Origin: Chitinophagaceae bacterium
GTDB lineage: Bacteria; Bacteroidota; Bacteroidia; Chitinophagales; Chitinophagaceae
Direction: 5' to 3'
DNA length: 64,000 nucleotides
NCBI GenBank assembly: GCA_947456805.1
Contig: CANGTN010000001.1
Location: 62,001 to 126,000, forward strand
The stretch's first letter is position 1. Each line of letters opens with the position of its first letter. Made by a program: the position numbers and the translations under genes. The notes below the pieces were generated by a model. It had not been told where the DNA came from and ran no database searches. It saw only the letters and a list, made by a program, of their open reading frames with translations. Below, one piece after another: positions 1-64,000 of the stretch.

Positions 1-196
1 AGTTGGTTGTGATGCTGTTTTGTATGCAAACCCAAATGATGTTGATGATTTGGCAAAACAAATGATGTTGATATACAAAGACGAAAAATTAAGAACTGCA
101 TTGATTGAAAAAGGGTTGGTTCGAGCAAAAGAGTTTTCTTGGGATGTGTCTGCAGTAAAACTTTGGGAATTAATTGAAATCATCGCAAAAAAATAA
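1..196 (+). CDS. Glycosyltransferase family 1-like, C-terminal fragment (5' end outside window)
   Basis: Open frame from the window edge reads VGCDAVLYANPNDVDDLAKQMMLIYKDEKLRTALIEKGLVRAKEFSWDVSAVKLWELIEIIAKK*, typical of a GT4 C-terminus. Confidence 0.75.
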   Translation, partial: VGCDAVLYANPNDVDDLAKQMMLIYKDEKLRTALIEKGLVRAKEFSWDVSAVKLWELIEIIAKK

Positions 197-248
197 TCTC
201 ACTTACATTTGCGAAATAATAAATTTTTCACAGAAAGTATAAAATATA

Positions 249-596
249 ATGCACCAATCAACAATTAAAATAGACGTTCATTTAGACAACGAAAAAGTAC
301 CTGAACAAATCAATTGGTCTGCTGACAACAGTAGTGCCGATAGTTTACAAAAAGCAAAAGCAATGATGGTTTCATTTTGGGATGGAGCAGATAAAAGTGC
401 TTTGCGTATTGACTTGTGGACGAAAGACATGATGGTTGATGAAATGGCTGATTTCTTCTATCAAACATTGATGGGTATGGCAGATAGTTACAACAGAGCC
501 ACGCACAATACTGAAATGGTAAATGATTTGAAAAAATTTGCCAAAGACTTTTATCAGAAATTTAAAGACCAGCAATTAAAAGAAAACAAAGCTTAA
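249..596 (+). CDS. gldC: Gliding motility protein GldC
   Basis: 115 aa; STIKIDVHLDNEKVPEQINWSAD... resembles GldC. Confidence 0.85.
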   Translation: MHQSTIKIDVHLDNEKVPEQINWSADNSSADSLQKAKAMMVSFWDGADKSALRIDLWTKDMMVDEMADFFYQTLMGMADSYNRATHNTEMVNDLKKFAKDFYQKFKDQQLKENKA

Positions 597-632
597 TTAC
601 AGATTACGTTTAAATAGTTAAATTTTATTATT

Positions 633-1088
633 ATGAATTTAGAAACACAAATAATGGCTGAAATGAAAGATGCCATGAAATCAAAGAATGAAGCCGCTTT
701 ACGTGGATTAAGGGCGATTAAAGCAGAAATTATAAAAGCAAAAACGGATCCTGGTGCAAATGGAGTAATTACAGAAGAAGGAGAATTAAAATTGTTGCAG
801 AAATTGGTAAAACAAAGAAAAGACAGCTTGGAAATTTTTACACAACAAAACCGTGCAGACCTTGCAGTAAAAGAACAAGAAGAAATTGCAATCATAGAAA
901 AGTTTTTGCCCAAACAAATGAGTGAGGCTGAGCTGATTGAAAGTTTAAAAATAATTATTGCAGAAGTGGGTGCAGTTTCAGCTGCAGATTTGGGGAAAGT
1001 AATGGGAGTAGCAAGCAAACAATTAGCAGGTAAAGCAGATGGCAAAGCGATCAGTGCAGCTGTTAAACAATTATTGACTAACGCATAA
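633..1088 (+). CDS. GatB/YqeY domain-containing protein
   Basis: MKDAMKSKNEAALRGLRAIKAEI...EFLPKQMSEAEL-like YqeY pattern. Confidence 0.9.
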   Translation: MNLETQIMAEMKDAMKSKNEAALRGLRAIKAEIIKAKTDPGANGVITEEGELKLLQKLVKQRKDSLEIFTQQNRADLAVKEQEEIAIIEKFLPKQMSEAELIESLKIIIAEVGAVSAADLGKVMGVASKQLAGKADGKAISAAVKQLLTNA

Positions 1089-1099
1089 TTATAGTAGCT

Positions 1100-1636
1100 A
1101 TGATGATTGATGCACTTTTTATAATGCTATTATTTATTGCTGCCATCAAAGGTTATAGCCGTGGGCTTATTGTTGCATTGTTTTCTTTTTTAGCAATCAT
1201 AATTGGGTTAATTGCTGCCATGAAGCTAAGTGCTGTAGTAGCTAATTATTTAGAAAATAGTGCTCATGTAAATGGTAAATGGTTACCAATACTTTCATTT
1301 TCATTGGTAATGTTCGTGGTAATTTTACTGGTGAAATGGGGAGGAAAAATAATTGAAAAAATTGCCCAAATTGCCTTGATGGGTTGGGCAAATAAACTTG
1401 CCGGAATTGTGTTATATGCTGCATTGTACACAACTATTCTGAGCATTATACTTTTTTTTGCCGAGAAAATACAATTACTGCAATCCGAAACTATCAGTGC
1501 ATCTAAATGTTATTGGTTTATACAACCATGGGCACCCAAAATTATAGATGGCCTTGGAATGGTTATTCCAACATTCAAAGGATTGTTTGTTCAGCTAGAC
1601 CATTTCTTTACTGTTATTGCAACCAAATCAAAATAA
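1100..1636 (+). CDS. CvpA family membrane protein
   Basis: MIDALFIMLLFIAAIKGYSRGLIVALFSFLAIIIGLIAAMKLS is a typical CvpA N-terminus. Confidence 0.85.
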   Translation: MMIDALFIMLLFIAAIKGYSRGLIVALFSFLAIIIGLIAAMKLSAVVANYLENSAHVNGKWLPILSFSLVMFVVILLVKWGGKIIEKIAQIALMGWANKLAGIVLYAALYTTILSIILFFAEKIQLLQSETISASKCYWFIQPWAPKIIDGLGMVIPTFKGLFVQLDHFFTVIATKSK

Positions 1637-1853
1637 AAAAACAAGAAAAAAGATCAGTTATATTTTTTTCATTAAAATAAAAAATCAACGAATAAGTTTT
1701 AAACCGAAATAAACTTAATCAGTAACAATAAAAAGAATATCTTAGCCAACGTTCACATTAATCTTAAGTAAACAAAAAGCATAGGATTGTGAATTATACT
1801 GAATTTTCCTTTTATTTGTAACCAAGTCAAAACAGCCTTATTAAGTAAAGCGA

Positions 1854-2609
1854 ATGAATTACGAAATTAAAGAAACCGATAAGTTTAAATATTTAGAAGA
1901 GGGTGAGGGTGAGCCCTTGATGTTACTGCATGGGTTGTTTGGTGCATTGAGTAATTTTGCTGATTTAGTAGAGCATTTCAGAAAAACCCATAAAGTAATT
2001 GTTCCTCTTTTACCTTTATTTGATTTGGATTTGTTTCATACTTCTGTAGGCGGCTTAGCAAAGCACGTACATAGATTTATTGAAACAATGGATTACCAAA
2101 ACATTCATTTATTGGGTAATTCATTAGGTGGTCATGTTGCTTTAGTACATACATTAAAGCATCCGGAAAGAATTAAAACACTTACACTTACAGGAAGTAG
2201 TGGTTTATTCGAAAATGGAATGGGAGATACTTACCCAAAAAGGGGAGATAAAGAATATATCAGAAAAAAAACTGAACTTACTTTTTATGACCCTGCAATG
2301 GCAACGGATGATTTGGTAAATGAAGTATTTGAAATTACCAACAACCGTATCAAAGTAATTAAAATAATTGCCCTTGCAAAAAGTGCAATTCGTAATAATT
2401 TGGGTGAAGAATTAAATCAGATTATACAACCTACTTTATTGATATGGGGTCAAAATGATACCATCACTCCGCCATTTGTTGCTGAAGAGTTTCATAAATT
2501 AATTCCCAACAGCGAATTACATTTCATTGACAAATGTGGTCATGCCCCAATGATGGAAGTTCCGCAGGCTTTTAATAACATTTTGGAAGAATTTTTAGCA
2601 AAACACTAA
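1854..2609 (+). CDS. Alpha/beta hydrolase
   Basis: LLHGLFG, GNSLGGH nucleophile elbow, GQNDTITPP and CGHAPMMEVP motifs. Confidence 0.9.
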   Translation: MNYEIKETDKFKYLEEGEGEPLMLLHGLFGALSNFADLVEHFRKTHKVIVPLLPLFDLDLFHTSVGGLAKHVHRFIETMDYQNIHLLGNSLGGHVALVHTLKHPERIKTLTLTGSSGLFENGMGDTYPKRGDKEYIRKKTELTFYDPAMATDDLVNEVFEITNNRIKVIKIIALAKSAIRNNLGEELNQIIQPTLLIWGQNDTITPPFVAEEFHKLIPNSELHFIDKCGHAPMMEVPQAFNNILEEFLAKH

Positions 2610-2650
2610 TCCGCTGCAACTTTTGGGTTAAAATAACGGTCTATTAATTA

Positions 2651-3310
2651 ATGCTAGCGAATAAACTAATACAATCCCAATATGCTTCTGTCAACTATGT
2701 TGATACAGTTTCGTTTGCATTACAGTTAATGGAGGACAATGATTTATTGCAAATAGCAGTAGAAGAAGCAAATAAATTTAAAGGGCTCTTAACCAAAGAA
2801 ACTTTATTAGAGTTAGATGAAAATATTCAAATTGAAGCACTTGAAAAATACCTTATCCCTGCATCAATCAATGAAGATGCTTATTTTTTAGCTGCAATTA
2901 AAGTGATTACGCAGTACAATGTTTCTTTTGTTGCAGTTATTAATGAACAGTTAGAAGTGGTTGGTGTAATCACTATGGCAACATTAATGAATCAAGTATC
3001 TACTTTTTTAGGAAATGAGGAGCCCGGAGGAATTATTGTTTTGGAAATTGAGAAAAGAAATTTCTCATTCGGAGAAATTAGCAGATTAATAGAAACCAAC
3101 GATGCCTATATTACACAATTAAATACAAGTATGGATTCGGAAACCGGCTTATTACTTGTTTCTATTAAAATCAACAAGTCTGAAATAAGTGATATTATAG
3201 CAACACTTCAACGCTATGAATATTCTGTAAAATACTATTTTGGAATTGAACAATACGCCAATGAACTGAAAGAGAACTACAACGAATTCATGTTTTACTT
3301 AAACATATAA
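2651..3310 (+). CDS. CBS domain-containing protein
   Basis: Two CBS-like segments (LQIAVEEANKFKGLLTKETLLEL; VSFVAVINEQLEVVGVITMATLM). Confidence 0.8.
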   Translation: MLANKLIQSQYASVNYVDTVSFALQLMEDNDLLQIAVEEANKFKGLLTKETLLELDENIQIEALEKYLIPASINEDAYFLAAIKVITQYNVSFVAVINEQLEVVGVITMATLMNQVSTFLGNEEPGGIIVLEIEKRNFSFGEISRLIETNDAYITQLNTSMDSETGLLLVSIKINKSEISDIIATLQRYEYSVKYYFGIEQYANELKENYNEFMFYLNI

Positions 3311-3411
3311 GCCCCATTATTCTATTTTAAACTATTGGCTTTTTCTCAAAACTAGTTTCCCCCTCAGCAATTTCTTACATTTACGTTCTCAAACAGAATT
3401 ATTACAAATCC

Positions 3412-4842
3412 ATGAATCGTGCATTCATTTTTATATTTTTCTTTTTTGGTTGTGGAGTAAACTATAGCCATGCACAATTAGGTGCTGGTTTAGTAGATTA
3501 TTCTAAACTACTTAACACAGCCGACAGCACAGTTCAGATAAAAATTGGCAGCATCAAATTATCGGGTAATAACAGAACAAAAAGTTATATTATTTTCAGA
3601 GAAATTCCGTTTAAAGAAGGTAATTATTTTTTTCCGAAAGCGCTTACACAACAATTGGAGTTAGCCAAAGATCAGATTATGAATACTACATTATTTATTG
3701 ATGTAAATGTGTATGTATCTAATTTAGTCAATGGAGTCGCTACCGTAAATATAGATGTAAAAGAACGCTGGTATTTATTCCCATTGCCCTATTTTAAATT
3801 GGTAGATAGAAATTTTAATCAATGGTGGTCTGACCAAAATGGAAGCTTAGAGAGAGTGAATTATGGTTTAAAATTTTTTCATAACAACGTAAGTGGCAGA
3901 AATGATAAATTAAATGTTGATTTGGTAAACGGTTACAATCAGCAAGTAGTATTTGGATACAATCAGCCTTTTGCGGATAAAAGTTTAAAGCATGGTTTTT
4001 CAGTTAATTTTATTTACTCCCGACAAAGAGAAATGAGCTACAATACACTTGATAATAAACAAGCATTTATTAAGTTACCTGGGTTTATTAGGGAATTTCA
4101 AAAAAGTAGTATTACTTATTCATACAGACCAGATTCAAAATATCGTTTCAATGCTCGTTTGGGATATACAAGAGATCAGGTTAATGATACCATACTTAAA
4201 TTGAACCCCGATTATTTTCCTACAGCTAATACTTCGCTAAAGTTTTTTGATGTATCTGCGAATCTTCAATATTTTGCTGTAGATTATATTCCTTTCCCCA
4301 AAAAAGGATTCATGTATGACATCAATTTAAATAACCGAGGATTTAATGGCAATATGAATATGTTGTCTTTATCTATAGAAACAACAAATGCCTTTACACT
4401 TTCAAAAAATTGGTTTGTTCAAATACACAATTTAGGTGTAGTAAAAATGAATAATAACCAGCCATATTATAACAGAGGATTAATGGGCTATGGAGATTTT
4501 TATTTAAGAGGAATGGAGTCTTATGTAGTTGATGGCACAGCAGGGTTTATTAGTAATACAACATTTTACAGAAAATTATTTACTTATGTTTTTCATCCTC
4601 CATTTATCAAAACAAAAACACACGATAAAATTCCTTTTACATTTTACCTAAAAGTATTTGGTGATGTGGGTTACGCCTACAATAAACAACAAAATATAAA
4701 AAGCTATTCAAATAGCTTTTTACCTACAACAGGCATTGGATTAGATATTGTTTCTATTTATGATTTTGTATTTAGAATTGAATATAGTTTTAATCAATTT
4801 GGTGATAAAGGATTTGCATTTAGAACAAGAGGCGATTTTTAA
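3412..4842 (+). CDS. BamA/TamA-like outer-membrane protein (POTRA plus beta-barrel)
   Basis: Signal peptide, POTRA-like IKLSGNNRTKSYIIFREIPFKEG, barrel-like repeats, C-terminal aromatic. Confidence 0.75.
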   Translation: MNRAFIFIFFFFGCGVNYSHAQLGAGLVDYSKLLNTADSTVQIKIGSIKLSGNNRTKSYIIFREIPFKEGNYFFPKALTQQLELAKDQIMNTTLFIDVNVYVSNLVNGVATVNIDVKERWYLFPLPYFKLVDRNFNQWWSDQNGSLERVNYGLKFFHNNVSGRNDKLNVDLVNGYNQQVVFGYNQPFADKSLKHGFSVNFIYSRQREMSYNTLDNKQAFIKLPGFIREFQKSSITYSYRPDSKYRFNARLGYTRDQVNDTILKLNPDYFPTANTSLKFFDVSANLQYFAVDYIPFPKKGFMYDINLNNRGFNGNMNMLSLSIETTNAFTLSKNWFVQIHNLGVVKMNNNQPYYNRGLMGYGDFYLRGMESYVVDGTAGFISNTTFYRKLFTYVFHPPFIKTKTHDKIPFTFYLKVFGDVGYAYNKQQNIKSYSNSFLPTTGIGLDIVSIYDFVFRIEYSFNQFGDKGFAFRTRGDF

Positions 4843-4921
4843 TAATCATTAAGTACCTTTATTCTAAATAGCTCATTTTGAAATTCATAACGGATAATAA
4901 AATCCGAATTAAAATATTATC

Positions 4922-5800
4922 ATGAAAGTAGCAATTTATAGCAGAGGACTTGATATTGAACAAGAGAGTTCTTTTCAATACTTGTTACATGAGCTGTCAA
5001 GATATCAAATTGAAATTATTGTTTATCGTCAACTAATAGATATCTACCATATTCCTGAAAGCATCAAACACAAACTTGAAACATTTGAGAAAGCTGGTGA
5101 TTTAGATCAATCAATCAATTGCCTAATCAGCTTAGGCGGAGACGGTACTATGTTAGATGCAGTAACACTGGTAAAAAACACTGGTATTCCTTTATTGGGC
5201 GTAAACTTTGGGCGACTTGGCTTTTTAGCAAATATTAATAAAGAAGAATTAACGCAAGCAGTAGATGCAATTCTTAATAGGACTTATGTAATTGACAAAA
5301 GAACCCTAGTACATATTGATGCAAACATTCCCTTGTTTACCGATGCCCCATTTGCTTTGAATGAATTTGCAATTCACAAAAGAGATACTAGTCCGATGAT
5401 AAAAATTCATACTTATTTAAACGGGGAATTTTTAAATTCTTATTGGGCAGATGGTTTAATTGTTGCCACACCAACCGGTAGTACGGGATATAATATGAGT
5501 TGTAATGGCCCCATTCTTTTCCCCGATTCATCTAGTTTTGTAATTACACCTGTAGCTCCGCATAACTTGAATGTTAGAAGTTTGGTAGTACCTGACAACA
5601 ATATTATTTCGTTTGAAATTGAAGGTAGAACAGAAGAGTTTATTTGTGCAATGGATGCCAGAAAAGAAATTGTTAAAAAAGATATTCAATTGGCTATTAA
5701 AAAAGAAAATTTCCATATTCACCTAATGAGGTTAAATGAAAATAGTTTTTTATCTACTCTTCGCAACAAACTAACATGGGGCATGGATAAAAGAAACTAA
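4922..5800 (+). CDS. nadK: NAD kinase
   Basis: LGGDGTMLDAV, GVNFGRLGFLA and TPTGSTGYNMSCNGPI motifs. Confidence 0.95.
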   Translation: MKVAIYSRGLDIEQESSFQYLLHELSRYQIEIIVYRQLIDIYHIPESIKHKLETFEKAGDLDQSINCLISLGGDGTMLDAVTLVKNTGIPLLGVNFGRLGFLANINKEELTQAVDAILNRTYVIDKRTLVHIDANIPLFTDAPFALNEFAIHKRDTSPMIKIHTYLNGEFLNSYWADGLIVATPTGSTGYNMSCNGPILFPDSSSFVITPVAPHNLNVRSLVVPDNNIISFEIEGRTEEFICAMDARKEIVKKDIQLAIKKENFHIHLMRLNENSFLSTLRNKLTWGMDKRN

Positions 5801-5851
5801 AAAATAACTTTTGATAAAACAAGAAAACAAAGTAATTTCAGTATTAATTAG

Positions 5852-6730
5852 ATGCAAATAAAAACTATGTTCAAAAGAGCAATACTAACTATAAGTGCAG
5901 GATTTATATTTTTTTTCAGCAAAGCACAAGTAATGGAAAGTTATGTGCATGAAGGCGAATTTGGAATAAGTGTAGGCGCAGGACATTACTTTGGGGATTT
6001 AACTACAGGTACGAAAGTTTATAATTTAAAACCAAAACTTGCAGCAGGCGCATTTTTTAAAAAACAGTTCAATAATTATGTAGGAATTAAAATAGGTGCC
6101 AATTATTGTTTTTTAGGATATGCAGATAAATACTCAAGTTATTACGATGACAGACCAAAAAAATTCAGGAACTTAAGTTTTAATTCTGATGTATGGGAAT
6201 TAAGTATAAGTGGCGATTTTAATTTTTTCCGCTTTCAGCCTGGTTTCAGTGAGTATAGCTTTACCCCTTATGTTTCATTGGGTATTGGCGTATTTTCTTA
6301 CGACCCATATGCATATTTAAATGGAACAAAGTATATGTTAAGAGCATTAGGTACCGAAGGTCAAAATGATAAAATAAATTACCCCAATCAAAATCCTTAT
6401 GGTACAATGGCTATGTGCTTTCCCTTGGCTTTTGGTATGAAATATAATATTTCAGATAAAATTAATGTTTTTGGAGAAGTTTCTTATAGATTTACAACCA
6501 CAGATTATTTAGATGATGTAAGTGGTAATTATGCTCCTGATGCATTTCCTAATGATGCCAATGGAAATCCGAGTGTGGGGTTCTTATTGCAAGACAGAAG
6601 CTATGAATGGGGTATACCGTTTGGTATTAAAGGAAGACAGCGTGGCAACAGCTTACAAAAAGATGGCTTTGTAACTGCACAAATAGGCATCAGTTTCAAT
6701 CTTTCTTCTTATCTATGCCCTACCTATTAA
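5852..6730 (+). CDS. DUF6089-like outer-membrane protein
   Basis: Signal peptide, GEFGISVGAGHYFGDL and beta-barrel repeats. Confidence 0.7.
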   Translation: MQIKTMFKRAILTISAGFIFFFSKAQVMESYVHEGEFGISVGAGHYFGDLTTGTKVYNLKPKLAAGAFFKKQFNNYVGIKIGANYCFLGYADKYSSYYDDRPKKFRNLSFNSDVWELSISGDFNFFRFQPGFSEYSFTPYVSLGIGVFSYDPYAYLNGTKYMLRALGTEGQNDKINYPNQNPYGTMAMCFPLAFGMKYNISDKINVFGEVSYRFTTTDYLDDVSGNYAPDAFPNDANGNPSVGFLLQDRSYEWGIPFGIKGRQRGNSLQKDGFVTAQIGISFNLSSYLCPTY

Positions 6731-6735
6731 TAAAA

Positions 6736-6768
6736 AAACTCCGAAGCAAATCAATTACTTCGGAGTTT
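6736..6768. terminator. Bidirectional hairpin terminator between convergent genes
   Basis: 11-bp perfect stem AAACTCCGAAG / CTTCGGAGTTT with 11-nt loop, preceded by A-run. Confidence 0.85.
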
Positions 6769-6773
6769 AAGTA

Positions 6774-7766
6774 TTAGAAATCTGCCAACTTTGGTTTTGT
6801 TTGCATGATTAATTCAATTTTTTCAATCACTTCTTTTGTAAGCAATGGGACTACTTCCAGTGCTTTTAAATTATCCGTTAATTGCTGAACTTTAGTAGCA
6901 CCTAAAATAGCAGTAGTAACATTTGGATTACTGATACACCATGCAATACTTAAAGCAGGTAAAGTAACATTCAATTCTTTTGCCAACGATGCTAAAGATT
7001 TTACCTTAGTAATTTTATCATCCGTTATCCATCTGTCTTTCAACCAATCAAATCCCTGAATAGCCAATCTGCTATCTGCAGGAATACCATCATTATATTT
7101 TCCTGTAAGAAGACCTGCGGCTAAAGGGCTCCAGATAGTTGTACCCAAACCTTCATTTTTGAAAATTTGTAAATACTCGTTTTCAACTTTATTTCTTTCA
7201 AATAGATTGTACTGTGGTTGCTCAACAGTTGGACCAATTAATTTGTATTCTTTTGCAATTGCATGAGCTTGCATAATTTCTACACCACTCCATTCACTTG
7301 TGCCCCAATACAATACTTTTCCTTGTTGTATCAAATGGTTCATTGTCCATACAACTTCCTCGATAGGCGTAGATTTATCGGGACGATGACAATAATACAA
7401 ATCAAGATAATCAACCTGAAGCCTTTGTAAAGCTTCGTTACAAGCTTCTACCAAATGTTTTCTGCTTAACCCTTTTTGATTGGGTTTTGCAGTATTGCCT
7501 GTTTTAGTTCCAAAAAATGCTTTGCTACTTACTACATAGCTACTTCGTTCCCAGTTTTTTTTCTTTAAAATTCTACCCATCATTTTCTCACTCTCACCCA
7601 ATGCATACACTTCTGCATTATCAAAAAAGTTGACTCCATTGTCATACGCAAGACCCATTAATTCATCGGCAACACTATCATCAATTTGTTTATGAAAAGT
7701 AACCCAACTACCAAAGCTTAAAACACTCAATTCTAAGCCTGTTTTACCCATTTTCCTGTATTCCAT
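6774..7766 (-). CDS. Aldo/keto reductase (Kv-beta-like)
   Basis: MEYRKMGKTGLELSVLSFGSW...; start moved to the internal ATG that begins the family homology. Confidence 0.9.
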   Translation of the reverse strand: MEYRKMGKTGLELSVLSFGSWVTFHKQIDDSVADELMGLAYDNGVNFFDNAEVYALGESEKMMGRILKKKNWERSSYVVSSKAFFGTKTGNTAKPNQKGLSRKHLVEACNEALQRLQVDYLDLYYCHRPDKSTPIEEVVWTMNHLIQQGKVLYWGTSEWSGVEIMQAHAIAKEYKLIGPTVEQPQYNLFERNKVENEYLQIFKNEGLGTTIWSPLAAGLLTGKYNDGIPADSRLAIQGFDWLKDRWITDDKITKVKSLASLAKELNVTLPALSIAWCISNPNVTTAILGATKVQQLTDNLKALEVVPLLTKEVIEKIELIMQTKPKLADF

Positions 7767-7827
7767 TTGTATATTTTTAGAATTTTTGTAATGAAGAAAT
7801 TTAGCAACAATTTTATAGCAATAAAGT

Positions 7828-8406
7828 TTAGTAAGTACTATCTGGGACAAGCATATAAGAGCCTTCACCAATGTTGAAAAAAGTTATATTATTCAATCCC
7901 TGATCGGCTCGTAAACCATGATACCCTAAAATATAATTTGCATTGAAGCCTTTCTTTACTCGCACAAATTTATCTGTATAAAATTCTCCCCTGATTTGAT
8001 CCCAATACAACTCATCTGTCCAAAGTGTATCACCTGTTCTGTTAAATACAACAACACTGTCACGTAAATACACTTTATTATCATTTTCAAAATACTTACC
8101 ATACTTACAATCCATTTTGCTCTCAATTGCTGCAGTATCATCATAAAAATCAACATGCATATTTGCAGGAAATTCAACCTTCGGAGTATCTAACAAAAAC
8201 CTCAACATCAATGGAGCAGTTAGTTTTGCTTTAACCTGACCACTTTGGCTTAAATAACTTTCAATATCTTTTCCTTCTTCAATACCAATTGATTTTTTAC
8301 CGAGATTTTGTACAACCTCAATTTTATTTTCACAACCCATCATAAAAAAACAGCCCAATATTAAGGCTGTTGTAAAAACTTTTATATTGATAGTTGAGTT
8401 AATCAT
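7828..8406 (-). CDS. lptC: LPS export ABC transporter periplasmic protein LptC
   Basis: Lipoprotein signal (GCFFMMGC), then LTAPLMLRF...PANMHVDFYDD pattern of LptC. Confidence 0.75.
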   Translation of the reverse strand: MINSTINIKVFTTALILGCFFMMGCENKIEVVQNLGKKSIGIEEGKDIESYLSQSGQVKAKLTAPLMLRFLLDTPKVEFPANMHVDFYDDTAAIESKMDCKYGKYFENDNKVYLRDSVVVFNRTGDTLWTDELYWDQIRGEFYTDKFVRVKKGFNANYILGYHGLRADQGLNNITFFNIGEGSYMLVPDSTY

Positions 8407-9763
8407 ATTTACGCTTAATAAACCAAATATCACTAATGCTTAATGCAAATGAAAGCTTGAAATAATTTTCAGTAATATTATTTACTGCACTGCCTCTTTT
8501 ACCATATTCAAATGCAGTATGGATGGTAGTAAACTGGTAGCTGAATCTTGCAGGACGAACAGGTAGGCCTAAACCAAAACTAACACCATATGTTTTTAAT
8601 TCTTTGCCATCAGCATTAATATAATCTTTTCCAAAATTGAAGCCTGCTTTGTAATTGATTCTGCTGAAATAACTATCATAGCTTTTGGGATCCGGAACCC
8701 AACTTCCTCCAACTCTTACTTGCCATGTATTAATTAATGCATCTGCTTGGTTGTAGAAACGATATTCGCTCCATTTTGCCATTGTAAATTCTGCCCCAAA
8801 ACTCCAGATATCATATGCTCCTGATGCATCACTTGCTGTTTTTTGTATCAAAAAACCTCCAGAATATGTTGCAGGTATCTGAATAATTCCTTTGTTATTG
8901 CTACTCGAAAAAATACTATCTAGTTTAAACATTCCTCCCGAGTTGTCATATTCAAAAGTTTCTTTAGATATGTTTTGTGTAGCAGTTAATTTTTGGCCCA
9001 AAGAAACAGTACCTCCCAATCTTAAGTAATACTTATCTTTCATACCCTTGCGATATCCCTTTGAGCTATCCAACAATGTTTCAAACTGAACGCCTCCCGA
9101 AACAAACATGCCACCAAACGATGTTGTTGTACTATAATTTGATTTGTAAAAAGCAACAGTATCATTGATAAATGCGCGCTTGGTATCACTTTCTTTTTTA
9201 CCAAAATTATAGCCCGAATTAAAGCCAATGCTTAATCCATTTTTCCATTTCTTTCCTAATCCAAAATAAAACTGATTCAATCCTCCACTTCCCTCAAAGC
9301 CTGTTTGTACACTGTCATTTGAACTTAGGCTACTCAATCTTTCAGATTTTATAACAGAATAATTTATTCGTGTTATTGGTCTAAAACCAAAAGAAGCTCC
9401 AATGTTTTTAACTTTATCAATGGGTAATCCTACGCTTAAATAGGAAGGAGAAAAATTGGTAGAATTGTATTTAGAAACAGGGGTATTACTTCTTAATGTT
9501 CTAGAGTCAATGGTTACACCTAAATCATAGGTAACAATTTTTAGATTAGCATAGGAAGCGGGATTTGAAAAATTCACAATCTGGCCATCTGCATAAGCTA
9601 CTGCTACACCACCCATTGCTCTTGTAACTATATGTTGGCTATTAGTAAGATCTCCTAAACCATATCTTGAATAGGGAGAATTTTCCTGTGCCGAAACAGA
9701 TGCTATTAAAAGAGAGCAAATTAAGAAAAAACTTACTCTATAAATTGTACTTATTGATTGCAT
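8399..9763 (-). CDS. Outer-membrane beta-barrel protein (PorV/FadL-like)
   Basis: Signal peptide; NSPYSRYGLGDLTNSQHIVTRAMGGVAVAYAD; located between coaX and lptC. Confidence 0.75.
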   Translation of the reverse strand: MQSISTIYRVSFFLICSLLIASVSAQENSPYSRYGLGDLTNSQHIVTRAMGGVAVAYADGQIVNFSNPASYANLKIVTYDLGVTIDSRTLRSNTPVSKYNSTNFSPSYLSVGLPIDKVKNIGASFGFRPITRINYSVIKSERLSSLSSNDSVQTGFEGSGGLNQFYFGLGKKWKNGLSIGFNSGYNFGKKESDTKRAFINDTVAFYKSNYSTTTSFGGMFVSGGVQFETLLDSSKGYRKGMKDKYYLRLGGTVSLGQKLTATQNISKETFEYDNSGGMFKLDSIFSSSNNKGIIQIPATYSGGFLIQKTASDASGAYDIWSFGAEFTMAKWSEYRFYNQADALINTWQVRVGGSWVPDPKSYDSYFSRINYKAGFNFGKDYINADGKELKTYGVSFGLGLPVRPARFSYQFTTIHTAFEYGKRGSAVNNITENYFKLSFALSISDIWFIKRKYD

Positions 9764-10463
9764 AAAGTCCTTTAAAAATTAAATTAGGGTCGACAAATAT
9801 CTTGTTTTTAAGGTGAGTCACAAAAAAAGGAATATCACCCCCTGTTATTAGCACGTTAAAATTATTGTACTTTTCGGAATAAGCGTCAATAATACCATCA
9901 ATTTCCTTTGCCATACCCAACAATACACCACTTAGTAAATTGGTTTTGGTATCATAACCAATCAAAGGAAAATCATGAGCAGGATCGATGATAGGCAAAA
10001 ATGCAGTTTGTTCGTGCATTGCCCTGAAACGCATTTGCATTCCGGGAGAAATACTTCCCCCTAAAAATTCATGATATTTATTGATGAAATTATAAGTAAT
10101 ACAAGTTCCCAAACCTATTACAAGATTGTGTTGATTAGGGTATAAATGAACAGCAGCAGCACACAATGCCAATCGGTCTGCACCAATAGTTTCAGGTTTT
10201 CCTACCGGGGTAGTGATAGGTAATTTGCTGAGGTGGTTGAGTTTATGAAATTTTGTTTGTTGCGCTAAGATTGTTTCAATTGCAGTATCATGATTAATAA
10301 CAGAGGATAAAATAGATTGTTGTGGTTTGTATTGACGCAACAAGTCCTGAATAGTGTCAATACTTCCGTTTTCCAATACCAGAACAGTTTGCAGTTCAGC
10401 ATTATGAAATACTGCGACTTTTAATCGAGTATTTCCAAAGTCAAAACAAAGGGTTATAGCCAT
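9738..10463 (-). CDS. coaX: Type III pantothenate kinase
   Basis: LCFDFGNTRLK, GADRLALCAAA, GTCITYN and GGSISPGMQMR motifs. Confidence 0.92.
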   Translation of the reverse strand: MAITLCFDFGNTRLKVAVFHNAELQTVLVLENGSIDTIQDLLRQYKPQQSILSSVINHDTAIETILAQQTKFHKLNHLSKLPITTPVGKPETIGADRLALCAAAVHLYPNQHNLVIGLGTCITYNFINKYHEFLGGSISPGMQMRFRAMHEQTAFLPIIDPAHDFPLIGYDTKTNLLSGVLLGMAKEIDGIIDAYSEKYNNFNVLITGGDIPFFVTHLKNKIFVDPNLIFKGLYAINKYNL

Positions 10464-10622
10464 AGTTATTTGATGCCGCTAAATTAACTGAATTGTTTTC
10501 AGTAATGCATTTTATTGTTTTTAAATTCATTATCTCTCTTTGGATATGCTTTTATAAATTAGATTTATTTTAGCCCTAAAATTTATACCTTTTTTATTTT
10601 TTCGTTATTCATACATTCGCTC

Positions 10623-11318
10623 ATGCCTTACGAACATCTTTTTTTCGATTTAGATCATACTCTTTGGGATTTTGAAGTAAACTCAAAAGAAACCTTACAT
10701 AATTTGTATTTAGAACAAAACCTGCACGCAAAAGGTATTGATGATTTTGATGCTTTTTTTAACAAGTATAGTCGCCACAATCATCGCTTGTGGGACAGAT
10801 ATACTAAGGGTTTTATCAAACAAGATGAATTGCGTTGGAAGCGAATGTGGCTTACTTTATTGGATTATAAAATTGCCGATGAGGTATTGAGCAAAACAAT
10901 GTCGATAAGATTTTTAGAAATATTACCAACCAAAAAAAATTTGTTCCCGTATACTATAGAAATATTGACTTATCTGGCTGATAAAAATTATAACTTACAC
11001 CTTATTACCAATGGTTTTGAAAATGTGCAGCACAACAAACTTCGCAACAGCAACCTCGCTCACTTTTTTAACCAAGTAATTACATCTGAAGCGAGCAATA
11101 GCTTAAAACCGAATAAAGAAATTTTTGATTTTGCTTTGCAAAAGGCCGGAGCATCATTACATCAAAGTGTTATGATTGGCGATAATTTGGATGCTGATAT
11201 TCAGGGCGGAATAAATGCTGGAATGGATACTATTTTTGTCAACCATATCAATTCACAACCACACATTAAAGCCACATATGAAATTTCTCATTTAAAAGAG
11301 TTGGAAAATATTTTATAA
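10623..11318 (+). CDS. YjjG family noncanonical pyrimidine nucleotidase (HAD)
   Basis: FFDLDHTLWDFE, ITNGF, KPNKEIF and MIGDNLDADIQGG HAD motifs. Confidence 0.9.
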   Translation: MPYEHLFFDLDHTLWDFEVNSKETLHNLYLEQNLHAKGIDDFDAFFNKYSRHNHRLWDRYTKGFIKQDELRWKRMWLTLLDYKIADEVLSKTMSIRFLEILPTKKNLFPYTIEILTYLADKNYNLHLITNGFENVQHNKLRNSNLAHFFNQVITSEASNSLKPNKEIFDFALQKAGASLHQSVMIGDNLDADIQGGINAGMDTIFVNHINSQPHIKATYEISHLKELENIL

Positions 11319-11343
11319 AAATCTGTAATTATCTTTGGTACGT

Positions 11344-12057
11344 ATGGGCCAAAAAAAATTAATTCGTTTTGAAGCAATCAAAGCATTTCCGAATGTGATG
11401 GAATACCCGGAAAACATGCAAGGCAACTGGCATAATTATTTTAAAAACAACAATCCAATTACTTTAGAATTGGCGTGTGGAAAAGGAGAATACACCACAG
11501 GGTTGGCAATGATGTATAGCGATAGAAACTTTATTGGTATTGATATTAAAGGCAATAGAATTTGGCGTGGAGCGAAAACAGCAATTGATGAAGGATTGCA
11601 CAATGTTGCTTTTTTAAGAACCGAAATAGATAAAATCACAAATTACTTTGCAGGTGATGAAGTAGCTGAAATTTGGATTACGTTTCCTGACCCTCAACTA
11701 AGAATGTCAAAAGCAAAAAAGCGATTAACACACCCTAAGTTCTTACGGTTGTATCAACAATTATTACAACCCAATGGAACAATCCATTTAAAAACAGACA
11801 GCCCTGTTTTATATCAATTTACCAAAACAGTAATTAAATTATATTCACTTGAATGCAATGTGGATTTTGATGATGCTTATCGTCAAACAACAATTTCAAA
11901 AGAGCTTTCCATACAAACACATTATGAAAAATTGGATATTGCCAATAGCAATAAAATTCACTATTTACAATTTAAATTAAACAAAGTGCTTCCCGCTTTG
12001 TTAGATAAAGAATTAAATGAGCGAATTCATGAGCAAGCAGTTAGTGGAAGGAGTTGA
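11344..12057 (+). CDS. trmB: tRNA (guanine-N7-)-methyltransferase
   Basis: LELACGKGEYTTGLA, GIDIKGNRIWRGAKTA and WITFPDPQ motifs; ATG at 11344 preferred to TTG at 11335. Confidence 0.92.
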   Translation: MGQKKLIRFEAIKAFPNVMEYPENMQGNWHNYFKNNNPITLELACGKGEYTTGLAMMYSDRNFIGIDIKGNRIWRGAKTAIDEGLHNVAFLRTEIDKITNYFAGDEVAEIWITFPDPQLRMSKAKKRLTHPKFLRLYQQLLQPNGTIHLKTDSPVLYQFTKTVIKLYSLECNVDFDDAYRQTTISKELSIQTHYEKLDIANSNKIHYLQFKLNKVLPALLDKELNERIHEQAVSGRS

Positions 12058-12220
12058 TTTTTATTATGAGGATGGATTTATGGTACTTACTGAAAAGTAT
12101 CACTTAGAAAAAGGGTATTGCTGTGGTCATGCTTGCAAACATTGTCCTTTCAATTTTGAATCGGTACCCGAACCAAAAAAAAGTATTGCTTTAGAAATGA
12201 GATTGGAAAAGGATTTATAA
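12017..12220 (+). CDS. DUF5522-like Cys-rich small protein
   Basis: VEGVDFYYEDGFMVLTEKYHLEKGYCCGHACKHCPFNF; overlaps the trmB 3' end. Confidence 0.75.
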   Translation: MSEFMSKQLVEGVDFYYEDGFMVLTEKYHLEKGYCCGHACKHCPFNFESVPEPKKSIALEMRLEKDL

Positions 12221-12256
12221 ATTTTCAGTAGGTAACTTTTATGGGGTATAAAGTTT

Positions 12257-12640
12257 ATGGCAACCAATAAAATAGAAAAATCTAAAACTGCACTCCCAAC
12301 ACTCAAAGCAAAATATTCCTTTTTTGAAGATGTGTATGATGTTGTAAGGCAAATACCTAAAGGAAGGGTTACCAGCTATGGCGCAATTGCCCAATATTTA
12401 GGTACAAAACTCAGTGCAAGAATGGTGGGTTGGGCAATGAATGGGTCACATACTGTTTCGCCTTATGTACCAGCACACAGAGTTGTGAATAGAAACGGAA
12501 TGCTTAGTGGTAAAGCACATTTCGATACGCCAACCCAAATGCAGGAATTATTAGAACAAGAAAACATTAAAATAGTAAAAGAAACAATTATTGATTTTGA
12601 AAAAATATTTTGGGATCCCTGTAACGAATTATCCTTCTGA
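12257..12640 (+). CDS. MGMT-family alkyltransferase-like (ATL) protein
   Basis: VYDVVRQIPKGRVTSYGAIAQYLG..., with PAHRVVNRNG in place of the PCHRV active site. Confidence 0.85.
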   Translation: MATNKIEKSKTALPTLKAKYSFFEDVYDVVRQIPKGRVTSYGAIAQYLGTKLSARMVGWAMNGSHTVSPYVPAHRVVNRNGMLSGKAHFDTPTQMQELLEQENIKIVKETIIDFEKIFWDPCNELSF

Positions 12641-12669
12641 TCTTTTCGTTATTCGCATACCCAATACTA

Positions 12670-13212
12670 TTATACGTAGTAGGGGCTAATCATTATGTAT
12701 ACCACAGGTCCAGTAACTGCAACATAAAACCACAAGGGCCAAGTAATTTTGGCTAATTTTTTATGCGCTTCATATTCACCAATTAATGCACGGTAAGCTG
12801 TAAATAAAATAAAAGGCAAAATAATTGCTGCCAGAAAAATATGCGTTATAAGTATGATGTAATAGATTGTTTTTAAAATACCCTCTCCCCCAAATTTTGT
12901 CTCGCCAGAAAATAAGTGATGTGCAATATAACTAACCAAAAATAAAATTGATAGCACCAAGGCAGACATCATCATTCGTTTATGTAATAAAAATTTGTTG
13001 TTTTTTACAGCTACTAATGCGCCTACAAGCAAAACTGCAATCACAGAATTGATTACCGCATTGATAGTAGCAAAAATATGTACATCAAAACCCAAATCTA
13101 CGTTAAGTTGTATTTTACCCAAACTTACCACAACTGCAAAAACAACAAATGAAAATATTGCTATAAGCCACTTTGCTGCACTATCGTTTTTTTTAATAGA
13201 TGGTTGTAACAT
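12670..13212 (-). CDS. DUF420 domain-containing membrane protein
   Basis: Multi-TM, conserved His-rich helices (LLHKRMMMSALVLSILFLVSYIAHH), next to the oxidase genes. Confidence 0.85.
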   Translation of the reverse strand: MLQPSIKKNDSAAKWLIAIFSFVVFAVVVSLGKIQLNVDLGFDVHIFATINAVINSVIAVLLVGALVAVKNNKFLLHKRMMMSALVLSILFLVSYIAHHLFSGETKFGGEGILKTIYYIILITHIFLAAIILPFILFTAYRALIGEYEAHKKLAKITWPLWFYVAVTGPVVYIMISPYYV

Positions 13213-13261
13213 AAGTTTGAAATTAAAATGTTTTATTTTTTAAAAATGATATAGATTTAAA

Positions 13262-14086
13262 TTACCCATTTATTTGTCTTCTTTTATTCATATACCAAAC
13301 AAAGCCTGTTACCAATACGACTATAAGTAGCCACAACCAACTCAGATCAATTATTTGAGCGAATATAGTGCTGCGTTTGGATTTGTCTTTTTCTAACATT
13401 AACAAACCAATATCTCTTGATAATGCACCAAGTGATGCAGAATCTAATCCGCTGTATGGTTGTTCCAATCTTCCTCTTACCACAAAATCTTTGTCTAATA
13501 ATACAAATCTTGCAGTATGTGGAAAATCAGGACTTACTGGCTCTTTAACAAGTTTATCAATTTTAAGTTCATTAAAAATATAATCATAAATAGAATCTCT
13601 GTTACCTGTTAGCAACCACCAGTTGTCGGGATTTATTCCATTTCTATCGGCATATTCTTTTAATACAGAAACAGAATCTCTTTCAGGATCTATGGATAAC
13701 GAAATAAACTGCACTACTGATGTATCAATTTTTTTACGCACATTTCCTCCGGTAATAAAGCCTTGTTGTAATTTAGACATACTATTTGTAAGCCTTGGGC
13801 ATATACTTGCACATTTTGTAAAAAACAAATCAATTACAATGGCTTTGCCTTTAATGTTATACAGTTGTACAGTATCGCCAAGCTGATTGACTAAGGTTAA
13901 ATTTGCACTCTTGTGCCAAAATGTATCCGATTTAATCTTTCCATTTACCTCTCTTGTAACAACCGAATCAAAAAAATATTTTTTGGGAACTGTAACTGCA
14001 GTATCACTAGCTGATTTAAGCCACAAATAACAAAATATGGGAATAATTACTGCAATTAATAAGGCTAATACTGCTTTTTTAGTCAT
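13262..14086 (-). CDS. SCO family protein (Cu delivery to oxidase)
   Basis: DLFFTKCASICPRLTNSM (CxxxC) and FPHTARFVLLD motifs. Confidence 0.9.
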   Translation of the reverse strand: MTKKAVLALLIAVIIPIFCYLWLKSASDTAVTVPKKYFFDSVVTREVNGKIKSDTFWHKSANLTLVNQLGDTVQLYNIKGKAIVIDLFFTKCASICPRLTNSMSKLQQGFITGGNVRKKIDTSVVQFISLSIDPERDSVSVLKEYADRNGINPDNWWLLTGNRDSIYDYIFNELKIDKLVKEPVSPDFPHTARFVLLDKDFVVRGRLEQPYSGLDSASLGALSRDIGLLMLEKDKSKRSTIFAQIIDLSWLWLLIVVLVTGFVWYMNKRRQING

Positions 14087-14109
14087 AATACTATGTATAT
14101 ATTTCAAAA

Positions 14110-14134
14110 AAACCATTGCTGCATGCAATGGTTT
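14110..14134 (-). terminator. Rho-independent terminator downstream of cox subunit IV
   Basis: AAACCATTGC-TGCAT-GCAATGGTTT, followed by a T-run on the minus strand. Confidence 0.8.
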
Positions 14135-14164
14135 GGAAAAAAGAATATTTTTTTAAAAACTAAA

Positions 14165-14608
14165 TTAATGCTCTTTGTGTTCCTCGGTTGCATCATGTGT
14201 AGTAGCACCGTGTTCTGCCTTATGCTCTTTTACCTCAACCTTTTGAGTACTTTTCTCTTTAAAATGCGGATCATAATTATTACGAAGGTTTTTAAATGAA
14301 TTGCCATCATACAAAAAGGCTGCAATAAACCAAACAAATAACATTAAAGGAACAATAATGGTCATTATTAAATTCTTGATTTCATGTTTTAAGTGCATGA
14401 AATAACCAACAATATAAAATGCTTTAACAAGCATTAAAATTACAATTGACCCTTTGATAGCAAGCCTTAAATTAGGTTGATCGATTTTCATCATCCAAAA
14501 ACCAAGTACTAATTCAACTATTGTTAAGATGGTAAGAATGATGGTTACATTTCTTACTTCATTTTTATTTTCATGATGTTCTAACTGTACTACTTCTGAT
14601 TGTTCCAT
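14165..14608 (-). CDS. Cytochrome c oxidase subunit IV family protein
   Basis: Three TM segments, FYIVGYFMHLKHEIKNL motif, operon context. Confidence 0.85.
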   Translation of the reverse strand: MEQSEVVQLEHHENKNEVRNVTIILTILTIVELVLGFWMMKIDQPNLRLAIKGSIVILMLVKAFYIVGYFMHLKHEIKNLIMTIIVPLMLFVWFIAAFLYDGNSFKNLRNNYDPHFKEKSTQKVEVKEHKAEHGATTHDATEEHKEH

Positions 14609-14634
14609 ATAATTATTTTGAAGAAATTTTTAAA

Positions 14635-15306
14635 TTAAATAAGATAAAAACAGGTGAATACAAATACCCAAACCAAATCTACAAAGTGCCAGTACAATCC
14701 TGCTTTTTCAATCATTAAATAATGACCTCTTTTTTCGAAGGTATCATTCAATGTCATAATCAACATTATGATATTGATAATTACACCACTAAATACGTGA
14801 AAGCCATGAAAACCTGTGATTGTAAAAAAGTAATTGGTAAAATTGGTAGAAGATTGAGAACCATCTGCATTTAAGAAAGGATTAGCACCCCACCAAGCAC
14901 CTTCATGGTGCAGGTGTGTCCACTCCCAAGCCTGACAACCTAAGAAAGCTATACCACCAATGATTGTCCAAACTAAATTGGTAACAACCTTTTGTTTATT
15001 ATTTTCATGACCTGCTTTTACAGCCAATACCATTGTTACCGAACTGATGATTAATATGAACGTCATTAAACTCACAAACATCAAAGGCAATCCGCTTCCT
15101 AAAAAAGGGAAAGATTGAAATACTACATTGGGATCGGGCCAGCCATTGGTACTAAATCGAATTGTGCCATAAGAAATAAGGAATGCACCAAAAGTAAATG
15201 CATCACTCATTAAAAAATACCACATCATTAATTTTCCGTATTCTACATTGAATGGGCTTTTGCCGCCATTCCACCATTTGGGATTTGCTGTTGTTGCAGT
15301 TTGCAT
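14635..15306 (-). CDS. Cytochrome c oxidase subunit III
   Basis: GFHGFHVFSGVIINI and YWHFVDLVWVFVFTCFYLI motifs; internal ATG start preferred. Confidence 0.92.
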   Translation of the reverse strand: MQTATTANPKWWNGGKSPFNVEYGKLMMWYFLMSDAFTFGAFLISYGTIRFSTNGWPDPNVVFQSFPFLGSGLPLMFVSLMTFILIISSVTMVLAVKAGHENNKQKVVTNLVWTIIGGIAFLGCQAWEWTHLHHEGAWWGANPFLNADGSQSSTNFTNYFFTITGFHGFHVFSGVIINIIMLIMTLNDTFEKRGHYLMIEKAGLYWHFVDLVWVFVFTCFYLI

Positions 15307-15405
15307 ATTGACTAATGAAATTTCGTTTACAAAAGTATTGTGTAATGGGTAAAAAAGGTGAATAATCTTCAACTTTTTTTAGATGTTTTTATAATTATTA
15401 TTTTT

Positions 15406-15984
15406 TTAGCGAATCCATATAAAAAAAACAAGCAAGTACAACCATAAAACATCTACAAAATGCCAATAAATACTCACTACTTCAATAGTGACGCTGCTAT
15501 AGTTTTTTGTATTACTAAAATAAGCTTTCAAAAACATGACCAATAATGAAACAACACCCCCAAGTACATGTAATGCATGTAACCCTACAATGATTAATAT
15601 AAAAGATGCTGATGCGTTACTTTTGGGTCCGGTTAAATGAATTCCATGACTTTCTAAATTCATGAAACCCAATGTTTGTAAGGCTGCAAAGCCAACACCC
15701 AAAATTACTGTAATTGTCATTAATGTACGATAACGACTCATTTCTCTTGCCTTATAACTCTTTACTGCCAATTGAATGGTAAGGCTGCTAGCCAATATTA
15801 CTATTGTGCTGTACCAAAAAACCAATGGCAAACTAAATTCCAGAAAATTGCTTTGATTTCGTTTTACAATGTATGCGCTCGTTAATCCTGCAAACATCAT
15901 ACAAATACTTCCCATAGCTACCCATAATAAAAATTTATAGGGGTGAATTCTTTTTCCTGTTTCATTCAAAGTGGCACTACTCAT
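15406..15984 (-). CDS. Cytochrome c oxidase subunit III (second copy)
   Basis: GLHALHVLGGVVSLL and YWHFVDVLWLYLLVFFIWIR. Confidence 0.9.
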   Translation of the reverse strand: MSSATLNETGKRIHPYKFLLWVAMGSICMMFAGLTSAYIVKRNQSNFLEFSLPLVFWYSTIVILASSLTIQLAVKSYKAREMSRYRTLMTITVILGVGFAALQTLGFMNLESHGIHLTGPKSNASASFILIIVGLHALHVLGGVVSLLVMFLKAYFSNTKNYSSVTIEVVSIYWHFVDVLWLYLLVFFIWIR

Positions 15985-16040
15985 ATATTTTGTATTTGAA
16001 AAATAATTTTTTTATTGTTTAATAACTAAACATTAATCGC

Positions 16041-16925
16041 TTAATTAAGTTTATCGGCTAACAAAGCCAAGAAAACAATTGGCAGATAAATGTAACTGCT
16101 AAACATCACTCTTCTTGCTGCTTTTACATCCATTTCAATATATAAACGAACACATTGAAAAACCATGAAAAGATTGCATAATACTAAAATCCACATACTT
16201 ATATTACCTGTAAGTTTTAAATAGTTTGGCAAAATACCAATAGGCAACATCAATACACTATACATAATTGCTTGCACAGCAGTAAACTTTGTTGGTCCTT
16301 CATTACTTGGCAATAATTTAAATCCCGCTGTTGTATAATCTTTGTGAGAAACCCAGGCAATTGCCCAAAAGTGTGGAAATTGCCATATAAACTGAATAGC
16401 AAATAATATCCATCCTCCTGCACTAAAATCATCCTGACCAGCTACCCAACCAATTAAACAAGGTAATGCTCCGGGAATGCCCCCAATTAAAACAGCTATA
16501 GAATTTATTTTTTTTAATGGCGTGTATATGAATGAATACAGAAATAAACTGAAAGCACTTACCAATGCAGAGGATAAATTAAAAAAATACCACATCATTA
16601 ATACACCGATAATTCCTGCAAACGCTGCAAATAAATAAGCTTCTTTTTGAGTCATTCTGCCACTTGCTACGGGCCTATTAGCTGTACGTTTCATCAATGC
16701 ATCAGAATTTTTTTCTACTGATTGATTAATTGCATTGGCACTACCTGTAATTAACATCCCAGCGACAAACAACAATCCAATCATTTTCCAATTGTAGCTT
16801 ACAACATTGGGGGCTAATAAATAACAAATAACACAAGTGAATACCACAGTGAAACTTAGTGTAAACTTGGTGAGCTCTTTATAGTCTTTGAGCTTGGTGG
16901 CGAATGTTGTATTGTTTGTATTCAT
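16041..16925 (-). CDS. ctaB: Protoheme IX farnesyltransferase
   Basis: NAINQSVEKNSDALMKRTANRPVASGRM UbiA motif; internal ATG start. Confidence 0.92.
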   Translation of the reverse strand: MNTNNTTFATKLKDYKELTKFTLSFTVVFTCVICYLLAPNVVSYNWKMIGLLFVAGMLITGSANAINQSVEKNSDALMKRTANRPVASGRMTQKEAYLFAAFAGIIGVLMMWYFFNLSSALVSAFSLFLYSFIYTPLKKINSIAVLIGGIPGALPCLIGWVAGQDDFSAGGWILFAIQFIWQFPHFWAIAWVSHKDYTTAGFKLLPSNEGPTKFTAVQAIMYSVLMLPIGILPNYLKLTGNISMWILVLCNLFMVFQCVRLYIEMDVKAARRVMFSSYIYLPIVFLALLADKLN

Positions 16926-16942
16926 TATATATTTAGAAAAAT

Positions 16943-16968
16943 AATGCTCCCGAATATTCGGGAGCATT
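16943..16968 (-). terminator. Palindromic hairpin between ctaD and ctaB, possible terminator or attenuator
   Basis: AATGCTCCCGAATATTCGGGAGCATT is a perfect 26-bp palindrome, followed by ATTTTTCT on the minus strand. Confidence 0.75.
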
Positions 16969-17018
16969 GCAAAGTATTGTTCAACTGCATAATAAATTAC
17001 ACAGCACATTAATTGTGA

Positions 17019-18842
17019 TTAATGATGACTTTCATCTGCTCCTACCGGTGTAGTTTGAGAAGTATATTCTTTCCCATCTTTACCATAATCATAAGGCCAA
17101 CGATGAACTTCAGGAATTTCTCCAACCCAGTTACCATGACCAGGATTGATTGGTGTCGTCCACTCTAAAGTATTGGATCCGTAAGGGTTTAAGGTAGTTA
17201 CTTTTCTGCCTTTCCAAATACTGTAGAAGAAATTAGCAATGAATAATAACTGAGCTGCAAATACAATCATGGCAACGGTACTGATAAATCTGTTTAATTC
17301 ACCAAAGTTTTTGAAACTTTCCCAAATACTGTAATCATAATATCTACGAGGCATACCGGCTAAGCCTTCGTAATGCATTGGCCAGAAAATTAAATAAGCT
17401 CCTACTATAGAAATCCAAAAATGGATATAACCAAGTGAAGTATTTAAATACCTACCATACATTTTAGGATACCAATGATACACGCCTGCAAACATTCCAA
17501 ACATACTTGCAACACCCATTACAATATGGAAGTGTGCAATTACGAAATAAGTATCATGCAAGTGAATATCTAATGCAGAGTTGCCTAACCAAATACCTGT
17601 TAAACCACCAGAAATAAATAAACTTACAAATCCGATTGCGAACATCATTGCAGGTGTAAAACGAATATTACCTCTCCACAAAGTTGTGAGCCAGTTAAAT
17701 ACTTTAATAGCACTCGGAACAGCAATTAACAAAGTAAGTAATACGAATATACTTCCTAAGAAAGGATTTAATCCCGTTACAAACATATGGTGTGCCCAAA
17801 CTAAGAATGCTAAAATTGCAATTGCAAATAAGCTACCAATCATTGCCATGTAACCGAAGATTGGCTTGCGAGAATTCACTGATAATATTTCACTCACCAT
17901 GCCCATTGCTGGTAATAAGATGATATATACTTCCGGATGACCTAAGAACCAAAATAAATGTTGGAATAAAATTGCACTTCCACCTTCATTAGGTAGTGCT
18001 GTGTTTGTGGTTGTTAAAAAAATATCTGACAAGTAAAAACTTGTTCCAAAATTTCTATCAAATATCAAAAGAATGAAACCTGAAAGTAATACAGGAAAAG
18101 AAAGTACCCCTAATACTGCAGTGAAAAACAATGCCCAAATTGTCAAAGGCAATCTAGTCATGCTCATTCCCTTGGTACGCATATTTAGTACAGTAGCGAT
18201 ATAGTTTAATCCACCTAACAAAGATGATACTACAAATAATGCCATTGCAACTAACCATAAATCCATACCAGTTTTACTACCAGGAGAAGCGTCTCCTAAT
18301 GCAGATAAGGGAGGATAAGCCGTCCAACCACCACTGAATGGTCCTGTTTCTACAAAAATAGAAGAAACCATTACCACACTTGCAGCAAAGAAAAACCAAT
18401 AGCTCAACATATTCATAAAAGGAGATGCCATGTCTCTTGCACCAACCTGTAATGGAATTAAAAAGTTGGCAAAGGTTCCACTTAACCCGGCGGTTAATAC
18501 AAAGAATACCAACACGGTTCCGTGAGTGGTTACCAATGCATAGTATCCTTGTGCTGTGATATGACCTTTTTCTACCCAAAACTTACCCAACAAATCTTCC
18601 AACCAAGGAAAAGAAGTATCAGGATAGCCTAATTGTAAACGGAAAAGAACACTCATTAAACCACCAATTACCGCCCAAACCATACCGGTAATAAGAAATT
18701 GTTTAGCAATCATTTTATGATCCATGCTAAACACATACTTACTAATGAAAGTTTCCTGGTGGTGATGGTCATGATGCTCACCATGAGCATCGTGGTGTGT
18801 AGCTAACACTGACTCTGCCTGAAGTACTGCTTCGTTACTCAT
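17019..18842 (-). CDS. ctaD: Cytochrome c oxidase subunit I
   Basis: WFFGHPEVY-like FWFLGHPEVYIILLPAMG and HDTYFVIAHFHIVMG heme-copper ligand motifs. Confidence 0.97.
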   Translation of the reverse strand: MSNEAVLQAESVLATHHDAHGEHHDHHHQETFISKYVFSMDHKMIAKQFLITGMVWAVIGGLMSVLFRLQLGYPDTSFPWLEDLLGKFWVEKGHITAQGYYALVTTHGTVLVFFVLTAGLSGTFANFLIPLQVGARDMASPFMNMLSYWFFFAASVVMVSSIFVETGPFSGGWTAYPPLSALGDASPGSKTGMDLWLVAMALFVVSSLLGGLNYIATVLNMRTKGMSMTRLPLTIWALFFTAVLGVLSFPVLLSGFILLIFDRNFGTSFYLSDIFLTTTNTALPNEGGSAILFQHLFWFLGHPEVYIILLPAMGMVSEILSVNSRKPIFGYMAMIGSLFAIAILAFLVWAHHMFVTGLNPFLGSIFVLLTLLIAVPSAIKVFNWLTTLWRGNIRFTPAMMFAIGFVSLFISGGLTGIWLGNSALDIHLHDTYFVIAHFHIVMGVASMFGMFAGVYHWYPKMYGRYLNTSLGYIHFWISIVGAYLIFWPMHYEGLAGMPRRYYDYSIWESFKNFGELNRFISTVAMIVFAAQLLFIANFFYSIWKGRKVTTLNPYGSNTLEWTTPINPGHGNWVGEIPEVHRWPYDYGKDGKEYTSQTTPVGADESHH

Positions 18843-18915
18843 ATCAATATGGAATTAATATTATTTTCTACTAATTATTTTATAACAACTATTTGGTAAA
18901 ACAGTTGTATGATTC

Positions 18916-20001
18916 TTAATTTTTTACTACAGATTTTACTGCCGTTGATAATGCTGTATTGGCAGGTTTTGTAGTATCTGCTTTCTGAAATTTTTCAGGG
19001 TAAGCTGATACATATGCTGGTGTTTTTGAAGCCATCCATTTATCAAACTCTGCTTGTGTTACAACTTCAATATTTCCTTTCATTGAATAATGTCCATTAC
19101 CACACATCTGATCACAACTAATTTCATATGCGAAGTTTGGATTGTTGGTAATTTTTTTCATTTCTGCAGTGGTATACTTAGGTGTAAACCACATAGTAGT
19201 TGGTATTCCGGGTACAGCATCCATTTTCATACGGAAGTGAGTTAAACCAACATCATGAATTACATCACGACTACCAATAATTAATTTTACTGGTCTGTCT
19301 TTAACGATATACATTGTTTGGGTTAAAACAACATCATCATGAGATTTGTCATCAGCTTTCAAATTTAATTCAGCATTATCATTCCATATTAATCCTAAAG
19401 GATTGTCTACATCATTAATTAATTTATAGTACTTTTTTCCAAACTTTTTATCGGCTCCTTCGTATCTGAAAACCCATCCGAATTGTTTTCCTACTACTTC
19501 TACTTGCAAAGCATTATCTGGTGCTTCACCTGTAAATGAAAACCAGTTTTTAAGTCCAATGATTACCAATACAGCCAATACGATTGCTGGAACCACAGTC
19601 CACAAAGCTTCTAATTTGTTGCTATGCGGGAAGAAGAAAACTTTGCGCTTGTCGCTTTCTTGATATTTGAATGAAAACCAAAACAATAAAATTTGAGTAG
19701 CAACAAAAACACTGCCGGTAACCCAAATGGTAAGCCAAAGCATCTCATCAACTTTTTCACCATGATTACTTGCTGCAGGGTAAGCCAACAATGTTTTTTT
19801 GAACAATAATTCATTGCAATACCAAACACCAATCAAACCAAGTATCATGAAAGCAAGCATTAAAAATGCATTGATTTTATTATTTTGCTTTCTGGCATTT
19901 TCTTCGCCTTTAATTACAGATACATACTCACTCACTTTTGCAATCTGGAAAATGACTACAAAAAATAAAACGATTACTGCTATGATTAAAAAAGTTGTCA
20001 T
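18916..20001 (-). CDS. ctaC: Cytochrome c oxidase subunit II
   Basis: CuA motif SCDQMCGNGHYSM; VVGKQFGWVFRYEG. Confidence 0.95.
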   Translation of the reverse strand: MTTFLIIAVIVLFFVVIFQIAKVSEYVSVIKGEENARKQNNKINAFLMLAFMILGLIGVWYCNELLFKKTLLAYPAASNHGEKVDEMLWLTIWVTGSVFVATQILLFWFSFKYQESDKRKVFFFPHSNKLEALWTVVPAIVLAVLVIIGLKNWFSFTGEAPDNALQVEVVGKQFGWVFRYEGADKKFGKKYYKLINDVDNPLGLIWNDNAELNLKADDKSHDDVVLTQTMYIVKDRPVKLIIGSRDVIHDVGLTHFRMKMDAVPGIPTTMWFTPKYTTAEMKKITNNPNFAYEISCDQMCGNGHYSMKGNIEVVTQAEFDKWMASKTPAYVSAYPEKFQKADTTKPANTALSTAVKSVVKN

Positions 20002-20095
20002 GGTCTATAAACTATTTTCTTTTCTTCAATTAAAAATCCTTTCGATTTTGTATTTAAAACTATTTCTGATTTTCAGAAACTAATTTTAGAATTTA

Positions 20096-21322
20096 TTAAG
20101 TATGATGTACAATACTTTCTTTTAAGAACGGATGATATTTTGGTATCAAAGGCTTGCTAGCTAACGCTTTACTTACTCCAAAAATCATCATACCCACAAA
20201 TAGGCTTAATATGCCAAAATCTAACCAGCCCATTGTTACATGTTCTTTGCTGATGCTTCCCATGATTTGTTGGTAATAATCAATCCAATGACCAAAAATA
20301 ATCAATACTGCCATGAATGTAACAAGTGTGTAATTTCTCTTCGCAGAACGCTTCATTAATATCAACAAAGGGCAAATAAAGTTGATAATAAGGTTTAGGA
20401 AAAATATTCCTTTGTATGGGCCTTGAACTCTGTGTTTGAAATAAATTGTTTCTTCCGGTTGGTTGCTATACCAAATTAGCATGTATTGTGAAAACCATAA
20501 GTATGTCCAGAATACAGAAAATGCAAACATGAATTTACCTATATCATGCAAATGCTCTTGGTTGGTATATTCTAAATAACCTTTGTTTTTTAAGTAAATA
20601 ACCCATAATGCAACTAAGCTCATCCCTGCTACAAATGTACTTGCAAAGTTATACCAGCTGTACATGGTGCTATACCAATGCGCATCAATACTCATCATCC
20701 ATAACCAAGGAACTGTGCTACCAACTGTTAATCCAAACCATACCAAGAAAGTTGCCGCACGAACAGTATTACTTAAAATAAATTTCGCTCCTGTTTCGCC
20801 ATCCATAGCTGCTTCATCTGCTTGCTCACTTAATTTTCTCATTCTCCAACCTAAAAAACTCCAAAGCACAATTGCTAAGACTGTCCAAATTGTAAAGAAT
20901 TTAATATTTAAAAATCCGGATTTCCCTTTCAGTATCGGATCATTTGCTACAGCAACAGTATCTGTCCAATGATAGATATGACTTCCAGAAAATGCTACAT
21001 ACAACAACACCACTAAGGTAATACCACCAAAAATTGGCACCATTGTAGAAATTGCTTCAGGTATTCTTCTAAATGATTGTTGCCAGCCACCCCAAGCCAT
21101 AGTAGTAACGCACAAGAAAAACATACTGGCGTTACAAACCAATGTCCAGAAAATAGTATTGTACATTAATGTTCCTAAAAAAATGTCTTGTTCATGGTGA
21201 TCCTTACTCATTCCTTTAGTAACAAACCCTGCAATTAATGCCACGATGCCAATGCCCATTAAAGCAAATGACCATGTTTTCATTTTACCGGGAATCTCAA
21301 AACTTTGTCTAATAGATGCCAT
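20096..21322 (-). CDS. actF: Alternative complex III quinone-binding membrane subunit (ActF)
   Basis: Multi-TM protein with act-type gene order (A-B-C-D-E-F then ctaC/ctaD). Confidence 0.85.
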   Translation of the reverse strand: MASIRQSFEIPGKMKTWSFALMGIGIVALIAGFVTKGMSKDHHEQDIFLGTLMYNTIFWTLVCNASMFFLCVTTMAWGGWQQSFRRIPEAISTMVPIFGGITLVVLLYVAFSGSHIYHWTDTVAVANDPILKGKSGFLNIKFFTIWTVLAIVLWSFLGWRMRKLSEQADEAAMDGETGAKFILSNTVRAATFLVWFGLTVGSTVPWLWMMSIDAHWYSTMYSWYNFASTFVAGMSLVALWVIYLKNKGYLEYTNQEHLHDIGKFMFAFSVFWTYLWFSQYMLIWYSNQPEETIYFKHRVQGPYKGIFFLNLIINFICPLLILMKRSAKRNYTLVTFMAVLIIFGHWIDYYQQIMGSISKEHVTMGWLDFGILSLFVGMMIFGVSKALASKPLIPKYHPFLKESIVHHT

Positions 21323-21395
21323 TGTAAATTATTTTTTCTTGTCAGCCTGAGTTGTAACACTCATTAAATCTATTTCTAATTAATGTGTACCCTTT

Positions 21396-22031
21396 TTATT
21401 TTGTTGCCATTGCATCTGCAGTAGGTGCAGCAGTTGCTTTAGCAGCTTTTTGTTTTGCTTTAATATAAGCAATCACTTGCCAGCGTTGCTTTTTACTCAT
21501 TTGAGAAGCGTAACTACCCATTGTGTTTTTGCCATAAGTTAATGAATAAAACATTTGACCTGCAGGCATTGCTTCGTATTTTGCATCTCCTACTAATGTA
21601 GCAGGTTTTGCGGGATAAGGACCTTCGCCGCCTTTATACAAAGGACCATTTCCATCCAATGCTTTTCCATGACAAATACCACAATTGATTAAGTATATTC
21701 TTTCTGCTTCAACTGTTTCAGCTTTGGTTAAAGAATCAATAGGATTTACTATCGATTTTGATGCTACATAATTTGCTGTGTCACCACTTGCATCCATTTC
21801 TAACGGGAAAGGCATTTCTTCCCCTCGAGGAATTGTTCCTTTTACAGGGCGGTTGTTGTAAAAAATTCCTTTTTCTGCAAGATTGCTGTGATCTGCATAC
21901 GTTTCATAAGCCCTGCTATACGCCATATCGGGCATATAAATACTGTTTGGCTTACGCTTAATGTCGCTGCAACTAACTATTGTAATTACTGTAATTAAAA
22001 ATGCTATGATAGATATTTTTTTCATCTTCAA
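21396..22031 (-). CDS. actE: Alternative complex III monoheme cytochrome c (ActE)
   Basis: Lipoprotein signal; CGICH heme motif; NTMGSYASQM; operon position. Confidence 0.88.
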   Translation of the reverse strand: MKMKKISIIAFLITVITIVSCSDIKRKPNSIYMPDMAYSRAYETYADHSNLAEKGIFYNNRPVKGTIPRGEEMPFPLEMDASGDTANYVASKSIVNPIDSLTKAETVEAERIYLINCGICHGKALDGNGPLYKGGEGPYPAKPATLVGDAKYEAMPAGQMFYSLTYGKNTMGSYASQMSKKQRWQVIAYIKAKQKAAKATAAPTADAMATK

Positions 22032-22055
22032 ATTAGTTATAAAAAATATGCTGTT

Positions 22056-22637
22056 TTATGCTGTTGCTCCTTCAAATAATACTTCATCCTTGTCATATCT
22101 TCCTATCCACCAACCCTCTTCTGCAATTTGTACATCAGTTTCAATTGCTCCATTATTGGTTAGAAATGCTTTTAAATCTTCGGTATTGGTATTCTCTGTA
22201 CATTCTATTACCATTACAAACAAATCATCAGTTGCTCTTAAATGAAAGTGATGTTTTTTTACAAATGGTGCTAATTGACACAAGTAACAAAATGTAAGTA
22301 CCATACCTACTGCTGCAAACAATACAGTCAACTCAAACATAATTGGTATCCAAGCTGGTAATGCAAAGTGTGGCTTACCACCAATATCCAACGGCCAGTC
22401 TTTTGTAAAAATCCAACTGATACAACTCAATGCTGTTGTAGTTCCGGTAATACCATAAATAAAACCGGCAGTGTGTAAGCTTGTTTCTCTCATCCCCAAT
22501 GCATGGTCCAAACCATGTACAGGAAATGGTGTGTACACATCTTTAATTTTATATCCAGTAGTTCGTACTTTTTTTACCGCAGGAAATAATACATCCTCGT
22601 TATCAAAACAGCCAACTACAAATTTCTTTTTTGCCAT
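22056..22637 (-). CDS. actD: DUF3341 protein (ActD)
   Basis: FDNEDVLFPAVKKVRTTGYKIKDVYTPFPVHGLDHALGM signature. Confidence 0.92.
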   Translation of the reverse strand: MAKKKFVVGCFDNEDVLFPAVKKVRTTGYKIKDVYTPFPVHGLDHALGMRETSLHTAGFIYGITGTTTALSCISWIFTKDWPLDIGGKPHFALPAWIPIMFELTVLFAAVGMVLTFCYLCQLAPFVKKHHFHLRATDDLFVMVIECTENTNTEDLKAFLTNNGAIETDVQIAEEGWWIGRYDKDEVLFEGATA

Positions 22638-22707
22638 ATTGTTAATTATTCAAATGTCAAATATTATCAGTTCAAATACAAATCTTCAACCTCTTAAATT
22701 TTAGAAA

Positions 22708-24147
22708 TTAATGTGCATACTCATGTGCAAATTCATCTGCTTGTTTTTTCTCAATAGTTGCCATGTTATCCTTATAGCTTTCTCCGGTTGTTTTCAATAC
22801 ATACTTAATCTCTGCAATTGCAATAGTTGGAAAATATTTTGCAAACAAGAAGAAGCAGGTAAAGAACAATCCGAATGTACCTAAGTAAAATCCAATCTCC
22901 CAGATAGAAGGACTATAATACACCGACCAGCTACTTGGTAAATAGTCACGATAAATGGAAGTTACAATGATTACAAAACGCTCAAACCACATACCGATAT
23001 TCACCAAAACACTCATGAAGAATGTCACAAATAAATTTCTTCTCATTTTTCTAAACCAAAAAATTTGTGGGCTCAATACGTTACAAGCCATCATTCCCCA
23101 ATAACTCCATCCATAAGGACTGAATAAGTTCGCACGGCTATACCAGAAAGTGTATCCCTCATACTTATTTTGAGAATACCAACCCATGAATAACTCGGTT
23201 AAATAGGCAATACCTACAATTGATCCTGTCAAAACAATTACTTTATTCATTGCCTCAATATGACCCAATGTGATATAATCTTTCAATCCAAATACTTTTC
23301 TCACCACAACCATTAATGATTGTACCATCGCAAAGCCCGAGAATATCGCACCTGCTACGAAGTAAGGAGGGAAGATAGTTGTATGCCAACCAGGAATTAC
23401 TGAGGTTGCGAAGTCAAAAGATACGATTGTATGTACCGATAATACCAACGGAGTACTTAAACCCGCCAATACCAATGATAAACTTTCATGACGTTGCCAG
23501 TGCTTCGTACTACCAGTCCAGCCAAATGCTGCAATACCATATAAATGCTTACGTAATTTGGTTTTTGCTCTGTCACGAACCGTTGCAAAATCCGGAATTA
23601 ATCCCGAATACCAGAATAAAAGTGATACTGTAAAATAAGTTGAAATTGCAAATACGTCCCACAACAATGGACTATTAAAGTTTACCCACAAAGGACCACG
23701 ACTATTAGGATAAGGCAACACAAAGAAAGCCATCCAAACACGACCCATGTGAAATATAGGAAACTGACCCGCACACATTACAGCAAAAATGGTCATCGCC
23801 TCAGCAGCACGGTTTACCCCTGTTCTCCAACCTTGTCTAAACAACAATAAAATCGCAGAAATCAATGTTCCCGCATGACCAATCCCTACCCACCATACGA
23901 AGTTGGTAATATCCCAACCCCAACCAATGGTTTTATTCAAGTTCCACTCGCCAATACCGTAAGTTACCTCACGATAAACGCTGTAAACACCAAACATTAA
24001 TAAACATACAGAGATATAAAAACCAATATACCAAAGTTTACTGGGTTTTGCTTCAATAGGGCGTACAATGTCTTCTGTAACATCATGGTAAGTTTTATTA
24101 CCATAAACCAATGGTTCCCTTAATTGTGATTCGTACTTTACACTCAT
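22708..24147 (-). CDS. actC: NrfD/polysulfide reductase-like membrane subunit (ActC)
   Basis: GWGWDITNFVWWVGIGHAGTLISAILLLFRQGWRTGVNRAAEAMT. Confidence 0.93.
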   Translation of the reverse strand: MSVKYESQLREPLVYGNKTYHDVTEDIVRPIEAKPSKLWYIGFYISVCLLMFGVYSVYREVTYGIGEWNLNKTIGWGWDITNFVWWVGIGHAGTLISAILLLFRQGWRTGVNRAAEAMTIFAVMCAGQFPIFHMGRVWMAFFVLPYPNSRGPLWVNFNSPLLWDVFAISTYFTVSLLFWYSGLIPDFATVRDRAKTKLRKHLYGIAAFGWTGSTKHWQRHESLSLVLAGLSTPLVLSVHTIVSFDFATSVIPGWHTTIFPPYFVAGAIFSGFAMVQSLMVVVRKVFGLKDYITLGHIEAMNKVIVLTGSIVGIAYLTELFMGWYSQNKYEGYTFWYSRANLFSPYGWSYWGMMACNVLSPQIFWFRKMRRNLFVTFFMSVLVNIGMWFERFVIIVTSIYRDYLPSSWSVYYSPSIWEIGFYLGTFGLFFTCFFLFAKYFPTIAIAEIKYVLKTTGESYKDNMATIEKKQADEFAHEYAH

Positions 24148-24310
24148 ATTAAATCAACTTTTTTTCTCATCGCCAACCCAATTTTTCAAGTTGGAGATTC
24201 TGAATTTTTTATGTTTATGAACCGAGCTCGTGAACTACTATGTTTCTGTTGTTGCGTCGCACACTTCAACACTATTTTCTCTATTCAACTTTTACATTGA
24301 ATTAAATGTG

Positions 24311-27300
24311 TTAACCTTCGTGTACTTCGCTTTCAATATTTCTAACTTTAGCCATATAGCTAACATTAGGCAATACATGCAATTGTTCTAATGAATAGAA
24401 TAAACGATTATTGTTAGTTCCTCTATGAACAGAAACCGCACTCTTGCTATCATTCACATTACCAAACACAATCGCTTCTGTAGGGCAAGATTGTTGACAA
24501 GCAACTTTCAAATCCCACTCATTATTTTCACCAGTTTTCAATGGGCGACTTTCTTTCTTCGCTTTCAATTTACCTTCTTGTAAACGTTGAACACAGAAAG
24601 AACATTTTTCAATTACACCACGAGAACGAACAGTAACATCAGGGTTCAACACCATTCTTGTTAAATCTTCATTCATGTAATGAATTGTATCATTCAATTC
24701 GCTTTGGTTATTTGCAAAGCTATCAGCGCCTGTATAATCAGCCCAGTTAAAACGACGTACTTTATACGGGCAGTTATTTGCGCAATATCTTGTACCAATA
24801 CAACGGTTGTAAGTCATTTGATTCAACCCTTCACTGCTGTGATTGGTTGCTGCAACCGGACAAACGTTTTCGCAAGGTGCATTGTCACAATGTTGGCACA
24901 TCAATGGTTGGAATACTACTTTAGGATTGTCGCTGTCTCCGCTGTAGTATCTGTCAATTCTCAACCAAGCCATATCATGAAAACGCAATACTTCACTCTT
25001 ACCTACAACTGAAACGTTATTTTCAGCGCTACAAGCTACAACACAAGCACCACAACCATTACAAGCATTTAAGTCAATGCTCATTCCCCACTTAATTCCA
25101 GGTTTGTCAATTGGTTTGTAAATACTTCCGTCTTCTTTAAAATTTGCCACCCCACCATAAGCTGCTAATTCCTTTTCTCTCTCTTCTAATACTTCTTTAG
25201 GATTGTGCTTTAATTCGGCAAGTGTCAATTCTTTCATCACCTCTGTACGATTACCTTGAGGTGTATCATAAATATTATGTGTTTGCGTTAATGCAACAGG
25301 ATGTTTTTCTGTAGTAGCAGTTAAAGAAACATCACCAACACTAAAACTTACAGTTCCATCAACCATTCCTGCTAAAGGAAATGCATTAACCCCAACTGAT
25401 TTGATTTCATCTTCCATTGCAGCACGACCAACTTTCGCATCTCTACCATAACCAACTGCAATTCCAACTGTTGAAGGATGTGTGCCCGGAATAATTAATG
25501 CAGGTAATTGAATTGTTTTACCATTTGCTTTAATTGAAACAACTTTTTTAGGGGGATTTACTTCGTAACTATCTGCTTGACCATTATTGGTCAAATCAAT
25601 TCCCAATAAAGTTTTAGCCATCGCAGGAGAAACTATTAAATAGTTATCCCAAGTTGCTCTTGTTATTGGATCTGGCATTTCTTGTAACCAAGGATTGGCG
25701 GCACCTTGTCCGGCACCAATTGCAACCTTTTGGTACAATTGTAATTCCGTACCAGTGCTAACTTTGTAGGCTGCAATTTTTGCAACTGCGCCAGCTACAG
25801 GTGAACCATTATATGCAGCACCGGCATTAGCCTCAGCAACAACATTTACCCCATCTTGTAATAATTTATCCCAAGCATTTTCGCTACCCACTTTTGCAAT
25901 CCAGAATTGTTTTACATAAGCTGCATAATCAACTGATGCACCACTCCATTTCAATAAATTATCTTGCCATTGGCGAGTTTTGAATAATGGATTGATAGTA
26001 GGTTGAATAAATGAATAATGACCTGTTTTTATTTCAGCATCTCCCCAAGATTCTAAATAATGATGAGATGGAATAACATATTTACACAATTGTGTTGTTT
26101 CATCTGCTTTTTCGCTGAATGAAATTTTCACTTTTACTTTATCTAACCCTGATTTTACTTTCGCTTGATCAAACCATGAATAAACAGGGTTTGCGCCATA
26201 AATCATTAAAGCACCTACAGCACCTGCATTCATTGCATCTACTAAAGATGCAAATTCTGCATCAATACCCGCACGAACTGTATTTGAAACGCTCCAGTCA
26301 ATTGTTTTACCATTTGATTGTATCGCTTCATTAATAGCATTCACAACAATTTGTACATTCACATCATTACTGCCTGCAACCACTAATGATTGACCTTTAT
26401 TTGCAAGTAAAGCTTTTGCTGCTTTCTCTATTCCTGCTTTTAATTTACTATCAGAAATGTTGATAGATCCACCATTTACAGCAGCCAACAAAGCATTTGC
26501 AACAGCTCCTGTTTCACTTGGACGGTGTAAAAATCTTTCATCGGCATTACTACCTGTTAAGCTTGCTACACTCTCAAAATGATAGTGCTTGCTCATTTCT
26601 AGATTGGTATCAGATAGTTTTTTACCTTTTGAATATTGTTTTGCAAATTCAACAGGACTAATCCACGTACCTAAAAAATCAGCGCCTAAGCTTACAATTA
26701 CTTTGGCGTTATCAAACTTATAATTAGGTATAGCTTTTTTGCCGTAATTGGCTTCATTTGCCAACAAGATGCCACTGTAAGAAACAGCATCATAAGTAAC
26801 ATGTTTACCGGATGGATATTTTGCTAAAAATTGTTGAATTACAGCTAATGATGAAGGAGAATTAACAGTGCTCGTCAACAATACCGGATTTGAAACCCCG
26901 TTCATTGCTGCAGCAACTGCCTGATCCATTGCTTCAAAAGTTACTTCTTTTCCGTCAATTGAAGGAAAACGCAACCTTGCTCCATCATATAAATCTAAAA
27001 CCGAAGCCTGTACTCTTGCAGAAGTACCACCTTTGGTAATTGAAGACATTTCATTTCCTTCAATTTTAATCGGACGTCCATCGCGTACTTTGGCTACAAT
27101 GCTTACTGCATCACCATCCTGTACGTATGTAGTAGCATAAAAATTACTAACGCCCGGAACAACATCTTCTGGTCTGTTGGCAAAAGGAATTGCCTTTTTT
27201 ACCGGCACTTCACAACTTGCCGCAACGGCTGCAGCAGCTGTACTAAAGCCTAAATATTTTAAGAAATCACGGCGTGGTGCTTTGGTTTCCAAGAAGCTAC

Positions 27301-27409
27301 TATCTGCTGATTCAAAAGGCAGTTCTTCACGAAACTCATCTTTTGCAGATTGCTGAAACGCTTCAGAATTATTCAGCTCACCGAAACTTTGCCAATGCTT
27401 TTTCTCCAT
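24311..27409 (-). CDS. actB: TAT-variant molybdopterin oxidoreductase / Fe-S fusion subunit (ActB)
   Basis: RRDFLKYLGFSTAAAAVAASCE leader; C-terminal ferredoxin clusters CNGCGACVVAC and CQHCDNAPCENVCP. Confidence 0.93.
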   Translation of the reverse strand: MEKKHWQSFGELNNSEAFQQSAKDEFREELPFESADSSFLETKAPRRDFLKYLGFSTAAAAVAASCEVPVKKAIPFANRPEDVVPGVSNFYATTYVQDGDAVSIVAKVRDGRPIKIEGNEMSSITKGGTSARVQASVLDLYDGARLRFPSIDGKEVTFEAMDQAVAAAMNGVSNPVLLTSTVNSPSSLAVIQQFLAKYPSGKHVTYDAVSYSGILLANEANYGKKAIPNYKFDNAKVIVSLGADFLGTWISPVEFAKQYSKGKKLSDTNLEMSKHYHFESVASLTGSNADERFLHRPSETGAVANALLAAVNGGSINISDSKLKAGIEKAAKALLANKGQSLVVAGSNDVNVQIVVNAINEAIQSNGKTIDWSVSNTVRAGIDAEFASLVDAMNAGAVGALMIYGANPVYSWFDQAKVKSGLDKVKVKISFSEKADETTQLCKYVIPSHHYLESWGDAEIKTGHYSFIQPTINPLFKTRQWQDNLLKWSGASVDYAAYVKQFWIAKVGSENAWDKLLQDGVNVVAEANAGAAYNGSPVAGAVAKIAAYKVSTGTELQLYQKVAIGAGQGAANPWLQEMPDPITRATWDNYLIVSPAMAKTLLGIDLTNNGQADSYEVNPPKKVVSIKANGKTIQLPALIIPGTHPSTVGIAVGYGRDAKVGRAAMEDEIKSVGVNAFPLAGMVDGTVSFSVGDVSLTATTEKHPVALTQTHNIYDTPQGNRTEVMKELTLAELKHNPKEVLEEREKELAAYGGVANFKEDGSIYKPIDKPGIKWGMSIDLNACNGCGACVVACSAENNVSVVGKSEVLRFHDMAWLRIDRYYSGDSDNPKVVFQPLMCQHCDNAPCENVCPVAATNHSSEGLNQMTYNRCIGTRYCANNCPYKVRRFNWADYTGADSFANNQSELNDTIHYMNEDLTRMVLNPDVTVRSRGVIEKCSFCVQRLQEGKLKAKKESRPLKTGENNEWDLKVACQQSCPTEAIVFGNVNDSKSAVSVHRGTNNNRLFYSLEQLHVLPNVSYMAKVRNIESEVHEG

Positions 27410-27495
27410 AATTATTCAATGTGATAATTCGATAAATGAATGATTAAATATTGCTGTATAATTTTTCAGGTAAACAGCTATTCAACAATCCAACT

Positions 27496-28767
27496 TTAAT
27501 AATGACATTTTTGACACTCTGTACCACCAATCTTCTCTACAGTTATTCCTTTCGTGCTATCTAGTTTTCCATTCTTTAACTCGTTGTGGAATTTTTCGTA
27601 AATGCTATAAAAACCATTGTCTTTAAACTGAACCTTGGTTTCTCTGTGGCAATTCACACACCAACCCATACTTAAATCAGTGAATTGTTTTACTTCACCC
27701 ATTTTTGTAATGTCACCATGACAAGTTTGGCATTGTACATTACCTGCTTTCACGTGTTGGCTATGGTTGAAATATACGTGATCAGGTAAGTTATGAATTT
27801 TTACCCACTCAATTGGTTTTGCTTTTGAAGGATCCCACTCATTGGCTTTATCAGGATTGAAGCCAGCGTATTCGTATAGTTTTTTAATCTCTTCTGTACC
27901 GTTTATTTCGTTGCCTTCTTCATCTATAATTTTTTCACCCTTGTATTCCTGAATTGCTTTATGACAATTCATACAAACATTCACAGAAGGAATATTGGCA
28001 TGTTTACCTTGCTCTGCACCTCCATGACAATACAAACAGTTGATTTGATTGATGCCGGCATGAACTTTATGAGAATAATAAATAGGTTGAATTGGTTGGT
28101 AATCTTTATTTCTACCCAAATTAATAGCACCTTTGGTAGTAAGATAACCGCCGGTAACAAATAAAATAATGATTACAATAGCGATGTACGTTTTGTTTTT
28201 CCAAAAAGCAACCGGCTCTGGAGACTCAATTCCTGATTTTTCATCAGATAATTTTTTAAGATTGCTGTTGATTTGTAATAATGCCAAAGCAACTATTGCC
28301 AATACCAGTGTAAGAACACCATATAATAGAGTACTATCGCTATCACTTGATTTAGAAGCTTCACCAACCGCTCCTCCTGCTGCAGGCGTTGCTGCTGGTT
28401 TCCAATCTCTGATGTAATCCAATATCAAGTCAATTTGCTTATCATCAATTACACCTTCAAAAACACTCATTGCCGACTTTCCGTACTCATTATATAATGC
28501 AATGGCATAGGGGTCATTAGTAGCTTTCATATATGCCTGTGTATTCTTAATCCAGGCACGCAACTTTTTTCTATCCCCGCCCCAGCGTTCTTCTACGCCC
28601 ATCAAAGCGGGGCCAGTAAGTTTCTGGTCTATTTTGTGGCAACTGGCACAATTGGCAGTATATAAGGCCTTACCATCTTGGGCTGCACTTTGATTACTGT
28701 AACTAACACCCAAGAAAATGAGTGTGCTAAAAAGAATTGATTTGGCTATGCTTCTGTGACTCATCAT
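27496..28767 (-). CDS. actA: Alternative complex III multiheme cytochrome c (ActA) with N-terminal monoheme domain
   Basis: CASCH in the N-terminal domain plus CLYCH, CMNCH, CQTCH, CVNCH, CQKCH; internal ATG start preferred. Confidence 0.9.
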   Translation of the reverse strand: MMSHRSIAKSILFSTLIFLGVSYSNQSAAQDGKALYTANCASCHKIDQKLTGPALMGVEERWGGDRKKLRAWIKNTQAYMKATNDPYAIALYNEYGKSAMSVFEGVIDDKQIDLILDYIRDWKPAATPAAGGAVGEASKSSDSDSTLLYGVLTLVLAIVALALLQINSNLKKLSDEKSGIESPEPVAFWKNKTYIAIVIIILFVTGGYLTTKGAINLGRNKDYQPIQPIYYSHKVHAGINQINCLYCHGGAEQGKHANIPSVNVCMNCHKAIQEYKGEKIIDEEGNEINGTEEIKKLYEYAGFNPDKANEWDPSKAKPIEWVKIHNLPDHVYFNHSQHVKAGNVQCQTCHGDITKMGEVKQFTDLSMGWCVNCHRETKVQFKDNGFYSIYEKFHNELKNGKLDSTKGITVEKIGGTECQKCHY

Positions 28768-29005
28768 ATTCACATTCTGTGGTTCTAAGTGTGGAAAAAT
28801 ATCCTTGAACGGGTGCAAAAATATGGCAGTATGATGACAAAAACACAATGTTAAAAAAAATTTTTTTGCCTTGCTGGTATTGGGTTTCAGCAGATTGATA
28901 GTTTTTATAAAAATAAATGCGCTTCATTTTTTTATAAAATCTTGCATTTACAACGAAAACGATTTTAAAATTTTTCAATTCAAAATTTTGCTTCACCTTC
29001 GATGT

Positions 29006-29290
29006 ATGTTCAACAAACTAAAAGAAAAATGGAAAGTAGGATGGTTGCAATTCACACTTATCTTTTGCACATTTGCCTTAGGTGGTAGCTCTTGCGCAAG
29101 ATTGGGCAATTATTTACTTAGTTTTATACTTACCGAAAAAAGTATTCTATACTGGATTATCTATGTGCCATTAATAACTTTATTATGGCCCGTTTGTGTT
29201 TTAATCATAAGTATTCCGTTGGGGCAATTTGAGTTTTTTAAAAATTATTTAAGCAGAATTTGGAATAAAATAAAGGGGGGAGTTCAATAA
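29006..29290 (+). CDS. DUF6787-like small membrane protein
   Basis: MFNKLKEKWKVGWLQFTLIFCTFALGGSSC; TAATG overlap with purN. Confidence 0.75.
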   Translation: MFNKLKEKWKVGWLQFTLIFCTFALGGSSCARLGNYLLSFILTEKSILYWIIYVPLITLLWPVCVLIISIPLGQFEFFKNYLSRIWNKIKGGVQ

Positions 29291-29856
29291 TGAAACGCAT
29301 TGCCATTTTTGCTTCAGGTGCAGGTAGCAATACCGCAAAGATTATTGAATACTTTTCTGCCCGAAATACGATTGAAGTAGCTGTAATTCTTTGCAACAAA
29401 CCAGATGCAGGCGTTTTAAAAATTGCAACCCATTATCATATTCCCAACATATTGATAGAAAAAGAAAAGTTTTTTAGAGGCGATGCTTATGTTTCCGAAT
29501 TAAAATCTTTAGATATAGACTTCATTGTTCTGGCCGGATTTTTATGGAAAATACCCAAAAAACTGATAGATGCATACCAAAAAAAAATAATCAATATTCA
29601 TCCTGCATTATTACCCAAATACGGAGGCAAAGGCATGTATGGCAATAAAGTACATGAAACTGTAATTGCCAACAAAGAAAAAGAAAGTGGCATTACCATA
29701 CATTTTGTTAACGAATATTTTGATGAAGGCGAACACATTTTTCAGGCAACCTGCATCATTGATGAAACCGATGATACAACAACATTAGCTGCTAAAATAC
29801 ATTTACTGGAACACGAACATTTACCAAAGGTGATAGAACGATTACTTTCTGTTTAA
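29290..29856 (+). CDS. purN: Phosphoribosylglycinamide formyltransferase
   Basis: FASGAGSNTAKIIEYF and INIHPALLPKYGGKGMYG motifs. Confidence 0.94.
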   Translation: MKRIAIFASGAGSNTAKIIEYFSARNTIEVAVILCNKPDAGVLKIATHYHIPNILIEKEKFFRGDAYVSELKSLDIDFIVLAGFLWKIPKKLIDAYQKKIINIHPALLPKYGGKGMYGNKVHETVIANKEKESGITIHFVNEYFDEGEHIFQATCIIDETDDTTTLAAKIHLLEHEHLPKVIERLLSV

Positions 29857-30062
29857 TTGATTTTCTTTCTTACAACTATTTATTCCGAAAAGAGCGTACA
29901 AAAGACAAAAACCTACCAAAGAAGTAAGTAAAAAATAATTGCTGCTGCCGATAAAATATATCCAAATGTTTCCTGAATAGTTTTGGTAAAATACAATACG
30001 GCAAAAACCAAAGCAATTATTACCCGAATTGTTTTATCCGCTGATCCCATATTTTTTTTCAT
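29842..30062 (-). pseudogene. DUF2892-like small membrane protein with apparent 1-nt frameshift
   Basis: MKKNMGSADKTIRVIIALVFAVLYFTKTIQETFGYILSAAAIIF, then the other frame LLTSLVGFCLLYALFGINSCKKENQ; join at an A6/T6 run at 29930-29935. Confidence 0.75.
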
Positions 30063-30266
30063 AGTAGCTGTTTAAATTACCATGTCAAGGTATTTATTTA
30101 CATATTCTGATACAATGACAATTGTCATTTGAAATAATTTAAAATTTTGCATAAGACAATGGTCCAATTATTTCACTAGTAATCAGTTTGCTTATTCATA
30201 CCTCTCAACTTATTAAATCTTCAGTTCACAACTATTCGTTTACTTTTGTTTCATAATTTTTAAAGC

Positions 30267-31271
30267 GTGTCAGAAAGAAATAATTTTATTGATTACATCA
30301 GAATTTTTTGTAGAAGCGGGCATGGGGGTCCTGGAGCTAAACATTTTATGCGTAACAAACTCACCGCAAAGGGTGGTCCGGATGGCGGTGATGGCGGAAG
30401 AGGTGCACATATTATTTTGAAAGGCAATGCACAATTATGGACATTATTGCATTTGCGTTATTATAAAAACGTACTGGCAGAAGATGGCGAAGGCGGCAGC
30501 AAAAACAACAGCACTGGACGAGACGGTCAAGATATTATTATTGAAGTGCCATTGGGAACAATTGCAAGAGATGAAGAAACAGGAAAAGTATTGGTGGAAA
30601 TTTTAGAAGATGGTCAGCAGGAAATATTGGTAAAAGGTGGTCGTGGCGGATTGGGTAATCAACACTTTGCAACACCTACCAATCAGGTTCCCGAATATGC
30701 ACAACCTGGTGAGCCCGGAACAGAAGGCTGGAAACAACTAGAGCTAAAAGTATTGGCAGACGTGGGTTTGGTGGGTTTTCCCAATGCAGGAAAATCTACA
30801 TTACTGAGTGTCATTACTGCTGCAAAACCAAAAATCGCCAACTATGCTTTTACTACTTTAACCCCACAGTTGGGTATGGTAGAATACAGAGACGGCAAAA
30901 GTTTTTGCATTGCCGATTTACCCGGAATTATTGAAGGTGCTGCCGAAGGCAAAGGATTGGGTCATCGTTTTTTAAGGCACATTGAACGAAACAGTTGTTT
31001 GTTGTTTGTAATTCCTGCAGACAGTGCCAACCACAAAAAAGAGTTTGAAATTTTATTGCAAGAACTCAAGGAATACAATCCTGAAATGTTACAAAAAGAT
31101 TTTTTAATTGCTTTAAGCAAAAGCGATATGCTTGATGATGAATTGAAAAATGAAATCAGTAAAGAATTACCCGAAAATATTCCACATTATTTTATTTCTT
31201 CTTTAACCAATAATGGTCTGGTAGAATTGAAAGATGCATTGTGGCAAGTATTGACGAAGCCCTTGGCATAA
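30267..31271 (+). CDS. obgE: Obg family GTPase (GTG start)
   Basis: [33 protein letters not shown] and [22 protein letters not shown]. Confidence 0.96.
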
Positions 31272-31544
31272 AATATTTCTTCAACTTGTTTTATTATGAT
31301 GCTCCTCCGCTTAACAAGACCCAGCGAATAGATTTTAGCGAAAAAGCATCAGTAGTATTTTTTGGCTTTCAATATCCTAAAAGTAAAGTAGTAGCGTTAT
31401 TTGGATGTTTAGTTTGGAGTTGGGAAAGTTGAAGAAGTTGAAAGTGTTTTCGTATCATCTATTATCTGCAAAATACCATCTATACTTATCACCTTTCATT
31501 CGGTTACTTTTTTTTACTTTTTGTATTAAGTAGAAATCGCCTTT

Positions 31545-32177
31545 ATGAAAAAGCACCCAATCGTTCTTAGTTGCATTTTTGCATTTTTCTTATATAGTTG
31601 TGAAACCGTAACATTTAATCAACCACAACCTGCCGATGTAAAACCTCTCAGCGCTTTTCCAAAAAGAATTCATGGAAAATATATCAGCAACAATCAAGCA
31701 TCTGTAATAACAATAGCAGATGAATCAATAACAATTGTATACGACTATGATGAAAAGATACACAAGGATAGTATTGGAGCTTCTTACCAATTAATTGGAG
31801 ATACTTTAATTGATACAAACAATGACTGCAAGAAAAAAATTGTGTTTAATGGAGATACTATTGTACAACATCAAAACTGGACTGACACGATATTCCATAT
31901 CTCTCAAGACAACATTCTTAAACGATTCAAAGGTTATTATTTCCTGAACGAACAAATACAACCGAATGTTTGGAGTATTACGAAAGTTGGTCTTAAAAAT
32001 GGGACTTTAACGGTGGGTCGAATTTCCAAAGAAACAGAGATTGCTCAATTACGTGAAATTACTGAAACTATTACCGATACTACATCTACGCACTTTAATT
32101 TATCAAAACGCCAATTTAAAAGTTTTGTGAAACACAATGGGTTTAGCAAAGAAGAAACATATACTCGCATGAGGTAA
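31545..32177 (+). CDS. Hypothetical lipoprotein
   Basis: Lipoprotein-like signal (IFAFFLYSCET); no family recognised. Confidence 0.55.
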   Translation: MKKHPIVLSCIFAFFLYSCETVTFNQPQPADVKPLSAFPKRIHGKYISNNQASVITIADESITIVYDYDEKIHKDSIGASYQLIGDTLIDTNNDCKKKIVFNGDTIVQHQNWTDTIFHISQDNILKRFKGYYFLNEQIQPNVWSITKVGLKNGTLTVGRISKETEIAQLREITETITDTTSTHFNLSKRQFKSFVKHNGFSKEETYTRMR

Positions 32178-32770
32178 TCGTTTTTCAATCATATTGGAGC
32201 AAAGATCCAATGCTGCGCATTTTTGGGCATAATTTCACAACACGCTGGGGTGCAGAAAATGAAGAAAAAATGATAAAGGTATATTCCAATTGTTTGCAGG
32301 TAGAATTGTTTTTAAATGGAAAATCTTTAGGCATTCAAAAACGAAACAGCCAGGACTTTCCCGCTGCCGGTTTGCGATGGAATGCAGCATTTAAAAAAGG
32401 TTTGAATACCATTGTTGCAAAAGCATTAAACACTACTATTTCAGATACCGTTATGTTCATGTATCAAACAGATGTTTGGAGTAAACCAAGTTATGCAACG
32501 GTTGAAAAAATTGCCACAACAAATGATACCACAACTGTACAAGTAAAAGTTTTTGATAACAAAGGAATTCCTTGTCTTGATGCAACCAATTGGGTAAGAT
32601 ATTCAATAGCGGGTGATGGATAATTGATAGAAAATCAGGGAACCTCTTCGGGATCGAGATATGTACAAATGACCAATGGAACAAGTATGATACGCATCAA
32701 AACAAACAAAGGAAAATCTGTTGTAAGTGCTGCTGTGAAAGGTGTTGAGGCTGTGTTGCTTACTTTGTAA
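32174..32770 (+). pseudogene. Glycoside hydrolase family 2 C-terminal remnant (DUF4982-like region)
   Basis: VIVFQSYWSKDPMLRIFGHNFTTRWGAENEEKMIKVYSNCLQVELFLNGKSLG...SIAGDG*LIENQGTSSGSRYVQMTNGTSMIRIKTNKGKSVVSAAVKGVEAVLLTL*; no N-terminal catalytic part; in-frame TAA at 32621. Confidence 0.8.
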
Positions 32771-32792
32771 ATAATAACATTTAAACTATGAT

Positions 32793-34112
32793 TTAATTTT
32801 TTTCAATCACTCCTACTAAAAATTGCTCAACAATTCTTCTGATTTCGCTTGCGCTGGATTGATGCTGATTTACCAGCACCGAAAAAATAATTTCTTTTCC
32901 TTTTGCAGTGGTAATGTAACCGCTGAGAGTAACAACATTGCTTAACGTGCCTGTTTTTGCAAATATTTTTCCATTAATATTTTTATAGTATCCACCTAAT
33001 GTTCCGGAGTTACCTTCCTGAAAAATGGTACTTGTTCTTTGCCAGCCAAATTCAGATTTTATTTGATTCAATACCCAAATAAAATCTTGAGGAGTCATTA
33101 AATTGTATCTGCTCAATCCACTGCCATCAACCCATTTCGGTTTTTGGGGCAATAACTTAAAATCAGTTTTTAGTAATGTATCAATTGTTTTTCCATCATC
33201 CATCTTGCCTAATTTCTCATTGCCAATCATTAACAAACTTTGCTCTGCATAAAAATTATCACTTCTGTGCATCATAATTTTCAGCATAGAATCAGTTGGT
33301 TGCGAATACCGTTTTTTCCAGTTTGTTTTTTCGATAGTTGCATCAATATATTCTATCGGATGATGCAAGCTGTCTTCCAATAAAGTAATCGTCAATGGTT
33401 CAGATGTTATAAACGGGATGTCGTCTCCGGTAAATTTTTTATTGCTTTTTTGAATTGAAAAATTATTCGAGGTATAATTTCTATCTACATAAAAATTATT
33501 GTTTTGCATGCTGCTGAAAATAGTAACAGAATCTTTAAAATATTTTGGAGTAACCCGCAGCTGGTTTCCGGATTTTATAAATCCAACAACATTGCCAAAG
33601 ATAGGGGCAGCGCTACGTTCAGCCATATAGTCTGCATTATAATCATCCCACGCCCAACCTCTTCCCCAACGGTTACTTGAAAAATTACTCTTAACAACAG
33701 AGATGTTGTTGATGTGGCTTTTCAAAAAATCCATTGCAGGATGTTGCGCAAAATCGGGATGTAAAAAAGTAGGATCACCACAAAACTGAACGACATAATT
33801 GCTGTCTTCTTCCATGTATTTTAACCCTACCAAACTATCGCCTAAATTTTTCATTGCTGCATAGCATGTAAATATTTTTGTATTGCTAGCAGGAATAAAA
33901 AACTTTTCAGCTTGATAGCTGTACCAATATTTTTTGGTAGCCGGTTCATAAATACTGATGCCCACATGTGCATTGGCTAATTGGCTATTGGCTAAAATAA
34001 TTTGTTTGGCTTGAGTGCTTAATTTTTTTTCGATACTGCATGAATTACAAAAAATTAAAATTGTACCAACAAAACATATTTGATGCAACAACTTTTTTTG
34101 AATGAGCTTCAT
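32793..34112 (-). CDS. D-alanyl-D-alanine carboxypeptidase/endopeptidase (PBP4 type)
   Basis: FIPASNTKIFTCYAA (SxxK), DGSGLSRYNL and FAKTGTLSNVVTLSGY (KTG). Confidence 0.9.
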   Translation of the reverse strand: MKLIQKKLLHQICFVGTILIFCNSCSIEKKLSTQAKQIILANSQLANAHVGISIYEPATKKYWYSYQAEKFFIPASNTKIFTCYAAMKNLGDSLVGLKYMEEDSNYVVQFCGDPTFLHPDFAQHPAMDFLKSHINNISVVKSNFSSNRWGRGWAWDDYNADYMAERSAAPIFGNVVGFIKSGNQLRVTPKYFKDSVTIFSSMQNNNFYVDRNYTSNNFSIQKSNKKFTGDDIPFITSEPLTITLLEDSLHHPIEYIDATIEKTNWKKRYSQPTDSMLKIMMHRSDNFYAEQSLLMIGNEKLGKMDDGKTIDTLLKTDFKLLPQKPKWVDGSGLSRYNLMTPQDFIWVLNQIKSEFGWQRTSTIFQEGNSGTLGGYYKNINGKIFAKTGTLSNVVTLSGYITTAKGKEIIFSVLVNQHQSSASEIRRIVEQFLVGVIEKN

Positions 34113-34134
34113 GGTTTGTTATTTATGTGAGTGA

Positions 34135-35268
34135 TTAACTTCTTTCTACAGCACGCATCCATCTTTCAGGAATTTCATTGCTTGCTGCTACCAAGTAATC
34201 TTGTTTGCTGCATGCGATAAATTTACCACTGGGTAATTGTAACCACCAACGACCGGTTCGTTTGCTTTGTAAAAAAGTAGTTTCCACATCTGCAAAGGCA
34301 AGGTGAAATTCGTTGAACTCATTGTTGTTATCCAAAGTAGCTTCTTGTTTCCCTTTATAAATTCCATCCATCACATACCAAAGCATTTGGCTGATTTGTT
34401 TTGCGGTTAACTCATGCTCATCATAATTAGGAATATGTCCGTAAACGCCTATGCTGCTGATGTTTGGGCTCATGCCTGCATATTGCATCAGCATGCAGGC
34501 TTCTTCTCCGGTGAAGCCATTAGGTGTTAATCTGTTTGCCGGAGCATAAGCGTGTTGAATGGCTGCAATATCAAAACTCAGCATCTGTGAATTTCTGATT
34601 ACCGGCTCCATCTCCTCCATATTTTCTTTTACTTTTCCTACACGAAAACAATCAAAATGTAATTTGTCAATTGTTTCCAACATGCTTGGGTGAACCATGT
34701 AACTCTGAAAACCAATGTGGTTATAATGCCTGATAAAATTGGGCGTTCCGCACAGCATTTCAAGCAAAAAATTATCAGCAGGTAATACGCTGTTCATGTT
34801 CAAATCAATTCTTGCATCAATTCCAACAGATTCTATAATTTGATTGAGATTACCATAAGCATGGTATTGTGCAAGGGAAACATCATGACTACCGCCTAAA
34901 ATGATAACCCGTTTATTTTGTTCTATCAGTTCGCTTACCACACTTTTCAAAGCTGCATAAGTATCTTGTAAAGTAGCACCACATTTGATATTTCCCACAT
35001 CGGCAATATGTACATTTTTGTGCCAGTGAAACAAACTATAAAATTCTTTTCGGATTGCATTGGGTGCGTCGGTGTGAGTGTGTTCGAGACCTGCACCACG
35101 CATTTCTCCGCAGCCAATAATCACCATATCAATATTGGTAAGGTCGGGAAATGATGCTTCGTTTAAAACAATATGACTGCCTAATTGGGTATCTGCATAG
35201 CCCTGATCGTCACTGAGTTCATAAATATTGATGGGCTGTAAAAAATCAACAAGGGTATCTAAACTCAT
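34135..35268 (-). CDS. Formimidoylglutamase / arginase-family protein
   Basis: GGSHDVSLAQYHA and SFDIAAI ureohydrolase motifs. Confidence 0.85.
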   Translation of the reverse strand: MSLDTLVDFLQPINIYELSDDQGYADTQLGSHIVLNEASFPDLTNIDMVIIGCGEMRGAGLEHTHTDAPNAIRKEFYSLFHWHKNVHIADVGNIKCGATLQDTYAALKSVVSELIEQNKRVIILGGSHDVSLAQYHAYGNLNQIIESVGIDARIDLNMNSVLPADNFLLEMLCGTPNFIRHYNHIGFQSYMVHPSMLETIDKLHFDCFRVGKVKENMEEMEPVIRNSQMLSFDIAAIQHAYAPANRLTPNGFTGEEACMLMQYAGMSPNISSIGVYGHIPNYDEHELTAKQISQMLWYVMDGIYKGKQEATLDNNNEFNEFHLAFADVETTFLQSKRTGRWWLQLPSGKFIACSKQDYLVAASNEIPERWMRAVERS

Positions 35269-35367
35269 TGGATAATGTTTGTAACAAACCTATAAAAAAA
35301 TGAGTTGCATAAAATGCATGTTGAAAACGAATTAAAAGATGGTTGTTTTACCAACATTATGTAGCAT

Positions 35368-36162
35368 TTATTTTGCCATATCGCCACCAGCTTCTTCTTC
35401 TTGTAATACCGGTTCTCTTAGTTCAACGGGCTTTGTAGTACGTTTTCTTAATCGCATGTTCAACAGTTCAACGCTGAAAGAAAATGCCATTGCGAAATAA
35501 ACGTAGTTTTTCAAATGCAATTGTTCGGCAGAATGAGGATCCCAACCTTCTACCAATAAGGTCAAACCAATCATTACCAAAAAAGACAATGCCAACATTT
35601 TAATGGTTGGATGTTGGTGAATGAATATTGCAATTTTTACACTGAATAAAAACATTACGAGCATTGCAATTACTACTGCAACAATCATAATCTCTACAAA
35701 TTTTGCAGTACCGCCGGCTGTAATAATACTGTCAAAACTAAAAATCATATCAATTAGCATAATTTGTAAAACTGCATTACCCAATGATAGTGACTTTGGT
35801 TTTGGTCCGTAGGTATTTTCTGCTTCACCCTCCAGTTTATGGTGAATTTCTTTTACGGTTTTATAAATCAAAAACAAACCCCCAACCAACATTACAATGC
35901 TTGCTAAATCAAAGTCCTTATTGAATAAAGTAAATAAAGGTTTGCCTTTCTGACCGAGTAACCATGTTAAACCAAATAATAAACATGTTCTGGTTAATAT
36001 CCCTGTAGTTATCCATATTATTCTTGCCTTTGGTTGTAAAGCTTTGGGAAGTCTGTTTAAAATAATACTTACAAAAATCACATTGTCAATACCCAACACA
36101 ATTTCTAAAATGATTAAAACGATAAGGCTGATAATACTTTCTGAAGTAAACAAATGATTCAT
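35368..36162 (-). CDS. TerC family membrane protein
   Basis: LEIVLGIDNVIFVSI and MIFSFDSIITAGG motifs. Confidence 0.92.
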   Translation of the reverse strand: MNHLFTSESIISLIVLIILEIVLGIDNVIFVSIILNRLPKALQPKARIIWITTGILTRTCLLFGLTWLLGQKGKPLFTLFNKDFDLASIVMLVGGLFLIYKTVKEIHHKLEGEAENTYGPKPKSLSLGNAVLQIMLIDMIFSFDSIITAGGTAKFVEIMIVAVVIAMLVMFLFSVKIAIFIHQHPTIKMLALSFLVMIGLTLLVEGWDPHSAEQLHLKNYVYFAMAFSFSVELLNMRLRKRTTKPVELREPVLQEEEAGGDMAK

Positions 36163-36215
36163 GTAAAATACTTTGAGCGACAAAGATAAACGCAGGTTAG
36201 CAAAGTTGGAGAAAG

Positions 36216-36534
36216 CGTCATTGCGAGGAACGAAGCAATCTTTATTTCACGCAAAGCAACAATGAAAGCAAAGTCCGCAACGAAAACCTTTGTGTTATTC
36301 GAGCCTTCGTGGTAAATACAAGTTTAAAAAGTTCAAAGGTTGAAAAGGTTGAAAACAAAACGTCATTGCGAGGAACGAAGCAATCTTGGTTTCACGCAAA
36401 GGAACAACGATAGCAAAGCACGCAACGAAAATCTTTGTGCGCTTTGTGCTTTAGTGGTAAATACAAATTTAAAAAGTTCAAAAGGTTTAAGAGGTTGAAA
36501 AACAAAACGTCATTGCGAGGAACGAAGCAATCTT
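36216..36534. repeat. Tandem about 146-bp intergenic repeat, 2 full units plus a partial third
   Basis: CGTCATTGCGAGGAACGAAGCAATCTT at 36216, 36361 and 36508, with intervening sequence also conserved. Confidence 0.9.
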
Positions 36535-36578
36535 TTAGATATTACCCTTTTTTATTAATCAAAAAACTATAAAAAATT

Positions 36579-36770
36579 TTATTGCTTATCGCTTTTTCCT
36601 AATAGAGATCCTAGAATTGCAAATATTGCACCAACCGTACCACCACCAATCCAAACAATACTTTTAGACCAAAATTGACCTACTGAAAAGTCGGTTTGTG
36701 AACCACAACCAACAATAACCAACATAAACCCAAAAATGAAACCCAAGAGAGCAGATTTTTCTTTTTTCAT
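36579..36770 (-). CDS. Small hypothetical membrane protein
   Basis: 63 aa; two hydrophobic Gly-rich segments. Confidence 0.55.
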   Translation of the reverse strand: MKKEKSALLGFIFGFMLVIVGCGSQTDFSVGQFWSKSIVWIGGGTVGAIFAILGSLLGKSDKQ

Positions 36771-36790
36771 AATATTTTCTTTTGTAATGT

Positions 36791-37276
36791 TTATTTAAAT
36801 GAAAATAATATTGATATGATTGATATGATGAGTGCAACTATACCAAGCTTATAAGATGCCCTTACAGCATCATTTGGATTATACCAGTAAAACGGAAAAA
36901 AATACCAAAAACGAGTCGTTAATGAAATGTCAAGTTCTTTGTTTTTATCTTCCTTTGAAAGCCCTAATTCACTTAATGAGTGATAGTTTAATCCAATCTG
37001 ATTTGCTTTAAGCCCTTTACTATTTCCCGAGCAAACTAAACGATAAATTTTTTTACCATTGGACTCAACTTTAATATATCGTCTTGTACCAACCATATAA
37101 CCAAAAAAATCGGTCTCAGTTGATTTTGGGAATAAACTAGATATTAAAGAATTCTCAATAAATGCCTTGTCAGAAAAGCTTTCATCATAACAATCGTTTT
37201 TTATTTTTAAAAAACCTTCACCATCATTTTGGGCGTTTTCAGATACTATTATTTTTAATGTCAGTTTTGTTTTCAT
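36791..37276 (-). CDS. Hypothetical protein with C-terminal TM anchor
   Basis: 161 aa; soluble domain followed by KLGIVALIISIISILFSFK. Confidence 0.6.
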   Translation of the reverse strand: MKTKLTLKIIVSENAQNDGEGFLKIKNDCYDESFSDKAFIENSLISSLFPKSTETDFFGYMVGTRRYIKVESNGKKIYRLVCSGNSKGLKANQIGLNYHSLSELGLSKEDKNKELDISLTTRFWYFFPFYWYNPNDAVRASYKLGIVALIISIISILFSFK

Positions 37277-37288
37277 GTATTTTGATGT

Positions 37289-38485
37289 TTAATTATAGTA
37301 TGCCGTGTATTTGAATTCGCCATTTTCCTTAAGTCCACCATCTTTATAATTGGCTTGTATAATATATATATCACTACCAAAAAATTTATCCCTGAGTAAA
37401 GAAAACTTCCAGTCAGAATCTTCTGATGGAAATCCATGTAGTACTATTTTATTTTCACCAACTACATCCCATTTGCCCTTATTATATACTTCTGTAAATC
37501 TGTATCCAGCATCAGTGTAATCAACCTCACCTTGTGCAAAAGTTCCATCATCATAAAGTACTAAACCCATTTTAAAACCACCAGTATTAGTAAAAAAAGT
37601 GTTTTTGTATTTTTTATCTATTTGTCTTATTTTATTTAATCTCTGTTTCTCGGCCTCGCTTTTTCTTAATTCTTCCCTTGCCAATGAAATCTCAGGCATA
37701 TATCTTTGAGAAAGCTCATTTAGATATTGTTTTGAGAGTTTTAAAACGAAAAATGGTTTGTCGAACTTGGATAAGTAGTCAATAAAGTTGCCTGCTAAAA
37801 TTAATATATTGGTAGTGTTTATATCATTTGCGACAAACTTTAACCCCTTTGACAGCTTAAATTTGTCTAAAAATTGTAGGCTCACCTCTGTAAATCTTCT
37901 GGATGATTCTTTATTCGTACTTGTATCAATCCCAATAAATCGGTTCGTATTATTAATGATATAATCAAACCTCTTATTCAAAAGTTCTTCATTTGCAACG
38001 GATGGAAAATTTGAAATGTCTTTCTTATCAGTTTGCATAAATCTTGCAAACTCCATAAAATATGTTTGTGCTAAAATTGTAGCACATTTAATATTGTTTG
38101 CATCAATACTCAAACACTTCTCACTAAAATAATATGTACTATCATAATAGTTTTTAAATTGAGTTGTATTTTTGATACTATTATTTGCTTTGTCAAAAAA
38201 ACAATTTTCATATATAGATTGGTCGTTAACACCACTATATAATCTTGCTAAGTAGTAATAATAATTTGCATTTGGTTTTTTTTCATCAATCTTCATTTTA
38301 CGATACTCAGATATTAGTGTCTCTGTTACTTTAAGCTGTTCAACAGGATCTTTAGTTGTGTTAATACAACTATCTTGGTAGGCTCTATGCTTTTCAATAT
38401 TATTAATATCTATATTCTCTAAAGGGGATTTACAAGAGTAGAAGCACACTAAAATTAATAGTGGTAACAGGCAAAGTCTTTTCAT
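37289..38485 (-). CDS. Hypothetical lipoprotein with helical repeat-like N-terminal region
   Basis: LLPLLILVCFYSC lipobox; helical central region; beta-rich C-terminus. Confidence 0.65.
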   Translation of the reverse strand: MKRLCLLPLLILVCFYSCKSPLENIDINNIEKHRAYQDSCINTTKDPVEQLKVTETLISEYRKMKIDEKKPNANYYYYLARLYSGVNDQSIYENCFFDKANNSIKNTTQFKNYYDSTYYFSEKCLSIDANNIKCATILAQTYFMEFARFMQTDKKDISNFPSVANEELLNKRFDYIINNTNRFIGIDTSTNKESSRRFTEVSLQFLDKFKLSKGLKFVANDINTTNILILAGNFIDYLSKFDKPFFVLKLSKQYLNELSQRYMPEISLAREELRKSEAEKQRLNKIRQIDKKYKNTFFTNTGGFKMGLVLYDDGTFAQGEVDYTDAGYRFTEVYNKGKWDVVGENKIVLHGFPSEDSDWKFSLLRDKFFGSDIYIIQANYKDGGLKENGEFKYTAYYN

Positions 38486-38569
38486 TTTTTTATTTTAAAG
38501 AATTTAAATAGAGAATAAATAACAATTACAAATAAATTTCAATTAAAACTATTCTTTATTGTTTTAAAA

Positions 38570-38607
38570 GATTATTTTGCCACTTTAATGATTATTTTAC
38601 TACTTTT
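38570..38607. promoter_or_regulatory. 20-bp-period direct repeat, candidate operator of the HTH regulator
   Basis: GATTATTTTGCCACTTTA and GATTATTTTACTACTTTT directly upstream of the HTH gene start. Confidence 0.5.
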
Positions 38608-38612
38608 AAAGC

Positions 38613-38966
38613 ATGAATAATATTGGAGATACAATAAAAAAATTTAGAGAGTTAAAAAATTTTACAAGAGAAAAAATTGCTGCAGAATTGAAAATGAGTC
38701 TCAGTAATTATAGTAAAATTGAAAGGGGAGAAATTGACCTAACGCTTTCTCGAATTAATCAGATTGCTAATGTTTTAGAAATTGATACATCACAAATTTT
38801 AAATTTTGATGCTACTCAGATATTTAACATATCAAACAATAAATTAGTACAAGGAATTGGTGCAAAAGCAGAAAACATGCATTTTCATAGCGATGATTAT
38901 AAAGAAAAATATATCGTTATGCTTGAGAAAGAAATTGAGAGATTAAAATCAGAAAAAATCAAATAG
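38613..38966 (+). CDS. XRE-family helix-turn-helix regulator
   Basis: IKKFRELKNFTREKIAAELKMSLSNYSKIERGEIDLTLSRINQIANVLEID. Confidence 0.92.
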   Translation: MNNIGDTIKKFRELKNFTREKIAAELKMSLSNYSKIERGEIDLTLSRINQIANVLEIDTSQILNFDATQIFNISNNKLVQGIGAKAENMHFHSDDYKEKYIVMLEKEIERLKSEKIK

Positions 38967-39012
38967 ACAGCTAATTAGATTGTGGGCTCAAATACATCTA
39001 ATTCAATATCCA

Positions 39013-40062
39013 TCATCCAGCCAATTGCTTACAAATATTTTTTGCAATACCAGGTCCTTCATACACAAATCCCGTCCACACTTGAACCAAACTTGCACCG
39101 GCATTTATTTTTTCAATTGCATCATCACCATTAAAAATACCGCCACTTGCAATGATGGGAATTTTTTGTTGTGTTTGCTGTGACAAATATTGTACAACCG
39201 AAGTACTTTTTTCGGTAAGTGGTTTACCACTCAATCCTCCTACCCCAATTTTTCCCAATAATGCCTGTGGCGTTTGTAAATGACTGCGATCAATTGTGGT
39301 GTTGGTAGCTACAAGTCCGGACAACTCTACCTCAAAACTTAAATCTACAATATCATTTAATTGAGTGGCGGTGAGGTCTGGAGCAATTTTTAACAACAAA
39401 GGCTTGGGATTTGTTTTTCCCTGATTGATATTTTGTAACTGGCTTAAAATTTTTCTCAAAGAATCTTTTTCCTGCAATTCTCTTAAGCCCGGCGTATTTG
39501 GGCTGCTTACGTTCACCACAAAATAATCTACATAGTCAAACAATTCTGTAAAGCAAATTTCATAATCCCTATAGGCTGTTTCGTTGGGCGTGATTTTATT
39601 TTTACCAATATTTCCTCCAACAATAATTGGGCTTCCTCCGTTTTTACTTTTATAATTATTCCACTGAAGTAATCTTTGTTTGATGGTTTCTACGCCATCA
39701 TTATTAAAGCCCATTCGGTTAATCAATGCTTTATCCTTTGGCAACCGAAACAACCTTGGTTTAAGATTACCAAGTTGTGCTTTTGGTGTTACTGTTCCAA
39801 CTTCTACAAAGCCGAAACCCAATGTTGACAGCTCTCTCAGGTAGGCTGCGTTTTTATCAAATCCTGCACCAAGCCCTACAGGGTTTTTAAATTGTAGCCC
39901 AAAAATATTTCTCTCTAAGGAAGGATGATCATATGAAAAATGTTTTCGAATTGCTTGTTTCAATATTTCAAAATTGCATGCTTCCTGCAAACAATTCATT
40001 GAAAAGTAGTGTGCTTTTTCGGGTGAAATACAAAATAAAAGGTCTCTTAATAAAGGATACAT
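39013..40062 (-). CDS. pyrD: Dihydroorotate dehydrogenase (quinone)
   Basis: NPVGLGAGFDKNA, NVSSPNTPGLR and GVGGLSGKPL motifs. Confidence 0.95.
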   Translation of the reverse strand: MYPLLRDLLFCISPEKAHYFSMNCLQEACNFEILKQAIRKHFSYDHPSLERNIFGLQFKNPVGLGAGFDKNAAYLRELSTLGFGFVEVGTVTPKAQLGNLKPRLFRLPKDKALINRMGFNNDGVETIKQRLLQWNNYKSKNGGSPIIVGGNIGKNKITPNETAYRDYEICFTELFDYVDYFVVNVSSPNTPGLRELQEKDSLRKILSQLQNINQGKTNPKPLLLKIAPDLTATQLNDIVDLSFEVELSGLVATNTTIDRSHLQTPQALLGKIGVGGLSGKPLTEKSTSVVQYLSQQTQQKIPIIASGGIFNGDDAIEKINAGASLVQVWTGFVYEGPGIAKNICKQLAG

Positions 40063-40093
40063 ATTTAGCGAAGATAATTCTTGGATAATTTGA

Positions 40094-41392
40094 TTAGTGT
40101 TTGATAAAATTATTTTTCAAAAAATCGATATATATTTTTCTCCATTGCAACCATTGTGGCTGTTCGGTTAAAAAATGATTGTGATAGATTGTAATTAAAG
40201 TTCCGTTTACTTTTTTAACTACATCATGATAGGCTTGTAATGAAATTGCAGCTTCTTCGGCAGATAATTTTTCTTCAAAAAAAGCATTGGCATCCATATA
40301 ACAAAATGGATAAACCATTAATGATGTGGTTTCGTTTTTTTCAAGGTCAAACCATTGAAACGGTAACGTATATGACGCCCTGAAACCATTGATACTGCCA
40401 TATCCCATGCTATAATCGTTTACAATTTTATTTTTAACCAATAACCGATATGTATTGGGCAAATCCATTCTGATATAATGTTGCCGGCTGTCGATTATCT
40501 TATTGCTGCAAACTTTCTGTAGCGTTTGTATTTCTTCGGTTAATAATTTTTCATCATCACCACTTTGCCAGGAAGGATGAATACCAACTGTGTTTTTTAT
40601 TGCAATTTTTTGTAATAACTTTTTAAATCCGAAGCTATTCGTTGCAATATTTCTGTCGTACCCTTTTACCATTTTTGCCATTAAAAAAAAGTAAACAGGC
40701 TTCAGTTGATACGTTGAATGAATTTCTTGCAACCAATCATACACATCAAAAGGGTCTTTACTTTTGCCACTATATACCAATGCTCTTTCTGTAATAGATT
40801 CAAAATTGGCAGTTATAAAATCTTTAAAAAACGCTCCGATATTTCTGTATACTGCATGATACTTATATCGAAAAGCAATATCAATATCATATGTTGGATT
40901 GAAACAAAATTGAGTATTTAATAATTTAAAATCTACCATTTTTTGTTGGCAAATTTTTTCAAATTCCAGCAGCCATAAATTGATGATAGGCAAATGCAAA
41001 AAATTATTTTGAAAGGCAATGCTGTTTGTATGAGCATATCTGCCGTACATGTCTTTTTCATGAGGCAAGTATTCTTCGTACCGGGAAATCAAATAAAAAG
41101 AAGCTGCAAACAAATCAAACGGAATGCTGCCATTGGTTTTAAAAAAAGCCAATAATCCTTGCCATTCAATGCATTCAACGATTTGAGGTGAAATGTTTTT
41201 TTCAAATAAAATTCCGTACGGAATAATTTGAATTTCGTTTGTATCAACAGTAATCGAAGAGTAATTTATTTTAACACCGCTATACTGCAAAAATTCTTCT
41301 GTACTATTGGTTACTTTATATTGTTGTTGAAACAATACCTGAAGAATATAAGTGAGTCTTTCACTGTTATGTTGGTGGTAAATTAAAATCAT
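40094..41392 (-). CDS. Polysaccharide deacetylase-family protein
   Basis: FNPTYDIDIAFRYK, GIHPSW and VNGTLITIYHNHFL motifs. Confidence 0.75.
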   Translation of the reverse strand: MILIYHQHNSERLTYILQVLFQQQYKVTNSTEEFLQYSGVKINYSSITVDTNEIQIIPYGILFEKNISPQIVECIEWQGLLAFFKTNGSIPFDLFAASFYLISRYEEYLPHEKDMYGRYAHTNSIAFQNNFLHLPIINLWLLEFEKICQQKMVDFKLLNTQFCFNPTYDIDIAFRYKYHAVYRNIGAFFKDFITANFESITERALVYSGKSKDPFDVYDWLQEIHSTYQLKPVYFFLMAKMVKGYDRNIATNSFGFKKLLQKIAIKNTVGIHPSWQSGDDEKLLTEEIQTLQKVCSNKIIDSRQHYIRMDLPNTYRLLVKNKIVNDYSMGYGSINGFRASYTLPFQWFDLEKNETTSLMVYPFCYMDANAFFEEKLSAEEAAISLQAYHDVVKKVNGTLITIYHNHFLTEQPQWLQWRKIYIDFLKNNFIKH

Positions 41393-41395
41393 GGG

Positions 41396-42772
41396 CTATA
41401 AGTCTGATCGGTATTCACGCCACATTTGATTGAATGTTTTTGGGGTGAAATCTAAATTGTTTCTATTGGTAGTCCATCCTTTAAATATTTTATTCACTAC
41501 CCAGTTTTTCAATTTACCACTTCCCAAATTCATCATGTTTCTATTTAAAGAAGATTGCTTCCAGGTTTTCCATGCAATGCGTTCTGCCAATGAACTATTA
41601 CCTTGCAAAACAGCTTCGTGTCTATTGTCTAACAATAGTTCGTGCAGATTAATTCTTACCGGACAAACTTCCGTACAATTTCCACAAAGTGAAGATGCAT
41701 AACTCAAGTGTTTGTATTCTTCCATACCACTGAGGTAGGGAGTAATTACTTTACCAATTGGTCCGCTGTATGTGGTTTCATAACTGTGCCCGCCAATATT
41801 TTTATACACCGGACAAGCATTCAAACAAGCCCCACAACGTATGCAATACAATGCTTCTCTTGCAATAGGATTTGCTAATAAATTGGTTCTGCCATTATCC
41901 AACAAAATCACATACATCTCCTTTGGCCCGTCGATTTCATTGGCTTGTCTTGGACCTGTAATAATACTGTTATAAACGGTTACTTTTTGTCCTGTACCAT
42001 AGGTGCCCAATAAAGGCCAAAACAAACCCAAATCATTAATAGAAGGCAATACTTTTTCAATACCAACCACCACAATATGTGTATTTGGCATGCTACAACT
42101 AAGCCTTGCATTACCTTCATTTTCTGTGATTGCAATGCCGCCCACATCTGCCAAAATAAAATTACCACCCGTTACACCAACTTCGGCTTGTACATATTTT
42201 TCACGCAACAATTGTCTTGCAACCTGTGTAAGTTCTTCAGGCGATAAACCACTTGGAACGCCTAATTTTTCGGCAAATAATTTTGCAACATCTTCTTTGC
42301 TTTTGTGCATTGCCGGCGTAACAATATGGTAAGGCGGTTCACCATCTAATTGCTGAATGTATTCGCCCAAATCTGTCTCCACACTTTCAATCCCCAAATC
42401 TTCTAAATATTGATTTAAGTGAATTTCTTCGGTAACCATGCTTTTGCTTTTCACCAAAGTTTTGCAGTTCTTGGCGGCACAAATTTTTCCAATTTCATCC
42501 AAAGCTTGTTGTGCATTTTCAGCCCAGATAACCGTTGCGCCGCGGCTCGTAATTTTTTGTTCAAACTCGAGTAAATATTTATCTAAATGTTCTATAGCAT
42601 CCCACTTAATATTTTTTGCACGTTCTCTAGCTTCAGGCAATTCGCTGAACTGTGCTTTACCCATTGGCACTACCGCATTGTATTTACCAATATTGAAATT
42701 AATTTTTCTGCGATGCTCTAAATCCGCAGCTTTAATACTGCTTTTGGCAATAAAAGACGAAGCTGTACTCAT
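41396..42772 (-). CDS. lutB: LutB/LldF-type lactate utilization iron-sulfur protein
   Basis: KSKSMVTEEIHLN, GIEKVLPS, CIRCGACLNACPVYKNIGGHSYE and CGNCTEVCPVRINLHELLL. Confidence 0.9.
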   Translation of the reverse strand: MSTASSFIAKSSIKAADLEHRRKINFNIGKYNAVVPMGKAQFSELPEARERAKNIKWDAIEHLDKYLLEFEQKITSRGATVIWAENAQQALDEIGKICAAKNCKTLVKSKSMVTEEIHLNQYLEDLGIESVETDLGEYIQQLDGEPPYHIVTPAMHKSKEDVAKLFAEKLGVPSGLSPEELTQVARQLLREKYVQAEVGVTGGNFILADVGGIAITENEGNARLSCSMPNTHIVVVGIEKVLPSINDLGLFWPLLGTYGTGQKVTVYNSIITGPRQANEIDGPKEMYVILLDNGRTNLLANPIAREALYCIRCGACLNACPVYKNIGGHSYETTYSGPIGKVITPYLSGMEEYKHLSYASSLCGNCTEVCPVRINLHELLLDNRHEAVLQGNSSLAERIAWKTWKQSSLNRNMMNLGSGKLKNWVVNKIFKGWTTNRNNLDFTPKTFNQMWREYRSDL

Positions 42773-42996
42773 GCTTCAAAGGTAAGCAGGATTGATATTT
42801 CAAGAGAATTGAATTTTTTTGTAACCAACAATATATTTTCATGGCATCGCCTGTTGCGTCGCACACTTGTGCTGTAACTATTCTGTTGAACAATTAATAC
42901 CAATCGTAGAACTTAAAAGCAGTTTGCTGTTTTGATTGATTCAATTAATTTGAATATCTGTTTCAAAACTTATCTTCGTGCCTTTAATAAACAGTT

Positions 42997-44511
42997 ATGA
43001 GCCAGCATTTAAGTGAACAAGAAATTATCCGCAGAGAAAAACTAACAAAACTTTCAGAAGCAGGAATCAACGCATTTCCGGCGCCTTTATTTCCCGTAAG
43101 CCATTATTCTGAAGCCATTAAAAATACTTTTTCAGAAGAAACCAAAGAGTCCTTTACACAAGTATGTGTTGCAGGAAGGGTAATGAGCATCAATGATAAG
43201 GGCAAAGTTTTTTTTATAAAAATTCAGGATGCACAAGGCATTTTTCAATTGTATGTAAAAAGAGATGAATTATGCCCAGATGAAGACAAAAGCTTTTGGG
43301 ACAATGTTGTAAAACCATTAGACCTTGGCGATATTATTGGTGCAACAGGTTATGTGTTTGTTACAAAAACCGGTGAAACTTCTTTGCATACACAAACACT
43401 TACATTACTTACAAAAAGCTTAAAACCATTGCCTATTGTAAAGCGTGACGAAGAAGGAAATGTATTTGATGAAGTAACCGATCCCGAATTCAGGTATCGT
43501 CAGCGATATGTAGATTTAATCATCAATCCCGATGTAAAAGACGTATTTGTAAAACGTACGAAATTAGTGAATACTATCCGTGAATTTTTAAATGCTCATG
43601 GTGCGTTAGAGGTTGATACGCCTGTATTACAAGCCATTCCGGGTGGTGCTGCTGCAAGACCATTTATTACACACCACAACGCTTTGGATGTTCCATTTTA
43701 TTTAAGAATTGCCAATGAATTATATTTAAAAAGATTGATTGTTGGTGGTTTTGATTGGGTATATGAATTTAGTAGAAACTTCAGAAACGAAGGAATGGAC
43801 CGAACACACAATCCTGAGTTTACAGTATTGGAATGGTACACCGCATACAAGGATTATTTTTGGATGATGGACATTACCGAGCAATTAATTGAAAAAATAG
43901 CAATGGCATTGCATGGTTCAACAGAACTTCAGGTAGGTGATAAAACAATTAGCTTTAAAGCACCTTACAAACGCATCAGTATTTTAGATGCAATACAAGA
44001 AAACACCGGAATTGATGTGAGCAATATGGATGAAGCAGGATTGCGTGACGTATGTAAGCAACTGCATATTGATGTGTCGCCAACAATTGGTAAAGGAAAA
44101 TTAATAGATGAAATTTTTGGTGCTACAAGCGAATCAAAATATGTGCAACCCACATTCATTATTGATTATCCGGTAGAGATGAGTCCGCTTACAAAAAAAC
44201 ACAGAAGCAAAGAAGGATTGGTAGAACGTTTTGAATTGATGGTAAATGGCAAAGAAATTGCCAACGCTTATTCTGAACTGAATGATCCGATTGACCAACG
44301 TGAACGCTTTGAAGAACAAGTGAAATTAATGGAGCGTGGCGACGATGAAGCAATGTTTATAGACTATGATTTTTTACGTGCTTTAGAATATGGCATGCCG
44401 CCTACAAGTGGTATTGGCATTGGCATTGACCGTTTGGTAATGATGATGACCAATCAACCAAGCATTCAGGATGTATTGTTATTTCCGCAAATGCGACCAG
44501 AAAATTTCTAA
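42997..44511 (+). CDS. lysS: Lysyl-tRNA synthetase (class II)
   Basis: RYRQRYVDLIINPDVK, FRNEGMDRTHNPEFTVLE and GIGIGIDRLVMM motifs. Confidence 0.97.
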   Translation: MSQHLSEQEIIRREKLTKLSEAGINAFPAPLFPVSHYSEAIKNTFSEETKESFTQVCVAGRVMSINDKGKVFFIKIQDAQGIFQLYVKRDELCPDEDKSFWDNVVKPLDLGDIIGATGYVFVTKTGETSLHTQTLTLLTKSLKPLPIVKRDEEGNVFDEVTDPEFRYRQRYVDLIINPDVKDVFVKRTKLVNTIREFLNAHGALEVDTPVLQAIPGGAAARPFITHHNALDVPFYLRIANELYLKRLIVGGFDWVYEFSRNFRNEGMDRTHNPEFTVLEWYTAYKDYFWMMDITEQLIEKIAMALHGSTELQVGDKTISFKAPYKRISILDAIQENTGIDVSNMDEAGLRDVCKQLHIDVSPTIGKGKLIDEIFGATSESKYVQPTFIIDYPVEMSPLTKKHRSKEGLVERFELMVNGKEIANAYSELNDPIDQRERFEEQVKLMERGDDEAMFIDYDFLRALEYGMPPTSGIGIGIDRLVMMMTNQPSIQDVLLFPQMRPENF

Positions 44512-44548
44512 GGGTGTCAAGACTTTTTTAAAAGGTCAGACACCTGTT
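44512..44548. repeat. REP-like imperfect palindrome / putative terminator after lysS
   Basis: GGGTGTCAAGACTTTTTTAAAAGGTCAGACACCTGTT; related copy at 53844. Confidence 0.65.
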
Positions 44549-44567
44549 AGTATTTTTTATTATTGAA

Positions 44568-46016
44568 TCAATCCCTGTAATTCAACGCCGGTTTTCTGTC
44601 ACCCAACAATGCTTTGTATTGGTAGCTTCCTTTGGCTTTGATAAACTCTTCTTTTGCTTGTTGTACAATCGTTGCATTGGTAAATAAATCTATCGCAGTC
44701 AACGACATTGTTTTTGCTGCTACCATCATTCCTTTTGTACCAATTTCTGTCCCGCCGCAGGCAACTGCTTGCCAGCTATGTGCAGGCGTTCCGGGCACCC
44801 ATGTTGCAGTTCTGATTCCAACAGTAGGAACAGTATAGCTTACATCTCCAACATCTGTACTACCACCACCTGAATTCATTTCAATTTTTAATGGGTTGAT
44901 GGTGCTTGCTTTATTGTAATCGGGATATTTAAAAGTAAATGTTGATTGAATTTTTTTAGCATAATCAATTTCGGCATCTGTATAATTGATGCCTCCAACT
45001 TTTTCTAAATTTTGTTGCATTACTTTGGCTAGTGTTTTATTGAGCAACAAATCATGTGTGCCGCCAATGATTTCATATTCCATTTTGGTTTCTGTTCCCA
45101 AAGCCGCACCCTGAGCGGCTTTCACCACTCTGTCAAATATTGCAACCACATCATCTTTTTTTGGATGACGCACATAATAATATACTTCTGCAAAATCCGG
45201 AACTACATTTGGTGCTTTACCACCATCGGTAATTACGTAATGAATTCTTGTTTCCTGTGGTACATGTTCACGCATCATGTTTACCATATAATCCATACTT
45301 TCTACTGCATCTAAAGCACTGCGTCCTCTTTCAGGTGAAGCAGCTGCATGTGCACTAAGTCCATAAAATCTAAACTTAGCCGATTTGTTTGCCAATGCAC
45401 TTGTCATGGTAACACTATTTGCATCTCCCGGATGCCAATGAATAACAGCATCTACATCATTGAAAAAACCTGCACGAACCAAATACACTTTCCCGCTTCC
45501 GCCTTCTTCTGCAGGACAACCAAATACTTTAATAGTGCCCGTTAATTTTTTTTCTTCGATTAATTTTTTAATGGCAATACCTGCTGCAACACTTGCTGTT
45601 CCAAATAAATGATGACCGCAACCATGTCCGGCGTCTTTACCTGCAGATTCTTTTTGCGGAGCATTGGTTTGTGATAACCCCGGTAATGCATCATACTCTG
45701 CAAGTATTGCTATCACTGGCTTTCCGGAGCCGTAGGTTGCAACAAAAGCAGTTGGTATTTCGGCTATTCCTGCTTGTACATTAAAGCCTGCATCTTTCAA
45801 AGTTTGTTGGTGTAATGCGCTGCTCTTTACTTCTTTGTAACCCATTTCGGCATAATCCCAAATGGTCAATGCTGTTTTTTTATACTGTTCATATTTCGAT
45901 TGTAAATCGGCAGTTGCTTCTGATTTTAAAATATCAATAGTAGAACTTACCTGTTTTGTTTGTGCTTGAACAAACTGAGCAGTTAATAATGCAGCAATGC
46001 ATATCATTTTTTTCAT
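44568..46016 (-). CDS. Exported M20-family amidohydrolase (AbgB-like)
   Basis: Signal peptide; AEYDALPGLSQ, GHGCGHHLFG and GGGSTDVGDVSYTVPTVGI. Confidence 0.9.
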   Translation of the reverse strand: MKKMICIAALLTAQFVQAQTKQVSSTIDILKSEATADLQSKYEQYKKTALTIWDYAEMGYKEVKSSALHQQTLKDAGFNVQAGIAEIPTAFVATYGSGKPVIAILAEYDALPGLSQTNAPQKESAGKDAGHGCGHHLFGTASVAAGIAIKKLIEEKKLTGTIKVFGCPAEEGGSGKVYLVRAGFFNDVDAVIHWHPGDANSVTMTSALANKSAKFRFYGLSAHAAASPERGRSALDAVESMDYMVNMMREHVPQETRIHYVITDGGKAPNVVPDFAEVYYYVRHPKKDDVVAIFDRVVKAAQGAALGTETKMEYEIIGGTHDLLLNKTLAKVMQQNLEKVGGINYTDAEIDYAKKIQSTFTFKYPDYNKASTINPLKIEMNSGGGSTDVGDVSYTVPTVGIRTATWVPGTPAHSWQAVACGGTEIGTKGMMVAAKTMSLTAIDLFTNATIVQQAKEEFIKAKGSYQYKALLGDRKPALNYRD

Positions 46017-46079
46017 AGGTCAAATTGAAATTGAAAAGTATTGATTTCTTTTTATTATCAAACACTCAGAAGGAAATAA

Positions 46080-46817
46080 TTATTCATCCATGCCATCGCT
46101 GCCATCGGCGGTTTTGCTGGATTTGGCAACCATTACTTGAATTGTTTCTACTTCTGCAGGAGTAAAATAGCGCCATTTGCCAACCGGCAAACCGGTGAGT
46201 TGTATGTTCATGATTCGGATACGTTGCAAAGATTCTACTTCATAATCTAGTGCTTCACACATCCGTCTTATTTGTCTGTTCAATCCTTGAGTCAATATGA
46301 TTCTAAATCTTCTTTCGGTTTCTTTTTTTACAAAACATTTTTGTGTTACAGTTCCTAAAATTCTTACACCACTTCTCATTCGATTAATGAAATCAATATC
46401 AATAGGCTTGTTTACAGTCACCATATATTCTTTTTCATGCTGATTGCCTGCACGTAAAATTTTATTAACGATATTGCCGTCATTGGTTAAAAAAATAAGC
46501 CCTTCACTACGCTTATCCAATCGTCCGACAGGAAAAATTCTTGTTTTAAAATTGACAAAATCAATGATGTTTGTTTTGTCTTTTTGATCGGTAGTACAAG
46601 TAACGCCTTTGGGTTTATTCAGCATAATATAAACGGCAGCTTTCTTCTTTTTCAGGGGTTCACCATCTACCAAAACCACATCGTTTTCGCCTACCCGATT
46701 TCCTTTGAAAGCGTCTTTCCCATTGATTGTAACACGGCATTGCTCAATCAATTCATCGGCTTCTCTGCGTGAGCAAAAACCCGTTTCGCTGATGTATTTA
46801 TTAAGGCTTGTATCCAT
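46080..46817 (-). CDS. RsuA/RluB/E/F-family pseudouridine synthase (RluF-like)
   Basis: S4 domain SLNKYISETGFCSRREADELIEQ, GRLDKRSEGLIFLTNDG and GLNRQIRRMCEAL. Confidence 0.9.
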   Translation of the reverse strand: MDTSLNKYISETGFCSRREADELIEQCRVTINGKDAFKGNRVGENDVVLVDGEPLKKKKAAVYIMLNKPKGVTCTTDQKDKTNIIDFVNFKTRIFPVGRLDKRSEGLIFLTNDGNIVNKILRAGNQHEKEYMVTVNKPIDIDFINRMRSGVRILGTVTQKCFVKKETERRFRIILTQGLNRQIRRMCEALDYEVESLQRIRIMNIQLTGLPVGKWRYFTPAEVETIQVMVAKSSKTADGSDGMDE

Positions 46818-46885
46818 TTTGTTGTGCAGTATTTTGAATTGTCAAAAGTAGCGCATTGTATATCTATTACTATAAACTTTATTAC

Positions 46886-46925
46886 CCAAAAAAAATCCCA
46901 AACTTCTTTATTGAAATTTGGGATT
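46886..46925 (-). terminator. Rho-independent terminator of rny
   Basis: AATCCCAAA...TTTGGGATT stem, followed by T8 on the minus strand. Confidence 0.85.
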
Positions 46926-46945
46926 GAAATAGGATTAAAAATAAT

Positions 46946-48511
46946 TTATCTCGCTAAGTTCACAGCTCTTTTCTCTCTGATTACCGTTACTTTAATTTGT
47001 CCCGGATAAGTCATTTCTGTTTGAATTTTTTGTGCTATTTCAAAACTCAATTTATCGCTGTCGCCATCAGTTACTTTATCTGCTTCAACAATTACACGCA
47101 ACTCTCTACCGGCTTGAATAGCATACGCTTTTTCAACACCCGGATATGCACAAGCTAAGTTTTCAAGATCTTTAATGCGTTGCAAATATTGCTGCATAAT
47201 TTCTCTTCTTGCTCCTGGTCTTGCACCACTGATTGCATCACAAGCCTGAATAATTGGAGAGATTACAAACTGCATTTCCATCTCATCATGGTGCGCACCA
47301 ATTGCATTCACAACCGCCGGATTTTCACCATATTTCTCTGCTAATTTAGCACCCAATAATGCGTGGCTCAATTCTGTTTCTTCATCCGGAACTTTACCAA
47401 TATCGTGTAACAATCCGGCACGTTTTGCAAGCTTTGGATTCATACCCAACTCTGCCGCCATGATGCCGCAGAGGTTTGCAGTTTCACGACTGTGCATCAA
47501 TAAGTTTTGACCATAAGAGCTACGGAAACGCATTTTACCTACGATTCTTACCAATTCTTTATGTAAGCCATGAATACCCAATTCTATCACGGTTCTTTCA
47601 CCAATTTCAATTACCTGATCTTCTAATTGACGTCTTGTTTTTTCAACCACTTCTTCAATACGAGCCGGATGAATACGACCATCTGCTACCAATCGTTGTA
47701 AGCTAAGACGTGCCACTTCTCTGCGCAATGGATCAAATGAAGAAAGTATAACTGCTTCCGGTGTATCATCTACAATTAAATCCACGCCAGTTGCAGCTTC
47801 AATAGCCCTGATGTTTCTTCCTTCTCTGCCAATGATTTGTCCTTTAATTTCATCTGATTCCAATTGAAATACAGTTACGGTATTTTCAATTGTTTGTTCA
47901 GCTGCCGTACGTTGTATAGATTGAATGACAATTTTACGAGCTTCTTTATTTGCCTTTTGTTTGGCATCTTCAATAATCTCTTGTTGTAATGCAAGGGCTT
48001 GGGTATGCGCTTCGTTTTTAAGGCTTTCTATCAATTGTTTTTTAGCATCTTCTGCATTTAATCCTGCAATTTTCTCTAGTTTGCGGATGTGCTCTTCCTG
48101 GTGTTTTTCCAGTTCGGTGCGTTTTTGATTGACTACTTCAATCTGACGGTTTAGATTTTCTTTGATAGCATCATTTTCTTTAGTTTGCTTATCCAGATTA
48201 GCTTCCTTTTGTACGATTGAGGTTTCTTTTTGCTTGATTCTATTTTCTGCTTCGTTGATTTTTCTATTGCGTTCTAAAACATCTTTATCATGCTCAGATT
48301 TTAATTGTACAAACTTTTCTTTTGCTTCAAGTTGCTTTTCTTTTTTAATATTTTCTGCCTTTAATTCTGCTTCTTTGATAATGTTTTGCACCTGTGCTTC
48401 GGCATCAGCAACTTGTTTTTTGGTGTCTTTTGTGAAAATAAATTTACCTGCCAGTGTACCTGCAATTAAGCAAACAGCAGCGGTAATTATTAATAATACT
48501 GTCGGTTCCAT
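46946..48511 (-). CDS. rny: Ribonuclease Y
   Basis: N-terminal TM and coiled coil; [15 protein letters not shown] domain [12 protein letters not shown]. Confidence 0.96.
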
Positions 48512-48684
48512 ATTGTTGGAATGTTTTTTAAGGGTTCAAAATCAGATTCTACGTTGCACAGTTCATTCTAATTTGTTGAAATTGCATACGATACGTTGCG
48601 AAGATAATTAAATAGCTTAAAGAAAGTGCGTTAAAATTAACAGTTAGTTCATAAGCCAACAAGAGAGTTTTGTATTAATTAAGT

Positions 48685-48978
48685 TTACAGCTCTTCAATC
48701 ACCTTATCTAAATAATTTTCCAATGAAGCTAATTTTTTTGAAGTTTCTGCTAGTTGAATCATTTCTGCTCCGGTTTTGTTTTGTTCGGTGGCAAACCAAA
48801 GCAACGCCATACTTACATAATCTTGCATGTCTTTGCCTGCAAAAACCTCTTTAAATTCTAAAATTTTATCGTTGATGATTTTTGCAGTTTTTCTAATCAG
48901 TTCTTCTTCTTCTGCTTCAACTTTTAAGCGGTAAGTTCTGTCTGCAATCAGTATGTTGGCTATGATTAATTCGGACAT
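48685..48978 (-). CDS. zapA: Cell division protein ZapA
   Basis: IANILIADRTYRLKVEAEEEELIRKTAKIINDKI. Confidence 0.85.
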   Translation of the reverse strand: MSELIIANILIADRTYRLKVEAEEEELIRKTAKIINDKILEFKEVFAGKDMQDYVSMALLWFATEQNKTGAEMIQLAETSKKLASLENYLDKVIEEL

Positions 48979-49006
48979 AATTTTTTTAATCTGGTAAAAT
49001 CAATGG

Positions 49007-49297
49007 TTAAATATTCATCATTAACAAACAACGATCTATTTCTTTAATATACATATCTATCTTTTTTTCCAAAGCTGCTTTGTCTTTTGAATCAAAAGCC
49101 GATGTGCCCATTTTCAAAACATCGAGTTGTTGCTGTAATGCCTGAATTTGTTGTTGTTTTGTGGTTGCCTGAAGGGTATTGTCTGCCAGTTGTTTTTTCA
49201 ACTGTTCATTTTCTTTTACCACCAACCGGTATTGCTTCAACATCTGTTGAAGTTTAGTTTGTATGTTTTTTAGTTGGTTGTCTATAGTATCATTCAT
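49007..49297 (-). CDS. Small coiled-coil protein adjacent to zapA
   Basis: 96 aa, heptad- and Gln-rich coiled coil. Confidence 0.7.
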   Translation of the reverse strand: MNDTIDNQLKNIQTKLQQMLKQYRLVVKENEQLKKQLADNTLQATTKQQQIQALQQQLDVLKMGTSAFDSKDKAALEKKIDMYIKEIDRCLLMMNI

Positions 49298-49316
49298 GGC
49301 AGACGGCTTACAATCT

Positions 49317-51743
49317 TTATTTTCTTATTTCTGCTGATAATTCTTGTTCAAATGTTTGAATCAATTTATTCACCATCGTATCAATTTCCTTATCGGTCAA
49401 TGTTTTTTCTTCATCAATAAAAGTAAAGTTAATGGCAATCGATTTTTTATCAATGCCTAATTTTTCACTTTCAAATACATCAAACAAACGAATATTTTGC
49501 AGCTTGTTGTTTTTTGTTTTTTTAACCGCATTTTCAATAGCCGCATAGGTAATGTTTTTGTTTACCACCATTGCAAGGTCTCTTTGAACGGGTTGAAATT
49601 TGCTTACTTCGGTATAAGAAATTTTTCTTTTGCTTACTTCATCTAACAACATTTCATAGTTGATATCTATACAAAAAACATCTTGTTTAATATCAAATGT
49701 ATTTAAAACTTTATTACTTACCTGTTGCACAACACCCAATACTTTTTGTTGGTTGCTGATTTGAACAGTAGGATTTTCTTTCGTTGCATCTTTTTCAAAA
49801 TATATTTGCTGAAGTCCTACCAAATTCAACAAAGCATTCGCAATTCCTTTGGCAGTATAAAAGCTAAATGCTTTGCTTTTTTCATTCCATTGATCTTCGT
49901 GATTAGCGCCTGTTATGTACAAAACAACATGTTCTTGTTCGGAATAATTGCCAACGCCATTGGTATGATACGTTTTGCCAAATTCAAAAAACTGTAAATT
50001 GGTATTGCGTCTGTTGATATTGTAGGACAAAGTTTCCAAGCCCGTTTCCAACATACTCGGACGAAGTACATCTAAGTCAGCACTAAGGTTGTTCATCATT
50101 TTTACCAACGAATCTTGTTCGGCTTCCGTAAAATATTTGCTGTTAGTAATAGAGTTGGTGAATATTTCATGAAACCCAAGCCCCACAAGGTAATTGGCAA
50201 TTTTTTCTCTTAGATTTTCTTTCAAGCTCAATGCATCTACAGCAGGGGTGATATTAATATTCGCCGGAATTTCAATGTTGTCCAATCCGTCTATTCTCAA
50301 AATTTCTTCTACAATATCTGCAGGCAGACTGATGTCGGGTTTGCTGTAAGGAACGGCAACCCTTAGCTCATCCAACCCTTCTTTTAAAATGTCAAAACCA
50401 AGGCTCGATAAAATTCTTTTTACCGCATCTGCATGATAATTTTTACCACTTAATTTTTTGAGGTAATGATTTTTGATAGCAATTTCTGTTTTGGGCTTTG
50501 GTGCAGGATATACATCAATTACTTCACTGCTAAATGTTCCGCCGGCAACTTGTTGTATCAATTGTGCAGCACGTTTTAAAACATTTACCGCATTGCTAAT
50601 GTCAACTCCTTTTTCAAATCTTGTTGCCGCATCTGTTCTCAATCCATGATGCAACGAGCTTTTGCGAATGGTAACCGCATTGAATACTGCACTTTCTAAA
50701 AATATATTCGTTGTTGTTTTCTTTACACCACTTGAAATGCCACCAAAAATTCCCGCAATGCACATCGGCTTTCCATTCCCATCACAAATCATTAAATCGT
50801 TGGCGGTTAATTTTCTTTCTTTATCATCTAAAGTAGTAAAGAGCGTACCTTCTGTTGCTTTTTGTACAATAATTTTTTTGCCTGCTATTTCGTCTGCATC
50901 AAATGCATGTAATGGCTGCCCGCTTTCGTGTAAAATATAATTCGTTATATCTACAATATTGTTGATGCACCTTACACCAATTGCTGTTAATTTATCTTTC
51001 AACCATTGCGGACTTTCTGCAACTGTAATCCCTGAAATGCTGATGCCACTGTATCTTGGGCAATATTCCGCATTTTCAATAGTTACCCGAATTGTACCTT
51101 TGTTGTTATCAGATTTTAAGCCATTAGAAAAAATATTTTGGGCCTTTATTTCTTTTTTGTGTTGATGGGTTAAATAAGCACAAACATCTTTGGCTACACC
51201 ATAATGGCTCATCGCATCCATACGATTGGGTGTAAGACCAATTTCAAAAATGATGTCTGTGTAAGGTTTAAAATAATCTGCTACACTGGTACCCGGTGTA
51301 ATGTCATTTGGTAAAACCAAGATGCCATCGTGGTTAGTGCTCAATCCAATTTCATCTTCTGCACAAATCATTCCGTAGCTTTCTGTTCCTCTAATCTTTG
51401 CCACCCGCATGGTTAACGGCTCTCCGTTCATTGGATAAATAGTTGTGCCTGTTGTTGCAACTACAACTTTTTGTCCTACAGCAACATTACTAGCGCCACA
51501 AACAATTTGCAAAGGTAATTCTGCACCTATATTTACTTTCGTAACCTTTAGTTTATCGGCATTAGGGTGTTGCTCACATTCAAGTACTTCACCAACAACC
51601 AATCCTTTTAACCCGCCTTTAATACTTTCATACGTTTCCATGTGTTCTACTTCCAAACCAATAGAAGTAAGAATTTTAGAAAGTCTTTCCGGTTCAATGA
51701 TTTCAGGTAAATATTCACTCAGCCAATGATAACTAATCGTCAT
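49317..51743 (-). CDS. pheT: Phenylalanyl-tRNA synthetase beta subunit
   Basis: Full-length PheT with N-terminal tRNA-binding domain and GLTPNRMDAMSHYGVAKDV. Confidence 0.97.
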   Translation of the reverse strand: MTISYHWLSEYLPEIIEPERLSKILTSIGLEVEHMETYESIKGGLKGLVVGEVLECEQHPNADKLKVTKVNIGAELPLQIVCGASNVAVGQKVVVATTGTTIYPMNGEPLTMRVAKIRGTESYGMICAEDEIGLSTNHDGILVLPNDITPGTSVADYFKPYTDIIFEIGLTPNRMDAMSHYGVAKDVCAYLTHQHKKEIKAQNIFSNGLKSDNNKGTIRVTIENAEYCPRYSGISISGITVAESPQWLKDKLTAIGVRCINNIVDITNYILHESGQPLHAFDADEIAGKKIIVQKATEGTLFTTLDDKERKLTANDLMICDGNGKPMCIAGIFGGISSGVKKTTTNIFLESAVFNAVTIRKSSLHHGLRTDAATRFEKGVDISNAVNVLKRAAQLIQQVAGGTFSSEVIDVYPAPKPKTEIAIKNHYLKKLSGKNYHADAVKRILSSLGFDILKEGLDELRVAVPYSKPDISLPADIVEEILRIDGLDNIEIPANINITPAVDALSLKENLREKIANYLVGLGFHEIFTNSITNSKYFTEAEQDSLVKMMNNLSADLDVLRPSMLETGLETLSYNINRRNTNLQFFEFGKTYHTNGVGNYSEQEHVVLYITGANHEDQWNEKSKAFSFYTAKGIANALLNLVGLQQIYFEKDATKENPTVQISNQQKVLGVVQQVSNKVLNTFDIKQDVFCIDINYEMLLDEVSKRKISYTEVSKFQPVQRDLAMVVNKNITYAAIENAVKKTKNNKLQNIRLFDVFESEKLGIDKKSIAINFTFIDEEKTLTDKEIDTMVNKLIQTFEQELSAEIRK

Positions 51744-52036
51744 GTATTTATGGTGTTATATAGCTGCAAATATAATTGAAGCAATGCTCTTATACGAATA
51801 GCCTTTCAAATGCATTATTTCTCTGAGATTTTTTACAAAAAAGTTGCTATCTGCGTTATCCGTGCAATCTGCATAAAAAAACTAAAATGCCATGAAAATG
51901 TGTAAATAATTGCAAACCCGCTAATTACAAATTATTACCCATGCGCCCATATTTTTCTTCCAAAATCTTTGTACACACAATCTGTGAAATAAGCCCCTTT
52001 TCAATAGAATAACTTTTGTAAATTGTGCATAATCCC

Positions 52037-52076
52037 TTTTTTTATGTGAATGGAGCATTTTTTTATGTGAATGAGC
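52037..52076. repeat. 21-bp-period tandem direct repeat upstream of dnaB
   Basis: TTTTTTTATGTGAATG(G)AGC repeated twice. Confidence 0.75.
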
Positions 52077-52235
52077 CTGTGAAATAGTGTGGACTAAAAT
52101 TATTTAAAAAAAATTTTTAAGTACCCACATTCTTGTACATATTCGCTCCCCCACTAAAGTTGGTAACAATTGATTAACACAAAAGTTACTTACTATAAAG
52201 GGGCACATTCATTTTCAAAACACCTTATTCATTAT

Positions 52236-53819
52236 ATGGAAATCATCAATAACACCAACCGAGATAAGAAAAGAAGAAAGACTAGTGTAGAACTGAATAC
52301 GATGGTATTTGGAAAACTTCCACCACAAGCAAGAGAACTGGAAGAAGCCGTATTGGGCGCCATCATGCTTGAAAAAGCTGCATTTGATAATGTAATCGAC
52401 ACCAATTTAAAACCCGAATGTTTTTATGTAGAAGCACATCAGATTATTTTTTCTGCAATGCGGGATATGCAGCAAAACGGCACACCTATTGATATTTTGA
52501 CCGTTGTTGAAGAATTAAAAAAACAAGAAAAATTAGATGCAGTAGGCGGCGCTTATTACATTACCAAACTCACCAATATGGTGGTAAGTACAGCTCACAT
52601 TGATGCACATGCAAGAATAATTTTACAAAAATTTATACAAAGAGAATTAATCCGAATCAGCGGAGAAATTATTGGCGATGCTTATGAAGATAGCACCGAT
52701 GTTTTTGATTTGTTGGATGACAGCGAAACAAAAATGTTCAACATCACTAATAACTACCTAAAGAAAAACTTTGAAGACATTCGAGATGTATTGGCAAAAA
52801 CAATCAATAAAATTGATTATTTAAGAACCCGTGAGGAAGATGTAAGCGGTGTGCCAAGCGGCTTTAGCAATTTAGACAGAATCACATACGGATGGCAGCC
52901 TACCGATTTAATTATTTTGGCAGCAAGACCATCCGTTGGTAAAACAGCATTTGCGCTAAACCTTGCGCGTAATGCTGCATTAAACCCTGTAAAGCCCATA
53001 GGCGTTGGCTTTTTTAGTTTAGAGATGAGTGCCAGCCAGTTAGTACAACGTATTTTAAGCGCCGAGAGTGAAATCATGCTTGAAAAAATCAGCAGAGGAA
53101 AACTGGAAGATTACGAATACCAGCAATTACACACCAAGGGCATCAAGCGGTTAGAGACTGCACCTTTGTATATTGATGATACGGCTGCATTAAACATTTT
53201 TGAGTTCAGGGCAAAAGCAAGACGACTAGTAAACAAACACAATGTTGGTTTAATCATTATCGACTATTTGCAATTGATGAGTGGCAGCAACGAAAGAGGC
53301 GGGAACCGTGAACAAGAAATCAGTTCTATCAGCAGAAACTTAAAAGCATTGGCAAAAGAATTGAACGTACCAATTATTGCACTATCGCAATTAAATCGTG
53401 CGGTTGAAACCCGTAAAGAAAGTAAAATTCCGGTGCTTGCCGATTTGAGAGAATCAGGTGCTATTGAACAAGATGCCGATATGGTAATGTTTATTTATCG
53501 CCCCGATTATTACGAAAACTACACCAATGAACAAGGAGAAGACACAAGAGGCTTAACTGAAATTAAAATTGCAAAACATAGAAACGGTTCTCTTGAAACG
53601 ATACAACTAAAAGCAAATCTTTCTATTCAAAAATTTGAAATCTGGGATGGCGATAACAGCAATGGTTTCAAAGCACCGGGAGGCAACTGGAAAGCCGTAC
53701 CTCCTGTAACTCCTGCATCTGGCGGACAACCCAATACCGGCGGTAAATTTTTTGTACAAGGCAGCAAAATGAATGATGGAGATTTTGATGCAGGCTTTGA
53801 AGAACAACCATTTAAATAA
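52236..53819 (+). CDS. dnaB: Replicative DNA helicase
   Basis: PPQARELEEAVLGAIMLE, ARPSVGKTAFALNLA and LIIIDYLQLMSG; ATG at 52236 preferred to upstream TTG. Confidence 0.95.
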   Translation: MEIINNTNRDKKRRKTSVELNTMVFGKLPPQARELEEAVLGAIMLEKAAFDNVIDTNLKPECFYVEAHQIIFSAMRDMQQNGTPIDILTVVEELKKQEKLDAVGGAYYITKLTNMVVSTAHIDAHARIILQKFIQRELIRISGEIIGDAYEDSTDVFDLLDDSETKMFNITNNYLKKNFEDIRDVLAKTINKIDYLRTREEDVSGVPSGFSNLDRITYGWQPTDLIILAARPSVGKTAFALNLARNAALNPVKPIGVGFFSLEMSASQLVQRILSAESEIMLEKISRGKLEDYEYQQLHTKGIKRLETAPLYIDDTAALNIFEFRAKARRLVNKHNVGLIIIDYLQLMSGSNERGGNREQEISSISRNLKALAKELNVPIIALSQLNRAVETRKESKIPVLADLRESGAIEQDADMVMFIYRPDYYENYTNEQGEDTRGLTEIKIAKHRNGSLETIQLKANLSIQKFEIWDGDNSNGFKAPGGNWKAVPPVTPASGGQPNTGGKFFVQGSKMNDGDFDAGFEEQPFK

Positions 53820-53843
53820 AGCAAGCAACAATACAGACAAAAT

Positions 53844-53880
53844 GGGTGTCAAGTCGCTTTTAAGATCGTCAGACATCTTT
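53844..53880. repeat. REP-like imperfect palindrome
   Basis: GGGTGTCAAGTCGCTTTTAAGATCGTCAGACATCTTT; related to the element at 44512. Confidence 0.6.
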
Positions 53881-53917
53881 ATATGAGACTAAGCCCCTCG
53901 AATTTTAATTAAATTAT

Positions 53918-54504
53918 TTACAATTTTATTTTCACACCACCATTAAAAGTGCGACCTTCAATATGATTCCAGATATCATCAAAAGTTGGGTTGTTGTTGG
54001 GAGGATTTACCACACGTTTATATTTACTCTGGCGCTGGTCGGTGAAATTTTCTGCATTGATGAAAACAGAAATACGATGGAGCGTTTTTTCTGCCACAAA
54101 ACCAAATACCCAGAATGATGGTGTTCGATTTCTGTTGTACAAATATTGTCTATCGGTAAAATATCCTTCAAATCCAATTTTAAAATTCTTTTCTTTTTCA
54201 TAGCAGAGAGGGCAACAATAGTGTTTTGCAAACTATCGGCAACCGGAAAAATAAAAGTTTATTCTAAAGTTTCAAAGCCAACAAAAGCTAATACAATTGT
54301 CTGTTTACCATTGGGAATATTTCGTAAAATAATTTGTCCCGAAGAATCTGAAACAGCAGTAATTACTTTGCCTTTAATGAAAGCAGTAACATCTATTAAG
54401 ATTTCATTTTTTGTATTATCTCTTACAATTATTTTAAAACTGCTTTGTGCAGAAATATTTGTTGAAAAAAAGGTTGCAACGATTGGTAAAATGTATTTGA
54501 TCAT
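53918..54504 (-). pseudogene. TonB-dependent receptor remnant (N-terminal plug-like start and C-terminal barrel end only)
   Basis: N-terminal ORF MIKYILPIVATFFSTNISAQSSFKIIVRDNTKNEILIDVTAFIKG...; C-terminal YEKEKNFKIGFEGYFTDRQYLYNRNRTPSFWVFGFVAEKTLHRISVFINAENFTDQRQ...GGVKIKL*; central part missing. Confidence 0.8.
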
Positions 54505-54763
54505 TTAAAAAGAATAATAAGCAAAATAAAGGCTGTTAATCAAAATTAACTACAGCTGCCAATTTTTTGCTATTTAAATAACACACATTTACTTCTCCCA
54601 AATTTATTTATATAGCAGTAACCAATTAAAAAACACAAAGTGGAATTTCACAAGGGGGGTTTATTCATAGAATCAAATGATACAATTAAAATAGCAATTA
54701 AATGAGCAATAAACGGTTTGTTTTTTATACTCAATCGATGAAACTGTTATAACTTGCACCTCA

Positions 54764-55234
54764 ATGATACTTCCGCACAGTGACGAATATTTTATGCAGC
54801 AGGCTTTGAAAGAAGCAGCAACTGCTTATGAAGCAGATGAAATACCTATTGGTGCTGTTGTGGTAATGAATAATGCCATCATTGCCCGTGGGCACAACCA
54901 AACTGAAATGCTGAATGATGCTACGGCTCATGCCGAAATGATTGCATTGACTTCTGCTTTCAATCATTTAGGATCTAAATATTTACCCGATGCTACTTTG
55001 TATGTAACCGTAGAACCTTGTTTAATGTGCTGCGGTGCATTGTACTGGAGCAAAATTGGCAGAGTTGTATTTGGAACAAGAGATACCAAAAGTGGCGGAC
55101 TTCGGTTTTTTTTAGATGAAGATGGATTACTGAAATCACAACATCCTTTTCATCCTAAAACACAATTGGTGCATGGTGTTTTACAGGAAAGTTGTGCAGC
55201 ACTGATGAAAAGTTTTTTCAAAAGCAAACGCTGA
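54764..55234 (+). CDS. tadA: tRNA adenosine deaminase-like nucleoside deaminase
   Basis: IPIGAVVV, ATAHAEMIAL and VTVEPCLMCCGAL zinc deaminase motifs. Confidence 0.88.
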   Translation: MILPHSDEYFMQQALKEAATAYEADEIPIGAVVVMNNAIIARGHNQTEMLNDATAHAEMIALTSAFNHLGSKYLPDATLYVTVEPCLMCCGALYWSKIGRVVFGTRDTKSGGLRFFLDEDGLLKSQHPFHPKTQLVHGVLQESCAALMKSFFKSKR

Positions 55235-55316
55235 TAAACTAAAATACTAACCACAATCATCTTAATTATTTAAAAAGAAATTACAAATGATTGATGTGTA
55301 ATCAGTAAGCCCTAAT

Positions 55317-55324
55317 TAACTTTG
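55317..55324 (+). promoter_or_regulatory. Bacteroidota -7 promoter element (TAACTTTG) upstream of the superoxide dismutase gene
   Basis: Matches TAnnTTTG, with a TTG about 23 nt upstream. Confidence 0.45.
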
Positions 55325-55369
55325 TAGCCTTACATAATAAAATAAATTTCAACTTTAAAAATTCAATTT

Positions 55370-55975
55370 ATGTCGTTTACACTTGCACCTTTACCTTATG
55401 CACACGAAGCTTTAGAGCCGCATATTGATACATTGACCATGCAAATACATCATGGAAAACACCATCAGGCTTATGTTGATAATTTAAACAAAGCAATTGC
55501 CGGTACTGAACATGAAAATAAAAGTATTGAAGAGCTGGTAAAACATGCAGGTTCTATCTCAGCTGCAGTTCGTAACAATGGCGGCGGACATTGGAATCAT
55601 ACATTTTTCTGGGAAAGTCTTGCACCTAATGCAGGTGGCGCACCTACAGGCGAACTTGCAGATGCTATCAATGCTGCATTTGGAAGCTTTGATGAATTTA
55701 AAACAAAATTAGCAACAGCAGGCGTTACACGTTTTGGTAGCGGCTGGGCTTGGCTAATTGTGAAAGAAGGAAAATTAGAAATCATCTCTACACCCAATCA
55801 AGACAATCCTTTGATGGATATTGCTGAAGTAAAAGGAACACCAATTTTAGGCGTTGATGTTTGGGAACATGCGTATTATTTGAAGTATCAAAACAGACGT
55901 CCTGATTATTTAGCAGCAATCTGGAATGTAATTAATTGGAGCAAAATTGCTGAACGTTTTGCTGCTGCAAAATAA
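55370..55975 (+). CDS. Superoxide dismutase (Fe/Mn)
   Basis: [18 protein letters not shown]...[14 protein letters not shown] and [15 protein letters not shown]. Confidence 0.97.
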
Positions 55976-56021
55976 TTATCAAACATCTAATTGAATTTTC
56001 TAACCAATAACTATTAATTTT

Positions 56022-56053
56022 AAATCCTCTCTAGTTTTTAGAGAGGATTTTTT
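56022..56053 (+). terminator. Rho-independent terminator of the superoxide dismutase gene
   Basis: AAATCCTCTCT-AGTTTTT-AGAGAGGATTT, followed by TTT. Confidence 0.85.
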
Positions 56054-56073
56054 AATCTTACAAACCAAATGCG

Positions 56074-56694
56074 ATGCGCTTTTGTACACTTACCAACTAT
56101 TGTTTATTTACACTGATTGTATTATTTACTGCTTGTTCTGGCAATGAAAAAAAAGTAATGGTCTTGATAAAAGGCGATGCCGAAATAGATGAAAAAGCAA
56201 AAACAATTATTGTAAAAAATGGTGTGGGAAACACTGAAAAACAAATGAATTTTAGTACAAGCGATGCTGTAACAATTCAACTCACCACTTCTGAAACAAA
56301 GACTGCTATTGCTGTTCCGGAGAATGGATATTATGTATTAAATGCTAAAAATGATACGATTATCGGAAGCTATCAGAATTATGGAGCACCGGCTACAAGC
56401 ACTGTAATTATTACACAAGCCAAACTAAAACAAGGGATTGATTCTTTGAAACAATTACTTGAAGGAAAAAACATCAGCGCAACAAATCGCAATTATTTTA
56501 TTCTTCCTTATACTGCTGCAAAAATCACGAGCAATACGAATGCTACAATTGTTGCTCCTTACCATCAAATGACTTCTATTACAACTACCGAAGATGGTAA
56601 AACCCCCGAAGTATATAGGTTTTGGAGTATTAAAGAAATCAGACAGACAATTGCAGACAGGGTAAAAGACACCCTTAGTTCGGATAAAAAATAA
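56074..56694 (+). CDS. Hypothetical lipoprotein
   Basis: LFTACSG lipobox; no family recognised. Confidence 0.65.
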   Translation: MRFCTLTNYCLFTLIVLFTACSGNEKKVMVLIKGDAEIDEKAKTIIVKNGVGNTEKQMNFSTSDAVTIQLTTSETKTAIAVPENGYYVLNAKNDTIIGSYQNYGAPATSTVIITQAKLKQGIDSLKQLLEGKNISATNRNYFILPYTAAKITSNTNATIVAPYHQMTSITTTEDGKTPEVYRFWSIKEIRQTIADRVKDTLSSDKK

Positions 56695-56700
56695 GCTTTA

Positions 56701-56931
56701 TTAAGGGACAGGATCATAGCCACTCCTTCCGCCGGGGTGGCATTTACTGATACGTTTTATAGCGAGCCAAGTGCCTTTGAATAAGCCGTATTTTTTCAAT
56801 GCTTGCTCTGCATATTGTGAGCAAGTGGGTGTAAACCTACACTTAGGGCCAATCAAAGGTGAAATGCCGTATTGATATATTTTAATCAATGCAATGAAAG
56901 GAAAGCTGAGTATGCGTTGTATTATTTTCAT
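56701..56931 (-). CDS. yidD: Membrane protein insertion efficiency factor YidD
   Basis: [31 protein letters not shown]...[14 protein letters not shown]. Confidence 0.96.
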
Positions 56932-57314
56932 TGAATTAATTTACTTAGTTTTTCAACAACAATTGGCATTTTTGTTTGGAGTATTTCCTGCTCAGGCATT
57001 GTTTTATCTATGTACAAAAAGAAGACCGCAATTTGTTTGTTGGTAGCTGCAATAGCAGTATGGAGTAATGCTTTATTCAATCTGTAATTTTCACGCAATA
57101 ATCTTTTGATTCTATTTCTGTCGGTTGCTTTTTTAAAATTTCTACTGCTGCAACCTACACCTATTTTTATTGGAAAATCTAATGGTTCTTCTACTTCTAA
57201 ATACAACACTTTTACAGGAAATGTATTGAACGATTTTCCGGTGGCAAACAATTGCTCCAATAGCTTTCTGCTCTTTAATTTCTCTTCCTTACTGTATGAA
57301 AATGTTGTAGCCAT
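56928..57314 (-). CDS. rnpA: Ribonuclease P protein component
   Basis: [12 protein letters not shown]...[25 protein letters not shown] overlap with yidD. Confidence 0.9.
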
Positions 57315-57361
57315 AATAATGAAAAATCTAGTTGAAATTAAAGTAGCCAATTTTAAAACTA

Positions 57362-58018
57362 CTAATGACCCATAGGTTTATGAAATATCAAACTCCAGAT
57401 TAACACTGCCCCAAATCCAATAAGTATTAATCCGGAAATTTTATTGATGATAAAAATATTGCGTGTAGTGAGTTTATCCCTGATTTTTCCTGCCAATAGT
57501 ACTTTGGCAATATCAGTTGTTAATACAAAAAGAAGACAAACAATAAATACAGTATAAACAAAAGCCAACGGATACATTTGGCCTTCGGCTTGTGCATGAA
57601 TTTTTGCTGTTGCTGCCAACCAAAAAATAAATACGGCAGGGTTTAAAGTATTCATTAAAAACCCTGAAATAAAAATTCCCAATAATTCTCTTTTTCTAAA
57701 TTGTTTGGGTACATTAGAAACCTCATTTGCAACAGTTGCTTTTTTAAAAAACAATGTATAAATACCTACTGCGATTAAAAAAATGCTACCTGCTACTCCA
57801 ATGGTTACTTTATTATCTATTGCTTTTTGAAAAACAGTATTTAATAAATTACATACCAAAACAATTGCAATATCACTCGATGAGACGCCGGCTACAAAAG
57901 CATATCCACCCTTTCGACCATTTGTGATACTTTGTTTGATGATGGCAAAAATTACCGGTCCTACCGATATGGCAAGAAAAACACCTAGGGTTAAACCGCT
58001 GATAATTGCTTCTTTCAT
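57362..58018 (-). CDS. LysE family transporter
   Basis: GLTLGVFLAISVGPVIFAIIKQSITNGRKGGYAFVAGVSSSD. Confidence 0.88.
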   Translation of the reverse strand: MKEAIISGLTLGVFLAISVGPVIFAIIKQSITNGRKGGYAFVAGVSSSDIAIVLVCNLLNTVFQKAIDNKVTIGVAGSIFLIAVGIYTLFFKKATVANEVSNVPKQFRKRELLGIFISGFLMNTLNPAVFIFWLAATAKIHAQAEGQMYPLAFVYTVFIVCLLFVLTTDIAKVLLAGKIRDKLTTRNIFIINKISGLILIGFGAVLIWSLIFHKPMGH

Positions 58019-58074
58019 TTTGATTAAATAAGAAGTTACTAAAGAAATTGAAGCTGTTTTTTAGCAATCTTAAA

Positions 58075-59598
58075 TTAATTGTTTTTTTTCAAAAATGCTT
58101 GCCAATCCTTTAGCATTTCTCCCTTTAACACTCTTGGAAATTTATGCTGACTACCTATTTTTCCTTTTGATTTCATGAAATTTAAAAATTGTTCTTGCGA
58201 CAAAATATCTAAAAAAACTTCTTTCAATGCACTCTTTCTTTCTACCGCATAATCATCATTCAATGCATTGATTTTATTGTCAATCAAAAGTCTTAATTGT
58301 TCTTTATCTACTTTATCATCACAAGCAACATACCAGTGATGCGCAAAAAAATTGCCAAAAGGCACACCTGCAACAGTAAATTCCGGAATCGAAATATTTA
58401 ATTCTCTACTTGCTTCCTCCACCGCTTTATTCATATTCTCCACGCTCAAATGTTCGCCTACCAAACTTAAAAAATGTTTGGTTCTTCCAGTAATAACAAT
58501 CTCACATTCCTCTTTGTTTATAAAACGAATTGTATCACCAATAAGGTATCTCCAAGTACCACCCGATGTACTGATTAATAATGCATAGTCCTTATTTTCT
58601 TCAACTTCATGAATCATTAATGACTTTGGATTTTGAATCATCTCACCATCAGCATCAAAATTATTATCATCAAAAGGAACAAACTCTAAAAATATATGCT
58701 GGCTTGTAACTAGCTTCATTGATTTGGCATATTGCTTGTTTTGATAAGCAATAAACCCCTCGCTTGCAAGGTAGGTTTCAATGTAGTTAATTGGTTTGCC
58801 CAACAGTTTTTCAAAACCAATTTTGTAGGGTTCGAAACTTACACCGCCATGCACATACAATGCAAAGTTGGGCCACATTTCATGTATGTTATTGAGCTGG
58901 TATTTTTTAATAATCATTTCTACCAGCATTTGAATCCATGCCGGAACACCCGCAATAAAACCAATGTCCCATTGCGGGGCTTTTTCTACAATCTCTTCTA
59001 ATTTTTTATTCCAATCTTTTTGCTTTGCAATTTTTTTACCCGGCTTGTAAAAAGGCTGAAACCAAAACGGTGCTTTCTTTTGCGTGATGCCGCTTAAATC
59101 GCCTGCATAGTAATCTGATTTTTTTTGCAAATCAGTACTGCCACCTAAAGTAAGCCAGCCTTTACTTACAGAAGCAAAAGGAACATCTTCATAATTACGC
59201 AAACTGAGCAATTGCTTAATCATTACCATTTTATTACCACGCAATAGGTCGTTAGTAATTGGAATGTATTTGCTCGTGGCTTCACTTGTTCCGGAAGAAA
59301 GGGCGTAGTATTTTATTTTACCGGGCCAACAAACATCTGCTTTGCCTTCCAATGTCTTATACCACCATTGTTTGTAAATACTGTTGTAATTAAATGTGGG
59401 AACTAATTCTTGAAATTTTTTACCTGGATGATTACTCATCAAAATTTCATCAAATCTGTATTGTTGCCCAAATTCAGTAAACCTTGCTTTACGCAACAAT
59501 TTTTTCAGCACTTTTAATTGCTGCCGCCTGGGGTTGTTTTGCGGCAAACCCAATGCTTTTGTAATTGTTTTTGGAAGCTTGATGTCTATAATCGGCAT
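58075..59598 (-). CDS. GH3 (auxin-responsive promoter) family acyl-adenylate-type protein
   Basis: YALSSGTSEATSKYIPITND, YLASEGFIAYQ and TSGGTWRYLIGDTIRF. Confidence 0.88.
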   Translation of the reverse strand: MPIIDIKLPKTITKALGLPQNNPRRQQLKVLKKLLRKARFTEFGQQYRFDEILMSNHPGKKFQELVPTFNYNSIYKQWWYKTLEGKADVCWPGKIKYYALSSGTSEATSKYIPITNDLLRGNKMVMIKQLLSLRNYEDVPFASVSKGWLTLGGSTDLQKKSDYYAGDLSGITQKKAPFWFQPFYKPGKKIAKQKDWNKKLEEIVEKAPQWDIGFIAGVPAWIQMLVEMIIKKYQLNNIHEMWPNFALYVHGGVSFEPYKIGFEKLLGKPINYIETYLASEGFIAYQNKQYAKSMKLVTSQHIFLEFVPFDDNNFDADGEMIQNPKSLMIHEVEENKDYALLISTSGGTWRYLIGDTIRFINKEECEIVITGRTKHFLSLVGEHLSVENMNKAVEEASRELNISIPEFTVAGVPFGNFFAHHWYVACDDKVDKEQLRLLIDNKINALNDDYAVERKSALKEVFLDILSQEQFLNFMKSKGKIGSQHKFPRVLKGEMLKDWQAFLKKNN

Positions 59599-59671
59599 CG
59601 GCTACAATATCTTTTGGTTAAAAATTATCGATTAAATATGAACTTCAAAAGTAAGTGTATAAAAGAAACTA

Positions 59672-61621
59672 TCAGTTACCTAAATTTTTATACTGTTGTA
59701 CAATGGTTTTCAAATCTTGCATCCAGTCATAATCCCTTGCATAAATCATATCTAATTTTTGCAAATTTTCTGGTTTCATTTTTTGCCGAGCTGCATTGGG
59801 CAAATAAGTGTGGTTGAGATAAGCAGGTTTTAAAGCAGGAAACATTTGATTGTATGAAATATAACCAATCCATGTTTGCTTTGCCAATAAAACAGAACAA
59901 GCTCTTTTCAACACAACATTGCCCTTTTTTAATAGCAACAAATGAATAGGAAATGTGATAAAAACAAACAAAGAAAAACCAACATCCAACAATCGCTTCA
60001 TGCGTCTTTGATAAGGTTGTGCAATTTGATAAAACCCTTCTGATGTTAGCGCTTCGCCAGTCGTAGTTTTGCTGTCACTGCTAATAATACTTTGTGCGTT
60101 TTTTCCTTTAAATTTAAAATAAATTCCTTTGGGTAATGTTTGTATGTGTTGCAAAACTTCATGGTACGAAAGATGACCTATACAAAATATTATTTCTTTA
60201 ATGCGATAATTTTTAATAAGAGACTCTATTTGAGTGATATGTCCAATTGCTTGATGATCTTCTCCATTTATTTTAATTCTTCCCAATACCCTTTCCTGCA
60301 AATCGGCTTGTTGTAACAAACTCATCGTTTGATTAAATTCATCCAGCGGCCCTATAATTACTGTTTGCTGGAATTTTTTCTCTTCATTGGTTTCTTTGAT
60401 CCAATTCAATTGCAACAAAAACCAACGAACCAATGTAATTGCCAATCCTGCAGTAAAGCCGCCAATCAAAATTACGCCTCGCGAAAACCGGTACTGTTCG
60501 GGCAGTAAAGAATAGCCTGCCAATGATATAATAATTGCTGAAAAACTTGCCAATAAAGCCTTTGATGGCTTGTATAAGTTGTCGTAAATTCCTGAAAGGG
60601 CAGCAGATAATAAAAAAAGTAGTGTGAATCCCGGGATAAAAATTTGTAAAAATTTATCATCGAAATGATTGCCTTCACGAACACATTGTACCCAAACTTT
60701 TTCTACCAAGCGCAAACAAGAAAATATAATGATGGAATCAATAATAATGAATCCCCATTTTGTTGCCAGTCCGCTAATAAGTGCAATGATTGCCCGAATC
60801 CAAATGGCAATTTTTATTGATACAGAAAAGACAGTTGCGGTGCTACTTTTATAGTGTTTAGTTACAAAAATGCTCATTGCCTGATAAAACATTTTTACAT
60901 AATTCAGGCTGCCTCTTTTGGTGCTTTCGCCTTTAAAATGGATGATAGCACTTTCTGCAAAATAATAATTTTTATAGCCAGTTTGTTGAATGCGATAACT
61001 CAAATCAACATCTTCACCGTACATAAAAAAAACTTCATCAAACCCTTTGGTGGCATCAATCATTTCTTTTCGAACCATCATAAATGCACCTGCCAAAACA
61101 TCTACTTCATGGTTTTTGTTTTCATCTAAATAACCTAATGCATATTTGTTAAAAACTGTAGATTTTGGAAATAGTTTTGCCAGTCCTACTAACTTAAAAA
61201 ATGAAGTTATCGGTGTGGGAAATGACCGTTTGCTTTCGGGTAAAAAATTACCGCATCCATCTAACATTCTGATGCCCAATGCTCCGCAATCGTTGTTTTT
61301 TTCAAAAAAAGAAATACATTTTGTAAAACAATCTTCGGGTACAATTGTATCGGGATTTAAAAATAAAACGTAGTCGCCTTTTGCAATTGCCAATCCCTGA
61401 TTATTGGCTTTCCCAAATCCTACGTTTTCTTTATTTGCAATAAATTGGACAAAGGGAAATCTTTCCTGCAAATAAGCAATGCTCCCGTCAGCAGAATGAT
61501 TGTCTACTACAATCACTTCTGCATGTAAAGATGTAATTGCACTTTCTACAGAACAAAGACATTGCTCCAGAAAGTATTTAACATTATAATTTACTATGAT
61601 GACAGATAATTGCAAAGACAA
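59672..61621 (-). CDS. Glycosyltransferase family 2 fused to a membrane and sugar-transferase-like C-terminal region
   Basis: SVIIVNYNVKYFLEQCLCSVE...VVDNHSADGS...FLNPDTIV; additional C-terminal region with several TM segments. Confidence 0.85.
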   Translation of the reverse strand: MSLQLSVIIVNYNVKYFLEQCLCSVESAITSLHAEVIVVDNHSADGSIAYLQERFPFVQFIANKENVGFGKANNQGLAIAKGDYVLFLNPDTIVPEDCFTKCISFFEKNNDCGALGIRMLDGCGNFLPESKRSFPTPITSFFKLVGLAKLFPKSTVFNKYALGYLDENKNHEVDVLAGAFMMVRKEMIDATKGFDEVFFMYGEDVDLSYRIQQTGYKNYYFAESAIIHFKGESTKRGSLNYVKMFYQAMSIFVTKHYKSSTATVFSVSIKIAIWIRAIIALISGLATKWGFIIIDSIIIFSCLRLVEKVWVQCVREGNHFDDKFLQIFIPGFTLLFLLSAALSGIYDNLYKPSKALLASFSAIIISLAGYSLLPEQYRFSRGVILIGGFTAGLAITLVRWFLLQLNWIKETNEEKKFQQTVIIGPLDEFNQTMSLLQQADLQERVLGRIKINGEDHQAIGHITQIESLIKNYRIKEIIFCIGHLSYHEVLQHIQTLPKGIYFKFKGKNAQSIISSDSKTTTGEALTSEGFYQIAQPYQRRMKRLLDVGFSLFVFITFPIHLLLLKKGNVVLKRACSVLLAKQTWIGYISYNQMFPALKPAYLNHTYLPNAARQKMKPENLQKLDMIYARDYDWMQDLKTIVQQYKNLGN

Positions 61622-61707
61622 GTTTATAATCTACGAAGTAATCATTTTAACAAGATACCTCCAAATCATTTCATTTTTTTACTTAGGCTGTAGTTTATAT
61701 TTGCGTT

Positions 61708-62484
61708 ATGCTGAAACAATCACTTTTAAAAGCTGCTGCAGCAGCAGGTATTATTTTACAGGAAAATTTTGATAAAAAATTTACCATCTCCAATAAGGAA
61801 GGAATCAACAATCTGGTAACAGAAATTGATCATAAAAGTGAAGCTGCTATCATTTCCATTATCAAAAATGATTTTCCCGAACATTTTATTTTGAGTGAAG
61901 AAGTAGGGGAAATCAAACAAGAAAGCGAATTTAAATGGATTATTGATCCAATTGATGGTACTGTGAATTATGCCAATGGCATTCCAATTTGTTGTGTTAG
62001 TATTGGTATTGAAAAAGCCGGCAAAATGATTATGGGCGCTGTTTACAATCCATTTATCAATGAATTGTTTTTTGCCGAACGCGGACAAGGAGCAACCATG
62101 AACGAAAAAAAAATTAGTGTTACAAATACTACTGAATTAGAGAAAAGTTGTTTGGTTACCGGTTTTCCATATACTTATTTAGATGAGCCTAATGGACCAT
62201 TGCAAGTGTTTGAAAAATTTATTAGAAAGGGTGTGCCTGTAAGAAGACTAGGAAGTGCAGCAATTGACTTATGCTGGGTGGCGGCAGGCAGATTTGATGG
62301 GTTTTATGAGCATAAATTAAGTGCATGGGACAGCGCTGCTGGTTTTATCATTGTAGAAGAAGCAGGCGGAAAAGTAACGGATATGAAAGGCAATTATTAC
62401 AACCCTTATCAGCCGGGCATTGTAGCAACAAACGGAAAAATTCATGAAGATTTGTTGCATATAGTACAAGGTGGTAACATATAA
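61708..62484 (+). CDS. Inositol monophosphatase family protein
   Basis: SEEVGE, WIIDPIDGTVNYANGIP and WDSAAGFIIVEEAGG motifs. Confidence 0.94.
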   Translation: MLKQSLLKAAAAAGIILQENFDKKFTISNKEGINNLVTEIDHKSEAAIISIIKNDFPEHFILSEEVGEIKQESEFKWIIDPIDGTVNYANGIPICCVSIGIEKAGKMIMGAVYNPFINELFFAERGQGATMNEKKISVTNTTELEKSCLVTGFPYTYLDEPNGPLQVFEKFIRKGVPVRRLGSAAIDLCWVAAGRFDGFYEHKLSAWDSAAGFIIVEEAGGKVTDMKGNYYNPYQPGIVATNGKIHEDLLHIVQGGNI

Positions 62485-62542
62485 ATTAATAATATTTTCA
62501 GCTCAGATAAAAATGTTGAGCAAATTCAATTAACACACAATA

Positions 62543-63580
62543 ATGGAAGAAATACAACGTACAGAAATAGCAACACTTGGTGAATTTGGTTTGATAGATC
62601 ATCTTACCAAAAACTTTGAAATTAAAAACGCCTCAACAATTGTAAGTGTTGGCGATGATGCCGCGGTAATAGATCATTTTGGAAAGCAAACAGTTGTAAC
62701 AACTGATATGCTTTTGGAAGGCATTCATTTTGATTTGATGTACACCCCTTTAAAACATCTTGGTTATAAAAGTGTGGTAGTGAATCTGAGTGATATTTAT
62801 GCAATGAATGCAACACCTACACAAATAACAATCAGCATTGCTTTTAGCAACAGATTTAGTGTTGAGTCTTTGGATGAATTTTATGAAGGTGTTTATGCCG
62901 CTTGCGAAAAATATGGCGTTGATTTGGTGGGTGGCGATACATCTTCTTCTTTAAAAGGATTTGTTATTTCTGTAACTGCTATCGGAGAAGTCACACCCGA
63001 TAAACATGTAGTTCGCAGTACAGCAAAATCAGGCGATTTAATATGCGTAAGCGGAGATGTTGGCGGTGCTTTTTTAGGACTTACTATTATGGAAAGAGAA
63101 AAGAAAATTTATCTGGAAAATCCTCAGATACAACCTGATCTTGAAGGCGAAGATTACATCGTTGGCAGATTGTTGAAACCGGAAGCAAGAAAAGATATTA
63201 TTGAATTTTTTGCGAGCAATAATATTACACCAACAAGTATGATGGATGTAAGTGATGGCATTAGCAGTGAAGTACTACACTTGTGCAAACAAAGCAATCT
63301 TGGTTGTCGTGTGTACGAAGAAAAATTACCTATTCATGATGATGCACGAAGGGCTGCATTTAAATTTGGTTTAGACCCAACCGTTTGCGCATTAAATGGC
63401 GGAGAAGATTATGAATTGATATTTACTTTGAAACAGGAAGACTACGATAAAATTACTTTGAATGAAGAAATCAGTGTAATTGGTTATATGACCGATATTG
63501 AAGAGGGCTGCAAATTTTTAACCAAAGGCGGTAATACGCATCCGATTACTGCACAAGGTTGGAATGCGTTTACTAAGTAG
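62543..63580 (+). CDS. thiL: Thiamine-monophosphate kinase
   Basis: VGDDAAVID, VVNLSDIYAMNATP, VGGDTSSS and MMDVSDGISSEVLHL. Confidence 0.94.
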   Translation: MEEIQRTEIATLGEFGLIDHLTKNFEIKNASTIVSVGDDAAVIDHFGKQTVVTTDMLLEGIHFDLMYTPLKHLGYKSVVVNLSDIYAMNATPTQITISIAFSNRFSVESLDEFYEGVYAACEKYGVDLVGGDTSSSLKGFVISVTAIGEVTPDKHVVRSTAKSGDLICVSGDVGGAFLGLTIMEREKKIYLENPQIQPDLEGEDYIVGRLLKPEARKDIIEFFASNNITPTSMMDVSDGISSEVLHLCKQSNLGCRVYEEKLPIHDDARRAAFKFGLDPTVCALNGGEDYELIFTLKQEDYDKITLNEEISVIGYMTDIEEGCKFLTKGGNTHPITAQGWNAFTK

Positions 63581-63604
63581 AAATTAAGATTAACCGGGAG
63601 GACG

Positions 63605-64000
63605 TTACTCCCAGTCAGTAAATACTGCCTGAAATCCTTTTTCAATTTTTCCAAGTTGTTGGTCCAAACCCAATACTATAGAGGGATATAAGCTGCACAT
63701 TCTAATTGCTTCTTCTATTTCAATGCCACAATAATTTACCAGATTATTTACTGCTTTTTCCATGGTTAATGCGCTACCGCTTAATATAAAATTGCTTTGA
63801 TATTTATCTCCCATCAAATTATGTTGGTAATGTCCTTGTGTGGTTTGTGTAACGGCATCTGTAATGACAAACAATCTGTTGCCCATCATTTTTTTGGCAA
63901 TTTTGACAGCAGCAAAATCTACATGGTATCCATCGGGAATAATGCTAGCCATTACCTGATGATGATTGAATGTAGCACCTACCATTCCCGGTGCCCGGTG
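63605..64000 (-). CDS. nagA: N-acetylglucosamine-6-phosphate deacetylase, C-terminal part (5' end outside window)
   Basis: IIPDGYHVDFAAVKIAKK...LFVITDAV...LSGSALTMEKAVNNLV; frame stays open to the window edge. Confidence 0.88.
   Translation of the reverse strand, partial: HRAPGMVGATFNHHQVMASIIPDGYHVDFAAVKIAKKMMGNRLFVITDAVTQTTQGHYQHNLMGDKYQSNFILSGSALTMEKAVNNLVNYCGIEIEEAIRMCSLYPSIVLGLDQQLGKIEKGFQAVFTDWE

Follow-up and report, generated by a model that had tools for sequence, protein, structure and literature searches.

A probably horizontally acquired islet with a conserved XRE regulator, a candidate operator and exchangeable envelope cargo in Chitinophagaceae

The DNA analysed here (the window) is a 64,000-nucleotide stretch from a Chitinophagaceae bacterium whose genome is available as a 2.4-Mb assembly of 128 contigs. 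Between the genes for TerC (PF03741) and PyrD (PF01180), both confirmed by Pfam, the ORF list gives three genes on the minus strand, coding for proteins of 63 aa (36579–36770), 161 aa (36791–37276) and 398 aa (37289–38485), and a divergent gene on the plus strand (38613–38966) coding for a 117-aa regulator of the XRE/HTH_3 type. An earlier note on this DNA had described the same four ORFs and the same divergent layout, and its coordinates are exact. The gaps between the leftward genes measure 12 and 20 bp, as tight as the note had reported, and we infer from this spacing that the three genes form one operon. The regulator and the 398-aa gene are separated by a divergent intergenic region of 127 bp. 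As a control for ORF length, ATG-initiated ORFs were counted in 500 dinucleotide-preserving shuffles of the module segment. ORFs of at least 161 aa never appeared in the 500 shuffles and those of at least 117 aa had a mean of 0.006 per shuffle, while those of at least 63 aa had a mean of 0.47, so that the length of the 63-aa ORF alone is not significant.

The 398-aa protein (minus strand) carries the lipobox ILVCFYSC, from which it is predicted to be an exported lipoprotein, as the earlier note had proposed. Its body is probably helical and TPR-like, with a C-terminal region that is probably beta-rich. Pfam returned TPR_17 (E 0.033) and NlpE (E 0.037), each below cutoff; the NlpE match of the C-terminus reaches 15.3 bits against a cutoff of 22 over 50 residues and does not place the protein in that family. 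No relative was found in 299 family genomes or in plasmids, and no close relative in genome_contigs or IMG/VR, where the scans used short peptide seeds that detect close relatives only. A weak match in G030 was dismissed because it lies antisense within another gene. Hydropathy shows a single hydrophobic segment in the 161-aa protein, at about residues 137–161, and none at its N-terminus, in line with the C-terminal anchor suggested before; the protein is predicted to be tail-anchored, with a soluble domain that is probably cytoplasmic. Its tail, with a W-x-N-P...AVR stretch before the membrane helix, may resemble those of other bacterial membrane proteins. It likewise lacks relatives in the family genomes, plasmids and phages, and close ones in genome_contigs and IMG/VR; two weak order-level matches (G392 and G448) were judged to be due to chance. 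The 63-aa protein, first read as a two-helix membrane protein, does have two hydrophobic segments, but the first of them ends in a lipobox-like IVGC, and the protein may instead be a small lipoprotein. The search for its relatives covered IMG/VR and the family libraries and detected none.

In Pfam and NCBIfam, no match of the three cargo proteins exceeds a curated cutoff, and Pfam finds no Lipocalin_4 domain in any of them. Moreover, they match no PADLOC defence model and nothing convincing in PHROGs, which agrees with the earlier statement that no family could be recognised for them. No solved structure resembles the cargo by sequence. AF2 models built without an alignment were poor (mean pLDDT 43–44), and Foldseek with the poor model of the 398-aa protein returned nothing at E<0.001. 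An Rfam search found no structured RNA.

We compared the locus with the other available members of the genus. In G011, the nearest genus mate (its PyrD is 94% identical to that of the window), terC and pyrD are adjacent without the module, and both blastn and the alignment place 64 bp where the window has ∼2.8 kb. The blastn blocks, 88% identical on each side, end at 36191 and 39012, which delimits the inserted segment as 36192–39011. In G237 and G301, pyrD and terC are also adjacent without the module, with gaps of ∼14 and ∼169 bp, and altogether the module is present in 1 of the 10 genus genomes. Among 308 sliding windows of 2.4 kb across the 64 kb, none has a GC content as low as that of the module (28.4%). 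The empty sites in genus mates, together with an AT content unmatched by any other 2.4-kb stretch in the window, indicate a lineage-specific insertion, and the simplest reading is that the module was gained in the window's lineage. The empty terC–pyrD site that the earlier note had proposed to look for thus exists in three genus mates, and it supports the view that the module, associated with the envelope, is specific to its lineage and probably came in by horizontal transfer. Neither mobility genes nor inverted-repeat ends can be seen near the window copy.

The inserted segment also contains, to the left of the cargo, a ∼145-nt repeat in two complete copies and one partial copy (36212–36540, plus strand), with exact cores CATTGCGAGGAACGAAGCAATC at 36219, 36364 and 36511. 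The module had been described as flanked by repeats; however, copies are present on its left side only, and it is therefore not bracketed as a repeat-bounded mobile cassette would be. As G011 lacks these copies at this place, they either arrived together with the inserted segment or entered it. The repeat is dispersed, with 14 matches in G000 (copies lie on contigs C4, C81, C13, C54, C14, C123 and C9), 16 in G011 and 13 in G301, compared with 0–1 in the seven other genus members, and many copies are located between core genes, several at identical places in G000 and G011. We considered the repeats as transposon ends and rejected this, since they occur on one side only and many lie between core genes; the cores are not supported as strong hairpins either.

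Copies of the same repeat lie on both sides of a second XRE cassette in G000, the genome to which the window belongs (L047 2679–5329, contig C4), and in G011 (L045 4634–7285, contig C24). In this cassette, the XRE gene is divergent from genes for a 178-aa TIR/CAP12-like protein and a 540-aa NHL-repeat protein with a type 9 sorting tail. The cassettes of these two species are 98.5% identical over 2656 bp, whereas the neighbouring DNA is 88–91% identical, and this excess indicates a recent transfer. Its position between copies suggests the idea that the ∼145-nt repeats may mark or serve recombination. Beside the G000 cassette (L047 1854–2566), a nucleotidyltransferase matching PADLOC PDC-S09 is accompanied by a 130-aa HEPN-like partner; this pair is not found beside the G011 copy within the sequence examined.

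The 117-aa regulator belongs to HTH_3 (E 4e-11; 43.1 bits against a Pfam cutoff of 23). It also matches the PADLOC profiles HTH_VI, control-protein and capH, and weakly the hipB-type antitoxin of NCBIfam. Among 399 family genomes, close orthologues were found in three other genera, with identities of 79% (G202), 73% (G154) and 72% (G285), and the next full-length matches reach ∼40% or less. The four regulators align over their full length, including the C-terminal helix. A fragment located at the edge of a contig in G033, 54% identical over 52 residues, may be a further member of this close group. For comparison, PyrD of the same genomes is 72, 70 and 57% identical to that of the window; the 72% value refers to a gene divided between two contigs, of which the longer piece was compared. 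Because the regulator is at least as conserved as this core enzyme and is sporadically present, its distribution fits spread by horizontal transfer. Of the distant paralogues (∼40%), those of G113, G300 and G292 face lipoproteins and others do not; thus, the tight association with lipoproteins appears particular to the close group. In G113 (L043 4414–8739) and G300 (L134 1588–5753), which belong to the same genus, the paralogue faces tandemly duplicated gene pairs, each coding for a lipoprotein and a carboxypeptidase-regulatory-like protein. Other relatives from the broad family (L050 and L060, in G089 and G124) are divergent beside DNA methyltransferase genes of the type III restriction-modification-like kind.

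Immediately 5' of the XRE start codon, all four modules carry a direct repeat of the form TTTGCTACTTT-AATGATTAT-TTTGCTACTTTT, which in the window is TTTTGCCACTTTAATGATTATTTTACTACTTTT, with a 20-bp period, at 38575–38607 (plus strand). We consider this repeat a candidate operator. In the best block, 17–18 of 18 positions match across the four, and none of 1000 shuffles was as good; the repeat is missing from the five more distant XRE genes checked. When up to two mismatches were allowed, the pattern occurred four times in the 399 family genomes, once each in the window, G154, G202 and G285 and always at the XRE gene; as it had been built from these same four sites, the independent part of this result is the uniqueness and the single copy. 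The pattern was found neither in the other 395 family genomes nor in viral contigs. With a single-copy site found nowhere else, the regulator would be expected to control nothing beyond its own module, and the candidate site marks a dedicated, putative regulator–operator pair.

Part of this conservation may be that of a promoter. According to the Bacteroidota promoter consensus and its position (PMC9723704, PMC7366714), the second repeat contains the –7 box TAnnTTTG, exactly in three of the four modules and with one mismatch in the window, where the second copy holds the –7-like box TACTTTTA. The first repeat contains TTTG near –33 (ATTG in G202), and both boxes thus coincide with the repeat. 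In three of the four modules, that of the window included, the XRE ATG falls at the predicted +1, so that a leaderless transcript is predicted. The shared bases extend beyond the boxes, and this, together with the uniqueness of the pattern, argues for an operator in addition to a promoter. On the cargo strand, no exact TAnnTTTG box is present in any of the four modules, and repression and activation of the cargo are therefore both compatible with the sequence. A scan for sigma-70 promoters gave matches no more frequent than in shuffles, this being the wrong promoter type here.

The earlier note had asked whether the regulator and its three targets occur together elsewhere. The combination of the HTH gene with those for 398, 161 and 63 aa was found nowhere else, but the regulator with its repeat recurs facing lipoprotein or small-membrane genes. 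This chassis (XRE orthologue, 20-bp-period repeat and divergent lipoprotein/small-membrane operon) is present in the window, G154, G202 and G285. The G154 cargo consists of a 149-aa Lipocalin_4 lipoprotein (PF13648, 24.5 bits against a cutoff of 22.4) and proteins of 90 and 64 aa, the 90-aa protein being hydrophobic at its N-terminus and showing a DnaJ-type zinc motif that stays below cutoff. G202 has lipoproteins of 117 and 191 aa, and G285 a 138-aa membrane protein followed by lipoproteins of 72 and 140 aa. No similarity is detectable between the cargoes, that of the window included; nothing in the other three modules corresponds to the 161-aa protein, and no DNA similarity between modules is detectable beyond the regulator and the control region.

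In G154, the module lies within an IS1595-family element (L041 1–3040, contig C133), with the transposase on one side of it and the opposite end of the element on the other; the element is bounded by 28-bp inverted repeats matching at 26 of 28 positions. This element contains a short ribbon-helix-helix-like ORF, the transposase and four or five passengers, including the XRE/lipocalin-lipoprotein module. It is the most similarly arranged relative of the window module; unlike it, the window copy has neither a transposase nor such ends. On the contig of G202 there are genes for a BT4734-like primase/AAA protein and for a C5 DNA methylase, and an HTH_17 protein lies near the G285 module; these neighbours are suggestive of mobile DNA in both cases, short of proof.

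Passenger genes on transposons are known, and the window regulator is an ordinary HTH_3 protein. Like phage repressors and restriction control proteins, it combines the HTH_3 fold with a divergent layout and a repeated site over its own promoter; unlike them, it faces an operon for envelope proteins. XRE proteins usually bind palindromes, whereas the candidate operator here repeats directly and shows no obvious palindrome, which counts against it and is a further difference from those systems. As in G154, where the first cargo gene encodes a Lipocalin_4 (PF13648) lipoprotein, the window cargo starts with an exported lipoprotein whose C-terminal region is possibly of the beta-barrel type; it differs in lacking a Lipocalin match and in its N-terminal part, which is long and helical. 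The envelope-stress lipoprotein NlpE shares only the weak local match mentioned above, and its overall architecture is different.

The window copy is an insertion, its regulator has orthologues in three genera, their site is conserved and private, the cargo turns over and one relative is carried by a transposon, in a comparison of four modules. The reading that we favour, and hold to be probable, is that of a horizontally acquired, self-regulated islet composed of a conserved XRE–operator chassis and a divergent, exchangeable envelope cargo. The XRE protein, of the repressor type, would bind the tandem-repeat operator over its own promoter and set its own level through autoregulation. From the same 127-bp control region it would hold down the cargo operon, with its exported lipoprotein, tail-anchored inner-membrane protein and small membrane protein or lipoprotein, until a signal relieves this control, and the released cargo would then alter the cell envelope. 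The chassis would travel on mobile elements and pick up different lipoprotein cargo. Putative local autoregulation is the part of this scheme that we consider very likely; that the XRE protein represses the cargo, and does not activate it, is reasonably probable.

Small proteins of the XRE type often serve as antitoxins or defence regulators, and the locus could be read as a toxin-antitoxin-like or abortive-infection operon in which the XRE protein is the antitoxin or repressor and one of the small membrane proteins is a toxin that acts on the membrane and is released upon loss of the XRE protein. The PADLOC and hipB-type matches of the regulator and the small membrane proteins of the operon are in accordance with this, but the HTH profile matches are generic, the regulator is divergent from the cargo rather than co-operonic, profile searches place the cargo in no toxin or defence family and the cargo of the relatives consists mostly of exported lipoproteins. 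We thus regard this explanation as unlikely. The absence of cargo relatives, the AT-richness, the lack of mobility genes or ends and the presence in a single genome of the genus would also be expected of a decaying islet left behind by a mobile element, with cargo that serves no function at present. However, every ORF is intact and tightly spaced, the shuffles show that ORFs of such length are not expected by chance, and the regulator and its site are conserved across genera, which makes decay quite unlikely.

It could also be imagined that a lipoprotein with an NlpE/lipocalin-like domain detects envelope stress and passes the signal on to the XRE regulator by way of the tail-anchored 161-aa protein. 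The NlpE match of the 398-aa C-terminus, the Lipocalin_4 domain of the G154 lipoprotein and the probably cytoplasmic domain of the window membrane protein would suit such envelope sensing, but the first is below cutoff, the 161-aa protein is confined to the window module among the four, and a conserved regulator combined with unrelated putative sensors fits specific signalling poorly. This possibility appears very doubtful to us. For the self-regulated islet that we prefer, a role of the cargo in exclusion of, or protection against, phages or other elements is a tentative guess, suggested by its location (envelope lipoproteins on mobile DNA) and its rapid turnover.

In our literature search, no description of such a module was found; what appears to be new is the combination of a conserved, putative regulator–operator pair with interchangeable lipoprotein operons across several genera. 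Mobile islets are rich in one-off membrane proteins that family searches fail to place. Here, the regulator and its site can be placed even though the cargo cannot, and the two in combination lead to matching modules in further genera. The XRE site is thus a short DNA handle for collecting more cargo and testing its function, and the regulator–site pair makes the regulation directly testable. It is conceivable, with somewhat less than even confidence on our part, that the chassis moves between genera and takes up envelope lipoprotein operons unrelated to one another; new surface genes with a rapid turnover would thereby arrive already controlled. If true, this would give mobile DNA a general and safe means of transporting cargo that alters the surface.
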